Source of the DNA: Tabrizicola fusiformis
Lineage (GTDB): Bacteria > Pseudomonadota > Alphaproteobacteria > Rhodobacterales > Rhodobacteraceae
Reading direction: 5' to 3'
Assembly (NCBI RefSeq): GCF_013328815.1
Contig: NZ_JABUHN010000009.1
Coordinates: 1 to 64,000 of the forward strand
Length of the DNA stretch: 64,000 bases
Shown: positions 1 through 64,000 of the stretch, one piece after another
Position numbering within the stretch: position 1 is the first letter of the stretch
How the letters are laid out: the number at the start of each line of letters is the position of its first letter
Notes under the pieces: generated by a model
The model's input: the letters and a program-made list of their open reading frames with translations, nothing else
Databases searched by the model: none
Told to the model about the DNA's origin: nothing
Program-made: the position numbers and the translations under genes

Positions 1-387
1 GCGGCCGAACCGGCCCCCGCCCCGCGCCCCGCGGCCGAACGTCCGGCGCCGCAGCCGGCCGCAGCCGCCCCGGCCTCGGGTGCCACCGTCACCCCGCTGC
101 CGGTGCGCAAGGCGATCATCCCCGCCGGTCAGCCGCTGCCGCCGCAACCTTCGGCCAATGAGATCAGCCCCGAGGCGCTGGCTTCGGTGCGCGAGGTCGA
201 AAAGCGCGCCCGCAAGCTTACACTGATGGAACTGACCGAGCGCACCTGCAAATGGCCGATCGGCGACCCGGCAACCGAAGACTTCTGGTTCTGTGGCCTG
301 CCCAGCCTGCCCGGCAAACCCTATTGCGAGGCACATGTCGGCGTCGCCTTCCAGCCGATGAGCGCGCGGCGCGACCGCCGCCGCTGA
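1..387 (+). CDS. gcrA: GcrA cell cycle regulator, 3' part
   Basis: The frame is open from the first base, so the N-terminal DNA-binding part lies outside the window; 128 residues are visible. An Ala/Pro-rich linker is followed by the family's C-terminal domain, with CKWPIGDP, FWFCGLP and CEAHVGVAFQP near the end. In alphaproteobacteria GcrA binds the housekeeping sigma factor and activates cell-cycle genes at promoters methylated by CcrM. The conserved Cys/Trp pattern makes the family call firm. Only regulation and the start codon cannot be judged. The next gene begins three bases after the stop. Confidence 0.93.
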   Translation, partial: AAEPAPAPRPAAERPAPQPAAAAPASGATVTPLPVRKAIIPAGQPLPPQPSANEISPEALASVREVEKRARKLTLMELTERTCKWPIGDPATEDFWFCGLPSLPGKPYCEAHVGVAFQPMSARRDRRR

Positions 388-390
388 CCC

Positions 391-873
391 ATGCGGCGGG
401 TGGAGCCGCTTTATCGCAAGGTCAACACCCTTGCGCGCGGCGTCCGCCACCAAAGCGGCGGCGAAGCCCGCTGGCAGCGCAACACCAAGGCGGAAAAGGC
501 CGAAACCGATGCGGGGCTGACCCTGGGCAAGATGGCGCAAGGGGTGCGGCGCGGTCTGGATTATACGCCGCTCTTTCGCTTTCTTCTCTCGAAGGTCGGG
601 CAGGATTGGGACGCCGTGCAGGCAGAGGCCATTGCCCGCCTTGACCGGCCCGATCCGATCTATTGGCTGGTCGCCCGCACCGAAGAGGCGCGTCAGCCTG
701 TGGTCTGGCTGGGCGAAAGCAGCCGCTACAGCGGGCTTTGCATCGACGATCAGAACCGGCTGCAACGGGTTGATCCCACGCTCACGATCAATGATCTGGA
801 ACCGACCTGCGCCTGTTGCACGCATACGTTCAACGGTCAGCGCCTGACCCGGCCCTATCGCCCGCCGGAGTAG
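391..873 (+). CDS. Conserved hypothetical protein, Cys-rich C-terminus
   Basis: A 160-residue soluble protein starting directly behind gcrA, so probably cotranscribed with it. I do not recognise a named domain. The N-terminal half is basic (RRVEPLYRKVNTLARGVRH). The C-terminal half holds a compact Cys/His cluster, CACCTHTFNGQ, about 15-25 residues before the end, which could bind a metal or be redox-active (inference only). There is no signal peptide or membrane segment. Coding character and length look genuine. The downstream gene is convergent, with three bases between the two stop codons. Confidence 0.7.
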   Translation: MRRVEPLYRKVNTLARGVRHQSGGEARWQRNTKAEKAETDAGLTLGKMAQGVRRGLDYTPLFRFLLSKVGQDWDAVQAEAIARLDRPDPIYWLVARTEEARQPVVWLGESSRYSGLCIDDQNRLQRVDPTLTINDLEPTCACCTHTFNGQRLTRPYRPPE

Positions 874-876
874 CGC

Positions 877-1341
877 TCAGACCGACAGGGCCGTGGTCTG
901 CACCACCGTCCGCAGGGCAAAGCTGGAATGCATCTGCCGCACGCCGGGCAGGCGGGACAGATACTGGCGGTGGATGCGGGCAAAATCCTCGGTGTCTTCG
1001 GCCATGATCTTGAGCAGGTAATCCGCCTGCCCCGCCATCAGATGGCATTCCAGAATGTCGGGGATGCGGGCCACCTCACGCTCAAAGGCGTCCAGCAGCT
1101 CATCCGCCTGCCCCTGCAGGGTGATTTCGACGAAAACCGTGGTGGGCTTGCCGATCTTGCGGGTGTCGAGCAGGGCGACGTATTTGCCGATGAACCCCTC
1201 TTCCTCAAGCCGCTGCACCCGGCGATGGCAGGCCGAAGGCGACAGGTTCACCCGCTCGGACAGGTCGGCATTGGTGATGCGGCCTTCCTTTTGCAGCACG
1301 GTCAGGATGCGGCGGTCGGTTGCGTCAAGCTGGGGCGTCAT
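877..1341 (-). CDS. Lrp/AsnC family transcriptional regulator
   Basis: 154 residues, the usual length for the family. The N-terminal winged helix-turn-helix reads ITNADLSERVNLSPSACHRR (about residues 22-41), and a C-terminal RAM-type domain carries the ligand-sensing region. It is divergently transcribed from alanine dehydrogenase across about 140 bp, the classic arrangement in which an Lrp-type activator controls ald in response to alanine or another amino acid. The assignment to alanine metabolism rests on that context. The start ATG at 1341 begins the conserved TDRRILTVLQ helix region. The symbol aldR is possible but not provable here. Confidence 0.93.
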   Translation of the reverse strand: MTPQLDATDRRILTVLQKEGRITNADLSERVNLSPSACHRRVQRLEEEGFIGKYVALLDTRKIGKPTTVFVEITLQGQADELLDAFEREVARIPDILECHLMAGQADYLLKIMAEDTEDFARIHRQYLSRLPGVRQMHSSFALRTVVQTTALSV

Positions 1342-1360
1342 GGGATTTTCTGCGTCAATT

Positions 1361-1383
1361 TAGATTCTTCTGCGAAAAATCTA
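1361..1383. promoter_or_regulatory. Dyad in the lrp-ald divergent intergenic region
   Basis: TAGATT and AATCTA form a 6-bp inverted repeat separated by 11 bases. It sits 20-40 bp upstream of the regulator start, in the only non-coding gap shared with ald. The heptamer TTCTGCG occurs three times in the same gap (1348, 1368, 1432). Lrp-family sites are loosely conserved dyads, so this is a plausible operator, but nothing here proves binding. Confidence 0.35.
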
Positions 1384-1483
1384 CCACGCCACCGCCCGGA
1401 CGCCACAGGAAATTCAAAACTCGTGCAACGATTCTGCGTCACGCTTTGCCGCAAGGACATCAGGTCCGACAGGGAGAGAGAAC

Positions 1484-2602
1484 ATGAAAATCGGTTGCCC
1501 GAGAGAAATCAAACCGCAGGAGTTTCGCGTCGGGATGACTCCCGACGCGGCACGCGAGGCCATCGCACATGGCCATGAGGTGATGATCGAGACCAAAGCC
1601 GGCCTGGGTGCCGGCTTTTCCGATTCCGATTATCAGGCCGTGGGCGCCAAGATCGTCGCCACGGCGGAAGAGGTTTTTGCTGCCGCCGAAATGGTGGTGA
1701 AGGTGAAAGAACCCCAGCCGGTTGAGCGCAAGCGTCTGCGCGCCGGGCAGCTTCTGTTCACCTATCTGCATCTGGCGCCCGACCCCGAGCAGACCGCCGA
1801 CCTTCTGGCCTCGGGCGTCACCGCCATCGCCTATGAGACGGTGACGGATGACCGCGGCGGGCTGCCGCTCTTGGCGCCGATGTCCGAGGTGGCCGGTCGC
1901 CTTGCGCCGCAGGTCGGCGCCTGGACGCTGCAAAAGGCCAATGGCGGGCGCGGTGTGCTGCTGGGCGGGGTGCCGGGCGTTTTGCCGGCCAAGGTTCTGG
2001 TGATCGGCGGCGGGGTGGTGGGCACCCATGCGGCCAAGGTTGCCGCCGGGATGGGGGCGGATGTGACCGTCATCGACCGCTCGGTGAACCGGCTGCGCTA
2101 TCTGGACGATGTGTTCGGGCATTCGTTCAAGAACGCTTATGCGAGCGCCGGCAACACGATTGCGCTGGCGCGCGAAGCCGATCTGATCATCGGCGCCGTG
2201 CTGATCCCCGGGGCGGCGGCGCCCAAACTGATCAGCCGGGCCCAACTGTCCGAGCTGAAGCCCGGGGCGGCGCTGGTCGATGTGGCGATTGATCAGGGCG
2301 GCTGCTTTGAGACCTCACGCGCCACCACCCACCAAGACCCGATCTATGAAGTGGACGGGATCATGCATTACTGCGTGGCCAACATGCCGGGCGCGGTGGC
2401 CCGCACCTCGACCCAGGCGCTTGGCAATGCGACGCTACCCTTCCTGCTGGCCTTGGCCGACAAGGGCTGGAAACGCGCCTGCGCCGAGGACCGCCACCTT
2501 CTGGCCGGGCTGAACACCCATGCGGGCAAGCTGACCTATGCGGCGGTGGGCGCCGCGCTGGGTCTGCCGGTGATCACGCCGACCGAAGCCTTGGCCCTGT
2601 AA
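1484..2602 (+). CDS. ald: Alanine dehydrogenase
   Basis: 372 residues, standard for the NAD-dependent enzyme that interconverts L-alanine and pyruvate plus ammonia in the cytoplasm. The N-terminus MKIGCPREIK is typical. The Rossmann motif GGGVVGTHAA lies at about residues 175-184. The catalytic Lys (KVKEPQ, about residue 75), His (YLHLAP, about 96) and Asp (DVAIDQGG) expected for the family are present. A good ribosome-binding site (GGGAGAG) precedes the ATG. Divergence from an Lrp-family gene points to alanine-responsive control and use of alanine as a carbon and nitrogen source. Confidence 0.97.
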   Translation: MKIGCPREIKPQEFRVGMTPDAAREAIAHGHEVMIETKAGLGAGFSDSDYQAVGAKIVATAEEVFAAAEMVVKVKEPQPVERKRLRAGQLLFTYLHLAPDPEQTADLLASGVTAIAYETVTDDRGGLPLLAPMSEVAGRLAPQVGAWTLQKANGGRGVLLGGVPGVLPAKVLVIGGGVVGTHAAKVAAGMGADVTVIDRSVNRLRYLDDVFGHSFKNAYASAGNTIALAREADLIIGAVLIPGAAAPKLISRAQLSELKPGAALVDVAIDQGGCFETSRATTHQDPIYEVDGIMHYCVANMPGAVARTSTQALGNATLPFLLALADKGWKRACAEDRHLLAGLNTHAGKLTYAAVGAALGLPVITPTEALAL

Positions 2603-2656
2603 GCGACGGAAGCCGCGCGCTGCGGCGTATATGGGGCATCTTGCACAGGGTGCCCC

Positions 2657-3262
2657 ATGTTTTCCTACCAACGTTCGACCTATATCCTCTGGGCCGTGAT
2701 GGCCCTTCCCGCGCTGACCATGGCCGGGGCGCTGTTTGGCGCCGATGCCCGCGCCTTTCACGGCCTGTTGCATCCGACCGGCGAATGGGCGGCGCGGCTC
2801 ATGATCATCGGCATGATGGCCTCGGGATTGGTGCTGCTGTTTCGCGGGCAAAGCTGGCCGCGCTGGCTGTTGCATCACCGCCGCGACATCGAGGTGGCGG
2901 CCTTTATCTATGCCGCGCTGCACACGATCGTCTATGTGATCGACCGCGGCACTCTGGAGCGGATTCTTGCCGCGCTGCCCGAAACCACCATCTGGACGGG
3001 CTGGCTGGCGATGCTGCTGTTCGTGCCGCTGGCCGCCACATCGAACAATGCCGCGCAACGCTGGCTGCGGACAGGGTGGAAACAGGTGCAGCGGCTGGCA
3101 TGGCCCGCCGCGGTGCTGGTGCTGATCCATTGGGCCGCGCTGCACGATTGGGGCGGCTGGGCCCCTGCGATGGTGCATTTCGGCCCGCTTCTGGCGCTTT
3201 GGGCCTATCGGTTGTGGTTCTGGAACCTGCGGCAGCGCCCCCAGCGCCCCGCCGCGGCCTGA
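2657..3262 (+). CDS. Ferric reductase-like transmembrane domain protein
   Basis: 201 residues with about six hydrophobic segments. The paired histidines expected for b-type heme ligation are visible in RWLLHHRRD, AALHTIVYVID and VLIHWAALHDW. The size and layout match the heme-only ferric reductase-like membrane domain that includes MsrQ, the electron donor of the MsrPQ periplasmic methionine sulfoxide reductase. No msrP gene lies beside it, so a specific MsrQ call is not justified. It is a single gene in the inner membrane, followed by a strong bidirectional hairpin. Confidence 0.8.
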   Translation: MFSYQRSTYILWAVMALPALTMAGALFGADARAFHGLLHPTGEWAARLMIIGMMASGLVLLFRGQSWPRWLLHHRRDIEVAAFIYAALHTIVYVIDRGTLERILAALPETTIWTGWLAMLLFVPLAATSNNAAQRWLRTGWKQVQRLAWPAAVLVLIHWAALHDWGGWAPAMVHFGPLLALWAYRLWFWNLRQRPQRPAAA

Positions 3263-3269
3263 ACCACGG

Positions 3270-3297
3270 GCGGCCCGCAGGGAAACCTGCGGGCCGC
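3270..3297. terminator. Bidirectional hairpin terminator
   Basis: A perfect 12-bp stem (GCGGCCCGCAGG / CCTGCGGGCCGC) with a GAAA loop is followed on the plus side by TGCTTTTG. It lies between two convergent genes, the ferric reductase-like gene and mscL, and would end transcription from the plus side and probably from both. Confidence 0.8.
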
Positions 3298-3310
3298 TGC
3301 TTTTGCTGGC

Positions 3311-3739
3311 TTACTTCCTCAGCGCCGCCAGAATGTCCTTCAGCAGGTCCACTTCCGACGGGCCGGCCGGAACCGCCGCCGCCGCTTCGGCCGCCTCTTG
3401 CTTGGCCGTCGCCGCTTTCAGCTTGTTCACTGCCTTGACCAGCAGGAACACCACCCAGGCGATGATCAGGAAGTTGATGACCGCCGTCAGGAAAGCCCCA
3501 TAGGCAAAGACCGGCGCTCCCGCCTCCTTGGCTGCCGCGAGCGAGGCCGGATTGGTCCCCGACAGGTCGATGAAGAGGTTCGAGAAGTCGATCCCGCCGG
3601 TGATCAGACCGATGATCGGGTTGATCAGATCGCCCACCAGCGAATTGACGATGGCCGTAAAGGCCGCGCCGATGATGATACCTACCGCCAGATCAACCAC
3701 ATTGCCCTTGGCGATAAAAGCCTTGAATTCGTTCAACAT
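3311..3739 (-). CDS. mscL: Large-conductance mechanosensitive channel MscL
   Basis: 142 residues, the normal size. The N-terminus carries [20 protein letters not shown], the amphipathic helix and first membrane helix that form the gate, then [14 protein letters not shown]. The second membrane helix ([18 protein letters not shown]) is followed by a charged C-terminal bundle helix ending [10 protein letters not shown]. The channel opens on hypo-osmotic shock and releases solutes through the inner membrane. It is monocistronic between terminator-like elements. Confidence 0.97.
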
Positions 3740-3806
3740 TCCACTGTTCCCCTTGAGATGTCCCGCGCCTGTTCACGCTTGGCCCCCGGATCATGCCACA
3801 ATTACG

Positions 3807-3821
3807 CCGTGAACTTCACGG
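3807..3821. promoter_or_regulatory. Perfect palindrome upstream of mscL
   Basis: CCGTGAA-C-TTCACGG is a 7-bp perfect dyad about 70 bp upstream of the mscL start. It lies in a 163-bp gap whose other recognisable content is a dispersed-repeat fragment. Position and symmetry suit a regulator site; no family is implied. Confidence 0.3.
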
Positions 3822-3856
3822 GGAAATTACAGCAATGCCGACCCGCAATTGCACCT

Positions 3857-3882
3857 TTCGAAATACTCCCGCCGGAGGCATC
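3857..3882 (-). repeat. Dispersed rhodobacterial repeat fragment
   Basis: Read on the minus strand the segment is GCCTCCGGCGGGAGTATTTC. It resembles an element I recall as common between Rhodobacteraceae genes. A related copy occurs at 51904-51936. It sits downstream of the ALDH16 stop codon. Confidence 0.5.
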
Positions 3883-3902
3883 GCCGCCAGCCGCAGGCAT
3901 GG

Positions 3903-6242
3903 TCACTCGCCATAGGGCACCCAGATGGTCTTGACCTCGGTCGCGCGGGCCAGAAACTCACGCCCCTCACCCGCAGCCCCGAACCAGTCGCGCGCCAGCC
4001 CGTTGTTCACCCATGTCCGTTTGAGGTTGCCGGCACTCTCAGCCTCGATCAGGCCCGAAACCGGCGCCGAGGTGAAGGACCAGAGTGCATCAAGGTCCAT
4101 ATGCCCCGCCAGCGGCTTGGCCAGTTCGCCATGGGCGCCGGTGACGATGTTGACCACACCGCCCGGCACGTCCGACGTATCCAGCACCTGATAGAAGTCG
4201 GTCGCCAGCAAAGGCGCCTCTTCCGAGGGCACCAGCACACAAGGGTTGCCCATCGCCATCGCCGGCGCCATCACCGAGATCAGCCCCAGAAGCGGCGCCT
4301 CCTGCGGGCACAGCGCGCCGATCACCCCCACCGGCTCGTTCATCGCCAATGCGACACCACGGATCGGCACCGGCTTGACCGCGCCTTCGTATTTGTCGGC
4401 CCAGGCGGCATAGGTGAAGAGGCGCCGCACCGCCGCCTCAACCTCGGCCTCGCCGGGCTTGCCGGTGCTGGCGCGCAGCCGGGCGGCAAACTCATCGGCG
4501 CGGGCCGAGAGGTTTTCGGCGATGTAATAGATCACCTGCGCCCGGGCATGGGCGGTCTGCCGGGCCCAGCCCCGGGCGGTCTGCGCCGCCTCGACCGCAT
4601 TGCGGATGTCCTTGCGGTTGCCGATGCCGACATGACCCAACAGCGCCCCGCGCGCGCCGATCACCGGGCGGGAATAGCCGCCATCGGGCCGCGCCTGCTT
4701 GCCGCCGATGTAAAGCTTGGCGGTGCGGTCCAGCCCCGCAACCTCGGCCAGTGCGGGCGCCTCGGCCCGCGCTGGTTTCAGGCCCTGAGCGCGCCCCAGC
4801 GGGCGCTGATAGGCCGCCAGCCCCTCCCAGCCGCCCTCGCGGCCAAAGCCGCTTTCGCGCATCCCGCCAAAACCCGCCGCGGCGTCAAAGAGGTTGGTGG
4901 CATTGACCCAGACCACCCCGGCGCGCAGCTTGGGCGCCATGTCCAGCGCCAGATTGACATTCTCGGTCCAGACACTCGCCGCAAGTCCATAGCGGCTGTT
5001 GTTGGCCAGTTCCACCGCCTCGCCCGGGGTGCGGAAGGTCATGCTGACAAGAACCGGGCCAAAGATTTCCTCTTGCATCAGGGGCGAGGCCGAACCCAGC
5101 CCGGTGATCAGCGTCGGCGGATAGAAGCAGCCCTCGGGCACCGCGCAGGCGGCATGATAGACCTCACCGTCGCGGCACCCTTCGACCAGCGCGCGGATAT
5201 TAGCCAACTGCACCGGATCGACGATCGCGCCTACGTCGATGCATTTATCCAGCGGGTCGCCCAGCCGCAGCCCGTCCATCCGGCGCTTCAGCTTGTCATG
5301 GAAGCGCGCTGCAACGCCTTCCTGCACCAGTAGGCGGCTTCCCGCACAGCAGACCTGCCCCTGATTGAACCAGATCGCATCCACCAGCCCCTCGACCGCG
5401 CTGTCAAGATCGGCATCGTCAAACACGATGTAAGGCGACTTGCCGCCCAGCTCCAAAGTCAGCGCCTTGCCGCTGCCCGCCGTGGCGCGGCGGATCGCGC
5501 GGCCCACCTCGGTTGACCCGGTAAAGGCCACCTTGGCCACATCGGGATGCGCCACCAGCGCCGCCCCGGTGTCACCATGGCCGGTGACGATGTTCAGCAC
5601 GCCCTTGGGCAGGCCCGCCTCGCGGCTGATCTCGGCAAAGAGCAGCGCGGTCAGCGGGGTATATTCGGCCGGTTTCAGCACCACCGTATTGCCCGCTGCC
5701 AGCGCCGGAGCCACCTTCCACGCCAGCATGAGCAGCGGGAAGTTCCACGGGATCACCTGCCCGCAGACGCCCAGCGGGCCAAAGCCCGGCCGCTCGGCCT
5801 CGACCAGTTGCGCAAGGCCCGCGTGATAATAGAAATGCCGCGCGACCAGCGGCAAGTCGATGTCGCGCGCCTCGCGGATCGGCTTGCCGTTGTCCATCGT
5901 CTCCAGCACGGCCAGTAGGCGGGAATGCTTCTGCACCAGCCGGGCCAGCGCATAAAGATACTTCGCCCGCTCATGCCCCGAAAGCCGCGCCCATTTCGGC
6001 TGCGCCCGCTTGGCCGCCGCCACCGCCGCCGCAACATCGGCTGCGGCCCCCTCGGTGACCTCGGCCAGAACCTGCCCCGTCGCCGGGTTCTTCGTGGCAA
6101 AAACTTCGCCCGGCGCGGTGAAGGCGCCGTCGATCCAATGCCCGAACCTGCCTTGATGCCCGGCAATCCAGGCCAGCGCCTCGGCATTGCCCTCCGGCGC
6201 GGGACCATAGCACATGCTGTCGAAAATTTCCTTGATAGTCAT
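3903..6242 (-). CDS. Two-domain aldehyde dehydrogenase (ALDH16 type)
   Basis: 779 residues. Roughly residues 1-480 form a complete ALDH with the catalytic Glu in LELGGKSPY and the nucleophile Cys in NQGQVCCAGSR. Roughly residues 510-779 form a second ALDH fold (LYIGGKQARPDGGYSRP onward) in which the Glu and Cys motifs are absent. That architecture defines ALDH16, which has been described from a Rhodobacteraceae genus. It oxidises an aldehyde to the acid with NAD. With deoC upstream, acetaldehyde from deoxyribose-5-phosphate is the obvious candidate substrate (inference). The start at 6242 is chosen because its ATG overlaps the TGA of the preceding small gene; a longer in-frame start would overlap that gene. 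Confidence 0.88.
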   Translation of the reverse strand: MTIKEIFDSMCYGPAPEGNAEALAWIAGHQGRFGHWIDGAFTAPGEVFATKNPATGQVLAEVTEGAAADVAAAVAAAKRAQPKWARLSGHERAKYLYALARLVQKHSRLLAVLETMDNGKPIREARDIDLPLVARHFYYHAGLAQLVEAERPGFGPLGVCGQVIPWNFPLLMLAWKVAPALAAGNTVVLKPAEYTPLTALLFAEISREAGLPKGVLNIVTGHGDTGAALVAHPDVAKVAFTGSTEVGRAIRRATAGSGKALTLELGGKSPYIVFDDADLDSAVEGLVDAIWFNQGQVCCAGSRLLVQEGVAARFHDKLKRRMDGLRLGDPLDKCIDVGAIVDPVQLANIRALVEGCRDGEVYHAACAVPEGCFYPPTLITGLGSASPLMQEEIFGPVLVSMTFRTPGEAVELANNSRYGLAASVWTENVNLALDMAPKLRAGVVWVNATNLFDAAAGFGGMRESGFGREGGWEGLAAYQRPLGRAQGLKPARAEAPALAEVAGLDRTAKLYIGGKQARPDGGYSRPVIGARGALLGHVGIGNRKDIRNAVEAAQTARGWARQTAHARAQVIYYIAENLSARADEFAARLRASTGKPGEAEVEAAVRRLFTYAAWADKYEGAVKPVPIRGVALAMNEPVGVIGALCPQEAPLLGLISVMAPAMAMGNPCVLVPSEEAPLLATDFYQVLDTSDVPGGVVNIVTGAHGELAKPLAGHMDLDALWSFTSAPVSGLIEAESAGNLKRTWVNNGLARDWFGAAGEGREFLARATEVKTIWVPYGE

Positions 6243-6472
6243 CTCAAAACCCACTTTCGACCTGAGAGACCCAGTCGCCCTTGATCCCTCAGGGTCTGCC
6301 CGGCCCATCGCATATCGTACTGCCACGTATAGAAAATATCTCCTGACCGCCTGAGCTCCGCTTCATGCGCGGCCCAAATCGCCTTCGCGACTTCAACCAA
6401 AGTGGCCTCGCCACCCAGACCCTTGAGGGCAGTCACAACTATCTCGGGGAAGTCCGCTCTGCTAATTGGCAT
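6239..6472 (-). CDS. Small winged-helix-like protein between deoC and ALDH16
   Basis: 77 residues that I cannot name. The pattern (LKGLGGEATLVEVAKAIW ... WQYDMRWAGQTLRDQG ... LSGRKWVLR) resembles the compact winged-helix domains found at the N-termini of restriction-like and HARE-HTH proteins: helix, helix, recognition-like helix, then a basic beta wing. Its stop overlaps the ALDH16 start as ATGA, and its start lies five bases beyond the deoC stop, so it is embedded in that operon. Hand-counted GC is about 57%, clearly below the flanking genes, which suggests later acquisition. A DNA-binding role is inference only. Confidence 0.6.
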   Translation of the reverse strand: MPISRADFPEIVVTALKGLGGEATLVEVAKAIWAAHEAELRRSGDIFYTWQYDMRWAGQTLRDQGRLGLSGRKWVLR

Positions 6473-6476
6473 TACC

Positions 6477-7463
6477 CTACCCCATCGCGTGGCGGTTGGC
6501 GGCCGAGTAATGGCCGGTCAGGTGGTGTTCCAGTTGCCGCTCGATATCGCCCAGAAGCGACGAGGCGCCAAAGCGGAAGAGGTCGGGTTGCAGCCAGGGG
6601 TGGCCCAGTTCATCCTTCATCAGCGCGAGGTAGAGCAGCGCATCCTTGGCCTTGGAAATCCCGCCTGCGGGTTTGTAGCCCACCTTGATGCCGGTGCGGT
6701 CCTGATAGTCGCGGATGCAGCGGATCATGGTCAGCGTGACCGGCAGCGTGGCGTTCACCGTCTCTTTGCCGGTCGAGGTCTTGATGAAATCCGCCCCTGC
6801 CATCATGCAGACCAGCGAGGCGCGGGCGACGTTGCGCAGCGTGCCCAGCTCGCCGGTGGCGAGGATCGCCTTGACATGGGCCGCCCCACAAGCCGCCCGC
6901 ATCTCGGCCATCTCGTCATAAAGCGCCTGCCAGTTGCCGGTCAGCACATGCCGGCGCGAGATCACAATGTCGATTTCCGCCGCCCCGGCCCGGACACTTT
7001 CGCCGATTTCGGCAATCCGCAGCCGGTAGGGCGACAGCCCCGCCGGAAAGCCGGTCGAGACCGCCGCCACCGGAATGCCCGAACCTTCCAGCGCGCGGAC
7101 GGCGGTTTCCACCATCTCGTGATAGACGCAGACCGCGCCGGTGGTCAGGCCCTCCATCCCCAGCGCGGCGAGAAGGTCCGGCCGCACCGGCTGGCGCGCC
7201 TTGGCGCAGAGGCGCTGCACCCGGCCTGCCGTATCGTCGCCCGCAAGGGTGGTCAGGTCGATCAGCGAAATCGCCTTGAGGAGCCAGGCCGCCTGATAGT
7301 CTTTCTTAACGCTGCGCCGCCCGCCCAAGGTGGCCGCCCGCCGCTCGATCGCCGAGGTGTTGGCCTGCACCGAGGCCACCCAGTCAAGGTCAAGCGTCAT
7401 GCCCGGATTGCGCGCATGGGTCAGTTGCGGCAACTGGCTGCGCGTCTGCTCGGTCGTCTGCAT
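6477..7463 (-). CDS. deoC: Deoxyribose-phosphate aldolase
   Basis: 328 residues, the long form of the class I aldolase that cleaves 2-deoxyribose-5-phosphate into acetaldehyde and glyceraldehyde-3-phosphate during deoxynucleoside catabolism. The Schiff-base lysine region is seen in VGYKPAGGISKAKDAL near residue 275, and the second lysine in AHVKAILATGELG. FIKTSTGKETVNAT is the conserved phosphate-binding stretch. It heads a minus-strand run of three genes (deoC, small winged-helix-like gene, ALDH16), so the acetaldehyde product could be oxidised by the neighbouring dehydrogenase. Confidence 0.96.
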   Translation of the reverse strand: MQTTEQTRSQLPQLTHARNPGMTLDLDWVASVQANTSAIERRAATLGGRRSVKKDYQAAWLLKAISLIDLTTLAGDDTAGRVQRLCAKARQPVRPDLLAALGMEGLTTGAVCVYHEMVETAVRALEGSGIPVAAVSTGFPAGLSPYRLRIAEIGESVRAGAAEIDIVISRRHVLTGNWQALYDEMAEMRAACGAAHVKAILATGELGTLRNVARASLVCMMAGADFIKTSTGKETVNATLPVTLTMIRCIRDYQDRTGIKVGYKPAGGISKAKDALLYLALMKDELGHPWLQPDLFRFGASSLLGDIERQLEHHLTGHYSAANRHAMG

Positions 7464-7620
7464 CCTGCCGGCCCCCCGCGTGGTGATCTTGGGATCAGGC
7501 TGGCATGGTCGCGGCAGGCTGGCAAGGTGGCGGGCGGCGCAGCGGCAGGAATTTGACTATCGGGTCAGCTTTCGTGGCGCCGCCGCATCGGACCGAAACC
7601 GGACCATTCAGGGACCAGCC

Positions 7621-7986
7621 TCAGGCATCGTCCAGAGTGTCATCCTGCGAGGCCCAGCGGGCGCCGGTGCCCGGCTGCGGCAGGCTGCGGCGGTCCACCG
7701 TGCGGTGCATATGGGTGCGCGCCAGATAGAGCGCTGTCAGCGGCGCGGTCAGGTAAAGGAAGGCCGCCACCAGAACCTCACCCAGCGAGAAGCTGCCGTT
7801 TGCCCAAGGCAGCGCCAGCGCCGCCGCCAGCATGGCCGCCCCGACGCCCACCGTTGTTGCCTTGGTGGGGGCGTGCAGCCGCTGCATCGGGTCGCGCAGC
7901 CGAAGCAGCCCCCAGCTTCCGATCAGGCCGAACAGGCCGCTGAGGATCAGCAGGGCGGCAAGGGCAATGTCGATCAGCAGGCTCAT
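7621..7986 (-). CDS. phaG: Mrp-type cation/proton antiporter subunit G
   Basis: 121 residues with three hydrophobic segments and the family stretch GLLRLRDPMQRLHAPTKATT near residue 30. Last gene of the six-gene Mrp operon; it begins seven bases after the subunit F stop. MrpG/PhaG is a small membrane subunit needed for assembly of the Na+(K+)/H+ antiporter complex. The C-terminal tail after about residue 95 is polar and not conserved. Confidence 0.94.
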   Translation of the reverse strand: MSLLIDIALAALLILSGLFGLIGSWGLLRLRDPMQRLHAPTKATTVGVGAAMLAAALALPWANGSFSLGEVLVAAFLYLTAPLTALYLARTHMHRTVDRRSLPQPGTGARWASQDDTLDDA

Positions 7987-7993
7987 GGCATCC

Positions 7994-8263
7994 TCATTCG
8001 ATGATGCTGCCGCGCAGCAGGAATTTGCAGAAGGCCACGGTCGAAACGAACCCCGTCATCGCCAAAAGCATCGCCGCCTCGAAATTCAGGCCCGAGGCGG
8101 TCTTGACCCCGTAAAGCACGATCAGCGCGATGGTGTTCACCACCATCGTATCCACCGCAAGGATGCGGTCCGGCAGGGTTGGCGCCCGCAAAAGGTGGAT
8201 CAGGTTCAGCAGAAGCGCCACGGCAAAGCAGCCGAAGGCAAAGGTCAGGGCAAGGGCCATCAT
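7994..8263 (-). CDS. phaF: Mrp-type cation/proton antiporter subunit F
   Basis: 89 residues with three membrane helices and the characteristic PTLPDRILAVDTMVVNTIALI loop region. The ATG overlaps the stop of subunit E by four bases. MrpF/PhaF is an integral subunit of the antiporter that exports Na+ or K+ in exchange for protons. Length and order in the cluster fit the family exactly. Confidence 0.95.
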   Translation of the reverse strand: MMALALTFAFGCFAVALLLNLIHLLRAPTLPDRILAVDTMVVNTIALIVLYGVKTASGLNFEAAMLLAMTGFVSTVAFCKFLLRGSIIE

Positions 8264-8754
8264 GGTTCAAAGATCCTTTTCAGGCGGGCCTCGTATCGGG
8301 TGGCAACCTCATCGCGCAGCGCGTCGGGATCGGGGGCGTGCAGGGCATGGACCAGCAGCACCTTGCCATCGGCCGAGATATCGGCGGTCAGGGTGCCCGG
8401 CGTCATGGTGATGGTGCCCGCGAGGATCGACACCGCCTCGGGCGAGGTCAGGGTGACGGGCACCGCCACCCAGGCCGAGCGGATGCGTTCGGGCGGCCAG
8501 AACAGCACGATCCGCGCCACCTGAAAATTCGCCTTGATCACATCGACCAGCACCAGCCCCAGATAGGGCGGCAACAGCCATGGCCGATAGAGACGCGACT
8601 GGTCCGGCCAGTAGCGCGCCGTCAGAAGCGGGATCGCCGTGGCGAGGATCAGCGCCATCACCAGCGAGCCAAGCGCCGGGCGACCAACCAGCATCAGCCA
8701 GAAGATCACCAGAAGCAGGCTGAGGAGCGGATGCGGAAACAGGCGGCGCAGCAT
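8260..8754 (-). CDS. phaE: Mrp-type cation/proton antiporter subunit E
   Basis: 164 residues. Hydrophobic N-terminal helices (LLSLLLVIFWLMLVGR) precede the conserved soluble part with TITMTPGTLTADISADG and VHALH, hallmarks of MrpE. It lies three bases after the subunit D stop and overlaps subunit F. The subunit is required for full activity and stability of the complex in the inner membrane. Confidence 0.95.
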   Translation of the reverse strand: MLRRLFPHPLLSLLLVIFWLMLVGRPALGSLVMALILATAIPLLTARYWPDQSRLYRPWLLPPYLGLVLVDVIKANFQVARIVLFWPPERIRSAWVAVPVTLTSPEAVSILAGTITMTPGTLTADISADGKVLLVHALHAPDPDALRDEVATRYEARLKRIFEP

Positions 8755-8757
8755 GGG

Positions 8758-10197
8758 TCAGCCTCCGCTTTGCGGCGCGGTGGCCGCGATATAGGGGGCC
8801 GGATCGGCCAGCCCTTCGGCGACGCCCTTCAACCACAGGGTCAGCGGCCCGGCGAGCAGCGTCATGGCAACCAGCCCCGCCAGCAGCAGGCCAGTCGCGG
8901 CAAGGGCCAGCGGCTCTGCCGCCGTGGGGGCGGTGCCGCGCGCCTTCCAGAACCGGGCCGAGCCGGTGAGGGCAAAGCCAAGGATGGTCAGGAAACTGGC
9001 CAGCAGAACCGCGCTCCAGATCAGCGGTGCCTGCGCCTCAAGCGCCTGCAAGAGCAGGATTTTTCCCAAGAAGCCCGACAGCGGCGGCAGGCCCGCCACG
9101 GCAATCGCGCTGGCCATGAACAGCGCCGCCACCGGGCCCGAGGCGCCCCGCCGCCCCGCCAGATCGGCGACAAGGAACAGCGCCGCCCCGGCGAGGGTCG
9201 AATGGATCAGGTAGTAAAGGGCGGCCACCGTCGCCCCGGGTGTTGCGGCCGCCACACACAGAAACACCAGCCCCATTGAGCCGATGGCGGCAAAGGCGGC
9301 CTGCCGGGGCAGGTCGCGGCTGCCCAGCACACCAACGGCGCCCAGCGCCAGCGTGGCCAGCGCCGCCGGTTGCAGAAGTTCGGCCCACATCCCCGCCGTC
9401 GGCCCGGCGTCAAACACCAGCCAGCCCAGCCGCAGCGCCGCGTAGGCGCCGACCTTGGTCATGATGGCAAACAGGGCGGCTACCGGCCCGGGGGCGGCGG
9501 CATAGGTGCCCGGCAGCCAGAATTGCAGCGGCACCAGCGCGCCCTTTACCGCAAAGACCATCAGCAGCAGCACCGCCGCCACCCGCGCCAGCGCCTGATC
9601 TCCCGGCGGCAGCAGCGGCCATTTCTGCGCCAGATCGGCCATGTTCAGCGTGCCGGTCACCGCATAGATCGTCGCCAGCGCAAAGAGAAACAGCGTCGAG
9701 CCGACAAGGTTGAAGCCGACATACTGGATGCCCGCCCGCAGCCGCCCTGCCCCGCCGCCATGCACCATCAGCCCGTATGAGGCGATCAGCAGCAGCTCGA
9801 AGAACACGAAGAGGTTGAAGGCGTCGGCAGTCAGGAAAGCGCCGGCCAGCCCGGCCAGCAGGAACAGGAACAGCGCATGGAAATGCCTGCCCCGCGCGTC
9901 CCAGCCGCTGGCCATGGTATAGACCAGCACCGGCAGCGCCACCACCGCAAGCAGCAAAAGCATCAGCACCGACAGCCCGTCGGCAATCAGCACGATGCCA
10001 AAGGGCGCCGGCCAGTTGCCAAGGTGATAGGCCACAGGCGCTCCGCCCCGCCCCGCCAACAGCAGCGCCAGCGCAAGAAACCCCGCTGCCCCGGCCAGCG
10101 CGATCAGCCGTTGCAGCGCGATCCCGCGCGCCACAAGCAGGATCAGCCCCGCCAGAACCGCAGGCAGCAGGATGGGCGCGATGACAAGATGGCTCAT
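8758..10197 (-). CDS. phaD: Mrp-type cation/proton antiporter subunit D
   Basis: 479 residues, about 14 membrane segments. This is a homologue of the NuoL/M/N proton-pumping subunits of complex I, with DAFNLFVFFELLLIASYGLM containing the conserved Glu, and VKGALVPLQFWLPGTYAAAP containing the conserved Lys and Trp. It forms the second proton-conducting subunit of the antiporter. It overlaps subunit C at its start by four bases. Confidence 0.96.
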   Translation of the reverse strand: MSHLVIAPILLPAVLAGLILLVARGIALQRLIALAGAAGFLALALLLAGRGGAPVAYHLGNWPAPFGIVLIADGLSVLMLLLLAVVALPVLVYTMASGWDARGRHFHALFLFLLAGLAGAFLTADAFNLFVFFELLLIASYGLMVHGGGAGRLRAGIQYVGFNLVGSTLFLFALATIYAVTGTLNMADLAQKWPLLPPGDQALARVAAVLLLMVFAVKGALVPLQFWLPGTYAAAPGPVAALFAIMTKVGAYAALRLGWLVFDAGPTAGMWAELLQPAALATLALGAVGVLGSRDLPRQAAFAAIGSMGLVFLCVAAATPGATVAALYYLIHSTLAGAALFLVADLAGRRGASGPVAALFMASAIAVAGLPPLSGFLGKILLLQALEAQAPLIWSAVLLASFLTILGFALTGSARFWKARGTAPTAAEPLALAATGLLLAGLVAMTLLAGPLTLWLKGVAEGLADPAPYIAATAPQSGG

Positions 10198-10535
10198 TCC
10201 CCCGCCTCCGCATCATCGCGCAGGTCCACCCGGTCATGGCCCGCCCCCAGATGGGCGCCAATCGCCATCAGCACCAGCACCGCCGTCATGCCAAAGGAAA
10301 TCACGATGGCCGTCAGCACCAGCGCCTGCGGCAGCGGGTCGGTATAGCCGGGCGCGGCCTTGTCGATGATCGGCGGCAGGCCGGGGGCAAGGCGGCCCGA
10401 AATGAAGATGAAGATGTTGACGGCATAGGACAGGAAGGTCAGCCCGAGGATCACCGGGAATGTCCGCAGCCGCAGGATCAGATAGACCCCGCAGGCGGTC
10501 AGCAGCCCGATGGTGACGGCGATGAGCAGGTTCAT
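10194..10535 (-). CDS. phaC: Mrp-type cation/proton antiporter subunit C
   Basis: 113 residues, NuoK-like, with three helices (LLIAVTIGLLTACGVYLIL, GLTFLSYAVNIFIFISG, ALVLTAIVISFGMTAVLVL) and the DPLPQALVLTAIVIS signature. It overlaps both neighbours by four bases, implying tight translational coupling within the operon. The gene symbol follows the rhizobial pha nomenclature; it is not the unrelated polyhydroxyalkanoate synthase phaC. Confidence 0.95.
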   Translation of the reverse strand: MNLLIAVTIGLLTACGVYLILRLRTFPVILGLTFLSYAVNIFIFISGRLAPGLPPIIDKAAPGYTDPLPQALVLTAIVISFGMTAVLVLMAIGAHLGAGHDRVDLRDDAEAGE

Positions 10536-13363
10536 GGCCGATCCTCCCGCTGCGCCAGAACGTCATGCGGGGCCGAAGCCACCCGCTCCCCCCCGCGCTG
10601 CGCCAGCCGGGACAGTTGCGCCAGCGCCAGCATCACCGCCCCCAGCACGCAAAGGAACACCCCAAGGTCAAACACGGCAGCGGTGGCCCATTCGAACTCT
10701 TCCAGCGGCCAGGGGTGAAGATAGCCATAGGCCGAGGTCAGGAAGGGCCGCCCGGCAAACCACGCGCCGATGCCGGTGGCACTGGCCACCAGAACCCCGG
10801 CGCCGATCAGCAGATGCGCGTCCAGCCGCCGCCGCGCCTCGCTCCAGCCATAACCCGAGGCGAGGTATTGCAGCATCAGCGCGATGGCCGCCACCAGCCC
10901 CGCCACAAAGCCGCCGCCCGGCATATTGTGCCCCCGCAGGAAGATATAGGCAGCCACCATCAGCGCGACCGGCAGCAAGAGCCGCGTCGCCATCACCAGA
11001 ATCACCGGATGGCGGTCGCCCGCGATGCCCGGGTCTTCGCGCCGGGCCAGCAGCCGGTCATTGGCCGGGCCCGGCGACAACAGCGCATCAGCCAACGCAA
11101 AGATGATCAGCGCCGCGATGCCCAGAACGGTAATCTCGCCCCATGTATCAAAGCCGCGGAAATCGACGATGATCGTGTTCACCGCATTGGTGCCGCCCGC
11201 CCCCGGCTTGGACTGCGCCAGATGATAGGCCGAGATCGGTGCGAACGCGGCATCGCGCGACAAAAGTGCAAAGGCCAGCGCCGCCGTGCCCAGCCCCGCC
11301 GCCGCCGCCAGCACCAGATCGCGCGCACGCCGCCATGGGTGGCTTTCGGCGGGCGTCTCACGCGGCAGGAACGACAGCGACAGCAGCATCAGCAGCACCG
11401 TCACCACCTCGACCGTGATCTGGGTCAGCGCAAGGTCGGGCGCGGCAAGATAGGCAAAGCCCAGCGCGATCAGCAGGCCGACCACCCCGATGAACAAAAG
11501 CGCCAAGAGCCGCTGGCGATGCAGGACCACCGTCGCAAGGCTCGCCACCGCCAGAACCGCCGTGGCCGCCAGCACGGCAAGGTCCATCGGCACCGGCGGC
11601 CTTGTGCCGGCCATATGACTGCCGGTCAGGAAGGCCCAAAGCCCGCCCGCCAGCATCGCGCCCACCGCAATCGCCAACGCCCCGGACAGCCTCCCGCTGT
11701 CCGCCCGGGCCAGAACGGCCCGCGACAGGGCCAGCGCGCCGGCCACCAGCGCCTCAAAGATCGCCTTGGCGTCGGGGCGCGGGCTGGTCTGCCACAGCGT
11801 CGCCAGACGCGGCCACAGCCCCCAGAGCGCCAGCCCCGCCCCCACAGCGCCCAGCGACAGCCAGAGCGCGGGCACTTCGGCCCCATGCCACAGCGCCAGA
11901 TGCAGATGCGGCACATGGCCCGTCACCGCCCCCGCCGCCGCCTGCGCCAAGGGCGCCAGCAGCAGCATCGGCGCGAGCCCGGAGGCGACAACCAGCGCCA
12001 CCAGCAGCGCAGGTGCGAGCCAAAGCCCCGGCCCCGGATCATGCGGCGGATGGTCCAGCGGGCCGCGCGTCTGGCCAAGGAACGTCGCGGACCAGAGCCG
12101 CAGCGTATAGCCCACCGACAGGGCGGCACCCGCCACCGCTGCCACCACCACCCAGCCCCCGGCATGGGCCGCGGCCTCAAGCATCAGTTCTTTCGACAGA
12201 AAACCGTTCAGGGGGGGCAGGCCCGCCATCGCCGCCGCCGCCAGCGTCGCCAGCGCGAAGGTCAACGGCATCTGTTGCCGCAAGCCGCCCAGCCGGTCAA
12301 TCTCGCGGGTATGCGCCGCATGGTCGATGATCCCCGCCAGCATGAAAAGCGCCGCCTTGAAACTGGCATGGGCAAGGATATGCACCATCGCCGCCGCCGC
12401 GGCCGCTTCGGTTCCCAGCCCCAGAAGGAAGGTGATCAGACCCAGATGGCTAACCGTGGAATAGGCGAGGATCGCCTTTAGGTCGGTCTTGAACAGCGCA
12501 ATCGCCGCGCCAAGGATCAGCGTCACCAGACCCGCCCCGGCCACCAGCGCCGTCCACTCCGGCGTGCCCGCCAGCACCGGCCAAAGCCGCGCCATCAGGA
12601 ATAGCCCCGCCTTCACCATGGTTGCCGAATGCAGATAGGCGGAAACCGGCGTGGGCGCCGCCATGGCATGGGGCAGCCAGAAATGGAACGGAAACTGCGC
12701 CGATTTGGTGAAGGCGCCCAAAAGAATCAGCAGCAGCGCCGGCAGATACACCGGGCTGGCCTGAATCTGGTCGCGCGCAGCAAGGACCGTGTCCAACTCG
12801 AACCCGCCCGCGATCCGGCCCAAAAGCAGCACACCCGCCAGCATGGCAAGCCCGCCGCCGCCCGTCACCGCCAGTGCCATCCGCGCGCCCTGCCGCCCAT
12901 CGGGCCGGTCGCTCCACCAGCCGATCAAGAGGAAGGAGGTGAGCGAGGTCAGCTCCCAGAAGACCGCCAGCATCAACAGATTGCCCGACAGAACGATGCC
13001 CAGCATCGCCCCCTGAAACAGCATCAGATAGCTCAGGAACCGCCCCATCGGATCGGCGGCGTCCAAATAAAAGCGGGCGTAGAGGATGATCAACAGCCCG
13101 ATGCCCAGAATCAGCGTGGCAAAGAGCAGGCCCAGCCCGTCCAGCCGCAGGCTGAACATCAGCCCCGCCTCGGGGAGCCAGCCCGCCTGCCAGCGGATCA
13201 CCTCGCCCCGCAGCACCGCCGGGGCGTGGGACATCACGCCATAAAGCGCCAGCGCCGTTGCCAGAGCCGCCGCGAGTGCCGCCGCCCCGCGCCCCGCCCG
13301 CAAGGCCAAACCGGGCAGGAACGCGCCCAGAAAGGGAAGCGCTGCAATCAGGGCAAGCGTCAT
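10532..13363 (-). CDS. phaAB: Mrp-type antiporter fused subunits A and B
   Basis: 943 residues. The N-terminal portion is a NuoL-like transporter with ELTSLTSFLLIGWWSD and the AFTKSAQFPFHFWLPHAMAA motif. From about residue 790 the MrpB domain follows (VILVMATRLLLPVALM, GHNMPGGGFVAGLVAA). Fusion of A and B defines group 2 Mrp systems such as Sinorhizobium PhaAB, involved in K+/Na+ and pH homeostasis. The start at 13363 is chosen over an upstream in-frame codon because AAGGAAGG lies just before it and the hydrophobic first helix starts there. First gene of the six-gene operon. Confidence 0.96.
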   Translation of the reverse strand: MTLALIAALPFLGAFLPGLALRAGRGAAALAAALATALALYGVMSHAPAVLRGEVIRWQAGWLPEAGLMFSLRLDGLGLLFATLILGIGLLIILYARFYLDAADPMGRFLSYLMLFQGAMLGIVLSGNLLMLAVFWELTSLTSFLLIGWWSDRPDGRQGARMALAVTGGGGLAMLAGVLLLGRIAGGFELDTVLAARDQIQASPVYLPALLLILLGAFTKSAQFPFHFWLPHAMAAPTPVSAYLHSATMVKAGLFLMARLWPVLAGTPEWTALVAGAGLVTLILGAAIALFKTDLKAILAYSTVSHLGLITFLLGLGTEAAAAAAMVHILAHASFKAALFMLAGIIDHAAHTREIDRLGGLRQQMPLTFALATLAAAAMAGLPPLNGFLSKELMLEAAAHAGGWVVVAAVAGAALSVGYTLRLWSATFLGQTRGPLDHPPHDPGPGLWLAPALLVALVVASGLAPMLLLAPLAQAAAGAVTGHVPHLHLALWHGAEVPALWLSLGAVGAGLALWGLWPRLATLWQTSPRPDAKAIFEALVAGALALSRAVLARADSGRLSGALAIAVGAMLAGGLWAFLTGSHMAGTRPPVPMDLAVLAATAVLAVASLATVVLHRQRLLALLFIGVVGLLIALGFAYLAAPDLALTQITVEVVTVLLMLLSLSFLPRETPAESHPWRRARDLVLAAAAGLGTAALAFALLSRDAAFAPISAYHLAQSKPGAGGTNAVNTIIVDFRGFDTWGEITVLGIAALIIFALADALLSPGPANDRLLARREDPGIAGDRHPVILVMATRLLLPVALMVAAYIFLRGHNMPGGGFVAGLVAAIALMLQYLASGYGWSEARRRLDAHLLIGAGVLVASATGIGAWFAGRPFLTSAYGYLHPWPLEEFEWATAAVFDLGVFLCVLGAVMLALAQLSRLAQRGGERVASAPHDVLAQREDRP

Positions 13364-13540
13364 GTTTGCGGCCTTCCTTCGTCGAGGCGGTGCGGATGCG
13401 TCGCGGCGAATTTCCTGCAAGATGGCGCCTAAGTGCCGCCGTTTCAAGCAAATGCGACCGAATACCCACCCAGCCACCGCACCGCAAAGCGCGGGCAGGC
13501 CCATTTCCGGGCTTCAGACAGGCCGCGGCGGGGGGCGGCG

Positions 13541-14770
13541 CTACATCGCCCCTAGCCCCTCGCGCAGCGCGGCGTTCTGGTCCAGCAGGTAGCGCTGCGA
13601 CAGGGGAATGGCCGCAGCGCCCAGCGAGCGGGCCTGCGCGCCCACCGTGCCTTCGCGGATCGCCGGGGGGGAAACCCCTGCAAGGTCCAGCCGGTGCAGC
13701 GCGGCATGGGTGCGGCGGGTGACCTCTGCCCGGATGGCGGAGGGCATCCAGCCGTCGATCAGGATCGCCTCAAGCTCCAGAAGCGTCGCCGCCGACAGGG
13801 CCGCCGCTGCCAGCCCCTCGGCGGCCAGAGTCATCCAGCCGTCCAGCACCGGCGCCGAAACGGTCCAGCCATCGGGCTGTTCCCAGAGGTGATCGGCGCT
13901 TTCGCCCGCCGCCTCCATCCTTGCCGCCAGCACCGAGAGCGAGGCGACATCGAAAAGCCGCCGCATCCGGCCATCACCGCCGGGCACCGGCATCGGCCCC
14001 ACGCCGGCGGCATTGCCGGTGCGGCCCAGAAAAAGCTGGCCGTTCAGCACAAGCCCGCCACCGATGAAGGTGCCGAAGTAGAAATAGAGGAAATCCTTGG
14101 GCCGCTCGCCGGTGCCGAAGATCAGCTCCGCCCCGCAGGCCGAGGTGGCGTCGTTCTGCACATAGACGGCCATGCCGGTGGTCGCCGTCAGCTCCGCCTG
14201 AATGTCGCGGTCGCGCCAGGCGTCCATTTCGGCCTGCGGCGCGCCCAGTTCCTCGACCCAACTCCACAGTTGAAAGGGCATCGCCACGCCCAGCCCGCCG
14301 ATACGGTCGCGCAGCGCCTCGGGCAGCACTGAGAGCAGGCCCGGCAGCGCCTCGGCCACGAAACCGACAATGCGGTCGGGGGTGGGATAGCGGTAAATGC
14401 GGCGCAGGGTGTTGCGGACCCGCCCCAGAAAGTCGATCAGCGTCAGATCGGCCGACCGCCGCCCCACCTTCAGCCCGACAAAGAACGCCCCCTCGGCATT
14501 CAGCGACATCGGCACCGAAGGCTGGCCGATCCGCCCGCGCACTGGCTCGCCGCGCTGCAAAAGCCCCTCTTGTTCCAGCGCGCGCATGATCACCGAAACC
14601 GTCTGCGCCGACAGGCCGGTGATCCGGGCAATATCGGATTTCGCCAGCGCCCCGTTCTGCCGCACCAGCGACAGCACCAGACGTTCGTTATGCGCCCGCA
14701 TCCCCGACTGATTCGTCCCGCGAAGCGCGGTCGCCTCGGCAAGCGAAAGGTCTGGAGTGGCGTCCTGCAT
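13541..14770 (-). CDS. frcR: ROK family regulator, FrcR-like
   Basis: 409 residues. The N-terminal winged helix (RQNGALAKSDIARITGLSAQ, about residues 33-52) recognises DNA; the remainder is a sugar-kinase-like ROK fold with GTFIGGGLVLNGQLFLG and a shortened zinc-type region. It follows the RbsD/FucU-like gene by 24 bp on the minus strand and is divergent from frcBCAK, matching the Sinorhizobium frcR context. It presumably represses the fructose transporter until sugar is present; the target is inferred from position. Confidence 0.85.
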   Translation of the reverse strand: MQDATPDLSLAEATALRGTNQSGMRAHNERLVLSLVRQNGALAKSDIARITGLSAQTVSVIMRALEQEGLLQRGEPVRGRIGQPSVPMSLNAEGAFFVGLKVGRRSADLTLIDFLGRVRNTLRRIYRYPTPDRIVGFVAEALPGLLSVLPEALRDRIGGLGVAMPFQLWSWVEELGAPQAEMDAWRDRDIQAELTATTGMAVYVQNDATSACGAELIFGTGERPKDFLYFYFGTFIGGGLVLNGQLFLGRTGNAAGVGPMPVPGGDGRMRRLFDVASLSVLAARMEAAGESADHLWEQPDGWTVSAPVLDGWMTLAAEGLAAAALSAATLLELEAILIDGWMPSAIRAEVTRRTHAALHRLDLAGVSPPAIREGTVGAQARSLGAAAIPLSQRYLLDQNAALREGLGAM

Positions 14771-14794
14771 GACGGGCCTGTCGGTTTGAACGGG

Positions 14795-15235
14795 TCAGCT
14801 TGACCCATCTGGGAAAATGACACCTTTGCGAAGGATCACGTTGCCGTAAAGCGCGGGCTCGCCCGTGGCAACCACTGTATGCGCGGCGCGGATACGGGGA
14901 TAGAGAGCGTCGCCCGAAAGCGGCACCACGGCAAAGTCGGGCACCATCCGGGCGGCAAGCGCGTCGATTTCATGGTGGATCGGGGCGGCCTGTGCCGGGT
15001 CATTGTTCAGACTGGCACGGAACACCGCCTGCGGCACCGCCCGGTCCAGCGGCAAAAGCCGCAAGATCGCCGCCATCAGCGCCAGAACGCCATGGCCATC
15101 GGCCCGCACCAGCCGCCGCGCATGGTCCTGCGCGGGGTAATTGCCATCGACCAGCGCGATTTCGTCGCCATGCCCCATCGCGCGCAGGGTGGCCAGCAAC
15201 TCCGGGCCAAGGATGGAAGGGATGCCGATCAGCAT
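14795..15235 (-). CDS. RbsD/FucU family sugar mutarotase
   Basis: 146 residues. The start MLIGIPSILGPELLATLRAM and the ALVDGNYPAQDHA motif with conserved Asp and His identify the RbsD/FucU family. These enzymes interconvert pyranose and furanose or alpha and beta forms of ribose or fucose. It is divergent from the frcBCAK transport genes, so it may supply the sugar anomer used by the transporter or kinase (inference). I chose the ATG at 15235 rather than an in-frame one ten codons earlier because family members begin MLxGI. Confidence 0.88.
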   Translation of the reverse strand: MLIGIPSILGPELLATLRAMGHGDEIALVDGNYPAQDHARRLVRADGHGVLALMAAILRLLPLDRAVPQAVFRASLNNDPAQAAPIHHEIDALAARMVPDFAVVPLSGDALYPRIRAAHTVVATGEPALYGNVILRKGVIFPDGSS

Positions 15236-15336
15236 CGGGGCTCTCCGTTTGTGGACTGCCGCCATTTTGCGCGACCTTTGGGCCGCGATGGCGCTTGAAG
15301 AGGCAGATTGCGGGGCGAGGGCGGGCCTGTCAATAT

Positions 15337-15353
15337 TAAATCACTCTGATTTA
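15337..15353. promoter_or_regulatory. Candidate ROK/FrcR operator
   Basis: TAAATCA-CTC-TGATTTA is a perfect 7-bp dyad in an AT-rich island (about 15331-15360) of an otherwise GC-rich divergent intergenic region between the mutarotase and frcB. A TTGACG hexamer follows at 15360. ROK regulators usually bind AT-rich dyads of this kind. Confidence 0.5.
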
Positions 15354-15465
15354 TTTATCTTGACGCAGGACCGGGAATCAGGCCATCTGAGCGACGACGC
15401 CGGGTCGGGAGCCTGTCGCCAAGCCTAAACCGGGGGGCATGACCCCCACCCTTGGGAGGACTGCA

Positions 15466-16479
15466 ATGAAACTGAAAACCACAGCCCTGTTGGGCGCAGC
15501 CGCGCTTGCCCTGATGGCAGGCACCGCCTCGGCCGCCGATCTGGCCTGCCTGATCACCAAGAACAACACCAACCCCTTCTTCGTGAAGATGAAGGACGGC
15601 GCCGAAGCCGCCGCCACCGCCGCTGGTCTGGACTTCCAGGCCTATGCCGGTGAGAAGGACGGCGACGCCGCCCCGCAGATCACCGCCATCGAGAATTGCA
15701 TCGCCGCCGGCGCCAAGGGCATCCTGATCACGCCCTCGAACGACTCGGTCGGGCCTGCCCTGAAAGACGCCCGCGCTGCCGGCATTCTGGTCATCGCGCT
15801 GGACACGCCGCTTGCCGATGCCGAAGCGCAGGACATCACCTTTGCGACCGACAACTTCGAAGCGGGCCTGCGCATCGGCAAATGGGCCGCGGCCAAGCTG
15901 GGCGCCGAAGCAGCCAATGCCAAGATCGCCATGCTGGACATCAACAAGGACAACATCTCGGTGGACGTGGCGCGCGACACCGGCTTCCTCGTGGGCTTTG
16001 GCATCGAAGTGCCGAACCTTGCCGTTCTGGCCTCGGAAACCGACCCGCGCGTGGTGGGGCATGAAACCTCGGACGCGAACCCCGAAGGCGGTCTGCGCGC
16101 GATGGAAACCCTGCTGGCCAAAGACCCCGACATCAACGTGGTCTACACCATCAACGAACCGGCCGCCGAAGGTGCCTATCAGGCGCTGAAGGCTGCGGGC
16201 AAGGAAGGTCAGGCGATCATCGTTTCGGTTGACGGCGGCTGCCCGGGCGTTGCCTCGGTCAAGTCGGGCGTGATCGGCGCCACCTCGCAGCAATACCCGA
16301 TGCTGATGGCATCCAAAGGCATCGAGGCGATCGTCGCCTATGCCAAGGACGGCACCAAGCCGATGGTTTCCGAAGGTCTGTCCTTCTTCAACACCGGCGT
16401 GAACCTTGTCACCGACCAGCCGGTCGAAGGCGTCGAGTCGATCGACACCACCAAGGGCACGGAGCTGTGCTGGGGCTGA
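15466..16479 (+). CDS. frcB: Fructose ABC transporter substrate-binding protein, FrcB-like
   Basis: 337 residues. A Sec signal peptide (KTTALLGAAALALMAGTASA) is followed by a periplasmic-binding protein type I fold: ITKNNTNPFFVKMKDGAEAA is the first strand and helix, and the AxxTPSNDSVGPAL and ALDTPL regions fit the ribose/fructose cluster. The ATG at 15466 is preceded by GGGAGGA and is the only start giving a clean signal peptide. It heads frcBCAK. FrcB captures fructose (in Sinorhizobium also mannose and ribose) in the periplasm. Confidence 0.92.
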   Translation: MKLKTTALLGAAALALMAGTASAADLACLITKNNTNPFFVKMKDGAEAAATAAGLDFQAYAGEKDGDAAPQITAIENCIAAGAKGILITPSNDSVGPALKDARAAGILVIALDTPLADAEAQDITFATDNFEAGLRIGKWAAAKLGAEAANAKIAMLDINKDNISVDVARDTGFLVGFGIEVPNLAVLASETDPRVVGHETSDANPEGGLRAMETLLAKDPDINVVYTINEPAAEGAYQALKAAGKEGQAIIVSVDGGCPGVASVKSGVIGATSQQYPMLMASKGIEAIVAYAKDGTKPMVSEGLSFFNTGVNLVTDQPVEGVESIDTTKGTELCWG

Positions 16480-16507
16480 TCCCGGCTTCCATCTGACTTG
16501 ATTAAAT

Positions 16508-16533
16508 GAAGGGCGGCTTTACAGTCGCCCTTC
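16508..16533 (+). terminator. Intercistronic hairpin between frcB and frcC
   Basis: GAAGGGCG and CGCCCTTC form an 8-bp stem around a 10-base loop, followed by TTCAT. It lies 29 bp behind the frcB stop. Such stems behind the binding-protein gene usually cause partial termination or protect the upstream mRNA, giving excess binding protein over membrane subunits. Confidence 0.65.
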
Positions 16534-16585
16534 TTCATAGCCGGGGCTGCCCTGCCCCGTCGGCCATCACGGGGGAACCGCAGAG

Positions 16586-17665
16586 ATGAGCGCAGAAGAC
16601 ACACCGACCAAGACGATTTCCGATTACGAGGCCGTGCTGACCAAGGCGAGTTCCGCCGTCGCCGCCTTTGAAAAGGACGACAAGACACTGGTTCACGTCG
16701 CGCGGGGTTATCTGCGCAAGAACCCCACGTTGATCCCGGCCCTGGTGCTGCTGATCTCGATCACCGCCTTTTCCATCATCGCGCCGCGCTTTCTGGGGAT
16801 CGGCGCGCTTTCGACCGTGCTGAAACAGGTCACCGTCACCGGCTTTGTCGCATTGGCGCAGACGCTGGTGATCCTGACGGCGGGGATCGACCTTTCGGTG
16901 GGCGCCATCCTTGTGATCTGTTCGCTGATCATGGGCAATCTGGCTGTCTTTTCCGGGGTGCCGGTGCTGCTGGCGGTGCTGATCGGGCTGTTCTTCGGTG
17001 GGCTGATGGGCCTGTTGAACGGGGTGCTGGTGGCCAAGGTCAAGCTGCCCCCCTTCATCGTGACGCTGGGCACGCTGTCGATCTTCAACGCGCTGAAACT
17101 CTGGTATTCGCAGTCGGAATCCATCCGCAACGTCGATATCACCGAAAAGGCGCCGGGCCTTCTGTGGTTCGGCAATGGGTTCAACCTTGGCGGCGCCTCG
17201 ATCAGCTATGGCGGGATCACCCTGATCCTCTTGGCGGCGCTCTTGTGGTATGTGCTGAACCATACCGCCTGGGGCCGCCATGTTCATGCCATCGGCGATG
17301 ACCCGGATGCGGCGATGCTTTCGGGGATCCGGGTGAACCGGGTGCTGATTTCGGTCTATTGCGTGGCGGGCGTGATCTGCGGCTTTGCCGCATGGATTGC
17401 GGTGGGCCGCGTCGGCTCGATCTCGCCCATCGCCTTTGACACGGTGAACCTCGGCTCGATCACCGCAGTTGTGATCGGGGGCACCTCGCTCTTCGGCGGG
17501 CGCGGCTCGATCATCGGATCGGTGCTGGGTGCGTTCATCGTGGGGGTGTTCAACACCGGCCTGTCGCTGGCCGGCGTGGATGACTACTGGCAGATGTTCG
17601 CCGCCGGTTGCCTGGTGATCGTCGCCGTCGCTCTGGACCAATGGCTGCGGAGGGCTTCGCAATGA
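16586..17665 (+). CDS. frcC: Fructose ABC transporter permease, FrcC-like
   Basis: 359 residues, a ribose/xylose-class permease with about ten membrane helices after a polar N-terminal extension of roughly 45 residues. GIDLSVGAILVICSLIMGN is the family signature near residue 110, and AVVIGGTSLFGGRGSIIGS lies near the end. It forms the inner-membrane channel for sugar imported by FrcB and FrcA. Its stop overlaps the frcA start as ATGA. Confidence 0.95.
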   Translation: MSAEDTPTKTISDYEAVLTKASSAVAAFEKDDKTLVHVARGYLRKNPTLIPALVLLISITAFSIIAPRFLGIGALSTVLKQVTVTGFVALAQTLVILTAGIDLSVGAILVICSLIMGNLAVFSGVPVLLAVLIGLFFGGLMGLLNGVLVAKVKLPPFIVTLGTLSIFNALKLWYSQSESIRNVDITEKAPGLLWFGNGFNLGGASISYGGITLILLAALLWYVLNHTAWGRHVHAIGDDPDAAMLSGIRVNRVLISVYCVAGVICGFAAWIAVGRVGSISPIAFDTVNLGSITAVVIGGTSLFGGRGSIIGSVLGAFIVGVFNTGLSLAGVDDYWQMFAAGCLVIVAVALDQWLRRASQ

Positions 17666-18447
17666 CTGCTGTTCAACCTGTCCTGAAGGCCACCGGCCTG
17701 ATGAAGCGCTATGGCACCGTGGTGGCCATGAACGGTGCCGACTTTGACCTGATGCCGGGCGAGATCTGCGCGGTGATCGGTGACAACGGCGCAGGCAAAT
17801 CGACGCTGATCAAGGCGCTGTCGGGCGCCGTGACGCCCGACCATGGCGAGATCCTGCTGGACGGCCAGCCGGTCCACTTCCGCAGCCCCGACGATGCCCG
17901 CGCGCTGGGGATCGAAACGGTCTACCAGAACCTTGCCATGTCGCCGGCCCTGTCGATTGCCGACAACATGTTTCTGGGCCGCGAATGGCGCAAGCCCGGC
18001 ATCATGGGCAGCCTCTTTCGCCAGATGGACCGCCCGCGGATGGAGAAATTCGCCCGCGACAAGTTGAGCGAACTGGGCCTGATGACCATTCAGGACATCA
18101 GCCAGGCGGTGGAGACGCTTTCGGGCGGCCAGCGGCAGGGGGTTGCGGTGGCACGGGCGGCGGCCTTTGGCTCCAAGGTGGTGATCCTTGACGAACCCAC
18201 CGCCGCGCTGGGCGTCAAGGAAAGCCGCCGGGTGCTGGAGCTGATCCGCGATGTGCGGGCGCGGGGGATTCCGATCATCCTGATCAGCCACAACATGCCA
18301 CATGTGTTCGAAGTGGCCGACCGCATCCATATCCACCGTCTGGGCCGCAGGCTCTGCGTGATCCGGCCGCAGGATTATTCGATGTCGGATGCCGTGGCCT
18401 TCATGACGGGCGCCAAGCTGCCCGAAGGTGTGAGCGAGGCGGCATGA
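17662..18447 (+). CDS. frcA: Fructose ABC transporter ATP-binding protein, FrcA-like
   Basis: 261 residues, a single ATPase domain, unlike the double-domain RbsA type. Walker A GDNGAGKST is at about residue 40, the signature LSGGQRQGVAVARAAA near 155, and Walker B VVILDEPTAALGV near 175, followed by the switch histidine in ISHNMPH. A single-domain ATPase is what Sinorhizobium FrcA has. It overlaps frcC and frcK by four bases at each end, so the three are translationally coupled. Confidence 0.95.
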   Translation: MTAVQPVLKATGLMKRYGTVVAMNGADFDLMPGEICAVIGDNGAGKSTLIKALSGAVTPDHGEILLDGQPVHFRSPDDARALGIETVYQNLAMSPALSIADNMFLGREWRKPGIMGSLFRQMDRPRMEKFARDKLSELGLMTIQDISQAVETLSGGQRQGVAVARAAAFGSKVVILDEPTAALGVKESRRVLELIRDVRARGIPIILISHNMPHVFEVADRIHIHRLGRRLCVIRPQDYSMSDAVAFMTGAKLPEGVSEAA

Positions 18448-19052
18448 CCCCGCAGGCGCTGGCCGATCTGATCCGCCGGCGCGCGGAAAACAATGGCCCG
18501 GGGCGGTTCCTGACCGCCCTGGCCGGCCCGCCGGGCGCGGGCAAATCCACCCTTGCGGCGGCGCTGGTGGCCGCTTTGGGCGCAGGCGCCCGGGCGGTGC
18601 CGATGGACGGGTTCCATTATGACGACGGCCTGCTGATCCGCCGCGGGCTGCGCGACCGCAAGGGCGCCCCGGAAACCTTTGACGCAGCGGGCTTTCTGCA
18701 TCTGTTGCAGCGCCTGCGGGTTGAGGACGAGGTGGCCATTCCCCTCTTTGACCGCGATCTGGAAATTTCCCGGGCCGGGGCCGATGTGGTCAGCCCCGAA
18801 GACCGTTTGCTGGTCGTCGAAGGCAACTGGCTGTTGCTGGATGAAGCACCCTGGAACGCCGCCCGCTATGACCTGACCGTCTTCATCGACGTGCCCGAGG
18901 CCGAGCTGGACCGCCGCCTTGTCGCCCGCTGGGCGCATCACGGCAAGACCCCGGAACAGGCCCGCGCATGGATCGACGGCAACGACCTGCCCAACATCCG
19001 CCGTTGCATCGCAGGCTCGCGCCGGGCCGATGTGGTGATCGGCTGGGGATGA
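18444..19052 (+). CDS. frcK: FrcK-like P-loop sugar/nucleoside kinase
   Basis: 202 residues, a phosphoribulokinase/uridine kinase-like P-loop protein. Walker A GPPGAGKSTLAAAL is at about residue 28, MDGFHYDDGLL holds the substrate-binding Asp, LLVVEGNWLLLDEAPW is the Walker-B-like strand, and RLVARWAHHGKT is the lid region. It is the fourth gene of frcBCAK, the position of FrcK in Sinorhizobium, where it is linked to fructose phosphorylation. Followed directly by a pair of REP-like palindromes. Confidence 0.9.
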   Translation: MTPQALADLIRRRAENNGPGRFLTALAGPPGAGKSTLAAALVAALGAGARAVPMDGFHYDDGLLIRRGLRDRKGAPETFDAAGFLHLLQRLRVEDEVAIPLFDRDLEISRAGADVVSPEDRLLVVEGNWLLLDEAPWNAARYDLTVFIDVPEAELDRRLVARWAHHGKTPEQARAWIDGNDLPNIRRCIAGSRRADVVIGWG

Positions 19053-19061
19053 TCCCGGGCG

Positions 19062-19087
19062 GGATGGGCAGATTGCCCATCCTACGC
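19062..19087 (+). repeat. REP-like palindrome, copy 1
   Basis: GGATGGGCAGATTGCCCATCC followed by TACGC. It is the first half of an inverted pair placed between the ends of frcK and rpsU. The inner dyad could form a hairpin in RNA from either strand. Confidence 0.85.
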
Positions 19088-19097
19088 CGCCCGCCTG

Positions 19098-19120
19098 TAG
19101 GATGGGCAATCTGCCCATCC
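19098..19120 (-). repeat. REP-like palindrome, copy 2 (inverted)
   Basis: TAGGATGGGCAATCTGCCCATCC is the exact reverse complement of the core of copy 1, ten bases away, so the two can also pair with each other in a long cruciform, as in BIME elements. Confidence 0.85.
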
Positions 19121-19136
19121 CCCTCCCCCGGAAATG

Positions 19137-19160
19137 AAAAACCCCCGGACCAGCCGGGGG
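19137..19160 (-). terminator. Rho-independent terminator of rpsU
   Basis: A 7-bp stem CCCCCGG/CCGGGGG with a 5-base loop; on the minus strand it is followed by TTTTTCA. It lies about 45 bp downstream of the rpsU stop. Confidence 0.88.
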
Positions 19161-19202
19161 TTGATCGGGCGGGCATCGCTGCCCCAGTGTCGCTTGAACG
19201 CC

Positions 19203-19409
19203 TTAGAGAGCGCCTTCGCGTTGCGCCTTCTTGCGCGCCAGTTTGCGCGCACGGCGGACCGCTTCGGCTTGCTCGCGCGCTTTTTTGACGGAGGGTTTCT
19301 CGAAATGTTGCTTGAGCTTCATTTCGCGGAACACGCCTTCGCGCTGGAGCTTTTTCTTGAGGGCCCGGAGGGCTTGCTCGACGTTATTGTCGCGGACGCT
19401 GACCTGCAT
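19203..19409 (-). CDS. rpsU: 30S ribosomal protein S21
   Basis: 68 residues, typical length for alphaproteobacterial S21. It reads [20 protein letters not shown] at the start, then the family [16 protein letters not shown] and a very basic tail. S21 sits near the anti-Shine-Dalgarno end of 16S rRNA and aids initiation. It is divergent from COQ9, a neighbour pair I recall as usual in this order, and has its own terminator. Confidence 0.98.
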
Positions 19410-19516
19410 GTGGTTGTCACCACCTTCCTAAGTTAGAGTTGCACTAGATGTGCAGGCGCGGCCCACTTATCAAAGGGGCGCCGCGCTGTCTACAGCGGGC
19501 TGGGGCCGGAGGCGAA

Positions 19517-20197
19517 ATGGATCAGGAATACAGCGCAGATCAGGCAAAGGACCGGGTTCTGGAGGCCGCTTTGGCCCATGTGCCGTTTGACGGCTGGTCC
19601 GAGGCCACGCTGGCCGCCGCGATCACCGATTCGGATGTGGCCCCCGCGCTGGCCCGCGCACTTTATCCGCGCGGCGGCATCGACCTTGCCGTGGCCTATC
19701 ACCGGCGCGGCGATGCCCGCATGGCCGAGGCGCTGGCCGATCTGCCATCCCTGCGCTACCGCGACCGGGTGGCGCTGGCGGTGATGCTCCGGCTTGAAGC
19801 CGCCGAACGAGAACTGGTGCGGCGCGGTTCGGCCCTTTTCGCGCTGCCCCAGCACGCAGCCGAAGGGGCGGGTCTGATCTGGGGCACCGCCGATGCGATC
19901 TGGAACGCGCTGGGCGATACCTCGCGCGATGTGAACTGGTATAGCAAGCGCGCCACGCTTTCGGCGGTTTACGGGGCGACTGTGCTTTACTGGCTGGGCG
20001 ACACATCTGAAGGCAATGCCGACACCCGTGCCTTTCTGGACCGCCGGATCGAGACGGTGATGCAGATCGAAAAGGTCAAGGCGGGGTTCCGCGCAAATCC
20101 CCTTGGCAAGGCGCTGCTGAACGGGCCGCTGGCCTTTCTCGACCGGCTGCAGGCGCCGCAGGGCACGGGTGACCTGCCCGGCCAAACGCCCCGCTGA
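19517..20197 (+). CDS. COQ9 family ubiquinone biosynthesis protein
   Basis: 226 residues. The TetR-like fold of COQ9 is visible in its helices, with DRVLEAALAHVPFDGWSEAT at the start and the C-terminal lipid-binding core DVNWYSKRATLSAVYGATVL, TRAFLDRRIETVMQIEK. COQ9 presents quinone precursors to hydroxylases such as Coq7. The start at 19517 removes an unconserved Cys-rich extension. It is close to, but not overlapping, the quinone oxidoreductase downstream. Confidence 0.92.
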   Translation: MDQEYSADQAKDRVLEAALAHVPFDGWSEATLAAAITDSDVAPALARALYPRGGIDLAVAYHRRGDARMAEALADLPSLRYRDRVALAVMLRLEAAERELVRRGSALFALPQHAAEGAGLIWGTADAIWNALGDTSRDVNWYSKRATLSAVYGATVLYWLGDTSEGNADTRAFLDRRIETVMQIEKVKAGFRANPLGKALLNGPLAFLDRLQAPQGTGDLPGQTPR

Positions 20198-20224
20198 AGC
20201 CCCCCCCCGACCGAAGGATCGACC

Positions 20225-21214
20225 ATGACGCTTTCCCACAGCATGACCGCCATTGCGATCAGCGAACCCGGCGAGCCGGATGTGCTGCACCCCGTCACCG
20301 TGCCGGTGCCGGTGCCCGGCCATGGCCAGATCATCGTGCGGCTGGCCTATGCCGGGGTGAACCGGCCCGATGCGCTGCAACGCGCCGGGGCCTATGCACC
20401 GCCGCCCTCCGCCTCGCCCCTGCCGGGGTTGGAAGGGGCGGGCACCGTGGTTGACCGTGGCCCCGGCGTGACCCGCTGGAAGATCGGCGATCAGGTCTGC
20501 GCCCTGTTTCCCGGCGGCGCCTATGCCGAATATGCCGCCTGCGCCGAGGCCCATGCCCTGCCGATCCCCGCCGGGATGAGCCTGCGCGAAGCCGCCTGCC
20601 TGCCGGAAACCTGCTTTACCGTCTGGTCCAATATGGTGACGCGCGGCGGCTTGCAGGCCGGAGAGCGGTTTTTGGTCCATGGCGGCACATCTGGCATCGG
20701 CACCACCGCCATCCAGATTGCCCGCGCCCTTGGCGCCCGGGTCTTTGCCACCGCCGGCAGCGACGAAAAGGCCCGCTTCTGCGAGGAACTGGGGGCAGAG
20801 CGCGGCATCAACTACCATGACGAGGATTTCGTCACGATCCTCAAGGCCGAAGGTGGGGCGGACCTGATCCTTGACATGGTGGGCGGCCCCTATCTGCCGC
20901 GCAATATCCGCGCGCTGGCCGATGACGGGCGGCTGGTGCAGATCGCCTTTCTGCAAGGCCCCAAGGTCGAGGTCAACTTTGCCGAGATGATGACCCGCCG
21001 CCTGACCCTGACCGGATCAACCCTGCGGCCGCAATCAGATCAGGCCAAGGCCCGCATCGCGCAGGCGGTGGAAACCCATGTCTGGCCGCTGATCACACGC
21101 GGCGCGCTGCGTCCGGTGATCGACAGCGAATTTGCCCTGACCGAGGCCGCCAAGGCGCATTGGCGCATCGAAAGCCCGGGGCATATCGGCAAGATCGTGT
21201 TGAAGGTTGGTTAG
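20225..21214 (+). CDS. NAD(P)H-quinone oxidoreductase, zinc-independent MDR
   Basis: 329 residues, quinone oxidoreductase/PIG3-like branch of the medium-chain dehydrogenase superfamily. The GroES-like N-terminal half contains AYAGVNRPDALQRAGAY; the Rossmann half contains VHGGTSGIGTTAIQIARAL near residue 155. Zinc-ligand cysteines of alcohol dehydrogenases are absent. It probably reduces quinones or enones with NADPH in the cytoplasm. It begins 27 bp after COQ9, so an operon is likely. Confidence 0.93.
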   Translation: MTLSHSMTAIAISEPGEPDVLHPVTVPVPVPGHGQIIVRLAYAGVNRPDALQRAGAYAPPPSASPLPGLEGAGTVVDRGPGVTRWKIGDQVCALFPGGAYAEYAACAEAHALPIPAGMSLREAACLPETCFTVWSNMVTRGGLQAGERFLVHGGTSGIGTTAIQIARALGARVFATAGSDEKARFCEELGAERGINYHDEDFVTILKAEGGADLILDMVGGPYLPRNIRALADDGRLVQIAFLQGPKVEVNFAEMMTRRLTLTGSTLRPQSDQAKARIAQAVETHVWPLITRGALRPVIDSEFALTEAAKAHWRIESPGHIGKIVLKVG

Positions 21215-21236
21215 GATGGGCAGATTGCCCATCCTA
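21212..21236 (+). repeat. REP-like palindrome, copy 3
   Basis: TAGGATGGGCAGATTGCCCATCCTA begins at the last three bases of the quinone oxidoreductase gene, so its TAG also serves as that gene's stop codon. First half of a second inverted pair between convergent genes. Confidence 0.85.
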
Positions 21237-21280
21237 CGCCAGCGCGTGTGATGGCCCCGCACAACCGGACGGCACCCCGC

Positions 21281-21305
21281 GTAGGATGGGCAATTTGCCC
21301 ATCCC
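21281..21305 (-). repeat. REP-like palindrome, copy 4 (inverted)
   Basis: GTAGGATGGGCAATTTGCCCATCCC, inverted relative to copy 3 and 44 bp away. It ends ten bases from the stop of the convergent sulfotransferase gene; the pair may act as a two-way terminator. Confidence 0.85.
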
Positions 21306-21314
21306 GCCGATCCC

Positions 21315-22133
21315 TCAATCGCCCAACTTGCGATGCACCTCGTCCAGGTCGACCTCACCCACCGGCATCTTGTTGTCGGGATCGTCGAAGTCATATTTGA
21401 AAAGCTGGAAATCCTTCTTGTAGATTTCCCAGATCAGGTGCCGCGACAGATCATCGAAATAGTCGCTGACCGGATGGGCGCGCTTCGGCCCGTGCCCTTC
21501 GCTTTCGTTGAAACGAGGGATCTTCTTGAGGTCGATCTTGTGCTTGGGCTTGATCCGCTTGACGACCTTCTGCATCCCTTCATCGAATTTCTCGGTGTGG
21601 AAGATGCTGTCATAGCGCCCGCCGTTGACGATGAAGGTCGAGATATGCCCCGACATCGCCGACCAGTGGATGTCCGGCTCCATCGGCTTGCGGAAGCGGA
21701 TGGTGTCGCGCGCGAACAACAGGAAGCGGCGAAAGCTCTTGATCTGGTCAAAATCGAACCCGTTCTCGGGCGTGCCCGTCTCAACCCCGTATTTCTGCAT
21801 CAGGAGCGGCACCAGATTGCCGCGATAGCGCTTGCCGTTGCGCTGGATGCCGCAAATCTTGTCGAAATAGGACGAAAGAATCCGGGCATAGGGGTTGCGC
21901 ACGCAGGTAAAAGCATAAGACTTGTGGGTCTTGACGTTGCGCTCGATCAGCGGCTGGCTGGCCTCCAACGCCCATTTGTGCATACCGCCCGTCGCATCGT
22001 GAATGTCCCCATCGAAGAACACCCCATGGTCCGAGTAATACATGATCTGGCCGATCGTCGAGCAGGCGCATTTCGGCACCACGCGGTAAACCACGCTTTC
22101 GCTCTCCGTCATCCAGGTGCCGGGAAACCCCAT
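21315..22133 (-). CDS. Sulfotransferase family 2 protein
   Basis: 272 residues. The 5'-phosphosulfate-binding loop VPKCACSTIGQIMYY lies at about residue 20, and the 3'-phosphate motif is probably CVRNPYARILSSYFDK near residue 90, both typical of carbohydrate sulfotransferases using PAPS. The start at 22133 has GTGGAGG nine bases upstream, whereas a longer in-frame start has no ribosome-binding site. It is divergent from a GT14 glycosyltransferase across 147 bp, suggesting sulfation of the same surface glycan. GC content is visibly lower than in the flanking housekeeping genes. Confidence 0.87.
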   Translation of the reverse strand: MGFPGTWMTESESVVYRVVPKCACSTIGQIMYYSDHGVFFDGDIHDATGGMHKWALEASQPLIERNVKTHKSYAFTCVRNPYARILSSYFDKICGIQRNGKRYRGNLVPLLMQKYGVETGTPENGFDFDQIKSFRRFLLFARDTIRFRKPMEPDIHWSAMSGHISTFIVNGGRYDSIFHTEKFDEGMQKVVKRIKPKHKIDLKKIPRFNESEGHGPKRAHPVSDYFDDLSRHLIWEIYKKDFQLFKYDFDDPDNKMPVGEVDLDEVHRKLGD

Positions 22134-22249
22134 CGTCTTCAACCTCCACGCGCGCAGATGCGCAACAGGCGCAGCTACCATTCAATCGGCGACAAAAAAG
22201 CAAACAAACTCTGTCTTTTCAATGTCCCTTGGAGGTAATTAAGGAAACA

Positions 22250-22279
22250 ATGACCCGTCGGACCCCATACTGTCGCTGA
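22250..22279 (+). CDS. Nine-codon upstream ORF of the GT14 gene
   Basis: ATG to TGA encoding MTRRTPYCR. It has a good ribosome-binding site (AAGGA four bases before the ATG, and GGAGG further up). Its TGA is one base before the ATG of the glycosyltransferase, and the latter has no Shine-Dalgarno sequence of its own. Termination-reinitiation is therefore the likely route for translating the large gene. Another tiny frame, MSLGGN, lies just upstream at 22222-22242. Function inferred from spacing only. Confidence 0.5.
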   Translation: MTRRTPYCR

Positions 22280-22280
22280 A

Positions 22281-23858
22281 ATGGCAAAAATAGCCTACAT
22301 CCTGCTGTGCCACAAAGACCCCGAGGGCATCGTCGCCCAGGCCCAGCGCCTGACGGCGGCCGGTGATTTCGTGGCGATCCACTTCGATGCCCGCGCCCCG
22401 AAAGAGGCGTTTGACAAGATCCGGGCCGGTCTGGCCGCAAATCCCTCGGTCACCTTCACCCGCAAGCGCATCAAATGCGGCTGGGGGGCCTGGAGTCTGG
22501 TCGAGGCCACCCTTCTGGCTGTCGAGGCCGCGGTCGAGGAATTTCCCCGGGCCACGCATTTCTACATGCTGTCGGGCGACTGTATGCCAATCAAATCGGC
22601 CGAGTTCGCCCATACCTTCCTTGACCGCGAAGAGGTCGATTACATCGAAAGCTTCGATTTCTTCAAATCGGACTGGATCAAGACGGGCATCAAGGAAGAG
22701 CGGCTGATCTACCGCCACTGGTTCAACGAACGCACCAGCAAGCGGTTGTTCTACGCCTCGATGGACTGGCAGAAGCGGCTGGGGCTGGCGCGGGGGGTGC
22801 CTTCGGACATCGCCATGCAGATCGGCAGCCAGTGGTGGTGCCTGCGGCGGCGCACGGTGGAATGGGTGCTGGACTTTGTGAAGTCGCGCAAGGATGTGAT
22901 GCGGTTCTTCCGCACCACATGGATTCCCGACGAGACCTTTTTTCAGACCATCGTGCGCCATCTGGTGCCCGAACATGAAATCCGCACCCGCACCCTGACC
23001 TTTCTGATGTTCACCGATTACGGGATGCCGGTCACCTTCTACAACGACCACTATGACCTGCTCTTGTCGCAGGATTATCTCTTTGCCCGCAAGATCAGCC
23101 CCGACGCCAAGGATCTGAAGGAACGGCTGGGCAAGCTTTATGCCGCCAAGGGGGTGCGCTTCGGCATCTCGAACGAGGGGCGCAGCCTTTTCACCTTCCT
23201 GACGGGCCGGGGCCGGATCGGCCGCCGCTTTGCCCCGCGCTTCTGGGAAACCGAGGCGAGCCTTGGCCGCGAGCGGACGCTGATGATGGTGACCTGCAAG
23301 AAATGGCACGTCGCCAAACGTCTGGTGGAACGGGTGCGGCAGGTCACCAACATGCCGGCGGTGGATTACCTCTTCAACGAGGCGTCCACCCCGATCCCCG
23401 ATCTGGGCGGCATCCAGTCCACGCTGGAAAAGCGCACGCGGCACCGCCGGGCGCTGGTGCGGATGCTGTATGACTACTGGCAGACCGACCGGCTGATCTT
23501 CTGCATTGATCCGGCCATGGTCGATCTGATGCAGGATTTCTACAACGACAAGGCCAAGGTCCGCCTTCTGGAAATCGAATGCGACTTTACCGATGACTAC
23601 CTGCTGGGCCATGCCCGGCGGGTCGGTCTGGCAGGCGAACGCACGCCGCAGGAAACCATCGACCGGCTGCTGCCGACCATCCGCTATGATGTGCGCTTTG
23701 AAAGCGACCGCATCCGCGATGCCGGATTCTCCGGCTTTCACCGCATCCGGCAAAGCGCCTCGGTTGACGAAAACACCGTGCCGCTGGCCGAGTTCCTTGA
23801 TATCCCGGTCGACAAGGCGCGCGAGATCGCCGGCACCGACTATCTCTATGTGGACTGA
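22281..23858 (+). CDS. Core-2/I-branching type glycosyltransferase (GT14) with DUF5928 tail
   Basis: 525 residues. The N-terminal half (MAKIAYILLCHKDPEGI, then IHFDARAPKEAFD, FYMLSGDCMPIKS and WIPDETFFQTIVRH) is a beta-1,6-N-acetylglucosaminyltransferase-like GT14 domain with the Asp-rich sugar-nucleotide region and the catalytic Glu in PDETFF. From about residue 300 a C-terminal region matches what I recall as DUF5928 of Rhodobacterales. No membrane helix is seen, so it acts in the cytoplasm or loosely at the membrane. With the divergent sulfotransferase it probably builds a sulfated or branched surface polysaccharide. No in-frame alternative start exists because a TGA lies ten codons upstream. 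Confidence 0.88.
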   Translation: MAKIAYILLCHKDPEGIVAQAQRLTAAGDFVAIHFDARAPKEAFDKIRAGLAANPSVTFTRKRIKCGWGAWSLVEATLLAVEAAVEEFPRATHFYMLSGDCMPIKSAEFAHTFLDREEVDYIESFDFFKSDWIKTGIKEERLIYRHWFNERTSKRLFYASMDWQKRLGLARGVPSDIAMQIGSQWWCLRRRTVEWVLDFVKSRKDVMRFFRTTWIPDETFFQTIVRHLVPEHEIRTRTLTFLMFTDYGMPVTFYNDHYDLLLSQDYLFARKISPDAKDLKERLGKLYAAKGVRFGISNEGRSLFTFLTGRGRIGRRFAPRFWETEASLGRERTLMMVTCKKWHVAKRLVERVRQVTNMPAVDYLFNEASTPIPDLGGIQSTLEKRTRHRRALVRMLYDYWQTDRLIFCIDPAMVDLMQDFYNDKAKVRLLEIECDFTDDYLLGHARRVGLAGERTPQETIDRLLPTIRYDVRFESDRIRDAGFSGFHRIRQSASVDENTVPLAEFLDIPVDKAREIAGTDYLYVD

Positions 23859-23861
23859 GAC

Positions 23862-24233
23862 ATGGCCTATAGCTACGACCCGCAGAACATCTTCGCCCGC
23901 ATCCTGCGCGGGGAAATCCCGAACAAGACCGTGGTGGAAACCGCCCATACGCTGGTGTTTCACGACATCCGCCCCCATGCGCCGGTGCATGTGCTGGCCA
24001 TTCCCAAGGGCGCCTATGTGAATCTTGACCATTTCGCCGCCGAAGCTTCGGCGGAAGAGATCGTTGATTTTCACCGCACCGTGGCCAAGGTCATCGCCGA
24101 TCTGGGGCTGGCCGGTGAGACAGGCTATCGCGGCATCACCAATGCGGGCCGCGACGGGATGCAGGAGGTGCCGCATTACCACCTGCATATCCTTGGCGGG
24201 CGGCTGATGGGGCGGCTGATCGACCCCGCCTGA
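23862..24233 (+). CDS. HIT family (histidine triad) protein
   Basis: 123 residues with the triad HYHLHILGG near residue 107 and the usual N-terminal FARILRGEIPNKTVVE. Proteins of this Hint branch hydrolyse nucleoside phosphoramidates such as adenosine 5'-monophosphoramidate. It starts four bases after the glycosyltransferase stop, so it is cotranscribed, although no functional link is obvious. Confidence 0.95.
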   Translation: MAYSYDPQNIFARILRGEIPNKTVVETAHTLVFHDIRPHAPVHVLAIPKGAYVNLDHFAAEASAEEIVDFHRTVAKVIADLGLAGETGYRGITNAGRDGMQEVPHYHLHILGGRLMGRLIDPA

Positions 24234-24305
24234 ATAAGCAAGGATCGGGTCGCGCGGCGGTGGCGGCGCGGCCTATAGCGGAACCAGACCGAACAGGAGG
24301 TTCCG

Positions 24306-24767
24306 ATGATCCGCTTTACCCCGATCCCGACCGAAACCGTCCGTGCCTTGCAGGCCGGCGGACCCGATGCCAATGGCCAGTTGCCCGAGCGGCACATCAG
24401 CGACGGCGGCGGCAACCCCTGCCGCCATTGTCTGGCGATGATCCCCAAAGGTGCGGGAATGCTGATCCTGTCGCACCGCCCCTTCCCGGCGCCGCAGCCC
24501 TATGCCGAACAGGGGCCGATCTTCCTGTGTGCCGATACCTGCGCGCCGGGCGGCGGCGCGACCCTGCCCGAGATGCTGGCCTCACCCGACTATATCGTCC
24601 GGGGTTACGGGCCGGATGACCGCATCGTCTATGGCACCGGCGCCGTGGTGCCGACCGACAGGATTGCGGAAGAGGCCGCAACCCGGCTGACCGACCCACG
24701 CGTGGCTTATGTCCATGTGCGGTCCGCCCGCAACAACTGCTATCAGCTCAGGATCGACCGGGGGTGA
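24306..24767 (+). CDS. DUF1203 family protein
   Basis: 153 residues. It has the DUF1203 layout: a start MIRFTPIP, the Cys pair in NPCRHCLAMIPKGAGML, a second pair in LCADTCAP, and a C-terminal VAYVHVRSARNNCYQLRI. The cysteines could bind a metal. Function unknown. A near-perfect AGGAGG ribosome-binding site precedes the ATG. Its stop is six bases from the end of convergent polA. Confidence 0.85.
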   Translation: MIRFTPIPTETVRALQAGGPDANGQLPERHISDGGGNPCRHCLAMIPKGAGMLILSHRPFPAPQPYAEQGPIFLCADTCAPGGGATLPEMLASPDYIVRGYGPDDRIVYGTGAVVPTDRIAEEAATRLTDPRVAYVHVRSARNNCYQLRIDRG

Positions 24768-24773
24768 CCCCGG

Positions 24774-27584
24774 TCAATGCGCCTCGGCCCAGTTCCGGCC
24801 CTGCCCCGCATCGACCACCAGCGGCACCTTGAGTTTCACCGCAGGGTCAGCCGCCCCTTCCATCACGTCGCGGGCGGCCTTGATCAGCGGTTCCACGGCC
24901 TCTTCGGCCACCTCGAACAGCAATTCGTCGTGGACCTGTAGCAGCATCTTCGCGTCGATGCCCGCGATGGCGGCGGGCATCCGCACCATGGCGCGGCGGA
25001 TCACATCGGCCGCCGTGCCTTGGATCGGCGCGTTGATCGCCGCCCGCTTGGCAAAGCCTGCCCCCGGACCCTTGGCGTTGATCTCGGGCGTGTGGATCTT
25101 CCGCCCGAACAGGGTCTGCACATGGCCATTCTCTTTGGCAAAGGCAATCGTGGCGTCCATATATTCGCGGATGCCCGGGAACCGCTCGAAGTAACGGTCG
25201 ATGAAGCCCTGCGCCTCGGCCCGCGGAATCCGCAGGTTGCGGGCAAGGCCAAAGCCGGAAATGCCATAGATCACCCCGAAGTTGATCGCCTTGGCCTTGC
25301 GGCGGATGTCGGAGGTCATCTGCTCCAGCGGCACGTTGAACATCTCGCTCGCCGTCATGGCGTGGATGTCGAGGCTGTCGCGGAACGCCTGCTGCAAGGC
25401 CGGGATATCGGCGATATGCGCCAGAATCCGCAACTCGATCTGGCTGTAGTCAAGGCTGACGATCACCCGCCCTTTGGGCGCCACGAACGCCTCGCGGATG
25501 CGGCGGCCTTCCTCAGAGCGGACGGGGATGTTTTGCAGGTTCGGATCGGTTGAGGCAAGGCGCCCGGTGTTCGCCCCGGCGATGGAGTAGGACGTATGCA
25601 CCCGCCCCGTTTCGTGGTTGATATGGTCCTGCAAGGCATCGGTATAGGTGGATTTCAGCTTGGCCAACTGCCGCCAGTCCAGCACGCGGGCGGGCAGTTC
25701 GTGTTCGGTGGCCAAGTCCTCCAGAATGTCGGCGCCGGTGCCATAGGCCCCGGTCTTGCCCTTTTCGCCGCCCGGCAGCGCCATCTTGTCGAACAGGATT
25801 TCGCCCAGTTGCTTGGGGGAGCCCACGTTGAATTTCTCGCCCGCAAGGGTCTGAATCTCATCCTCAAGCTGCGCCATCTTCTGGGCAAAGGCGTTGGACA
25901 TCCGGCTAAGGGTATCACGGTCCACCTGCACGCCCGCCATTTCCATATCGGCCAGCACGGGCACCAGCGGGCGCTCAAGCGTCTCATAAACCGTGGTCAC
26001 CCGCGCCTTGTGCAGTTGCGGCTTGAACAATTGCCAAAGCCGCAGCGTGACATCGGCATCTTCGGCGGCATATTTCACCGCATCGTCAATGCCGACCCGA
26101 TCAAAGGTGATCTGGGTCTTGCCCGACCCCAGCAGCGATTTGATCGGGATCGGCGTGTGGTCAAGGTAATGTTCCGACAGGTAATCCATGCCGTGATTGT
26201 GCAGCCCCGCGTGCATCGCATAGCTCATCAGCATCGTGTCGTCGAAGGGGGTGATGCGGATGCCGTGGCGGGCAAAAATCTTCCAGTCGTATTTCATGTT
26301 CTGGCCGATCTTCAGGATCGACCCATCCTCCAGCACCGGCTTCAGAACCTCCAGCGCCTCATCCAGCGGAATTTGCCCATCGACCAGATCGCTTGAGCTG
26401 AAAAGGTCGCCACCGCCCTGTTTGTGGCCAAGGGGAATATAGCACGCCTTGCCCGCCTCCACCGAAAGAGAGATGCCCACCAGTTCGGCACGCATTTCAT
26501 CAAGGCTGGTGGTTTCGGTATCCACCGCCAGAACCCCCGCCTCTTGTGCCGCCGCGACCCAGCCGCGCAGCGCCGCCAGATCGCGGACCGCTTCATAGCT
26601 GGCGGGGTCGAAAGGCAGGCGCTCGGCGGCGGCGGGCGCCTCATGCGCGCCGGCCACCTCATATCCCTTGCCCTCGGCAATCACGGGCGCCTCGATTTTC
26701 AGCTTGGTGGCCACCCGCGCGGCCAGCGTGCGGAATTCCATCCGCGCAAGGAAGTCGATCAAGGTCTGCGGCTCGGGCGGCTGCACCGACAGATCGTCCA
26801 GCGCCACCGGCACTTCGACATCGGTGCGCAGCCGGACCAGTTCCTGCGACAGGCGGATTTTCGCGGCGTTATCCACCAGCGACTCGCGCCGCTTGGGCTG
26901 CTTGATCTCGCCCGCCCGGGCGAGCAGGGTTTCCAGATCGCCATATTCGTTGATCAGGAGCGCCGCCGTCTTCAACCCGATCCCCGGCGCGCCCGGCACG
27001 TTGTCCACCGAATCCCCGGCGAGCGACTGCACATCCACCACCCGCTCTGGCCCGACGCCGAATTTCTCGATCACCTCGTCGCGGCCGATCGCCTTTTGCT
27101 TCATCGGGTCATACATGCCGATCCCCGGCCCGACGAGCTGCATCAGATCCTTGTCGGACGAGATGATGGTGCAATCCCCCCCCGCCGCCTGTGCCTGAAG
27201 CGCCAGCGTGGCCATGATGTCATCAGCCTCGAACCCCTCCATCTCGATGCAGGCGATGTTGAAGGCGCGGGTGGCATCGCGGGTCAGCGGGAATTGCGGC
27301 CGCAGGTCTTCGGGCAGTTCGGGGCGGTTGGCCTTGTATTCGGGATAAAGATCGTTGCGAAAGGTCTTGGACCCGGCATCGAACACCACGGCGATATGGG
27401 TGGCATGAGCCTTGCCCGCGGCGCCCGCGGTGATCTCGCTCCAGATCAGGTTGCAGAACCCGGCCACCGCCCCCACCGGCAGCCCGTCAGACTTGCGCGT
27501 GAGCGGCGGCAGCGCGTGATAGGCGCGAAAGATGAAAGCCGAGCCGTCGATCAGGTGAAGGTGATGCCCCTTGCCGAATGCCAT
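24774..27584 (-). CDS. polA: DNA polymerase I
   Basis: 936 residues, full length. Residues 1 to about 290 are the 5' nuclease (HLIDGSAFIFRAYHALPP; SSDKDLMQLV). Residues about 330-530 are a 3'-5' exonuclease with the DTETT motif intact. The rest is the family A polymerase, with motif A SLDYSQIELRILAHI, motif B RRKAKAINFGVIYG and motif C LLQVHDELLFEV. It fills gaps after RNA-primer removal and in repair. All catalytic acidic residues are visible. Confidence 0.98.
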   Translation of the reverse strand: MAFGKGHHLHLIDGSAFIFRAYHALPPLTRKSDGLPVGAVAGFCNLIWSEITAGAAGKAHATHIAVVFDAGSKTFRNDLYPEYKANRPELPEDLRPQFPLTRDATRAFNIACIEMEGFEADDIMATLALQAQAAGGDCTIISSDKDLMQLVGPGIGMYDPMKQKAIGRDEVIEKFGVGPERVVDVQSLAGDSVDNVPGAPGIGLKTAALLINEYGDLETLLARAGEIKQPKRRESLVDNAAKIRLSQELVRLRTDVEVPVALDDLSVQPPEPQTLIDFLARMEFRTLAARVATKLKIEAPVIAEGKGYEVAGAHEAPAAAERLPFDPASYEAVRDLAALRGWVAAAQEAGVLAVDTETTSLDEMRAELVGISLSVEAGKACYIPLGHKQGGGDLFSSSDLVDGQIPLDEALEVLKPVLEDGSILKIGQNMKYDWKIFARHGIRITPFDDTMLMSYAMHAGLHNHGMDYLSEHYLDHTPIPIKSLLGSGKTQITFDRVGIDDAVKYAAEDADVTLRLWQLFKPQLHKARVTTVYETLERPLVPVLADMEMAGVQVDRDTLSRMSNAFAQKMAQLEDEIQTLAGEKFNVGSPKQLGEILFDKMALPGGEKGKTGAYGTGADILEDLATEHELPARVLDWRQLAKLKSTYTDALQDHINHETGRVHTSYSIAGANTGRLASTDPNLQNIPVRSEEGRRIREAFVAPKGRVIVSLDYSQIELRILAHIADIPALQQAFRDSLDIHAMTASEMFNVPLEQMTSDIRRKAKAINFGVIYGISGFGLARNLRIPRAEAQGFIDRYFERFPGIREYMDATIAFAKENGHVQTLFGRKIHTPEINAKGPGAGFAKRAAINAPIQGTAADVIRRAMVRMPAAIAGIDAKMLLQVHDELLFEVAEEAVEPLIKAARDVMEGAADPAVKLKVPLVVDAGQGRNWAEAH

Positions 27585-27663
27585 GTGCCCGCGCTCCCTT
27601 TCGTGTCAGGATGCAGTATTGGCACGAAGCGGCGCGGGCTGCCACCCGCGAGAGGGGGAAGGG

Positions 27664-27867
27664 ATGCGGACCTTTCTGTGGATCGCCGGCGGGTTTGTTC
27701 TGGGGGCCGGGCTGGCACTGGGGATCGGCGTGGCCTTGCCGAAGATCATCAGCGTTTCGCAGGCCGAAGGGGCCTATGCGATGGGGGTGGTGTTCTTCTG
27801 GATGCCGGCGGGGGCGATCCTTGGCGCGCTGGCGGGTCTGGCGGGACGGCTTCTCAGCCGGGGTTAG
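27664..27867 (+). CDS. Small two-helix membrane protein
   Basis: 67 residues with two hydrophobic stretches (TFLWIAGGFVLGAGLALGIG and MGVVFFWMPAGAILGALAG) and a short arginine-containing tail. The ATG at 27664 follows a purine-rich GAGGGGGAAGGG. No family recognised. It is divergent from polA and overlaps the end of the convergent DUF2459-type gene by 14 bp. Short length lowers certainty. Confidence 0.6.
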   Translation: MRTFLWIAGGFVLGAGLALGIGVALPKIISVSQAEGAYAMGVVFFWMPAGAILGALAGLAGRLLSRG

Positions 27868-28543
27868 GCAGGTGCCACCAGAGCGCCAGCGTCACCGCCT
27901 GCGGCGTCGGCGTCCAGCGGCCAAAGGGCAGACCCGCCGCGCGCAACTGTTCGCCCACCCAGTCATTGCAGGGGTGCAGCAGGCTGAAATGCCCGGTGCC
28001 GCGCCAGAACCCGTCGCTGCCCGTCAGCCCTGCAACCGGCAGCGGCTGCGGCTGGCCATCGTCCGCCCGGACAAAGCTGGCTTCGATTCCGGTCAGCAGC
28101 CGGGCATATTGGGCAGGCGTGATGTCAAGCCAGCGCGGCCCCTCGGCACCGGCAGGAAACGCCGCCAGCACATCCACCCGCATCACGGCATCATCGCCGG
28201 TGGCCGCAGTCCAGACGGCACCCGCCGTGATGTCGGCATAGCTGCCCGCAGTGGTGTAGAACGCCGCGCTGCCCCAGCCCAGCACGATCCAGCGCGCCTG
28301 CGGATGCGACACCGGCACCCCCTTTTGCGCTTCGGCAAAGGCAAAGGCGGGGCGGGTCCGTTCATCCACCGGCAAGAGGAAATCATAGTGGATCGGGCCG
28401 CGCAGCAAACCGATCCGCACCGTCGCCGGCCCCTCAGCCCCCTCGCCGCCGCCGGGGATCAGCGCTCCGACGAAACCTGCCAGAAGATAGAGGACCGGCA
28501 GCGCCAGCACCAGCGCCGCCAGCCGGGTAAGCCAGCGGCCCAT
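27854..28543 (-). CDS. TIGR02117/DUF2459 family protein
   Basis: 229 residues. An N-terminal hydrophobic helix (LAALVLALPVLYLLAGFVGAL) anchors or exports it. The body carries IHYDFLLPVD, ARWIVLGWGSAAFY and HFSLLHPCNDWVGEQL, motifs of a conserved protein family first noted near urease loci and of unknown function. The conserved His, Asp and Cys suggest a papain-like or amidase fold (inference). It follows the zinc-finger gene on the same strand by four bases. Confidence 0.82.
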   Translation of the reverse strand: MGRWLTRLAALVLALPVLYLLAGFVGALIPGGGEGAEGPATVRIGLLRGPIHYDFLLPVDERTRPAFAFAEAQKGVPVSHPQARWIVLGWGSAAFYTTAGSYADITAGAVWTAATGDDAVMRVDVLAAFPAGAEGPRWLDITPAQYARLLTGIEASFVRADDGQPQPLPVAGLTGSDGFWRGTGHFSLLHPCNDWVGEQLRAAGLPFGRWTPTPQAVTLALWWHLPNPG

Positions 28544-28547
28544 GGCA

Positions 28548-28733
28548 CTAGTGGTCGTCGTGGGCGTGGTCGCGGTCGATCACATAGCGTTTGTCGCAAT
28601 AGCCGCATTCGACAAAGCCGGTATCTTCGGGAATGGTCAGCCAGACGCGCGGATGGCCCAGCGCACCTTCGCCCCCGTCGCAGGCCACTTTCCAGCGGGT
28701 GACGATTTGGGTTTCCGGCGCAGAGGTGGTCAT
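28548..28733 (-). CDS. Zinc-finger domain protein (NDUFS6/CHCC type)
   Basis: 61 residues. [15 protein letters not shown], then [12 protein letters not shown], gives the C-x8-H-x-C-x2-C arrangement of the zinc-binding fold in the mitochondrial complex I subunit NDUFS6 and its alphaproteobacterial homologues. It may be an accessory factor for complex I. I chose ATG 28733 because AAGGA lies seven bases upstream. Confidence 0.85.
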
Positions 28734-28875
28734 GGGGCTATCCTTGGCTGAAATGCTGCTCACATTCTAGCGATTGGGCCGTCCGGGGCAAGGGTGGCCG
28801 GTGCGCAGCCTCCCCCGGGCGTTGACATCGCCCCGCCCCTCGCCCAACAAGGCGCCATCTGAGGCCGAGGAGCGC

Positions 28876-29751
28876 ATGTCCTACATCCCCTTCCCCGAGA
28901 TTTCGCCCAACATCTTCTCGATCCCGCTGGGGCCGGTGACGCTGACCCTGCGCTGGTATGCGCTGGCCTATATCGTGGGCCTGATCGTGGGGTGGAAGCT
29001 GATCACCCGCATTCTGGCCACGCCGCGGCTGTGGTCCGGCACGCCCCCGGTGACCGCCGACCAGATCGAGCGGCTGCTGACATGGGTTATCGCCGGGGTG
29101 ATCCTGGGCGGGCGGCTGGGCTATGTGTTCTTCTACCAATGGGATTTCTTTGCCGCCAACCCCAGCCACATCTTCCGGGTGTGGGAGGGGGGGATGTCTT
29201 TCCACGGCGGGTTCCTTGGCGTGGTCGCGGCGGGGGTGCTGTTCTGCCGCCGCGAAGGCATCCCGATGCTGACCATGGCCGACCTGATGGCCATTGCGAC
29301 GCCCGCCGGGCTGTTTCTGGGGCGCATCGCCAATTTCATCAATGCCGAGCTTTGGGGCCGCCCGACGCACCTGCCCTGGGGAGTGGCTTTCCCGGGCGAG
29401 GCGGCGCAGACCTGCCCCGACATGCTGACCGTTTGTGCCCGCCATCCCAGCCAGCTTTATGAGGCGGCGCTTGAAGGTGTGGTGCTCTTCGCGCTGCTGG
29501 CCGCAGCCATCTGGCTTTGGGGCTGGCTGCGCTGGCCGGGCCGGGTCGCGGGGCTGTTCTTTGCCGGCTATGGCCTGTCGCGCTTCCTCGTCGAATTTGT
29601 CCGCCAGCCCGATGCGCAATTCGTCACGCTGGGCAATCCGCTTGGCCTTGCCGTGCATGTGCAGGGCTGGGGCCTGACCATGGGGCAGCTTCTGTCGCTG
29701 CCGATGATCGCGGCGGGCCTGTGGTTCATGCTGCGCGCCCGGCGCGCATGA
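28876..29751 (+). CDS. lgt: Prolipoprotein diacylglyceryl transferase
   Basis: 291 residues, about seven membrane helices. The Lgt signature [15 protein letters not shown] (near residue 155) and the HGGFLG motif with the conserved His are present, as is the C-terminal RHPSQLYEA. It transfers diacylglycerol from phosphatidylglycerol to the lipobox cysteine in the inner membrane. The stop overlaps the start of the next gene (ATGA). It heads a three-gene operon with a MidA-type methyltransferase and pgeF. Confidence 0.97.
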
Positions 29752-30806
29752 CGGCGCTTGCCGATATCCTCCGGGCGCGGATCGCCGCAACCGGACCGAT
29801 CAGCCTGGCCGATTACATGGCCGAATGCCTGCTGCACCCCCAGCATGGCTATTACACCACCCGACCGCCTTTCGGGGCCGAGGGCGATTTCACCACCGCC
29901 CCCGAAATCTCGCAGATGTTCGGCGAATTGCTGGGCCTGTGCCTTGCCCAACACTGGCTGGACCTTGGTCGCCCCGCGCCCTTCACGCTGGCCGAGCTTG
30001 GCCCGGGGCGCGGCACGCTGATGGCCGATGTGCTGCGCGCCACGCGCGGGGTGCCCGGGTTTCATGCCGCGGCGCAGGTGGTGCTGGTCGAAGCCTCGCC
30101 CCGGCTGCGGGGCGTGCAGGCGGCCACGCTGGCACCCCACGCGCCGCTCTGGCTGGATGACACCGCCGATCTGCCCGACCGGCCACTGTTCCTGCTGGCG
30201 AATGAATTCTTTGATGCCCTGCCGGTCCACCAATACCAACGCGACGCGCGGGGCTGGTGCGAGCGTCTGGTGGGTCTGCGCGACGGCGCCCTGTGCTTTG
30301 GCCTCTCCGAGCCACAGTCGCGCCCCGACCTGACCGCCGCCTTCCCCGGCGATCCGCCCGGAACCGTGGTGGAAACCTGCCCCGAGGCGCAGCGGCATAT
30401 GGCCCATATCGCCCGCCGCCTGCGGGATCATGGCGGGCTGGCACTGATCCTCGACTATGGCGGCTGGCAGTCCAAGGGCGACACCCTGCAGGCGCTGCGC
30501 CACCATGCCTTTGCAGACCCGCTGGCAGAACCCGGGCTGGCCGACCTGACCGCGCATGTCGATTTCGCCGCACTGGCCGCCGGGGCCGACGGGCTGGCGC
30601 ACCGCTATACCGCCCAAGGCCGCCTTCTGCGCGCGCTGGGGATCGAGGCGCGGGCGACCCGGCTGGCACAGGGGCTGACCGGCGCGGCGCTTGAGGCGCA
30701 TCTTGCCGCGACACGCCGCTTGACCGACCCCGCCGAAATGGGAGAGTTGTTCAAGGCGCTGGCGGTTCTGCCCGCCACCGCACCGCCGCCGCCGGGATTC
30801 GACTGA
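29748..30806 (+). CDS. MidA/NDUFAF7-like SAM-dependent methyltransferase
   Basis: 352 residues. It shows the family start [20 protein letters not shown], the SAM-binding loop [15 protein letters not shown] and [14 protein letters not shown]. The mitochondrial homologue NDUFAF7 methylates an arginine of the complex I NDUFS2 subunit, and a similar role with NuoD is likely here. The ATG is coupled to the lgt stop and its TGA shares a base with the pgeF start (TGATG). Confidence 0.93.
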
Positions 30807-31555
30807 TGCTGGAATTCATCACCTCCGACGCGCTGCCGGTCAGGCATGGCTTCTTCACCCGCAAGGGGGGGGCATCGTCCGGCATTTTCGCCGGGCTGAA
30901 CTGCGGCACCGGCAGCTCTGATCTGGCCGAGATCGTGGCGATCAACCGGGCCCGCGTGGCCGAGGCGATGGGTGTCCCCCCGGATCAGATGATGACGGTG
31001 CATCAGGTGCATTCGCCCGATGTGCTGACGGTGACCGCCGCCCAGCCGATCCGCCCGCGCGCCGATGCCATGGTCACCGCGACGCCCGGCGTGGCGCTGG
31101 CGGTGCTGACCGCCGATTGCCAGCCTGTGCTGTTCGCCGATGCTGCGGCGGGCGTGGTGGGGGCCGCCCATGCCGGCTGGCGCGGGGCAAAGGACGGTGT
31201 GCTTGAGGCGACTCTGGACGCGATGGAGGCATTGGGGGCCAAGCGTGCCAACATCGCCGCCGTGATCGGCCCCTGCATCAGCCAGGCCGCCTATGAGGTC
31301 GGACCGGAGTTCTATGAGACCTTCACCGACGACGACCCCGAGACGCGCCGGTTTTTCGCGGGTGGCAACGGCGACCGGATGCTGTTCGACCTGCCCGCCT
31401 ATGGGCTTTGGCGGTTGCGTCAGGCGGGGGTGGGCCATGCCGAATGGACCCGGCATTGCACCTACCGCGACCCCGAGCGATTCTATTCCTACCGCCGCAC
31501 TACCCATGCCGGTGAAGTGGATTATGGCCGTCTGATCTCGGTGATCCGGCTTTAG
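30806..31555 (+). CDS. pgeF: Peptidoglycan editing factor PgeF (laccase-domain family)
   Basis: 249 residues with the family's conserved His/Cys metal-site motifs: MTVHQVHSPDV, LTADCQPVLFAD, GAAHAGWRGAKDG and GPCISQAAYEVGPEFYE. YfiH/PgeF keeps L-serine from being misincorporated in place of L-alanine in the muropeptide; other family members were described as polyphenol oxidases or purine nucleosidases. Last gene of the lgt operon. A perfect inverted repeat lies 28 bp behind its stop. Confidence 0.93.
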   Translation: MLEFITSDALPVRHGFFTRKGGASSGIFAGLNCGTGSSDLAEIVAINRARVAEAMGVPPDQMMTVHQVHSPDVLTVTAAQPIRPRADAMVTATPGVALAVLTADCQPVLFADAAAGVVGAAHAGWRGAKDGVLEATLDAMEALGAKRANIAAVIGPCISQAAYEVGPEFYETFTDDDPETRRFFAGGNGDRMLFDLPAYGLWRLRQAGVGHAEWTRHCTYRDPERFYSYRRTTHAGEVDYGRLISVIRL

Positions 31556-31583
31556 GGCAGAAAACGGCCCGGATTTGCCGCAA

Positions 31584-31617
31584 TTCAGGAAACAATCGCA
31601 CGGCACTGTTTCCTGAA
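31584..31617. other. 11-bp perfect inverted repeat downstream of pgeF
   Basis: TTCAGGAAACA and TGTTTCCTGAA flank a 12-base spacer. On the plus strand it is followed by CTTGGTTTAT, a weak U-tract, so it could be a terminator for lgt-midA-pgeF or an operator for the downstream small gene. The remainder of this 240-bp gap (31556-31795) shows nothing else recognisable. Confidence 0.55.
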
Positions 31618-31795
31618 CTTGGTTTATCCGATAGATAACAACGGGTTGGAACAGGAAAGCCGCCGCCACAATCGCGGCACCCCGCCCCCTGACTTGGGCG
31701 AAAATTCCACAATTGCAGCCAAAACGCCGCCGCAAAGCCGGGCGATAGTGGCCTCAAGGTTGAACAAGCCAACAGATCACGCGCAGGAGCCCGCC

Positions 31796-31948
31796 ATGAA
31801 AAAAGAACGCCGCTGGATGAAATCGGTCCTCGCCGCCTCGACCGAGGTGCAGGTTGCGATGCCTTGGGCCCGGGGCGCCCGCCGCCGCCCGCAAGCGATG
31901 AAGCCTGCCATCGCGCAGCCGGTAAGCCGCGCCCTCGCCGCGCGCTAA
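31796..31948 (+). CDS. Small basic protein, 50 residues
   Basis: MKKERRWMKSVLAASTEVQV is followed by MPWARGARRRP and an Arg/Ala-rich tail. It has an AGGAG ribosome-binding site seven bases before the ATG, and a strong terminator 25 bp after the stop, so it looks like an independent small gene. I have a vague memory of similar 40-50 residue proteins with a MPWARG core in Rhodobacteraceae but no function. The strongly positive charge would suit RNA, membrane or ribosome binding (inference). Confidence 0.65.
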   Translation: MKKERRWMKSVLAASTEVQVAMPWARGARRRPQAMKPAIAQPVSRALAAR

Positions 31949-31972
31949 CCCTGCCTCTGATTCGCGCCGAAG

Positions 31973-31995
31973 GGCCGGGATCTTCCCGGCCTTTT
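31973..31995 (+). terminator. Rho-independent terminator of the small basic gene
   Basis: GGCCGGGA-TCT-TCCCGGCC, an 8-bp perfect stem, followed by TTTTG. It lies 25 bp behind the stop codon of the 50-residue protein. Confidence 0.85.
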
Positions 31996-32040
31996 GTCAT
32001 TTTTCGGCCCGGCGAATCGCGGGGCGGCGTCACAACCTGC

Positions 32041-32070
32041 GGGATTGTTCGCGCAGCGCAGAACAATCCC
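32041..32070. other. 10-bp perfect inverted repeat
   Basis: GGGATTGTTC and GAACAATCCC flank a 10-base spacer. No T-run follows on either side. It is one of five further dyads packed in the 358-bp gap between the small basic gene and matB. Confidence 0.7.
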
Positions 32071-32105
32071 CGCCATCCGCCCCGCGCCGGTTTCAAAGCC
32101 TGATC

Positions 32106-32120
32106 AATTAAGGATTAATT
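32106..32120. promoter_or_regulatory. AT-rich palindrome
   Basis: AATTAA-GGA-TTAATT, followed at once by TTGACA (32121-32126). In a genome this GC-rich such an AT island usually marks a promoter or operator. It precedes the hairpin series at 32135-32292. Confidence 0.4.
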
Positions 32121-32134
32121 TTGACAGCGGGTCG

Positions 32135-32297
32135 CGTTTCCGCCATCTTCCGCCCTACAGACGTCCCTCTGTGAAATGGCGGAAACGGGAATGGTAAGAC
32201 CTTCGGGCAGCCCCAACCGCACCGGACCTTCCCGTCCGGTCATGCTCGGTCAAGGCCGCCCCGGTGTTCTCTGGCACCATCACGGGGCGGCCTGAAC
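32135..32297 (+). ncRNA. Candidate structured small RNA (three hairpins)
   Basis: Three stems in series: a 12-bp perfect stem (32135-32146 with 32176-32187, itself with an inner ACAG/CTGT stem), a 7-bp stem ACCGGAC/GTCCGGT with loop CTTCCC (32221-32240), and a 10-bp stem GGCCGCCCCG/CGGGGCGGCC with inner GGTG/CACC (32254-32292) ending in TGAACTTTT. The last could terminate either a plus-strand RNA or minus-strand matB. No open frame fits. It does not match SRP RNA, tmRNA or RNase P RNA as I know them. The strand and 5' end are uncertain, because TTGACA at 32121 would place the start inside stem 1. Confidence 0.35.
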
Positions 32298-32306
32298 TTT
32301 TCCGGG

Positions 32307-33815
32307 TTACCCCTTGAACCAACCGGCATATTCGGCGCGCAGCAGGTTCTTCTGCACCTTGCCCATGGTGTTGCGCGGCAGGCTTTCGACCACCAGCGCG
32401 CCCTTCGGCTGCTTGAACCGCGCCAGCCGGTCGCGCAGCCCCGCCAGCACGGCGCCTGCATCAAGCGTGACGCCCTTCTGCGCCGTCAGCACGGCAAAGA
32501 CCGCCTCGCCGAAATCGGGATGCGGCAGGCCGATCACCGCGCTTTCCAGCACGCCGGACTGTTCGTCGAGCAGCATCTCGACCTCTTTGGGATAGACGTT
32601 GTAACCGCCGGTGATGATCAGATCCTTCGCCCGCCCGACGATGGTGACATAGCCGTCGGCATCCTGCGTGCCCAGATCGCCGGTGATGAACCAGCCATCC
32701 TCGCGCAGTTCCTCGCGGGTTTTTTCCGGCATCTGCCAGTAGCCCTTGAACACATTCGGGCCGCGCACCTCGATCACGCCAACCTCACCCCGGGCCACTT
32801 CACCCGCCTCACCCATGATGCGCAGTTCCACCCCCGGAAGGGGCAGGCCAACCGTGCCCGCCCGCCGCTCCCCGTCGTAGGGGTTGGAAGTGTTCATGTT
32901 GGTTTCCGTCATGCCATAGCGTTCCAGAATCCGCAGGCCGGTGCGCTCTTCAAACGCGCGGTGCGTTTCGGCCAAAAGCGGCGCCGAGCCAGAGATGAAC
33001 AGCCGCATATGCCCGGTCAGCGCCCGGTCCAGCCGGGGATCGTCCAGCAGCCGGGTGTAGAAGGTCGGCACGCCCATCATCGCCGTCGCCTGCGGCAGAA
33101 GGCCGATCGCCTGATCGGTGTCAAACCCCGGCAGGAAAATCATCGACCCGCCGGTCAGCAGGCTGAGGTTCGAGGCCACGAAAAGCCCGTGGGTGTGAAA
33201 GATCGGCAGCGCGTGCAGCAGCACATCCCTGTCGGTAAAGCGCCAGAGATCGGCCAGAACCCGCGCGTTGGACAGCAGGTTGTCATGGCTGAGCATCGCC
33301 CCTTTCGAGCGCCCCGTGGTGCCCGAAGTGTAAAGGATCGCCGCCAGATCCTCTGGCCCGCGCGGCGCGACGGCCAGCGTATCGGGCAGACCGGCGGCCA
33401 ATTCAGCCAATTCACCGCCGCCTGTCACCCCCAGGGTCAAAAGCCGCGCACCATGCTGTGCCGCAACTGGCGTCAGCGCCGCCTGCCGGACCGAATCGCA
33501 CAGGAACACCCGCGGCGTGGCATTGCCAAGGAAATAGCCAACCTCTTCCGGCGTGTAGGCGGTGTTCAGCGGCAGGAAGACCGCCCCCGCCGCCACCGTG
33601 GCGCCGTAAACCGCCAGCGCCTCGGGCGATTTGGCGACCTGCACCGCCACCCGGTCGCCCGGCTGCACCCCTGCTGCGCGCAGCGCATGACCGAACCGCG
33701 CCACCATCCGCAAAAAGGCATCACCGGAAATCGAGCCCCCCGAGGCCAGTTTCAGCAGCACGGTCTGGCGCCCGGCAAGCGGTGCGAAGAGGGCATCGTA
33801 AAGCGTGTTCGTCAT
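32307..33815 (-). CDS. matB: Malonyl-CoA synthetase
   Basis: 502 residues, acyl-adenylate-forming family. The phosphate loop YTSGTTGRSKGAMLSH lies near residue 160. The malonate-specific region RYGMTETNMNTSNPYDGERR includes the arginine that binds the second carboxylate. TGDLGTQDADGYVTIVGRAKD and the C-terminal Lys in PRNTMGKVQKN complete the catalytic set. It ligates malonate to CoA using ATP. No decarboxylase (matA) or transporter sits beside it. The start at 33815 has AAGGAG eight bases upstream. Confidence 0.92.
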   Translation of the reverse strand: MTNTLYDALFAPLAGRQTVLLKLASGGSISGDAFLRMVARFGHALRAAGVQPGDRVAVQVAKSPEALAVYGATVAAGAVFLPLNTAYTPEEVGYFLGNATPRVFLCDSVRQAALTPVAAQHGARLLTLGVTGGGELAELAAGLPDTLAVAPRGPEDLAAILYTSGTTGRSKGAMLSHDNLLSNARVLADLWRFTDRDVLLHALPIFHTHGLFVASNLSLLTGGSMIFLPGFDTDQAIGLLPQATAMMGVPTFYTRLLDDPRLDRALTGHMRLFISGSAPLLAETHRAFEERTGLRILERYGMTETNMNTSNPYDGERRAGTVGLPLPGVELRIMGEAGEVARGEVGVIEVRGPNVFKGYWQMPEKTREELREDGWFITGDLGTQDADGYVTIVGRAKDLIITGGYNVYPKEVEMLLDEQSGVLESAVIGLPHPDFGEAVFAVLTAQKGVTLDAGAVLAGLRDRLARFKQPKGALVVESLPRNTMGKVQKNLLRAEYAGWFKG

Positions 33816-33991
33816 GGGGCGGCTCCTTCGGCTCTGCCGTTCTCGCACGGGGGAAGGCCGGTCCTCAAGCCGGTGGAAACCGATTGTTGCCAGATCGCGC
33901 GGAACGGGAGCGAAATGACCGCAAGACGGTCATGTTCCTGCCGCGCTTCACCGTCAGGTTGATCCCGACACCGCATCCAAGGGAGGTCAAC

Positions 33992-34141
33992 ATGACCCGC
34001 GTCCGCGCCCTCTTTGCCCGCATCGGCCTTTTCGCCCGCAAGGCGCAGGCCCCCGATCCGTTTGAGGGCCGCCTGATCCGCATTGGCATCCGCGAGCGGC
34101 GGCGCGACGGCGGCTGCCCCTATCAGCTTTTCAGAAACTGA
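33992..34141 (+). CDS. Small basic protein, 49 residues
   Basis: MTRVRALFARIGLFARKAQA is followed by PFEGRLIRIGIRERRRDGG and a short CPYQLFRN end. GGGAGG stands five bases before the ATG, an excellent ribosome-binding site. The protein is Arg-rich with an amphipathic N-terminal helix. No family recognised. It overlaps the 3' end of convergent mipZ by 11 bp. Confidence 0.55.
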   Translation: MTRVRALFARIGLFARKAQAPDPFEGRLIRIGIRERRRDGGCPYQLFRN

Positions 34142-34940
34142 CCTCGACGCCCGGCAGTTTCAGCGCCTTCATCAGGTCGCGCACTTCCTGCCGGGCCGCC
34201 ACGTTGGACAGGTTCAGCACATCCACCCCGGTGTCGCGCAGGTCCAGCACGGTCAGCCCGCGCGGGAAAAGCTCGCGGAAGATCACCCGCTCGGCAAAGC
34301 CGGGCGCCACGCGAAAGCCGATGCGGCGCGACAGGTCTTCCAGCGCAGCCCCCACCTTTTTCTTGTTGTGCATCGCCTGCGCCCCCAGCCGGTTGCGCAA
34401 CACGATCCAGTCGATCGGCTTCAGCCCGGCCTGCGCCCGCAATTGCCGCGCGTTCCACACCATCTCGGAATAGATCGACGGCCCCTTGACCTTGCCCGTC
34501 TCGGGATCGACGCGCGCCAACAGGTCGAAATCAACGAAACTGTCATTCAGCGGCGTGATCAGCGTGTCGGCAAGGCTGTGGGCCACCTGGCTCAACCGTG
34601 TATGGCTACCGGGGCAGTCGATGATGATGAAATCGCTGGTCGGCTCCAGTGCGGCGACGGCGGCCGACAGCCGCGCGTCATAGGGATTTTCCCCCGCCGG
34701 AATCTGGGCCGGGGCAAGGTCGGGCAGATCGCGGTAATCGGGCACCGGCAGGTCAAGCCCCTGCCGCGCCAGATAGGCGCGGCGGTTCTCGACATAGCGG
34801 CCAAAGCTTTTCTGCCGCAGGTCAAGGTCCAGCGCCCCAACGCGGTGGCCCAGCCGCGCCAGCGCGGTGGCCACATGCATCGAGGTGGTCGATTTGCCCG
34901 AGCCACCCTTTTCGTTTCCGACAACGATGATATGCGCCAT
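34131..34940 (-). CDS. mipZ: Cell division positioning ATPase MipZ
   Basis: 269 residues, ParA/MinD superfamily. The deviant Walker A NEKGGSGKSTTSMHVATAL starts at residue 8. IIIDCPGSHTRLSQVAHSLA is Walker B with the MipZ-specific segment, and NRLGAQAMHNKKKVGAALED is typical of the alphaproteobacterial MipZ family. It forms a gradient from the poles through ParB and inhibits FtsZ assembly away from midcell. Single gene, divergent to no obvious partner. Confidence 0.93.
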   Translation of the reverse strand: MAHIIVVGNEKGGSGKSTTSMHVATALARLGHRVGALDLDLRQKSFGRYVENRRAYLARQGLDLPVPDYRDLPDLAPAQIPAGENPYDARLSAAVAALEPTSDFIIIDCPGSHTRLSQVAHSLADTLITPLNDSFVDFDLLARVDPETGKVKGPSIYSEMVWNARQLRAQAGLKPIDWIVLRNRLGAQAMHNKKKVGAALEDLSRRIGFRVAPGFAERVIFRELFPRGLTVLDLRDTGVDVLNLSNVAARQEVRDLMKALKLPGVEVSF

Positions 34941-35025
34941 GCTGCGACTTCCCCAGAACCGGCCGATCTCGGCGGACTTCCGCTATAAGGGGCCGGCGCC
35001 GCGAAGGGAAGCGTTCCGCGACGCG

Positions 35026-35454
35026 CTATGAGGTCGGCGCCTCTTCGCCGCAACGGATCGTCACATTCACGCAGCGCCCCGCAGGCCAGTCGGTGCGGCC
35101 CCAGCAATAGCCGTCCAGTGCCGCCACCCGCCGCATGATCCAGACCGCCGGGGCACCATCCTCGGTCAGCCGGGTTTCCCCTTCGATCCGCATGGTGACC
35201 ATGTCGGCATCATGGCTCAGAACCTCATAGCTGCCTTCCAGCCGCTCTTCGCCGCGAAAATCGGTGATCGGATGGTCCCAGACAAAGAAAGCCCGGCTGC
35301 GGGCGGCATCAAAACTCACGCGATGGGGGTTTCGCGCGCAGGTGTTGGGATTGAAGGTTGCGCCGAAGCGGCCCGACAGATCGTCAAAGATATCTGCCCG
35401 GGCGGGCACTGCGGCCAGCACGAGGGCAAGGCACAAAAGGCGAATCGGCATCAT
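35026..35454 (-). CDS. Exported hypothetical protein
   Basis: 142 residues with a clear signal peptide (MPIRLLCLALVLAAVPARA). The mature part has three cysteines and a beta-rich pattern (HPITDFRGEERLEGSYEVLS, MVTMRIEGETRL, CVNVTIRCGEE). No named family recognised. Two adjacent ATG codons exist at 35454 and 35451 with GAGG immediately before; either could be used. It follows the rpmE terminator in the same orientation, so it has its own transcription or relies on read-through from upstream. Confidence 0.72.
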   Translation of the reverse strand: MMPIRLLCLALVLAAVPARADIFDDLSGRFGATFNPNTCARNPHRVSFDAARSRAFFVWDHPITDFRGEERLEGSYEVLSHDADMVTMRIEGETRLTEDGAPAVWIMRRVAALDGYCWGRTDWPAGRCVNVTIRCGEEAPTS

Positions 35455-35494
35455 CCTCGAACCCTGTCGCCTTTCGCCGCCCCCCGCAAATGAA

Positions 35495-35520
35495 AAGGCG
35501 CGCCCCGGGGGACGCGCCTT
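35495..35520 (-). terminator. Terminator of rplS-rpmE
   Basis: AAGGCGCG/CGCGCCTT, an 8-bp stem around a GC-rich loop; on the minus strand it is followed by TTCATTT. It stands 20 bp behind the rpmE stop and ends the operon. Confidence 0.85.
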
Positions 35521-35540
35521 GATCGCTGCATGGGTCAGGC

Positions 35541-35762
35541 TCAGAAGCCCAGACCGGCATATTTGTTCTTGAACTTCGACACGCGGCCGCCGGTGTCCAT
35601 CAGCTTGGCCGACTGGCCGGTCCAGGCCGGGTGCGCCAGCGGGTCGATGTCGAGCGCCAGCGTGTCGCCTTCCTTGCCCCAGGTCGAGCGGGTCTCGTAG
35701 GTCGAACCATCCGTCATCTTGACGGTGATCGTGTGATAATCGGGGTGAATACCGCTTTTCAT
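35541..35762 (-). CDS. rpmE: 50S ribosomal protein L31, non-zinc form
   Basis: 73 residues: [20 protein letters not shown] and the conserved SGRVSKF-like element ([13 protein letters not shown]). The CxxC zinc ligands of the C+ form are missing; there is no cysteine in the protein, so this is a C-minus L31 that functions without zinc. It follows rplS by 11 bp. Confidence 0.97.
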
Positions 35763-35773
35763 CTGTCCGCTCC

Positions 35774-36148
35774 TTACTCGTCTTTGGCTTTGTAGTTCGT
35801 GACTTCCGCGATCCGGGCCGATTTGCCGCGACGCGAGCGCAGATAGTAGAGCTTGGCGCGACGGACCTTGCCGCGACGCACCACTTCGATGCTGTCGATG
35901 TTGGTCGAGTAGAGCGGGAACACGCGCTCGACACCTTCGCCGAACGAGATCTTGCGGACGGTGAACGAGGCCGAGATGGTCGCGCCACCCTTGCGGCCGA
36001 TCACGACGCCTTCGTAGTTCTGCACGCGCGAACGGGTGCCTTCGGTCACTTTGTAGCCGACGCGAACGGTGTCACCGGCCTTGAAATCCGGGATGGTCTT
36101 GCCGAGGGCGGCGATCTGCTCCGCCTCGATCTGTGCGATCAGGTTCAT
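35774..36148 (-). CDS. rplS: 50S ribosomal protein L19
   Basis: 124 residues. It carries the family motifs [33 protein letters not shown] and [21 protein letters not shown]19 sits at the 30S-50S interface. In most bacteria rplS follows trmD directly; here an opposite-strand gene intervenes and rplS has its own promoter and a leader of about 200 nt. AAGGA precedes the ATG. Confidence 0.98.
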
Positions 36149-36166
36149 CGCAAGTCCTTTCGATGC

Positions 36167-36240
36167 TCGGGGTAATGCCCCGAAGATGATGCCGCACCAG
36201 CGCTCTTGGTCTTCGACCGGGTCCCTACCCTTTCAGGGTA
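36167..36240 (-). promoter_or_regulatory. Structured leader of rplS
   Basis: Two hairpins lie in the transcribed leader: TCGGGG/CCCCGA (36167-36183) immediately before the ribosome-binding region, and TACCCT/AGGGTA (36226-36240). Ribosomal protein operons often use such leaders for autogenous control by the encoded protein; no such mechanism is established for L19 here. Confidence 0.4.
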
Positions 36241-36358
36241 AGCCCGCCAGAGATGGGGCCTGCTTTTGGGGGCCGACCCCGGGCTGACCCCCGGCGAAGC
36301 GGATGAGGGCAAAGGCCATGGGAATCGGGTCCGGCGGGCCAAGGCCCCGGACAGGGCG

Positions 36359-36387
36359 CGTATAGGGGTGACAGGGCCGACGGTCAA
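36359..36387 (-). promoter_or_regulatory. Housekeeping-type promoter of rplS-rpmE
   Basis: On the minus strand TTGACC, exactly 17 bases, TATACG. This is a near-consensus sigma-70 promoter placing the start around 36352, some 200 nt before rplS. The rest of the 421-bp gap, from 36388 to 36569, shows no further gene or motif that I can support. Confidence 0.7.
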
Positions 36388-36569
36388 GGGATTTGCCCGG
36401 CGGGACGGCATCGGCACCAGGCCCCGTATTGCCTGCCACAGTCGCCCGGCCATGTCTGCCCCCGTCTGCCCAATTCGGCCAGATCAGGTTGCGCCGCCCC
36501 ATTGCCTGTGCCTTTATGGCGCAAAACAGGCGGGGCCCCTGCCCCGGCCAAGTGCCAGGAATATCGCAC

Positions 36570-37562
36570 ATGCGGGTTATGCTGGTTGGAACCTCCAACT
36601 CGATCTTCAAGGACGGATACCGCGCCGAGTTTGAAAGCAACAGCGCTGTCACCCGGTTTAAATATCATGGGATGGGGGCGTCCTCTTCGATCATCCTGCC
36701 GTATTTTCTGGCGAACGAGGATCTGGCCGAATTCGACTTTCTGGTGATCGAAACCTCGATCAACGATGTGCTGCAATACATCAAGGGCGTGCTGAGTGCC
36801 GATCAGATCCGCGACAACCTGCGTTGGGCGTGTGCAAGGGCCGTCAGCGCCGGGTGCAAGCCCGTGGTCATGATCATGCCGACGCTGGGCGGTGTCCGAA
36901 AGCGCAACATCGCCGATGTGATCCACCGGCAGGTCGCGGCGGAATTTCAGGCCGGCTACATCGACGGCTACGATTTTGTGCGCACCGCCACCCTGTTCAA
37001 ACCGCAAAAACCGGCCGGTTTCTTCAAGGACCAGTCCCATCTCAAACCCGCGATCGGACGGATTGTCGGCAAACTGGCGATTGCCAAGATGAAAAGCCTT
37101 GACGGCGCCGCGCTGCCGCCGGTTACGCTTGGCCACGATTTCCGCACGATCCTTGCCGGCGATCTTACGGATCAGCCGCTGGTGCGCACCAATTCGCTGA
37201 TGACCATTTCCAGCCATGTGCTGGGCGAGGGCGATACCCTGACGGTCGATATCGGTGCCGGAAACGCCCTGTCGGGGCTTGCCATGAACCGGGTCGAATC
37301 CTGGGGTTTCCTGAACTTGCGCGGCAAGACTTCGGCGACCATGCCTCTGACGACCCGCTATTCCAAGCTGGCGGTCAGCTTTCTGGCCGGGGTCAAGGCG
37401 GTGCCGGCGCTTTTGCCGGATGCCGAAGGGCGGATCACCCTGTCGATCTCTGCCAAACCACAGTTCGGCACCTTGGTCAGCGTGCCGCAGAGCAGCAACA
37501 GCGCCGGACCGGAGGGCGCGCAGGTTGAGCTGATGGGGCTGGTGCTGCGCCGCGACCTCTAG
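36570..37562 (+). CDS. SGNH/GDSL-hydrolase-like protein
   Basis: 330 residues. Block I is [15 protein letters not shown] with the presumed Ser nucleophile, block III is [10 protein letters not shown] with the Asn, and block V is [11 protein letters not shown] with the Asp-x-x-His pair near residue 160. That set is the SGNH hydrolase pattern seen in polysaccharide O-acetyl esterases and transferases. The C-terminal 150 residues form a beta-rich region without a recognised name. No signal peptide. It runs opposite to the ribosomal cluster and its stop overlaps the trmD stop by four bases. GC is lower than in neighbours by eye. Confidence 0.7.
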
Positions 37563-38368
37563 CTGCGCGGCAAGCGCGCCAGCAGGTCAGGCCGCCGTTC
37601 GCCGGTGATGCGCAGCGCCTCGGCCCGGCGCCAGCGGGCGATTTCGGCATGGTTGCCGCTGGTCAGCACCGCCGGAATCTCGCGCCCTTCCCAGACCTGC
37701 GGCCGCGTATATTGCGGATGCTCCAGCAGCCCCTCGGAAAAACTTTCCTCGTCGGTTGACGCCTGATTGCCGAGCACGCCGGGCAACAGCCGCACGGTGG
37801 CATCCAGCACGGCCTGCGCCGCAATCTCGCCGCCGGTCAGAACGAAATCGCCCAGCGAAATCTCTTCGATATTCCAATGGTCCAAAAGCCGCTGGTCCAC
37901 CCCCTCGAACCGGCCGCAGAGCAGGGTCATGCCGTCGCAGGCGGCCAGCCGCCGCGCCGCCGCCTGATCGAACGGACGGCCCCGCGGGGACAGATAGACC
38001 ACCGGCCAGCGGGCGCGGTCGGGCGTATCCTCGGCCGCGTGGCGTAGGGCGCGGTCCAGCACATCGGCGCGCAGCACCATGCCTGCACCGCCCCCCGCGG
38101 GCGTGTCATCGACATTGCGATGCTTGCCTTCGCCGAATTGTCGCAGATGGATGGTCTGCAACCGCCAGAGCCCGATATCCAGCGCCTTGCCGGTCAGCGA
38201 CAGGCCCAGCGTGCCCGGAAACGCCTCGGGGAAAAGGGTGATCACCCGTGCCTCCCACGCGCCTTTCAGGCGGGGCGCCTCTTCCATCAGGTCGCGCGGT
38301 TTCAGGCTGGCGCGGATCGACAGGCGGCCATGGGATTTCGTCGGCTGGGGTGCGGGTTCGTCAGTCAT
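37559..38368 (-). CDS. trmD: tRNA (guanine-37-N1)-methyltransferase
   Basis: 269 residues, with about 35 extra residues before the conserved core ([16 protein letters not shown]). The trefoil-knot SAM site is shown by [28 protein letters not shown] and [26 protein letters not shown] completes the C-terminal domain. It methylates G37 of tRNAs to prevent frameshifting. An internal start near the core is possible. It follows the sulfotransferase-like gene on the minus strand. Confidence 0.96.
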
Positions 38369-38377
38369 GCCCGGGTT

Positions 38378-39208
38378 CTAGTCGATCGGCGGCCCGCTGG
38401 AAAGCGGCGGCTTGCCCTCGACCAGCAGCCGGGCCAGCGTGACCATCTCATGCTTGATACGGTCAAGCTCGTCGGGGTCCAGCCCGGCCCGGTTCAGCCG
38501 CACGAAGGTATCGGCAAGATCCACCGGCGTGTTGCGCCCCACCGGCGGCACCGGGGACAGGGTGCTGCGCAGGGCATCGGGCAGGCGGATCAGATCATAC
38601 AGCGCCTCGACCGGGCCAAGACGGCGCGGTGCCAGCAGTTCAAGCGGCACCTCATGCAATCGGGCCGGGGCCAGCAGCGGCACCAGATCCCGCAGAATCG
38701 CGCCGGGATCGGCGGCGGCGGCATGGTTGCGGGCAAAGGCGCGGGCGGTCAGCACCATGTCGGGATGTTTGGACAATTGCCAGTGGATCGAGCGCAGCCA
38801 GTCCGGCCCGGCCCGCGTCGTCAACAGCACCTCGACCTCGGCGGCGGGAAAGCGGCTTTGCAGCGCCTGCACCACCTCGGGCAGCAGGAACCTTGCGGCG
38901 GCATAATCCATGCGGCCAAGGCGCCCGGGCATGTGGCCCACCAGATCCTCGCATGAGATCAGCAAGCCCTGATGCGACCGCAACCGCAACCCGCCCAGCC
39001 AAAGCGCCAATGCGTTGCGCAAATCCGGCAGGGCGGACGGCTCAACCGAGGTGGCAAGTGCCGCCCTGCCCGCCGCCGCCAAAGGGCGCGACAGGGCGGC
39101 GGTCTGCACCAGAAAGCGCGGGCCAAGCGCGGCACGATGGGCTGCGAGGGCGGCCTGCACGCTGCTGGTGCCCGTCTTGTGAAACCCCGCGTGCAGCACG
39201 ATGCGCAT
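38378..39208 (-). CDS. Sulfotransferase-like P-loop protein
   Basis: 276 residues. The N-terminal strand-loop MRIVLHAGFHKTGTSSVQAA matches the 5'-phosphosulfate loop of PAPS-dependent sulfotransferases, and LLTTRAGPDWLRSIHW resembles the 3'-phosphate site with Arg and Ser. The remainder is helical and not specifically recognisable. It is wedged between a membrane protein and trmD in the ribosomal cluster with spacings of a few bases, so it is cotranscribed with them. Acceptor unknown. Confidence 0.72.
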   Translation of the reverse strand: MRIVLHAGFHKTGTSSVQAALAAHRAALGPRFLVQTAALSRPLAAAGRAALATSVEPSALPDLRNALALWLGGLRLRSHQGLLISCEDLVGHMPGRLGRMDYAAARFLLPEVVQALQSRFPAAEVEVLLTTRAGPDWLRSIHWQLSKHPDMVLTARAFARNHAAAADPGAILRDLVPLLAPARLHEVPLELLAPRRLGPVEALYDLIRLPDALRSTLSPVPPVGRNTPVDLADTFVRLNRAGLDPDELDRIKHEMVTLARLLVEGKPPLSSGPPID

Positions 39209-39211
39209 GGC

Positions 39212-40090
39212 CTATTCCCGGGGGGCCAGATCCATGGTCAGCGCCAGAAGGTCGCGCAGCGGCATTTCGGCCGCGCTGTCCGCCACCCGGTCGATCCGCG
39301 CCATCAGGGTTTCAGGACTGGGGCAGGCATCCCAAAGCCCGGGGTCGTCCGACAGGCTGCGGACCAGTTCGGTTGCATAAAGCGTCAGCAAGGCGGGGTC
39401 GTCGGGCAACAGCATCAGGCAGCGGGTGGGATAATCGCCGCCGCCGAAATGCACCGCGCTGCCCTCGGTCGCGTGCAGGATCAGCGCCTGCCAGTCGGCC
39501 CGGCGCGGCGTTCCGGCGACGCGGGCGAAAAGCCGCTCTTGCAGGGCGCGGGGGTCCAGCTCTTCGATGGCGCGGTGCATCAGCCGGGCCACCGCTGCGG
39601 GGGCATCGTCGGGCAGCGCGTCAAGTTCGGCCAGAAAGCGGTCGATCATGCCGCCATCCGGCGGCGCCTCTCGCGGCAGCCCCTCGATCTGCGCCAGCGC
39701 CCCGGTCAGGAAGGCGTCCATTTCCGCTGCCTTGACCGGGTTCCAGACCAGCCGCGCCACGGGAATCGACAGCAGCGACAGACCCAGCGGCAGCGCCACC
39801 GGCAGGGGCGGCAGAAAGCCCATGACCCCGCCGATCCCCCGGCCGATGCCGAACATCAGCGCCACCAGCAGCACCTGCACCACCACCTGCCCCAGCGCCC
39901 GCACCGGCACCTCGGGGCGGGCCCAAGCCGACAGGTCACGCGGCCAGTCGCCGGGCCGCATCGTGATCAGCCACAGGGTGAAGATGGTGGCAAAGGCATA
40001 GACCATCGGCCAGCCAAACCCGGCCAGCCCCGCCAGAAGCGGGCCGAGATAAAGCAGCGCCGTCGCCGCCATCAACATCCTGATACGCAT
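39212..40090 (-). CDS. Hypothetical membrane protein
   Basis: 292 residues. There are four hydrophobic segments in the first 115 residues (MLMAATALLYLGPLLAGLAG, MVYAFATIFTLWLI, VVVQVLLVALMFGIG, LPLGLSLLSIPVARLVW), then a soluble helical domain of about 170 residues rich in Asp, Glu and Leu. No family recognised. It lies three bases before the sulfotransferase-like gene and 44 bp behind rimM, so it is part of the ribosomal transcription unit. Confidence 0.72.
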   Translation of the reverse strand: MRIRMLMAATALLYLGPLLAGLAGFGWPMVYAFATIFTLWLITMRPGDWPRDLSAWARPEVPVRALGQVVVQVLLVALMFGIGRGIGGVMGFLPPLPVALPLGLSLLSIPVARLVWNPVKAAEMDAFLTGALAQIEGLPREAPPDGGMIDRFLAELDALPDDAPAAVARLMHRAIEELDPRALQERLFARVAGTPRRADWQALILHATEGSAVHFGGGDYPTRCLMLLPDDPALLTLYATELVRSLSDDPGLWDACPSPETLMARIDRVADSAAEMPLRDLLALTMDLAPRE

Positions 40091-40134
40091 GGTTTGTCCC
40101 GCCTTTGCCGCGCAAGGTGACGGCGGATGCGGCT

Positions 40135-40647
40135 TTAGTCCAGCCCCTCGGGCAGGTCGGCGATGATCCGGCGCGCGGCCAGATCGACCGTCGGCACCGC
40201 CGCGCGGGTGAAGGGGATCATCAGCGCCACCTTGCGGCCATTGCCCGTCACCTCAAGGATATCGCCCGCGCCGTGGTTGTGGATCGCGTGCAGCAGGCCC
40301 AGCAGGGCGCCGCCGGTGTCGCGCACCTCAAGCCCGATCAGATCGGCGTGGTAGAATTCATCGGCGGGCAGCTTGGGCAGCCGCGTCCGGTCCACATAAA
40401 GCCCGGCACCGCGCAGGGCATCGGCCTCTTCCTTGGTCTTCACGCCCGACAGGCGCGCGCCAAGTCCGCCTGCAACAGGGCGGCTCAGGGTAATCTTGAA
40501 GCTGCGGCTGCCGTCTTCGGTAAAGACGGGGCCGTAATCGGCAATCGCCGTCGGCTCGGCGCAGAAGCTTTTCAGCCGCACCTCGCCGCCAACGCCAAAG
40601 GCGCCCGCGATGGAACCGATGCAGATGCGGTCGCTGTCAGCAGCCAT
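40135..40647 (-). CDS. rimM: 16S rRNA processing protein RimM
   Basis: 170 residues: ICIGSIAGAFGVGGEVRLKS opens the RimM N-terminal domain, LPKLPADEFYHADLIGLEV opens the PRC-barrel domain, and MIPFTRAAVPTVDLAARRI closes it. It binds S19 and assists 30S head maturation. It follows rpsP as in the canonical rpsP-rimM-trmD-rplS order. Confidence 0.97.
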   Translation of the reverse strand: MAADSDRICIGSIAGAFGVGGEVRLKSFCAEPTAIADYGPVFTEDGSRSFKITLSRPVAGGLGARLSGVKTKEEADALRGAGLYVDRTRLPKLPADEFYHADLIGLEVRDTGGALLGLLHAIHNHGAGDILEVTGNGRKVALMIPFTRAAVPTVDLAARRIIADLPEGLD

Positions 40648-40712
40648 GACGGCCCTCCGCTGTGGGGTGGAGGCGGCCCTGACCGTAAACGGGGGCCGCC
40701 TCTGACGGGATA

Positions 40713-41066
40713 TTATTCCGAAGCCGGAGCGGCAGCGCGGGCGGCCTTCTTGGCGGCGCGCTCCGCCATCTGCTTGCCGGGGACGGCGGCCTTGGTGTTG
40801 GCACGGACCTTCTTGGCCAGAACGCCGGCCGATTCCAGGAAACGCGCAACGCGGTCGGTCGGCTGGGCGCCTTGGGCCAGCAGTTCCTTGACGCGGTCGA
40901 GGTTCATCACCACGCGCTTTTCGTCGTCCTTGGCCAGCATCGGGTCATAGACGCCCAGCTTTTCCAGGAAACGGCCATCGCGGGGCATCCGCGAGTCCGA
41001 CAGGACGATCGAGTAGTGCGGGCGCTTCTTGGACCCACCGCGGGCGAGACGGATTTTCGTTGCCAT
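40713..41066 (-). CDS. rpsP: 30S ribosomal protein S16
   Basis: 117 residues: [20 protein letters not shown], the conserved [18 protein letters not shown], and an Ala/Lys-rich C-terminal extension common in alphaproteobacteria. I use the ATG at 41066, which has AAGGAGA just upstream; a longer in-frame start would run through the REP-like palindrome and is rejected. Confidence 0.98.
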
Positions 41067-41091
41067 TTTGGTTCTCCTTGGGATGGCAGAT

Positions 41092-41119
41092 GTAGGATGG
41101 GCAATATTGCCCATCCTAC
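41092..41119. repeat. REP-like palindrome, copy 5
   Basis: A perfect 28-bp palindrome: GTAGGATGGGCAAT and its exact complement ATTGCCCATCCTAC. It lies between the chorismate mutase stop and the rpsP ribosome-binding site, so inside an operon. Confidence 0.88.
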
Positions 41120-41125
41120 GGGGTT

Positions 41126-41425
41126 TCATTTCTGTAGTTTCTCGTGATGCCTGATGACTTCGGAGATGATGAAGTTCAGGAATTTCTTGGCAAACTCGGG
41201 GTCAAGGTTCGCCTCCTCCGCCAGCCGCTCCAGCCGGGCGATCTGACGTTCCTCCCGCGACGGGTCCGAGGGCGGCAGCCCGTGTTCGGCCTTGAGCCGG
41301 CCCACGCCCTGCGTGTGCTTGAACCGCTCCGCCAGGGTGAAGACCAGAATGGCGTCCAGCCGGTCGATCGACTCGCGGTGTTCCTTGAGCAGCGCGGCGG
41401 CGCGGGTGGCGGCGTCAACGGTCAT
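41126..41425 (-). CDS. Chorismate mutase, AroQ class
   Basis: 99 residues, the all-helical AroQ fold. The first helix holds the conserved Arg ([20 protein letters not shown]), the second follows [20 protein letters not shown] with the Lys and Asp, and the third is [17 protein letters not shown]. It converts chorismate to prephenate for phenylalanine and tyrosine. The ATG at 41425 gives the normal length. Placed between a GNAT gene and rpsP. Confidence 0.93.
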
Positions 41426-41483
41426 GCGGTCCTCACGGGTTGGGCGGCGGGGCGCCGGGTATCGGGGCGGATCGGGAACGGCA

Positions 41484-42014
41484 TCAGGCAAAGGCCCTCC
41501 GCGGCGGGTGGCGCCAGACCTGCATCGGGCCGTGCTGCGCGTGGGTGTATTCGTCTTCCAGCGTGCAGCCCATCCGCCTGGCCAGCGCCGCCGAACGGTC
41601 ATTGCCGACCGCAATCAGGCTAATCGCCGTGGTCCAGCCCAGCACCGAATAGGCCCAGTCGCGCGCCGCCGTCGCCGCTTCAAAGGCAAAGCCCTTGCCC
41701 TCGGCCTCGGGCGCCCAGACGGTCCAGCCGATTTCCGGCTCGGGCCAGCCTTCGGGGAACCACGGACCGCACATGCCAAGGGGGGCGTCCGTCTCGCGGT
41801 CGGCAAAGACGAACATCGAATAGCCGCGATGCACCCAATGGCCGGTCAGATGGCAGAAGGCCCGCCACGCCAGATTGCGGTCGATCGGCCCGCCGATATA
41901 GCGGGCGCGGTCGCTGCCGGCGCAGGCGGCCCAAGTCTCGAAATCGCCCGACTTGGGCGCGCGCAGCACAAGGCGCGGGGTTTCCAGCCGGGGAATGCCA
42001 CGAAGCTCGATCAT
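41484..42014 (-). CDS. GNAT N-acetyltransferase (RimJ/RimL-like), third of a tandem trio
   Basis: 176 residues beginning with the family pattern IPRLETPRLVLRAPKSGDFE and containing EIGWTVWAPEAEGKGFAFEA, the acetyl-CoA pyrophosphate-binding region. Family members acetylate ribosomal protein N-termini or small molecules; the substrate here is unknown. It overlaps the upstream paralogue by four bases. Confidence 0.9.
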   Translation of the reverse strand: MIELRGIPRLETPRLVLRAPKSGDFETWAACAGSDRARYIGGPIDRNLAWRAFCHLTGHWVHRGYSMFVFADRETDAPLGMCGPWFPEGWPEPEIGWTVWAPEAEGKGFAFEAATAARDWAYSVLGWTTAISLIAVGNDRSAALARRMGCTLEDEYTHAQHGPMQVWRHPPRRAFA

Positions 42015-42541
42015 GCCAGCCCCCGCAGGTCATGGCGGATCACCACATCGGTCGGGTCGGCGCCGGGGGCATCGGTGATCACCCCGCCCAGCCGCTTGCC
42101 CAAAGCGATCGAGCGGACATTGCCCGGGTCGATGTAATTGTCGATGTGGTCCCAGCCGAAACTTGCCCGCGCCCATGCCATCACGGCCCGCGCGCCTTCG
42201 GCGGCGATGCCCTGCCCTTCGGCGGCATCGGTCACGAACCAGCCGAGTTCGGGTTCAGGATAGCCCTCGGGCTGATAGATGCCGACCTCGCCGACGTAAG
42301 TGCCGCCCATCTCCATCGAGAAGGGGCCGAACCCCATCAGCGGCCATTGCCCCACTTCCGAAGCAAAGATGCGCCATGCCTGTTCGGCGGCAAACGGCCC
42401 GCCCTCCCAGACCGCGCGGTCCGAGGCGTAGAAGGCCAGCCGATGCGCGAAATCGGCATAGACCGGCATCCGCAACGTCAGGCGTTCCGTGGTCAGAACG
42501 GGCGCCGAGGGGAAGGCAATGCTGTCGGGGCGGCGGATCAT
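42011..42541 (-). CDS. GNAT N-acetyltransferase (RimJ/RimL-like), second of a tandem trio
   Basis: 176 residues, with TERLTLRMPVYADFAHRLAF near the start and ELGWFVTDAAEGQGIAAEGA as the acetyl-CoA loop. Same fold and nearly the same length as its neighbours, so the trio most likely arose by tandem duplication. Both ends overlap the adjacent genes by four bases (ATGA), implying coupled translation. Confidence 0.9.
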   Translation of the reverse strand: MIRRPDSIAFPSAPVLTTERLTLRMPVYADFAHRLAFYASDRAVWEGGPFAAEQAWRIFASEVGQWPLMGFGPFSMEMGGTYVGEVGIYQPEGYPEPELGWFVTDAAEGQGIAAEGARAVMAWARASFGWDHIDNYIDPGNVRSIALGKRLGGVITDAPGADPTDVVIRHDLRGLA

Positions 42542-43077
42542 GCAGCGGCCCCGTCAAACAGGTAAATCGCGCCTTCGTCCATCCAGACGGGGCGCATATC
42601 GGGCGCCAGCCGCCCACCCAGACGCCGGGCGATGGCATGGGAGGCGGCGTTGTCCCGATGCACTTCGGCGCGCGCCGAAGTCAGGCCCAGCGGGCCAAAG
42701 ACCCAAGCCTGCATCGCCGTGGCCGCCTCGGTGGCAAGGCCCCTGCCCTCGGCCGCAGCGGTCCAGAGCGACCATGTCAGTTCGGCCTGCGCGTCGTCTT
42801 CCCATTGCATCGGGCCGACGTGGCCAACGGGCAGCCCCGCCGCACGCTCTTCGATGATCAGACGGCCAAAGCCGCGCAGCACCCAATGGCCAAAGAACGA
42901 GGTGAATTGCTCTGCCGCCTCGCGTTCCTTCTTGGGCCCGCCGGTAAATACCGTGCGCTCCGACAGGCGGTAATCGCGGAATGCAGGCCAGTCGGCCGCA
43001 ACAGGCGCACGCAGAACCAGCCGCTCTGTTTCCAGAACGGGCAGGCCGGTCAACTGCGGGCGCAGGGCGGTGGTCAT
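42538..43077 (-). CDS. GNAT N-acetyltransferase (RimJ/RimL-like), first of a tandem trio
   Basis: 179 residues with LETERLVLRAPVAADWPAFR and the acetyl-CoA loop ELTWSLWTAAAEGRGLATEA. It directly follows ffh with a four-base overlap. Genes of this type beside ribosomal genes invite the idea of acetylating ribosomal proteins, but no substrate can be read from sequence. Confidence 0.9.
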   Translation of the reverse strand: MTTALRPQLTGLPVLETERLVLRAPVAADWPAFRDYRLSERTVFTGGPKKEREAAEQFTSFFGHWVLRGFGRLIIEERAAGLPVGHVGPMQWEDDAQAELTWSLWTAAAEGRGLATEAATAMQAWVFGPLGLTSARAEVHRDNAASHAIARRLGGRLAPDMRPVWMDEGAIYLFDGAAA

Positions 43078-44570
43078 TTCTTCTTCATCAACCCCGACAG
43101 GCCCGAAGGCAGGCTCATCCCGCGCGGCATTCCGGGGAAGCCGCCGCCCATGCCCATGCCCTGCTGCACGCCCTTGGCGGCTTCGGCCATTTCCTCGGGC
43201 GACATTTTGGAGATGTCGGGCATTCCGCCCTTGCCCATCATCTGCTTGATGGCCTGTTTCATCATGCCACCCTTGCCCATCTTCTTCATCATATCGGCCA
43301 TCTGCTTGTGCTGTTTCAGCAGCTTGTTCAGATCGGCGACATCCAGCCCCGCCCCGGCGGCGATGCGCTTCTTGCGGCTGGCGGCCAGAAGATCGGGGTT
43401 GGCGCGTTCTTTCTTGGTCATCGACTGGATCAGCGCGATCTGACGCTTGAGCATCCTGTCGTTGAAGCCCGCCTCTTCGGCCTTCTTGGCCATGCCGCCC
43501 ATGCCGGGCAGCATCCCCATCAGCCCCTGCATCCCGCCCATCTTGAGCATCTGTTCCAACTGCATCCGCAGGTCGTTCATGTTGAACAACCCCTTCTGGA
43601 AGCGTTTGGCCATCCGCTCGGCCTGCTCGGCCTCGAACGTCTCGCGCGCCTTTTCCACAAGGGCCACGATATCGCCCATGCCCAAGATGCGGCCCGCGAC
43701 GCGCTCCGCCTCGAAGGTCTCGATGGCGTCCATCTTTTCGCCAAGGCCGACAAAGCGGATCGGCTTGCCGGTAACGGCGCGCATTGAGAGGGCGGCACCG
43801 CCGCGACCGTCGCCGTCCATCCGGGTCAGGACCACACCGGAAATGCCGACCTTGGCATTGAACTCGGTCGCCACGTTCACGGCGTCCTGCCCGGTCAGGC
43901 CATCGACCACCAGCAGCGTTTCGCGCGGGGCGGCGATGTCGCGCACCGCCTGAACCTCGTCCATCAGCACTTCGTCGATGTGCAGACGACCGGCGGTATC
44001 GAGGAACAGCACGTCATAGCCGCCCAGATTGGCTTGCGTCTTGGCTCGCTTGGCGATCTGCACCGCGCTTTCGCCCTTGACGATGGGCAGGCTGTCCACC
44101 CCGATCTGGCTGCCCAGAATCGCCAACTGCTCCATCGCCGCCGGACGGTTGGTATCGAGCGAGGCCAGAAGCACCCGCTTGCCGTTCTTTTCCTTCAGCC
44201 GCTTGGCCAGCTTGGCCGTGGTCGTGGTCTTGCCCGAGCCTTGCAGACCGACCATCAGGATCGTCGCAGGCGGGTTGTCGATCTTCAGCGCATCCGGCTC
44301 GCCCTCGCCCGCCAGAACGCGGACCAGCTCGTCATGTACGATCTTGACGACCTGCTGACCGGGGGTGACCGAACGGGTCACCGCCTGCCCGGTGGCCTTG
44401 CCCTTGACCGCCTTCACGAAATCACGCGCCACCGGCAGCGAAACATCGGCCTCCAGCAACGCGACCCGCACTTCGCGCAGCGCGGCATCGACATCGGCTT
44501 CGGACAGGGCGCCCTGTTTGGTCAGACGGTCGAAGACGCTGCCAAGGCGTTCTGAGAGGCTTTCAAACAT
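43074..44570 (-). CDS. ffh: Signal recognition particle protein Ffh
   Basis: 498 residues. N domain, then the G domain with GLQGSGKTTTTAKLAKRLKE, LLASLDTNRPAAMEQL, DTAGRLHIDE and TRMDGDGRGGAALS, then the Met-rich M domain (MEQMLKMGGMQGLMGMLPG style) that holds signal peptides and 4.5S RNA, ending in a Gly/Met tail. The start at 44570 removes a long unconserved extension and has GGAG upstream. It heads the minus-strand cluster that continues to trmD. Confidence 0.98.
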   Translation of the reverse strand: MFESLSERLGSVFDRLTKQGALSEADVDAALREVRVALLEADVSLPVARDFVKAVKGKATGQAVTRSVTPGQQVVKIVHDELVRVLAGEGEPDALKIDNPPATILMVGLQGSGKTTTTAKLAKRLKEKNGKRVLLASLDTNRPAAMEQLAILGSQIGVDSLPIVKGESAVQIAKRAKTQANLGGYDVLFLDTAGRLHIDEVLMDEVQAVRDIAAPRETLLVVDGLTGQDAVNVATEFNAKVGISGVVLTRMDGDGRGGAALSMRAVTGKPIRFVGLGEKMDAIETFEAERVAGRILGMGDIVALVEKARETFEAEQAERMAKRFQKGLFNMNDLRMQLEQMLKMGGMQGLMGMLPGMGGMAKKAEEAGFNDRMLKRQIALIQSMTKKERANPDLLAASRKKRIAAGAGLDVADLNKLLKQHKQMADMMKKMGKGGMMKQAIKQMMGKGGMPDISKMSPEEMAEAAKGVQQGMGMGGGFPGMPRGMSLPSGLSGLMKKK

Positions 44571-44754
44571 CGCGGCGCTCCTGCTTGCGGTCTGGCCCCC
44601 ATATGGGAACCGGCGGGGATTTCCCAAGGCCAATGCAAAACGGCACCTGTGGGCGCAACGCGCTGACAGGTGGCGATCCCGGCATGTGCCAAGGGACCGG
44701 AAGCGGCAAGCCTCCGGGGAATTCAGGCGCGGATACGCCGGTCTGCCGCGCGAG

Positions 44755-45321
44755 TCAAGCGCCGCCCTTGCTTTCGGGCAGGTTGATGGGGCGGCGTGGC
44801 GCCGGATCGCCCTCCATCCAGCCGTTGATGGCGGCGGCAACGATATCGGCGGCGGGGCCGCTGGAATACATCTCGATCAGCGGTTCGCTGCGGCCGGTTT
44901 GCCAGACCAGCACCGGGCGGAACACCCGCACATCGGGCCGACGCTTGGCCAACCGCCCGTTCACCCGGTCGCGCCGTGTCGGATCGTCCTTCATCAGCGT
45001 GGCCTGCACCGAGGCGCCGCGCAGCCCCTGCAAGGCATAGCTCTTGCGCGCGGCGCCGAAAATGCCACGCTGATCGACCGTCACCTGCCCCGTGCCCCGG
45101 TCCAGTGTGATCACCTGCCGCTTGACGAAAACGCCAAAGCAACCGACCAGCAGGATCAGCGCAATCCCCGCCAGCACCGCCGCCGCCAGCCACATCTGCG
45201 CCCGCAGATAGCCGAAAGCCATCAGCGAGGGCACCGCCATGACCGCGATCAACCCGAGGGCCAGACCCCATGGAAAGGCCCGCAATTGCAGCCGCGTGGC
45301 GGAATATTCGGTGATCTTCAT
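44755..45321 (-). CDS. Hypothetical membrane protein with PH-like domain
   Basis: 188 residues. Two hydrophobic segments (FPWGLALGLIAVMAVPSLMA and MWLAAAVLAGIALILLVGCF) precede a soluble beta-rich part (VKRQVITLDRGTGQVTVDQR) that resembles bacterial PH-like or DUF304-type domains. That resemblance is a weak impression. It is separated from ffh by 184 bp in which I see nothing distinctive, and is divergent from a LysR gene. Confidence 0.65.
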   Translation of the reverse strand: MKITEYSATRLQLRAFPWGLALGLIAVMAVPSLMAFGYLRAQMWLAAAVLAGIALILLVGCFGVFVKRQVITLDRGTGQVTVDQRGIFGAARKSYALQGLRGASVQATLMKDDPTRRDRVNGRLAKRRPDVRVFRPVLVWQTGRSEPLIEMYSSGPAADIVAAAINGWMEGDPAPRRPINLPESKGGA

Positions 45322-45434
45322 GGGCGCCTCCCTTGGGGAATTCTGCGCCTGTCGGGCGGGTCTGGCAACAAAAGCCTCTTGCCGAAGCGGCCATATTGCG
45401 CCTTTTCTGTGCGCAGACGCACAAAGGGCTTGCC

Positions 45435-46316
45435 ATGGAAAACTGGGACGAGATCCGAACCGCCTATCAGGTTGCCCGGCTGGGCACCGTTTCGGGCGCG
45501 GCCGAGGTGCTGGGCGTGCATCATGCCACCGTGATCCGCCATATCGATGCGCTGGAAAAGCGGCTGGGGTCCAAGCTGTTTCAGCGCCATGCGCGCGGCT
45601 ACACCCCCACCGAATCCGGGCGTGACCTGTTGGCGGTGGCGCAGACCACCGAAGAGCAGTTCGGCCAGCTTGCCAGCCGCATCAAGGGTCAGGGCGAAGA
45701 GGTCGCGGGCGAAATGGTGGTGACCGCCATCACCGGCGTCGCCGATCTGTTGACCCCGGTTCTGGCCGCCTATCAGGCCGCGCATCCCAAGGTGGTGATC
45801 CGTTTCCTGACCGATATGCGGGTCTTCCGGCTGGACTACGGCGAGGCGCATGTGGCGATCCGCGCCGGCGACACCCCGCAGGAACCCGACAATGTGGTGC
45901 AGCCTCTGGGCCGGATGAAGAACGGGCTTTATGCCGCGCGCAGCTATATCGCGGCCAACGGGATGCCGGCCTCGGTCGAGGAACTGGTGCATCACCGCTT
46001 CATCGGGCCCGATCAGCCCGACAGCCGTGCCCCCTTCTACCGCTGGCTGCGGGAACGGGTTCCGGCGGACCGCATCACCCTGCGCATCACCGAACCTTCG
46101 GCCAATCTGGCCGCACTTGAGGCCGGGATGGGTCTGGGCTTTTGCAACAGCCACTATGCCTCGACCCACCCCGATCTGGTCGAGGTGATGGCGCCGATCC
46201 CGGAATGGGAGGCGCCGCTCTGGATCGTCACCCATGTCGATCTGCACCGCACGCTCAAGGTGCAAAGCTTTCTTGCCTGCCTCAAGACGGCGGCAACCGG
46301 CTGGGCCTGCGTGTGA
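45435..46316 (+). CDS. LysR family transcriptional regulator
   Basis: 293 residues. The N-terminal helix-turn-helix TVSGAAEVLGVHHATVIRHI is at about residues 18-37, the linker helix follows, and a LysR substrate-binding domain closes it. The ATG at 45435 begins the HTH domain normally. Its stop overlaps the GTG start of a DMT-family transporter, so it is translationally coupled to that gene rather than divergent from it. The effector is unknown; regulation of its own operon is a fair guess. Confidence 0.92.
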   Translation: MENWDEIRTAYQVARLGTVSGAAEVLGVHHATVIRHIDALEKRLGSKLFQRHARGYTPTESGRDLLAVAQTTEEQFGQLASRIKGQGEEVAGEMVVTAITGVADLLTPVLAAYQAAHPKVVIRFLTDMRVFRLDYGEAHVAIRAGDTPQEPDNVVQPLGRMKNGLYAARSYIAANGMPASVEELVHHRFIGPDQPDSRAPFYRWLRERVPADRITLRITEPSANLAALEAGMGLGFCNSHYASTHPDLVEVMAPIPEWEAPLWIVTHVDLHRTLKVQSFLACLKTAATGWACV

Positions 46317-47245
46317 GCCTTTCGCCCCCTGCCCGCGGCCATTTGGCGATGCTGGCATTTTCGGCATTGGTGGCGGGGTCGTTCAGCCTCGGCGCCATGG
46401 CGGCGCCGCTGGTCTCGCCGGCGGCGCTGACGGTGGCGCGCTTTGCGCTGGCGGGGGCGCTGGTGGGGGCGGCGGCGCTGACCACAACCGGGCTGCCGCG
46501 CGGCGCGGCGCGCGCGCCCTGGCGCTATCTGGTGCTGGGGGCGCTGCTGGCGGCCTATTTCGTGCTGATGTTCGAGGGGCTGCGCACCGCCGCCGCAGTG
46601 CCTGCGGCGGCGGTCTTTACCCTGACGCCGATCCTTGCCGCGGGCTTTGGCTGGCTTGTGCTGCGCCAGATCACCACGCGGCGCATGGCGCTTGCGCTGA
46701 CCCTTGGCGCGGCGGGCGCGCTGTGGGTGATCTTTCGCGGCGACTGGCGGGCGGCGGTCGGGCTGCATGTCGGCCGGGGCGAGGTGATCTATTTCTGGGG
46801 CTGCGTCGCCCATGCGCTTTACGCCCCCATGGTGCGCCGCCTGAATCGCGGAGAGCCTGCGGTGGTCTTTACCTTTGGCATGATGCTGGCGGGTTTTGCG
46901 CTGCTCTGCCTCTGGGGCTGGCGGGCGGTGCTGGAAACCGACTGGGCCGCGCTGCCGCCCATCGTCTGGATCTGCCTTGTCTATGTCTCGGTCGCGGCCT
47001 CGGCGATGACCTTTGTCCTGTTGCAATATGCGGTGCTGCGGCTGCCTGCGGCCAAGGTGATGGCCTATACCTATCTGGTGCCCTCATGGGTGATCCTGTG
47101 GGAGATTGCGCTGAACCATGGCGCGCCGCCGCCGGTGGTGCTGATCGGGGTGGCGCTGACGGTGCTGGCGCTGGCCCTGCTGCTGAAATCCGAACCTGAA
47201 ACCCGTGGTGATCATGTCCTCCGACCCCAAGCCCCGCGCCCGTGA
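46313..47245 (+). CDS. EamA/DMT superfamily transporter
   Basis: 310 residues, ten predicted membrane helices arranged as two EamA repeats (MLAFSALVAGSFSLGAMAAP; GEVIYFWGCVAHALYAPMVR). The GTG at 46313 is coupled to the LysR stop (GTGA); an ATG twelve codons later is the alternative. Members export amino acids, metabolites or drugs; the substrate cannot be told. Confidence 0.9.
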   Translation: MSLSPPARGHLAMLAFSALVAGSFSLGAMAAPLVSPAALTVARFALAGALVGAAALTTTGLPRGAARAPWRYLVLGALLAAYFVLMFEGLRTAAAVPAAAVFTLTPILAAGFGWLVLRQITTRRMALALTLGAAGALWVIFRGDWRAAVGLHVGRGEVIYFWGCVAHALYAPMVRRLNRGEPAVVFTFGMMLAGFALLCLWGWRAVLETDWAALPPIVWICLVYVSVAASAMTFVLLQYAVLRLPAAKVMAYTYLVPSWVILWEIALNHGAPPPVVLIGVALTVLALALLLKSEPETRGDHVLRPQAPRP

Positions 47246-48296
47246 CCTTGGCCTGCCCTTTCCCGGCACGCCCGGGCCGCTGAATGCCATCACCGATGTC
47301 GCAGGCGTGCAGGTGGGCTTTGCCACGCTGACCGACCCGGCGCGCAAGATGCGCACCGGCGTCACCGCCGTCCGCCCCCGCCCGGATGCCGGACAGCCCC
47401 TGCCGGTTCGCGCCGGGGTTGCCGTGCTGAACGGCAATGGCGAGATGACGGGAACGCATTGGATCGAGGATGCGGGCTATTTCATCGGCCCGGTCTGCAT
47501 CACCAACACCCATGGCATCGGCGCGGTGCATCACGGCGCCACCCGCTGGATGATCGACCATTACGCCGATTTCTTCCGGCACAAACATGGCTGGGCCATG
47601 CCGGTCGTGGCCGAAACCTATGACGGCATCCTGAACGATATCAACGCCCTGCATGTTCGCCCCGAAGACGCCATTGCCGCCATTCAAAGCGCAAAGGGCG
47701 GTCCCGTCGCCGAAGGCTCGACCGGCGGCGGCAATGGCATGATCGCCTATGAGTTCAAGGGCGGCACCGGCACCGCCTCGCGCCGGGTCGGGATCGGCGG
47801 GGCGGACTACATGCTGGGCGTTCTGGTGCAGGCCAATCACGGGCGGCGCGACTGGCTGCGGATTCTGGGCCAGCCGGTGGGACAGTTGCAGCCCAAAGGC
47901 GCGTTTCAGGTCAAGGAAACGGGTTCTGTCATCGTGGTGATCGCCACCGATGCACCGTTGAGCCGGGTCTCGCTGCGGCATCTGGCGCGGCGGGCGGGCA
48001 TGGGCATTGCCCGGGGCGGCACCCCGGGGGGCAACAGTTCGGGCGACATCTTCATCGCCTTTTCCACCGCCGACATCGGCCCCCTGCCGCAGGAAAGCCC
48101 TGCCCTGCTGACGCGGGTGGAGCTGAACAACGAATGGATCGACCCCCTGTATCTTGCCGCGGCCGAGGCGGTGGAAGAGGCGGTGGTCAATGCCATGGTG
48201 GCAGGCGAGCCGGTGGCCAAGGTCAAGCCCGAGGGCGAAATTCTGCCCGCCATCGACACCGAGGCGCTGCGCACCCTCTTCGCCGGTCAGGGCTGA
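47214..48296 (+). CDS. P1 family peptidase (DmpA/BapA-like aminopeptidase)
   Basis: 360 residues. The self-cleavage region is GGTPGGNSSGDIFIAF near residue 275, where cleavage before the Ser frees an N-terminal nucleophile. Upstream are CITNTHGIGAVHHGA and AEGSTGGGNGMIAYEFKGG, typical of the family. Such enzymes release N-terminal residues from D-amino-acid or beta-peptides. Its start overlaps the end of the transporter gene, so uptake or efflux and peptide cleavage may be linked. A GTG three codons earlier is an alternative start. Confidence 0.92.
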   Translation: MSSDPKPRARDLGLPFPGTPGPLNAITDVAGVQVGFATLTDPARKMRTGVTAVRPRPDAGQPLPVRAGVAVLNGNGEMTGTHWIEDAGYFIGPVCITNTHGIGAVHHGATRWMIDHYADFFRHKHGWAMPVVAETYDGILNDINALHVRPEDAIAAIQSAKGGPVAEGSTGGGNGMIAYEFKGGTGTASRRVGIGGADYMLGVLVQANHGRRDWLRILGQPVGQLQPKGAFQVKETGSVIVVIATDAPLSRVSLRHLARRAGMGIARGGTPGGNSSGDIFIAFSTADIGPLPQESPALLTRVELNNEWIDPLYLAAAEAVEEAVVNAMVAGEPVAKVKPEGEILPAIDTEALRTLFAGQG

Positions 48297-48305
48297 CAGC
48301 CCTGG

Positions 48306-49034
48306 TCAGCCGCGCCACAACATCGCAAGCGCCGCCCGCGTGGTCATTTCCGGCTGAAAGCGCCCCTGTTCCAGAAAGCTGGCCACCTGGGCGATCACCA
48401 ACGGGTTGATCATCAGGAACGTATGCGTCACCGGCAGCACCAGATGGGCGCGCATCCCGGCAAGCCGGGTCGAGGCGACCGAGACCTTGCCGTCATCCTC
48501 GCCCGGGATCAGTTCGGAATAGGCGGGGTTGAGCGAGAGATTGCCCGCAATCACCCCCAATTCATAGCCTTCCGCCCCCGGCAGCCCGCGCGGCACCGAA
48601 CCCGGCCCGGTGCCCAGTTCCGCCCCCGCCGGGCCGTTGATCCAGTCAAACAGCGCCAGATCACCCAAGGCATCCACCAGTTCCGAACCCTGATTGGGCG
48701 GCGCCAGCATGACGACCCGGCCCACCGGCGCGTCAGGATGGGTGGCAAGCCAGTGCCGCAGCACAATCCCGCCCATCGAATGGGTGACGAAATGCACCCG
48801 CGCGCCCGGTGCGCATTGCGCGACCTGCCCATCCAACACCCGCGCCAGTTCGGCAATCGGCGCCGAGGTGGAGCCATAACCCTCGTTCACCACCTGAAAG
48901 CCGCGCGCCTGCAGCACCTGCGCCATCGGCTCCAGCGACATCGGTTGCCGCGCCAGCCCATGCAGCAGGATCACGCAATCGCCCGCCGAAACCGGCAGCG
49001 CCATGACTGCCCACAGAAGAAATGCCCTGAACAT
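48306..49034 (-). CDS. Exported alpha/beta hydrolase (lipase-like)
   Basis: 242 residues. The signal peptide [19 protein letters not shown] is followed by the oxyanion loop [14 protein letters not shown], the nucleophile elbow [13 protein letters not shown] and the catalytic His in LPVTHTFL near residue 210. It is of the size and type of small secreted triacylglycerol lipases and esterases. ATG 49034 gives the clean signal peptide. Convergent with the P1 peptidase. Confidence 0.88.
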
Positions 49035-49111
49035 GGGTCCGCAAATGGCCAGACCCGCCCCCGGATGCAAGGAGGGATGGACAAAACCGCCGCTGCGTCA
49101 CAGGTTTGGCC

Positions 49112-49564
49112 ATGGCCAGACGCGCTCTCCGGGTGGCGACCCGGGCCTTGATCCTGCAAGACGACCGGCTTTTGCTGGTCAACGCCTATCCGGGCGGGCG
49201 CTCCAACTTGTGGTGCGCGCCGGGCGGCGGCGCCGAAAGCGGTGCCTCGCTGCCGGTCAATCTTGCGCGGGAAGTGCATGAGGAAACCGGCCTGACGGTG
49301 GCGGTTGGCGCACCGGCGCTGATCAACGAATTTCACGATCCGCGCAGCGGCTTTCATCAGGTGGACATCTTCTTTCGCTGCACGCTGGTCGCAGGGCAGC
49401 TTTCGCCCAACTGGCGCGATCCCGAAGGCGTGGTGACCGAGCGACGCTTTTTCAGCCGGGCCGAGCTTGAGGCGCGGCTGGTGCGCTTCAAACCCGACAG
49501 CCTGCCCGCCGCCGCCTGGGGCACGGGCTGTCTTTACGATCCGTTGGAGGTGATCGTGCGTTAG
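49112..49564 (+). CDS. NUDIX hydrolase
   Basis: 150 residues. The Nudix box reads GGGAESGASLPVNLAREVHE followed by ETGL. The REVHEETGL half is intact, but the Glu usually found seven residues before the Arg is an Ala. The core metal ligands in EVHEE remain, so activity on a nucleoside diphosphate-X substrate is still plausible. A TTG two codons earlier is a possible start. Confidence 0.9.
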   Translation: MARRALRVATRALILQDDRLLLVNAYPGGRSNLWCAPGGGAESGASLPVNLAREVHEETGLTVAVGAPALINEFHDPRSGFHQVDIFFRCTLVAGQLSPNWRDPEGVVTERRFFSRAELEARLVRFKPDSLPAAAWGTGCLYDPLEVIVR

Positions 49565-49632
49565 GCAGGCCCCTTGCCCCGCCGCAGCATTGCCGCCACT
49601 CTGCACCAAGGGGCAGATGCAAGGGGATCAGG

Positions 49633-50139
49633 ATGAGCCGCGCCTTCGTCAAGGAGGGAACCGCAGAGCTTGAGCCGCTGCCGGACCTGCCGCTTTCGTC
49701 GCATCCCAATGTCGTCACGCTGCGTGGTCTGGCCAGCCTGCGCGCAAGGCTGGCGGCAACGCAGGCCGAACTGACCCGCCTGCGCGCCCGGGCCGAACGG
49801 CTGGACCGCCTGCCCGAAGCCGCTGCCGAGCGCGATATCCGCTATCTCGAGGCGCGGCTGCGCTCGGCGATCCCGGTGGACCCTTTGGCACAACCGCTCT
49901 GCGAAGTGGCCTTCGGGCTACGGGTGACGGTGGCAGACGGGGACGGTCAGGAAACCACCTATGAAATCGTCGGCGAGGACGAGGCGGATGCCGCCCTTGG
50001 CCGCATCGCCCCGCAATCGCCGCTGGCACGGGCGCTGATGGGTGCCGGTCCGGGGGATGAGGTGGTCTGGCGCCGCCCGGCGGGCGACCTGCGGCTTGAG
50101 GTGCTTGCAATCGCCTATCCGGCAGAGGCAGGCGGCTGA
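49633..50139 (+). CDS. GreA/GreB-family elongation factor-like protein
   Basis: 168 residues. A coiled-coil N-terminal segment (LASLRARLAATQAELTRLRA, with AAAERDIRYLEARLRSAIP) and a C-terminal FKBP-like domain (YEIVGEDEADAALGRIAPQS, LARALMGAGPGDEVVW) match the Gre/Rnk group. The tip acidic pair of true GreA is not obvious, so it may be a Gre-like regulator rather than a cleavage factor. One base before the next gene. Confidence 0.83.
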   Translation: MSRAFVKEGTAELEPLPDLPLSSHPNVVTLRGLASLRARLAATQAELTRLRARAERLDRLPEAAAERDIRYLEARLRSAIPVDPLAQPLCEVAFGLRVTVADGDGQETTYEIVGEDEADAALGRIAPQSPLARALMGAGPGDEVVWRRPAGDLRLEVLAIAYPAEAGG

Positions 50140-50140
50140 C

Positions 50141-50638
50141 ATGGTGATCCGCCCGCTTGATCCCTTGGCCGATGCCGCGCTGCTGACCGGGTTCTTCGCG
50201 GCGGCGGCCGATTATATCGCGCTGGAACGCGACAGCGCGCCGGGGCCGGAGTTGCTGGACGAATTCTTCAACGACGCGCCACCGGGCTGCGATCCCGCCG
50301 CTTCGGCCCGGCTGGGCATGTTCGGCGACGACGGTCTTCAGGCGATTGCCGAAATGGGTTTCGGCTATCCGCAGCCACGGGACGCCTATCTGGGCCTGAT
50401 GCTGCTGCACCCCGCAGCGCGGGGCAACGGAAACGGCGCCCGCTTCCTGCGCCATCTTGAAGAGCTGGCCCGTGGGCGCGGCATGGAGCGGTTGCTGCTG
50501 GCGGTGCTGGAGATCAACCCACGCGGCCGCGCCTTCTGGGAGCGGGAGGGATTCCGGCTGGAGGTCGCCAACCGCGAGGTGGAACTGGGCGGGGTGAAGC
50601 GGATCGCGCACCGTCTGGCCAAACCGCTTGTCCCATAG
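50141..50638 (+). CDS. GNAT family N-acetyltransferase
   Basis: 165 residues with the acetyl-CoA loop HPAARGNGNGARFLRHLEEL and the closing strand NPRGRAFWEREGFRLE. It begins one base after the Gre-like gene, so the two form an operon. It is a different subgroup from the three RimJ/L-like genes near ffh. Substrate unknown. Confidence 0.88.
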   Translation: MVIRPLDPLADAALLTGFFAAAADYIALERDSAPGPELLDEFFNDAPPGCDPAASARLGMFGDDGLQAIAEMGFGYPQPRDAYLGLMLLHPAARGNGNGARFLRHLEELARGRGMERLLLAVLEINPRGRAFWEREGFRLEVANREVELGGVKRIAHRLAKPLVP

Positions 50639-50665
50639 GGCGGACGAGGCGCCCCTCCCCCACGG

Positions 50666-51838
50666 TCATGTGATCAGGCCCGCCAGATGCGCCATGCGGC
50701 GGGCAAATTCGGTTTCGAAATCATGGGCGGCGGCAAAGGCGCGGGCGCGGGTGGCGGCGGCGATCAGGTTTGCGCGGTCCTTGGCCAGATCCGCCACGGC
50801 TTCGGCCAGCGCCTCGGGCCGGGCCATCGGCCGCACCCAGCCGGCGCCGGAAACCTGCGCCAGACGCCGCCACATCGCATTGTCATAGCCCAGAACCGGC
50901 ACACCGCAGCCCATGCTTTCAAGATAGCTGCAAGACGGGTCCGCCTGCCGGTGACAGGACAGGAACAGATCGGCATGGGCGGTAACCCAAGGCACCAGCC
51001 CGCTTTCGAAGGGCAGCGGTTCATGCAGGCGGACGCGGTCGGACAGGCCCGCCTCGGCGATGCCCCGGGCAATGGCGGGGGCAAGACTGCCGGCACCGAA
51101 AATGTCGAGCGTGAAATCCACCCCGCGCGCCTGCAGGGCGCGGACCACCGGCACCAGATCCTGCGCGCCTTTCAGCGGCTCCAACCGGCCGGAATGCACC
51201 AGCCGCAGCGGCCCGCCCCCCGTCAGATGCGCCGCCCGCGCCGCCATAGCCGCCGGGGGCGCCAGCATGGCGGTTTTCATCCGGCCATCGAGGTAGAGCA
51301 GGCAGTCGCGGTTCAGCCCGGCATAGGCGGCCTCGGCCGGATAGCCGTTGACCTGCAATGCATCGGCGGCGCGGAAGGCGGCCCTGCGGCGGCGCTCCTG
51401 CATCAGATGCCAAAGCGCCGAACGCAGGCGGCGCGGCGCAGACAGCCCCGGATCAAGCCGTAGGATGGCGAGGCGGGTTTGCAGCGTATATTCAACCACA
51501 TAGCACAGCCGCACGCCCGCCGCCCGGGCCAGAGGCGCCAGCCCCAGCGTCTGGTGCATATCCGCCGAAGCGGCGATGACCGCCGCCCCCGCCAACTCCG
51601 CCGCCGTAATCGCGGCGCCGGCTGGCAAGAGGCGCAGGCCAAAGCCCAAATCCCCGGGCGCGTGATCGCTGCCGAACGGGATCGCCCCCCCTTGCCAGAG
51701 CAGGCATTCCACCGGCCCGTCCCAGAGCGCGGCGTGCAGCCGCATCCCTTCGACGAATTTATCGTCGAGCCGCAGGCGCCCATCGGGCAATTGCGCCGCC
51801 GGGGCGGGGGCGATCATCAAGAGGCGCGGGCGGGTCAT
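50666..51838 (-). CDS. Glycosyltransferase family 4-like protein
   Basis: 390 residues. The C-terminal half shows the GT-B pattern: LVHSGRLEPLKGAQDLVPVV, VDFTLDIFGAGSLAPAI and DLFLSCHRQADPSCSYLESM, where the usual E-x7-E is only partly kept. It transfers a sugar from an NDP-sugar in cell-surface polysaccharide or glycolipid synthesis. ATG 51838 is used because AAGGA is seven bases upstream, while an ATG two codons earlier has it too close. Confidence 0.87.
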   Translation of the reverse strand: MTRPRLLMIAPAPAAQLPDGRLRLDDKFVEGMRLHAALWDGPVECLLWQGGAIPFGSDHAPGDLGFGLRLLPAGAAITAAELAGAAVIAASADMHQTLGLAPLARAAGVRLCYVVEYTLQTRLAILRLDPGLSAPRRLRSALWHLMQERRRRAAFRAADALQVNGYPAEAAYAGLNRDCLLYLDGRMKTAMLAPPAAMAARAAHLTGGGPLRLVHSGRLEPLKGAQDLVPVVRALQARGVDFTLDIFGAGSLAPAIARGIAEAGLSDRVRLHEPLPFESGLVPWVTAHADLFLSCHRQADPSCSYLESMGCGVPVLGYDNAMWRRLAQVSGAGWVRPMARPEALAEAVADLAKDRANLIAAATRARAFAAAHDFETEFARRMAHLAGLIT

Positions 51839-51880
51839 GCGCATGTCCTTCGGGCGGCAGATCGGGCTGACGGGGCGGGA

Positions 51881-51936
51881 CCGGAGGGTTTCGCACCCTC
51901 CGGACCTCCCGCGGGATATTCGGGCCAAGATGAAAG
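51881..51936 (+). repeat. Dispersed repeat with hairpin
   Basis: A 9-bp stem CCGGAGGGT/ACCCTCCGG (51881-51903) followed by CCTCCCGCGGGATATTCGGG and CCAAGATGAAAG. This is the second sighting of the GCGGGA(G)TATT family (see 3857-3882). It fills the 119-bp gap between the tetR-type and glycosyltransferase genes. Confidence 0.6.
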
Positions 51937-51957
51937 CAGGGCGGCGCGGCGCATGGG

Positions 51958-52587
51958 TCAGCCCCCCCCGCGATAGGCGGCGGCGATCAGGGCCATGAGG
52001 TTCTGTTCCAGCCGGGCCCAGTCGCTGTCGGTTTGCAGCGGCAGGCCGACCAATGCACCGCTGGCGGCGGCAGAGAGGATGGCCGCCTCGATGGCGCCAG
52101 CCAGCAGGGCGTGCAGCGCGGGAATATCGGTTCCCGCCGGGGGCGGCAGGGCCGGGCGGGTGCGCACGACCCAATCCTGCAAGACCTGGCCCCGCGCCGC
52201 GACAAAGGGGGCAAGGCGACCGGGCGGGCTGGCGAATTCGGCAGCGCGGATGCGGCCCAGCAGCGGATCGGCCCGGCAGGCGGCGAGGAGGCCCCGGGCG
52301 AGGCTTTGCGAGAAGCTGGGCCAGTCGGGCGCCGGACTGTTGCGCGCCTCGGCAAGGCGGCTGGCCAGCCGGGTGGCCACGGCTTCGCCAAGGGCGGCCA
52401 TCACCCCGTCGAGCCCGTCGAAATAGCGGTAGATCAATTGCTTGTCGCAGCCCGCCTCTTTGGCCAGCGCGTTGACGCCCAGCGCCGTCGCGCCGTCGCG
52501 GGCAAGGATCGTGGCCGCAGCGGCGATCACCCGGGCGGCGGTGGCGTCACGGTCGCGCCGGTGGTCGGTTCGGTCGGTTGCGGGCAT
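51958..52587 (-). CDS. TetR family transcriptional regulator
   Basis: 209 residues. The N-terminal HTH GATALGVNALAKEAGCDKQL is followed by IYRYFDGLDGVMAALGEAVA, the classic TetR signature. The C-terminal domain is helical and unassigned. It is divergent from a DUF4386-like membrane gene, with three operator-like dyads in the 99-bp gap. Autoregulation and control of the membrane gene follow from that layout. The ATG at 52587 gives the normal length. Confidence 0.93.
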   Translation of the reverse strand: MPATDRTDHRRDRDATAARVIAAAATILARDGATALGVNALAKEAGCDKQLIYRYFDGLDGVMAALGEAVATRLASRLAEARNSPAPDWPSFSQSLARGLLAACRADPLLGRIRAAEFASPPGRLAPFVAARGQVLQDWVVRTRPALPPPAGTDIPALHALLAGAIEAAILSAAASGALVGLPLQTDSDWARLEQNLMALIAAAYRGGG

Positions 52588-52600
52588 GGGTCTCAGCTTT

Positions 52601-52616
52601 GTCACCGGATGGTGAT
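52601..52616. promoter_or_regulatory. TetR operator candidate O1
   Basis: GTCAC-CGGATG-GTGAT, nearly symmetrical, 13 bp from the tetR-type start codon. Same half-site and 6-base spacer as O2 and O3. Confidence 0.65.
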
Positions 52617-52631
52617 AACAGGCTTGACGAA

Positions 52632-52649
52632 TGTCACCAATAAGTGACA
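52632..52649. promoter_or_regulatory. TetR operator candidate O2
   Basis: TGTCAC-CAATAA-GTGACA, a perfect 6-bp dyad. Its centre is 32 bp from that of O1. Confidence 0.75.
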
Positions 52650-52656
52650 TGCGCAA

Positions 52657-52672
52657 GTCACCGTATAGTGAC
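52657..52672. promoter_or_regulatory. TetR operator candidate O3
   Basis: GTCAC-CGTATA-GTGAC, a perfect 5-bp dyad, centre 24 bp from O2. It encloses TATAGT (52664-52669), a good -10 hexamer for the membrane gene that starts at 52687, so binding would block that promoter. Confidence 0.75.
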
Positions 52673-52686
52673 AAAGGAATCACCCC

Positions 52687-53349
52687 ATGACCCCGCTTCA
52701 GATCCGCCTGCTTGGCCTTGCCACCATCGGCGAGGCGCTGCTGTTCAATCTTGCTTTCGCCCGGCTGGCGGCGCGCTTTGATTATCCCGATATCCTGCGG
52801 CGCCCGGCGGAAGAGGTGCTGGCGCGTTTTGCCGAAGGCGGAGCGGCCTTGATTCTGGACTGGTATGGGCTGGCGGCTTCGGCGCTGATCATGGTGCCGA
52901 TTGCGCTGGGGCTGGCGCTGCGGGGCGCGGCGCTGCACCCGCGGCAAGTGGCGGCGGCGATTCTGGGCAGCCTGGCCGGGCTGGCACAGGCGATCGGCCT
53001 GTTGCGCTGGGTCTTTGCGGTTCCGGCGCTGGCGGCGCTGCCGCAGGCGGATGCGGCCACCTTTGCCGTGCTGAACCAATGGGGCGGCGTGGCGATTGGC
53101 GAGCATATCGGCGCGCTGGCGACGGCCGGTTTCCTGATTGCGATGGCGCCGCTTGCGGGTGGGCGGATTGCGACGGCACTGGCCCGGCTCTCGGCGGCGC
53201 TGATGATCTTTGGCGCGGGCGAGGGGCTGATGCTGGCCACCGGGCATGACGGCAGCCTCTTTGGCCTTGCCGCGATGGTGGGGTTTCTCGGCTTTTCGGG
53301 CTGGCTGGTGCTGGTGGGGGTCAGCCTGCTGCGCCGCCCGCAGGGCTGA
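52687..53349 (+). CDS. DUF4386-like membrane protein
   Basis: 220 residues with about six membrane helices. The order of segments (IGEALLFNLAFARLAARFDY, then WYGLAASALIMVPIALGLAL, ATAGFLIAMAP, GFSGWLVLVGVSLL) resembles the DUF4386 family, of unknown function. It is divergent from the TetR-type gene and probably its regulated target. It has AAAGGA before the ATG and a strong hairpin after the stop. Confidence 0.75.
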   Translation: MTPLQIRLLGLATIGEALLFNLAFARLAARFDYPDILRRPAEEVLARFAEGGAALILDWYGLAASALIMVPIALGLALRGAALHPRQVAAAILGSLAGLAQAIGLLRWVFAVPALAALPQADAATFAVLNQWGGVAIGEHIGALATAGFLIAMAPLAGGRIATALARLSAALMIFGAGEGLMLATGHDGSLFGLAAMVGFLGFSGWLVLVGVSLLRRPQG

Positions 53350-53357
53350 TCCATGCA

Positions 53358-53382
53358 AAAGGGGCCCGCAAGGGGCCCCTTT
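53358..53382. terminator. Bidirectional terminator between DUF4386-like gene and groEL
   Basis: A 10-bp stem AAAGGGGCCC/GGGCCCCTTT with a five-base loop. T-runs follow on both strands, so it can end the membrane gene and groESL. Confidence 0.88.
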
Positions 53383-53409
53383 CGTCTTTCCGGTAAGGAA
53401 AAAGCCGGA

Positions 53410-55059
<1,650 letters not shown>

Positions 55060-55076
55060 TCAGAATTGGGTTTCGC

Positions 55077-55101
55077 GTAGGATGGGCAATCTGCCCATCC
55101 C
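55077..55101 (-). repeat. REP-like palindrome, copy 6
   Basis: GTAGGATGGGCAATCTGCCCATCCC in the groES-groEL intercistronic gap. It could form an mRNA hairpin that sets the ratio or stability of the two messages. Confidence 0.85.
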
Positions 55102-55118
55102 GGTTCGGGAAGGCGTCC

Positions 55119-55406
55119 TCAGGCGATGATGCCGAGAATGTCGCTTTCCTTCATGATCAGCAGTTCCTGACCGTCGAGGGTAACCTCGGTGCCCGACCAT
55201 TTGCCGAACAGGATGCGGTCGCCGGTCTTGACCGACGGTGCGATCAGCTCGCCCGAATCCTTGCGCGCGCCTTCACCGACGGCCACGATCTCGCCTTCAG
55301 CGGGCTTTTCCTTGGCGGTTTCCGGGATGATCAGCCCGCCCTTGGTTTTTTCTTCGGACTGGACACGCTTGACCAGCACGCGGTCATGCAGCGGTTTGAA
55401 AGCCAT
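55119..55406 (-). CDS. groES: 10 kDa chaperonin GroES
   Basis: 95 residues: [20 protein letters not shown], the mobile loop [16 protein letters not shown], and [14 protein letters not shown] at the end. ATG 55406 is chosen over an upstream in-frame start because GGGAG lies just before it and the family begins here. First gene of the heat-shock operon. Confidence 0.99.
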
Positions 55407-55444
55407 CTGGTAACACTCCCTAAGGTTTCCAGGTTTGATTGCGA

Positions 55445-55471
55445 TTAGCACTCAGCCAAGGCGAGTGCTAA
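55445..55471. promoter_or_regulatory. CIRCE element (HrcA operator)
   Basis: TTAGCACTC-N9-GAGTGCTAA, a perfect match to the consensus inverted repeat. It lies about 40 bp upstream of groES in the leader and right after the promoter, so HrcA represses groESL until heat or misfolding inactivates it. Confidence 0.97.
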
Positions 55472-55479
55472 CGAAGCTG

Positions 55480-55508
55480 TAGCTAGGCAAGGACCGGGCG
55501 CGAGTCAA
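55480..55508 (-). promoter_or_regulatory. groESL promoter
   Basis: On the minus strand TTGACT, exactly 17 bases, TAGCTA. The start would fall near 55473, next to the CIRCE. This is a vegetative-type promoter; no clear sigma-32 motif was found. Confidence 0.75.
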
Positions 55509-55650
55509 CACCCGGCTGCCGAAAATCCTTGGGTTTGCGCCGCTGCGGCAGGCTCTTTTCCGCGCAGACCGGGGGCGATCGGCCGCCCTGCCCCCTTGGC
55601 CCGGGCGGCGGCGCGTGCAAGGCTGCATCCTCATACAGGATGACCTGACC

Positions 55651-56640
55651 ATGCGCCGCCTTCTTGCCCTTGCCGCCCTTTGCCTTGCCCCGCTGCCTGG
55701 CCTTGCCGATTGTGTGGGCAACGACCTTATCGCCGCCCTACCTGTCACCCAGCAGGCCGCGCTGCGTGCCCGCGCTGATGCGGCGCCCTTTGCCCGGGGC
55801 AATCTCTGGCAGGCCAGCCGGGACGGGCAACAGGTGATTCTGGTCGGCACCTATCATCTTGACGACCCGCGCCACGCCGAAACCCTGACGCAGCTTGCCC
55901 CGGCGCTGGACAAGGCCACGCTCCTTCTGGTCGAGGCCGGCCCCGAGGAAGAGGCAGCCCTCAAGCACCGGCTGGCCAAAGAACCCGGGCTGATGGTGCA
56001 GACCTCTGGCCCGACCCTGCCCGAAACCCTGCCACCCGAGCAATGGCAGGCCCTGTCAGAGGCGCTTCAAGCGCGCGGCATTCCTGCCTTCATGGGGGCC
56101 AAGCTGAAACCTTGGTATCTGACGCTGCTGCTCTCGGTTCCGGTCTGCGCGCTTGAGGCGGCCACGCAGGGCAGCCGTGGTCTGGACGGTATGCTGATCG
56201 AGGCCGCCGCCGACCGCGGCCTGCCGGTGCGGGCACTGGAACCCTATGACACCGTGCTGCGGCTGTTTGACGACATGTCCGCCGGCGATCAGATCGAAAT
56301 GGTCACCTCCACCCTCGCCATGGAGGCGCGATCCGAAGATATGGGCGCCACCCTTGCCACCGCCTATTTCGCCGGAGAAAGCCGTCTGGTCTGGGAGTTC
56401 ATGCAGGTGCAAAGCCTGCAACTGCCCGGCCAGACGCCCGAAACCGTTGCCGAAGAGTTTGCGCAGATGGACAGGGCGATGATTTCCGGCCGCAACCGGG
56501 CATGGGTGCCGATCATCGAAGAGGCGGCAGCGCGCGGGCCGGTGCTTGTCGCATTCGGCGCGCTGCATCTCTCGGGTGAGGCGGGGGTGCTGAACCTCTT
56601 GGCAGAGCGCGGCTTTGCCATCACCCCGCTTGCGCCATAA
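55651..56640 (+). CDS. TraB/GumN family protein
   Basis: 329 residues with a signal peptide (RRLLALAALCLAPLPGLADC). The TraB/GumN fold is seen in VILVGTYHLDDPRHAETL, LLVEAGPEEEAAL, MLIEAAADRGLPVRALEPYD and VLVAFGALHLSGEAGVLNLL, which supply the paired His and Glu residues of the presumed metalloprotease site. Activity is not established for the bacterial members. It precedes an MBL gene by 39 bp. Confidence 0.9.
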   Translation: MRRLLALAALCLAPLPGLADCVGNDLIAALPVTQQAALRARADAAPFARGNLWQASRDGQQVILVGTYHLDDPRHAETLTQLAPALDKATLLLVEAGPEEEAALKHRLAKEPGLMVQTSGPTLPETLPPEQWQALSEALQARGIPAFMGAKLKPWYLTLLLSVPVCALEAATQGSRGLDGMLIEAAADRGLPVRALEPYDTVLRLFDDMSAGDQIEMVTSTLAMEARSEDMGATLATAYFAGESRLVWEFMQVQSLQLPGQTPETVAEEFAQMDRAMISGRNRAWVPIIEEAAARGPVLVAFGALHLSGEAGVLNLLAERGFAITPLAP

Positions 56641-56679
56641 ACCGCCGACCAAACCCTAACCAGAACCACGGGGACAAGC

Positions 56680-57441
56680 GTGCAGCACATCGCCGACCAT
56701 CGCCTGAGCGCGCTTTTCGTGCTGGATTTCGGGCTGTTCGATGTCGGCCCGGGCAAGCGCCAGATCGGGATTCCCGGCTTTCTCGCCCGCACCGACGGCG
56801 GGGTGAACCTGCTGATCGACACCGGCTTTGACCCGCTTTACGCGACGGATCCCAAAGCGGCGGCGGCGCGCGACGGGCTGGCGGGGTTCGGGCGGTTGAT
56901 CGGCCATTCGGCGGCGCGGATCCTGCCGGGGCAACTGGCGCTGCTGGGACTGACACCTGCCGATATCCATGGCTGCATCCTGACCCATGGCCATATCGAC
57001 CATGCCGGGGGCCTGCCGCTCCTCTCCTGCCCGCTCTGGCTGGGGGCCGCCGAAGCTGCCCTGCCCGCGCCGATCTGGTGGAACGGGCGCAGCCCGTGGG
57101 CATGGCCCGCCGCGCTGCGCATGCAGCCCGTCACCGCGCAGACGCAGCTTTGCCATGGCCTGACGCTGATCCCGACACCGGGCCACACGCCCGGCCATCT
57201 GTCGGTTCTGGTGGAATTGCCGGATCAGCCGCCGCTGATCCTGACCGCCGATGCCATCAACCGCGCCAGCGAACCGGACGAAGGCTTTCCCGATGCCGAT
57301 GACCCGGTTGAGGCTGCCCGCTCTGCCGCGCGCCTGTTTGCGCTGCGCGATGCGATGGGCGCCCGGCTGATCTATGGCCATGATCCGGCGCAATGGCCCG
57401 GCCTGCCCAAGGCACCGCATCCCATGGGTTTGCACGCATGA
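56680..57441 (+). CDS. MBL-fold metallo-hydrolase
   Basis: 253 residues, starting at a GTG preceded by GGGGA. The zinc motif LTHGHIDHAGGL lies near residue 105, the next ligand in TPGHTPGHLSVLV near 165 and the Asp in LTADAINRASE near 190. The layout is that of the AHL-lactonase-like branch, but substrates in this family vary widely. The stop overlaps the next start (ATGA). Confidence 0.9.
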   Translation: MQHIADHRLSALFVLDFGLFDVGPGKRQIGIPGFLARTDGGVNLLIDTGFDPLYATDPKAAAARDGLAGFGRLIGHSAARILPGQLALLGLTPADIHGCILTHGHIDHAGGLPLLSCPLWLGAAEAALPAPIWWNGRSPWAWPAALRMQPVTAQTQLCHGLTLIPTPGHTPGHLSVLVELPDQPPLILTADAINRASEPDEGFPDADDPVEAARSAARLFALRDAMGARLIYGHDPAQWPGLPKAPHPMGLHA

Positions 57442-58301
57442 CACAGCCGGCAACCGCCCGCCTTGCCGGGCTGATGGTCTTCGGCTCGGCCCTTGGGTGG
57501 AGCACATCTGGCCTGTTCAGCCGCGCGATCCAGACCGATACCGCCACGATGATCCTGTTTCGCGGGCTTTCCGGGGCGGCTGGGCTGTTCATCCTGCTGC
57601 TGGCGCTGCGCGGTGTCGCGGGCCTGCGCGACTTTGCCCGGCTGGGCTGGGCCGGGGTCAGCTATGCGCTGGCCTCGGGGCTGGGGATGCTGTTCTTCAT
57701 CGGGGCGCTGCAAAACACCTCGGTCGCGCATGTCTCGATCATCTATGCCACCGTGCCCTTTGCCGCGGCTGCCGTCGGCTGGCTTTTCCTGTCCGAAGTG
57801 CCGTCGCGGGCGGCGATGATCGCCTCGGCCCTCGCCCTTCTGGGGGCGGTGGCGATGGTGGGGCTGGGCAGCGACGGCCACTGGACGGGCGACCTGATGG
57901 CGCTGGGAATGATGCTGACAGCGGCCGCGATGATGGGGATTGCCCGCGCCAATCCGGGGATGCCCACACTGGCGGCCGGCACGCTTTCGGCGGTCTGGGC
58001 GCCACTGGTCTGCCTGCCCTTCGCGCGGATGGAGGGGCTGGATGGCCCCATGCTGGGGCTGCTGGCGGCCTTTGGACTGGTAAACACCACGATGGCGCTG
58101 GCGCTGTTCATTCTGGGCTCGCGCCACCTGCCGGCGGTGCGCACCGCCCTATTGTCGGCGCTGGAAACGCCGATGACGCCGCTCTGGGTCTGGCTGGTCT
58201 TTGCCGAAACGCCGGACGCGGCCACGCTGGCGGGGGGCGCGGTCGTGCTGGGGGCGGTGCTGTGGTATATCCGGCAGGAAGGCCGCGCCGGAACCGGGTG
58301 A
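57438..58301 (+). CDS. EamA/DMT superfamily transporter
   Basis: 287 residues, ten hydrophobic helices in two EamA repeats; GWSTSGLFSRAIQTDTATMI at the first helix, then FRGLSGAAGLFILLLALRG. The ATG is coupled to the MBL stop. It probably exports a small metabolite. It is the second DMT gene in this window and is not closely similar to the one at 46.3 kb. Confidence 0.9.
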   Translation: MTQPATARLAGLMVFGSALGWSTSGLFSRAIQTDTATMILFRGLSGAAGLFILLLALRGVAGLRDFARLGWAGVSYALASGLGMLFFIGALQNTSVAHVSIIYATVPFAAAAVGWLFLSEVPSRAAMIASALALLGAVAMVGLGSDGHWTGDLMALGMMLTAAAMMGIARANPGMPTLAAGTLSAVWAPLVCLPFARMEGLDGPMLGLLAAFGLVNTTMALALFILGSRHLPAVRTALLSALETPMTPLWVWLVFAETPDAATLAGGAVVLGAVLWYIRQEGRAGTG

Positions 58302-58327
58302 CCGGCAGGCCAGTAGGGCAGCCGGGT

Positions 58328-58504
58328 TCAACGCCCGCGGCCCTTGCCGGGCACCTCAAGCTGCCGCGCCACGGGGGCTGCGTGCTTGCCCGGGGCCTTG
58401 CCCTTGACGGCAAGATGCGGCGGCTTGCCCGGTTTGACGGGAAAGGGTTCCGCCATGGCGGAAAGGCCCACCGGAACGGCGGGGAAACGGATCGTCTTCG
58501 GCAT
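58328..58504 (-). CDS. Small basic Pro-rich protein, 58 residues
   Basis: MPKTIRFPAVPVGLSAMAEP, then KPGKPPHLAVKGKAPGK and a PGKGRGR end. GAGG lies six bases before the ATG. It is low-complexity, rich in Pro, Gly and Lys, probably disordered. No family named. It is convergent with the EamA gene and divergent from ppaC. Confidence 0.5.
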   Translation of the reverse strand: MPKTIRFPAVPVGLSAMAEPFPVKPGKPPHLAVKGKAPGKHAAPVARQLEVPGKGRGR

Positions 58505-58863
58505 GATCTGCCTCGCTGTCTGAAAATTGCAAAACCGCCACGCCAAGCGCGGCGCCGGACACCCCAAAGGGTCAGGCTGTCTTGTCCATTGTCAGGGCAC
58601 TCCTCTGCCGGATCGCCGTCAGGGCCGCAGCATCCTGCCACAGCCGGGGTTCCTTGCCCGCAGGCTCAGAGCGTGAGGTCCATGATATCCGCCCTCCATC
58701 CAGAGGCGCGCAGGTTACCGCCGCACCCGCCCCCCGTCAACCGATGCCGCAATGCAGCAATCCCGCGCCGCATGGCCGCAGGCGGCGGTGCCCACGTGAC
58801 AAACCCGGGGTCGCTGCTGTAAGTCCGGGGCCAGCACCGCACCCCCTTGCGAAGGAATATCCG
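58505..58863. other. 359-bp gap upstream of ppaC
   Basis: Divergent intergenic space between the 58-residue gene and the pyrophosphatase. I see the CTTGCGAAGGAATAT ribosome-binding region of ppaC at its end and no other gene, tRNA or convincing promoter. Frames crossing it lack coding character. Confidence 0.5.
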
Positions 58864-59784
58864 ATGACCACCCTCGTCCTTGGCCACAAATCGCCCGACA
58901 CCGACTCGACCGGCTCGCCGCTGATCTGGGCCTGGTATCTGTCCGAAATCCGCAACACCCCGGCCAAGGCGGTGCTGCTGGGTCAGCCCAACACCGAAGC
59001 CGCCTTTGTGCTGCGTCACTGGGGCTTTGAACAACCCGAGATCATTGCCGACGTCACCGCCGAAGACAGCGTGGTGATCGTCGATACCAACAACCCCGCC
59101 GAACTGCCCCCCTCGATCAACGAGGCCAAGGTGCAGGCGATCATCGACCACCACATGCTGGTCGGCGGGCTCAAGACCAAGACCCCGATCAATGTGATCA
59201 TCCGCCCGCTGGCCTGCACCGCCACCGTGATGCACGACATCATCGGCGCCGATCTGGCAAAGGCGCCGCGCGCCATCAAGGGCGTGATGTTGTCCTGCAT
59301 CCTGTCCGATACGCTGGCCTTCCGCAGCCCGACCACCACCCCGCATGACAAAGCGGTGGCCGAGGCACTGGCCGTCGATCTGGGCCTCGACATCGCGGCC
59401 TTCGCCGCCGAGATGTTTGCCGCGAAATCCGATGTGTCGGCCTTTTCGGATGCCGAACTCCTGCGGATGGATTCCAAGGAATACAACGTCGCGGGCAAGG
59501 AACTGCGGGTCTCGGTTCTGGAAACCACCGCGCCCGCGGTGGTGCTGGACCGCAAGGCCAGCCTGATGGCCGCCATGCCGGGCGTTGCTGCCGAGGATGG
59601 CGCCGATCAGGTGCTTCTGTTCGTGGTGGATATTCTGCGCGAAGAGGCCACGCTGCTGGTGCCGAACGATCTGGTCCGCCAACTGGCCGAAGCGAGCTTT
59701 GGTGTGAAAGTCAGCGGCGATCAGGTGGTGCTGCCCGGCGTGATGAGCCGCAAGAAGCAGATCATCCCGGCGCTGAAACTGTAA
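58864..59784 (+). CDS. ppaC: Manganese-dependent inorganic pyrophosphatase
   Basis: 306 residues, family II (DHH superfamily). The metal ligands are visible in LVLGHKSPDTDS, VVIVDTNNPAELPPS and AIIDHHMLVGG, with the C-terminal PGVMSRKKQIIPAL including the SRKKQ signature that binds pyrophosphate. It hydrolyses PPi to drive biosynthesis. A longer upstream frame has no conserved residues. Confidence 0.97.
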   Translation: MTTLVLGHKSPDTDSTGSPLIWAWYLSEIRNTPAKAVLLGQPNTEAAFVLRHWGFEQPEIIADVTAEDSVVIVDTNNPAELPPSINEAKVQAIIDHHMLVGGLKTKTPINVIIRPLACTATVMHDIIGADLAKAPRAIKGVMLSCILSDTLAFRSPTTTPHDKAVAEALAVDLGLDIAAFAAEMFAAKSDVSAFSDAELLRMDSKEYNVAGKELRVSVLETTAPAVVLDRKASLMAAMPGVAAEDGADQVLLFVVDILREEATLLVPNDLVRQLAEASFGVKVSGDQVVLPGVMSRKKQIIPALKL

Positions 59785-59790
59785 TCGCAG

Positions 59791-59816
59791 GCGCCCGGCG
59801 GCAAACCGCCGGGCGC
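59791..59816. terminator. Hairpin between convergent ppaC and M3 peptidase genes
   Basis: An 11-bp perfect stem GCGCCCGGCGG/CCGCCGGGCGC with a CAAA loop. There is no T-run on either side, so termination efficiency is uncertain. Confidence 0.65.
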
Positions 59817-59823
59817 AGGCCGC

Positions 59824-61839
59824 TCAGGCTGTTTCCAGCAGGCCGCGCCCTTTCAGCAAGGGCTCGACCCCGGGCATCCGGCCACGGAATTTGGTGTAAA
59901 GCACATCCGCCTCTTCCGAGCCGCCCGCCGACAGGATGAACGTTTCCAGCCGCGCCGCCGTGGCCGGATCGAACGGGTCGCCCGCCTCTTCAAAGGCGGC
60001 AAAGGCATCGGCGTCCATCACCTCGGACCACATGTAGCTGTAATAGCCCGAAGAATAGCCGTCACCCGAGAAGACATGCGCGAAATGCGGCGTGGCGTGG
60101 CGCATCCTGATGGCGCGCGGCATCCCGATCGCCTCCAGCACCTCGGCCTGTTTCTGCATCGGATCGGCGGGTGGCGTGCCTTCATGGAAGGCAAGATCGA
60201 CCAGCGCCGAAGAAATGAACTCGACCGTGGCGAAGCCCTGATCATAGGTGCCCGCCGCCAGCAACCGTTGCAGCATTTCGGCGGGCATCGCGTCGCCCGT
60301 CTGCCAGTGCCGCGCGTGCTGTTCCAGCACCTGCGGCACCTCAAGCCAGTGTTCGTAAAGCTGGCTGGGCAGTTCGACGAAATCGCGGGCAACCGAGGTG
60401 CCCGAGATGAAGCCATAGGTCACATCTGACAGCATCTGATGCAAGGCATGGCCGAATTCGTGGAACAGCGTCCGCGCATCGTCATAGGACAGAAGGCAAG
60501 GCTCGCCCTTGGCGAAGTTGCAGACATTCACCACGATGGGCCGCACCTCGCCGCCCAGTTTCTTCTGGCTGCGCATCGCGGAACACCATGCGCCCGAGCG
60601 TTTCGAGCCGCGCGCGAAGTAATCGCCCAGAAACACCGCAACATGGGCGCCCTTGCGGGTCACCTCCCAGCCGCGCACATCAGGGTGATAGAAGGGGCCG
60701 GGCAATTCGCGGAACTCCAGCCCGAAGAGGCGGTTGGCACAATCGAACTGCGCCGCCAGCATGGCATCAAGGCTGAGGAAGGGTTTCAGCGCCGCCTCAT
60801 CCAGATCATGTTCCGCCTTGCGGCGCTTTTCGCTGTAGTAACGCCAGTCCCAAGGCTCCAGCGGCCCGGCGATACCATCGGCGTGCAGCATCGCCTCCAG
60901 CACGGCGGCATCCGCAAGCGCCTTGGCCCGGGCCGGTTCCCAGACCCGCATCAGCAGGTCGCGCACCGCCTGCGGCGTCTTGGCCATCTCGGGTTCCAGC
61001 TTGTAATCGGCAAAGCTGGCATAGCCCAGAAGGGCCGCCCGCTCGTGCCGCAGGGCGAGGATTTCGGCGGCGATGGCGCGGTTGTCATGGGCATTGCCAT
61101 TGGCGCCGCGCGCCACCCAGGCCGCATAGGCCCGCTCGCGCAGCGCCCGGCGCGGCGAGAATTGCAGGAACGGCACGATGAGCGAGCGGTTCAGCGTGAC
61201 AACCGGCCCGCCCGCGTCTTTCTCCACGCCCGCAGCCCGGGCCGAAGCCACCACGAAATCGGGCAGCCCCTCAAAATCGGGCTCTGACAGGACCATGAAC
61301 CAGCCGCGCTCTTCGGCCAGAAGGTTCTGGCTGAACTCTGTCCCCAGCACCGCAAGCCGCGCCTTCACCGCCGTCAGCCGTTCCGCCTGATCACCCTGCA
61401 ACAGCGCGCCCGAGCGGACGAACATCTGCCGGTAAAGCGTCAGCACCCGCAATTCCTCGGCGCCAAGACCCAGCGTGTCGCGCCCCTGCCACAGCGCCTC
61501 GATCCGGGCGAAGAGGGCGGCATTGTTCGTCACCTCAGACGCGAAGGCCGACATTTTCGGCGCCAGCTCGCGCTGCAACGCCTCGCGCGCGTCATTCGAA
61601 TCCGCCCCGGCAAGATTGTAGAACACCCCCGACACCCGGTCGAGCAGCGCCTCGGCCCCTTCCAGCGCGGCAATGGTATTGGCGAAATCCGGCGCCTCGG
61701 GGTTCCCGGCAATCGCCGCGATATTGGCCCGGGCCTGTTCCAGCGCCGCATCGAAGGCGGGGGCGAAATCGGCATCGGTGATCGCGGCAAAGGGCGGCAG
61801 GGCGAAGTCGCCGGTCCAGTCGGTCAGCAGGGCATTCAT
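59824..61839 (-). CDS. M3 family oligopeptidase
   Basis: 671 residues. The zinc motif TLFHEFGHALHQML, containing HEFGH, lies near residue 460, and the distal Glu follows in GTSVARDFVELPSQLYEHWL. The N-terminal helical domain is of PrlC/Dcp type. It degrades short peptides in the cytoplasm, including cleaved signal peptides. ATG 61839 has GGAGA upstream; the longer frame adds an unconserved stretch. Confidence 0.95.
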   Translation of the reverse strand: MNALLTDWTGDFALPPFAAITDADFAPAFDAALEQARANIAAIAGNPEAPDFANTIAALEGAEALLDRVSGVFYNLAGADSNDAREALQRELAPKMSAFASEVTNNAALFARIEALWQGRDTLGLGAEELRVLTLYRQMFVRSGALLQGDQAERLTAVKARLAVLGTEFSQNLLAEERGWFMVLSEPDFEGLPDFVVASARAAGVEKDAGGPVVTLNRSLIVPFLQFSPRRALRERAYAAWVARGANGNAHDNRAIAAEILALRHERAALLGYASFADYKLEPEMAKTPQAVRDLLMRVWEPARAKALADAAVLEAMLHADGIAGPLEPWDWRYYSEKRRKAEHDLDEAALKPFLSLDAMLAAQFDCANRLFGLEFRELPGPFYHPDVRGWEVTRKGAHVAVFLGDYFARGSKRSGAWCSAMRSQKKLGGEVRPIVVNVCNFAKGEPCLLSYDDARTLFHEFGHALHQMLSDVTYGFISGTSVARDFVELPSQLYEHWLEVPQVLEQHARHWQTGDAMPAEMLQRLLAAGTYDQGFATVEFISSALVDLAFHEGTPPADPMQKQAEVLEAIGMPRAIRMRHATPHFAHVFSGDGYSSGYYSYMWSEVMDADAFAAFEEAGDPFDPATAARLETFILSAGGSEEADVLYTKFRGRMPGVEPLLKGRGLLETA

Positions 61840-61902
61840 CGGCAGGTCTCCTTTGGCAGGCAGGCTAGCCCCTGCCCCAGCCAAGTGCCAGCCCTTCCGC
61901 AG

Positions 61903-62697
61903 TCAGCGCTCGCGCTGCCGCAACCGTGCCTCGATCCGCCGCAGGATCAGCGACAGCCCGATGGTCATGGTCAGATAGAGCAGCGCCGCGACGTTATAGG
62001 TTTCGAAATAACGGAAATTTCCCGCCGCCGTCACCTTGGCCAGTTGCGTGATGTCGCTGACCCCCAGCACCGAGACCAGCGAGGAATCCTTGACCATGGC
62101 CACGAAATCATTGCCCAAGGGCGGCAGGATCATGCGGAACGCCTGCGGAAAGACGATATGGCGGAACCGCTGCCAACCCGTCAGGCCAAGCGCCTGCCCC
62201 GCCTCGACCTGCCCCTTGTCCACCGCCTGCAATCCGGCGCGGAAAATCTCGGCCAGAAAGGCGGAATAGGCCAGCATCAGCGCGATCACCGCCCGCGCGA
62301 TCAGGGGGAAATCCCGGGTCTTCCACAGGGGCAGGCCCAAAGGCTCGGCCACCTGATTGACCAGCCAGACCAGCCCCGGCGCCAGCACGAAGGCGACATA
62401 GAGCAGCAGAACGATGATCGGGATGCCGCGCATCACCTCGATGTAAAGCCGCGCGGTCTGGCGCAGCCAGAGGTGGCGCGACAGGCCCATGACGGCAAGA
62501 CCAAGCCCAAGGGCACAGGCCCCCAGATAAGCCACCACCGCAACGATCACCGTCACCAGAATGCCCTTGGCCAGCGTCCGCAGCGCGGCACCATAGACAT
62601 CGCTGGTGGCCACTTCCCAGAACAAAACGGCGCCGGTGACCGCAAGGATCACCAGCCACCAGGGAAAATCGCTGTCGGGTTTGGGATTCGGGGTCAT
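61903..62697 (-). CDS. Amino-acid ABC transporter permease (HisM/GlnP family)
   Basis: 264 residues with about six helices. YIEVMRGIPIIVLLLYVAFV and the EAA loop EAGQALGLTGWQRFRHIVFP identify the polar amino-acid permease family. It works with the binding protein transcribed just upstream. No ATPase gene lies in this cluster within the window, so one must be elsewhere. Confidence 0.93.
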   Translation of the reverse strand: MTPNPKPDSDFPWWLVILAVTGAVLFWEVATSDVYGAALRTLAKGILVTVIVAVVAYLGACALGLGLAVMGLSRHLWLRQTARLYIEVMRGIPIIVLLLYVAFVLAPGLVWLVNQVAEPLGLPLWKTRDFPLIARAVIALMLAYSAFLAEIFRAGLQAVDKGQVEAGQALGLTGWQRFRHIVFPQAFRMILPPLGNDFVAMVKDSSLVSVLGVSDITQLAKVTAAGNFRYFETYNVAALLYLTMTIGLSLILRRIEARLRQRER

Positions 62698-62751
62698 CCG
62701 CGAGGGGGCGGCGGGCGCGAGGCTTGCCTCGCGCCCGCCGCCGGGCTCAGG

Positions 62752-63549
<798 letters not shown>

Positions 63550-63626
63550 GTGAGACTCCCTGTCACGAAGTGATGGCGGACTATGACAGGGCGCCACGGG
63601 AAAGTGCAAGGCATCGGCGCCAACTT

Positions 63627-63640
63627 GTGCAATCCTGCAC
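63627..63640. promoter_or_regulatory. Small dyad in divergent intergenic gap
   Basis: GTGCA-ATCC-TGCAC between the binding-protein gene and the dioxygenase gene. Position suits an operator for either gene; the short arms make chance likely. Confidence 0.2.
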
Positions 63641-63729
63641 GTCTTTGCCGCGATAGCGGCCCCTTTCTTTACGTTGCGCGCAAAGCTGCCCTGCCCCATC
63701 TTTGCGCCATCCCCGCAATGGAGACCGCA

Positions 63730-64000
63730 ATGACCACCCGGATGCCCACCTATTTCATCAGCCACGGCGGCGGCCCCTGGCCCTGGATGCCCGACTGGCG
63801 CGCCATGTTCAAAAACCTCGAAGCCAGTTTCGTGCAGATGGTCAAGGATCTGCCCGAGCGGCCCAAAGCCATCCTGATGATCTCGGGCCATTGGGAGGAA
63901 GAGAGTTTTGCGGTGATGACCTCGGCCAACCCGCCGATGGTCTATGACTATCACGGCTTTCCGCCCGAGACGTTTCAGATCAAATATCCCGCCCCCGGCG
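63730..64000 (+). CDS. Class III extradiol dioxygenase (DODA type), 5' part
   Basis: The first 90 residues before the window ends. [16 protein letters not shown] holds the first metal His, [13 protein letters not shown] the second, and [18 protein letters not shown] is the family signature. DODA-type enzymes open catechol rings such as DOPA or other aromatics using Fe(II). The ATG is preceded by GGAGAC. The C-terminal two thirds are outside the window. Confidence 0.92.

Follow-up and report, generated by a model that had tools for sequence, protein, structure and literature searches.

Genes and dyads between pgeF and matB

The window analysed here, a stretch of 64,000 nt of Tabrizicola fusiformis DNA whose source we take to belong to the Rhodobacteraceae/Paracoccaceae, contains a region rich in dyads between pgeF and the convergent gene matB (Table 1). 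A preliminary description had listed a series of dyads in this region, and each of them was found where it had been placed. Using 300 dinucleotide-preserving shuffles of positions 31556-32306 to derive expectations, we counted the perfect dyads of this interval by arm length: seven with arms of 7 bp or more as against 2.15 expected (p ~0.003), five with 8 bp or more (0.57 expected), and four with 10 bp or more (expectation 0.05), the last number being reached by no shuffle. Among 84 tiles of 751 nt across the window, one matched the region in its number of dyads with arms of 10 bp or more. The stem-loops do exist, and their number is far above chance.

The dyads at 31584, 31973 and 32041 are separate features outside the RNA gene described below, and since these left stems belong to other features, a single structure formed by all stems could be ruled out. 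The first follows pgeF and is perhaps the end of the pgeF transcript, with a poor T tract; a genome-wide repeat was considered for the GGAAACAATC that it contains and rejected, with only five copies in 4.4 Mb. The second (31973-31991), which had been proposed to be a terminator, falls within the site called by a terminator scan after the small open reading frame, and the third is an element upstream of the promoter. The small open reading frame encodes the basic protein of 50 residues (RRWMKS...MPWARGARR) already pointed out in the preliminary description, which is conserved at the same place in most relatives with roughly 40-79% identity and matches no Pfam or NCBIfam family. Elsewhere in the window, a palindrome built on GTAGGATGGGCAAT is repeated at 19061-19121, 21200-21318 and 41092-41119 and looks like an interspersed palindromic repeat family.

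Table 1. Features of the region from pgeF to matB (positions in the window).
Feature	Position	Strand	Evidence or remark
pgeF (peptidoglycan editing factor), upstream neighbour and syntenic anchor	30806-31555	+	TIGR00726 and PF02578 above cut-off
11-bp dyad after pgeF containing GGAAACAATC	31584-31617		Outside RNA gene
Conserved gene for 50-aa basic protein, syntenic with RNA	31796-31948	+	tblastn, nearly all syntenic loci
Intrinsic terminator of 50-aa gene	31968-31996	+	Terminator scan
Promoter-upstream dyad GGGATTGTTC...GAACAATCCC	32041-32070		Holds GAACAAT (32061-32067), 59 bp before TTTGAC
AT-rich palindrome, AATTAAGAATTAA-like promoter element directly before -35	32106-32119		Conserved
Promoter: TTGACA (32121-32126), 17-nt spacer, CATCTT (32144-32149)	32121-32149	+	-10 region conservation in 25 loci
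12-bp dyad joining -10 region to ~+30	32135-32187		Not kept in most relatives
Putative small RNA gene	32156-32302	+	~147 nt, ends approximate; R1 154.7 bits, R2 138.1 bits in window
5' hairpin ACAGA/TCTGT of RNA	32157-32172	+	All five pairs change on both sides; 90.6% of cells form pairs
Conserved GGTAAGACC segment of RNA	32193-32201	+	Pattern present in 24/33 sequences
Variable hairpin ACCGGAC/GTCCGGT	32221-32240	+	Letters and length differ among relatives
Terminator hairpin: outer helix 32253-32262 with 32284-32293, inner helix 32263-32266 with 32275-32278	32253-32302	+
matB, convergent downstream neighbour	32307-33812	-	NF005702

Architecture of the putative small RNA

At its 3' end, the region is inferred to encode a small transcript that would start near 32156, 7 bases past CATCTT, and end with the T tract around 32302; its start was predicted from the consensus hexamers. 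From 5' to 3', the RNA would consist of the 5' hairpin, the GGUAAGACC segment, the variable hairpin and the terminator hairpin with its CUCUG loop. The 5' hairpin (32157-32161 with 32168-32172) is missing from the dyads of the preliminary description, according to which the last three stems form a structured RNA. The stems at 32221 and 32253 do lie within the predicted RNA; the 12-bp stem, whose start lies upstream of the -10 hexamer, is therefore probably outside the transcript and no RNA stem. The same dyad was also rejected as an RNA helix on the grounds that it overlaps the -10 hexamer and that a similar one occurs in one relative of the same genus (L002) and nowhere in the wider set. In L002 it recurs with altered letters (CGCCGCCAT/ATGGCGGCG), and L003 and L004 have a different dyad there (AATTTCCCC/GGGGAAATT).

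The last stem exists as described but differs in size, extending over 11 bp (32253-32293) and being topped by a second, inner helix. In this hairpin 10 of 14 pairs show changes on both sides and 98.8-99.2% of cells are paired, and the loop motif CTCTG (32269-32273; CUCUG in RNA) is invariant in all 33 sequences. The hairpin is strong, conserved and GC-rich and is followed by a short T tract (32298-32301, within CTTTTCC); it was absent from the list of a simple terminator scan. Among relatives, the RNA ranges from 131 to 180 nt in length. A search of the 33 RNA sequences for a conserved coding frame found none, any one frame being open in at most 11 of them.

Promoter and upstream elements

In 25 loci, positions C24, A25 and T29 of the -10 region are conserved at 92-100%, while the conservation of TTTGAC is built in, its presence being a condition of locus picking. 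The sRNA promoter was not among the sites listed by a simple promoter scan. Farther upstream, an element RAACAATC (at most one mismatch) is found at -58 to -60 from TTTGAC in 42 of 77 promoters of the locus and at any other offset in about one of the 77; in control stretches of equal size elsewhere, a related pattern was seen in 4/77. The palindrome directly before the -35 hexamer reads ATTAAGGATTAAT. Across the 77 loci, AT-rich elements recur at approximately -54, -34 and -13 from TTTGAC, about 21 bp apart, and may all face the same side of the DNA, where either the alpha subunits of RNA polymerase or a regulator would bind.

Distribution and covariation

In blastn comparisons within the genus, two of three genomes kept no more than the final 130 bases and a part of the small-ORF region. 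A covariance model built from eight sequences (R1) matched 17 of 395 genomes of the family, and a model rebuilt from 32 sequences (R2) matched 23 of the 395. A custom model, as proposed in the preliminary description, thus found relatives at the syntenic place: 22 of the 23 matching genomes have their best R2 match on the downstream side of pgeF, nearly always with the small open reading frame in between. The two non-syntenic matches are the weakest (L070 and L071, E 0.007-0.008), and that at L071 is the second in a genome that also carries a syntenic one. Named carriers include Cypionkella, Pseudorhodobacter and Rhodobacter-like genomes, and a DNA pattern scan yielded 17 loci from named records, of which a few belong to the same genomes. 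A class-wide R2 search of 385 genomes, with a coarse first pass, returned only the window's own copy. In Cypionkella aquatica the locus is present on two contigs (L048, L057) inside an identical block of at least 7.5 kb, which is either a recent duplication or an assembly artefact.

The RNA gene is absent in several close relatives and is therefore dispensable there. The gene downstream also changes, being matB in the window and mostly asnC elsewhere, so that the RNA is not tied to this neighbour. Among the loci read, matB stands beside the sRNA only in this genus, and a convergent asnC does so in most relatives.

In the alignment of 33 sequences, both partners vary in 15 of the 19 base pairs and 96.8% of cells are paired, as compared with 84.7% in shuffled and 40-51% in slid controls, which bears on the covariation analysis that the preliminary description had proposed: compensatory changes are present. 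In two genomes (G001 and G002) the 5' hairpin is rebuilt as CUUAG/CUAAG. Since this alignment had been fitted to the model, which makes the structure count partly circular, the count was repeated on the first, unfitted alignment of eight sequences; here 92.1% of cells were paired and five pairs showed double changes, and slid versions reached at most 52%. The mean folding z-score of the RNA is -3.05. Taken together, the 3' part of the region very probably represents an intergenic small RNA gene, judged from its sequence features. The preliminary suggestion of a structured small RNA of no known family at this end is thus supported by the negative Rfam search reported below, the syntenic covariance-model matches and the compensatory stem changes.

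Comparison with known RNAs

The sRNA region, searched against Rfam at gathering and at permissive thresholds, gave chance matches only, in line with the preliminary view that no family fits. Elsewhere in the window, positions 44636-44687 on the minus strand match the Rfam ffh sRNA (RF01793) with 59.7 bits. 6S RNA (RF00013), an abundant RNA type, is small and structured like the sRNA; it was rejected as a candidate, the sole match in the genome lying on another contig (G000:C45:306650-306807). The CCUCCUCCC motif of CcsR/cuckoo type sRNAs is absent from the window's RNA.

Several small RNAs have been described in the same bacterial family. SorY and PcrZ of Rhodobacter sphaeroides resemble the sRNA in having their own promoter and a short non-coding transcript; PcrZ is 136 nt long, and its promoter region is bound by FnrL (PMC6238624). 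A SorY model matched the sRNA region at chance level only. The UTR-derived sRNAs of Rhodobacter, UpsM and UdsA-UdsH, are likewise small RNAs linked to mRNA ends (PMC8625941), whereas the sRNA reported here has a conserved promoter directly upstream and a convergent gene after it. Pos19, an RpoE-controlled coding RNA of 219 nt that lies between cxp and fadB (PMC5036791), StsR, of 72 nt and under RpoHI/HII (PMC8307010), both small RNAs of R. sphaeroides, and UdsC, of 67 nt and derived from a 3' UTR (PMC8625941), were rejected as the sRNA, the place, length or promoter given in these papers being different. The sRNA thus appears to be an undescribed family of a known kind, a small RNA gene; it may still be an orthologue of PcrZ or of some sRNA that has been published in a supplementary list alone.

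A Hint_2 gene at the same locus in other genera

In other genera, a Hint_2 (PF13403) gene occupies the same spot after pgeF and the 50-aa open reading frame, and it has the same promoter with TTTGAC and elements at -59, -34 and -13. Three states were found in 124 regions downstream of pgeF, a non-random sample into which sRNA loci had been put on purpose, namely the sRNA, the Hint_2 gene, or neither. Directly before the start codon, 61 of 68 Hint regions (L080, L074, L083 and 58 others) carry a leader with the consensus GUCCUUCUGUCGUUGUCGGUGGGGGCCGACGCGGAUGUGACC, whose helix has support, GGUGGGGGCC being its leader hairpin. The leader occurs once per genome where searched, and none of ten Hint-leader loci matched a family in Rfam; it is a second undescribed conserved element. 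Among 22 chosen genomes, 12 have the sRNA, seven have the leader (once each, at this locus), none has both and three have neither. The window's own genome contains ten Hint_2 genes elsewhere, and the leader search there was negative.

The leader model R3 gave no match at any sRNA when searched against the sRNA loci, and R2 found only weak matches at Hint loci (L074, E 0.007; L084, E 0.13). With a nucleotide HMM of Hint leaders, the best match among sRNA loci had an E of 0.12 and most of the top matches fell exactly on the sRNA promoter, so the similarity between leader and sRNA mainly concerns the promoter and the first bases. The bodies of the two RNAs are weakly similar, and both transcripts have a GTCC-TCTG motif at the RNA 5' end. 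Some Hint genes have a hairpin in their first codons that is laid out like the sRNA terminator, with an outer helix, an inner helix, a CCUCU loop and a 3' bulge. When compared with synonymous recodings, this first-codon segment proved the more stable in 13 of 46 genes at p<0.05, with several at p ~0.003 or less, and it is this segment to which R2 gives its weak scores in L074 and L084. On a PgeF tree, which has a midpoint root and many weakly supported branches, the sRNA state requires two changes as compared with a shuffled mean of 15.6, and the Hint genes lie mostly outside the sRNA group.

Discussion

With moderate confidence, we consider a small RNA gene with a base-pairing loop to be the best explanation of the whole. 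Transcription by RNA polymerase with the housekeeping sigma factor would begin near 32156 at the conserved TTGACA-N17-CATCTT promoter, with assistance from upstream elements in phase at roughly -59, -34 and -13 relative to TTTGAC, and it would stop at the GC-rich hairpin 32253-32293. The predicted RNA retains the 5' hairpin and the double-decker terminator hairpin, the latter displaying the invariant CUCUG loop, which could act as a seed pairing with (C)AGAG(G), for example in the ribosome binding sites of other mRNAs, and thereby block their translation. Action in trans by base pairing is somewhat better than an even bet. Promoter, structure, conservation, synteny and the lack of coding capacity are supported by the sequence, while the transcript ends, action in trans, the role of the loop as a seed, and the targets are predicted.

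The main rival to base pairing is protein binding, in which a real RNA would use its two pyrimidine-rich hairpins to bind a protein, be it an RNA chaperone or some other RNA-binding protein. The invariant CUCUG loop, the conserved loop of the 5' hairpin and the variable middle would agree with such a role, but the loop equally fits a base-pairing seed and no protein partner is known, and we regard this possibility as rather unlikely. It is quite improbable that the locus is a decaying Hint_2 remnant in which the promoter and a leftover 5' end are still transcribed without function. The locus and promoter are the same as those of the Hint_2 gene, the sRNA and the leader are mutually exclusive and the whole stretch is missing in some relatives, as would be expected of a remnant; however, 15 of 19 pairs show compensatory changes and the loop is invariant across divergent genera, which speaks for selection on the RNA.

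Two further explanations deserve very little credence. The stems might be nothing more than terminators, together with dyads that arose by chance in the space between two convergent genes; the last of them would then also serve matB, which ends 14 bp from it in a region that also contains an ordinary terminator. Yet the hairpin is retained where asnC replaces matB, its matB side has no T tract, and the 5' hairpin and the promoter are likewise conserved. A role of the RNA in cis, as leader or attenuator for the gene that follows, which the same promoter driving a gene with a structured leader in other genera could suggest, is just as hard to credit: the next gene is convergent (matB or asnC) in the window and at most sRNA loci, and no co-directional gene lies downstream of the sRNA in the window.

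We hold with considerable confidence that the promoter is common to the sRNA and the Hint_2 gene by descent, and the sRNA probably replaced, or remained from, a Hint_2 gene at this locus. At slightly under even chances, the sRNA arose from the protein gene itself: an ancestral Hint_2 gene would have lost its coding sequence and retained the promoter, the transcript 5' end and the CCUCU-loop hairpin. The hairpin in the first codons would then have become the terminator, and its exposed loop the working part.

The locus adds an undescribed, structurally conserved RNA gene to the well-studied Rhodobacteraceae, and the sRNA is directly testable through its clear promoter, predicted ends and candidate working loop. 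If the proposed origin is true, the 5' part of the mRNA may already be regulatory in relatives that keep the Hint protein. Should descent be confirmed, a promoter that drives a protein gene in some genera and an sRNA in related ones would provide a traceable case of how a protein gene becomes an RNA gene.
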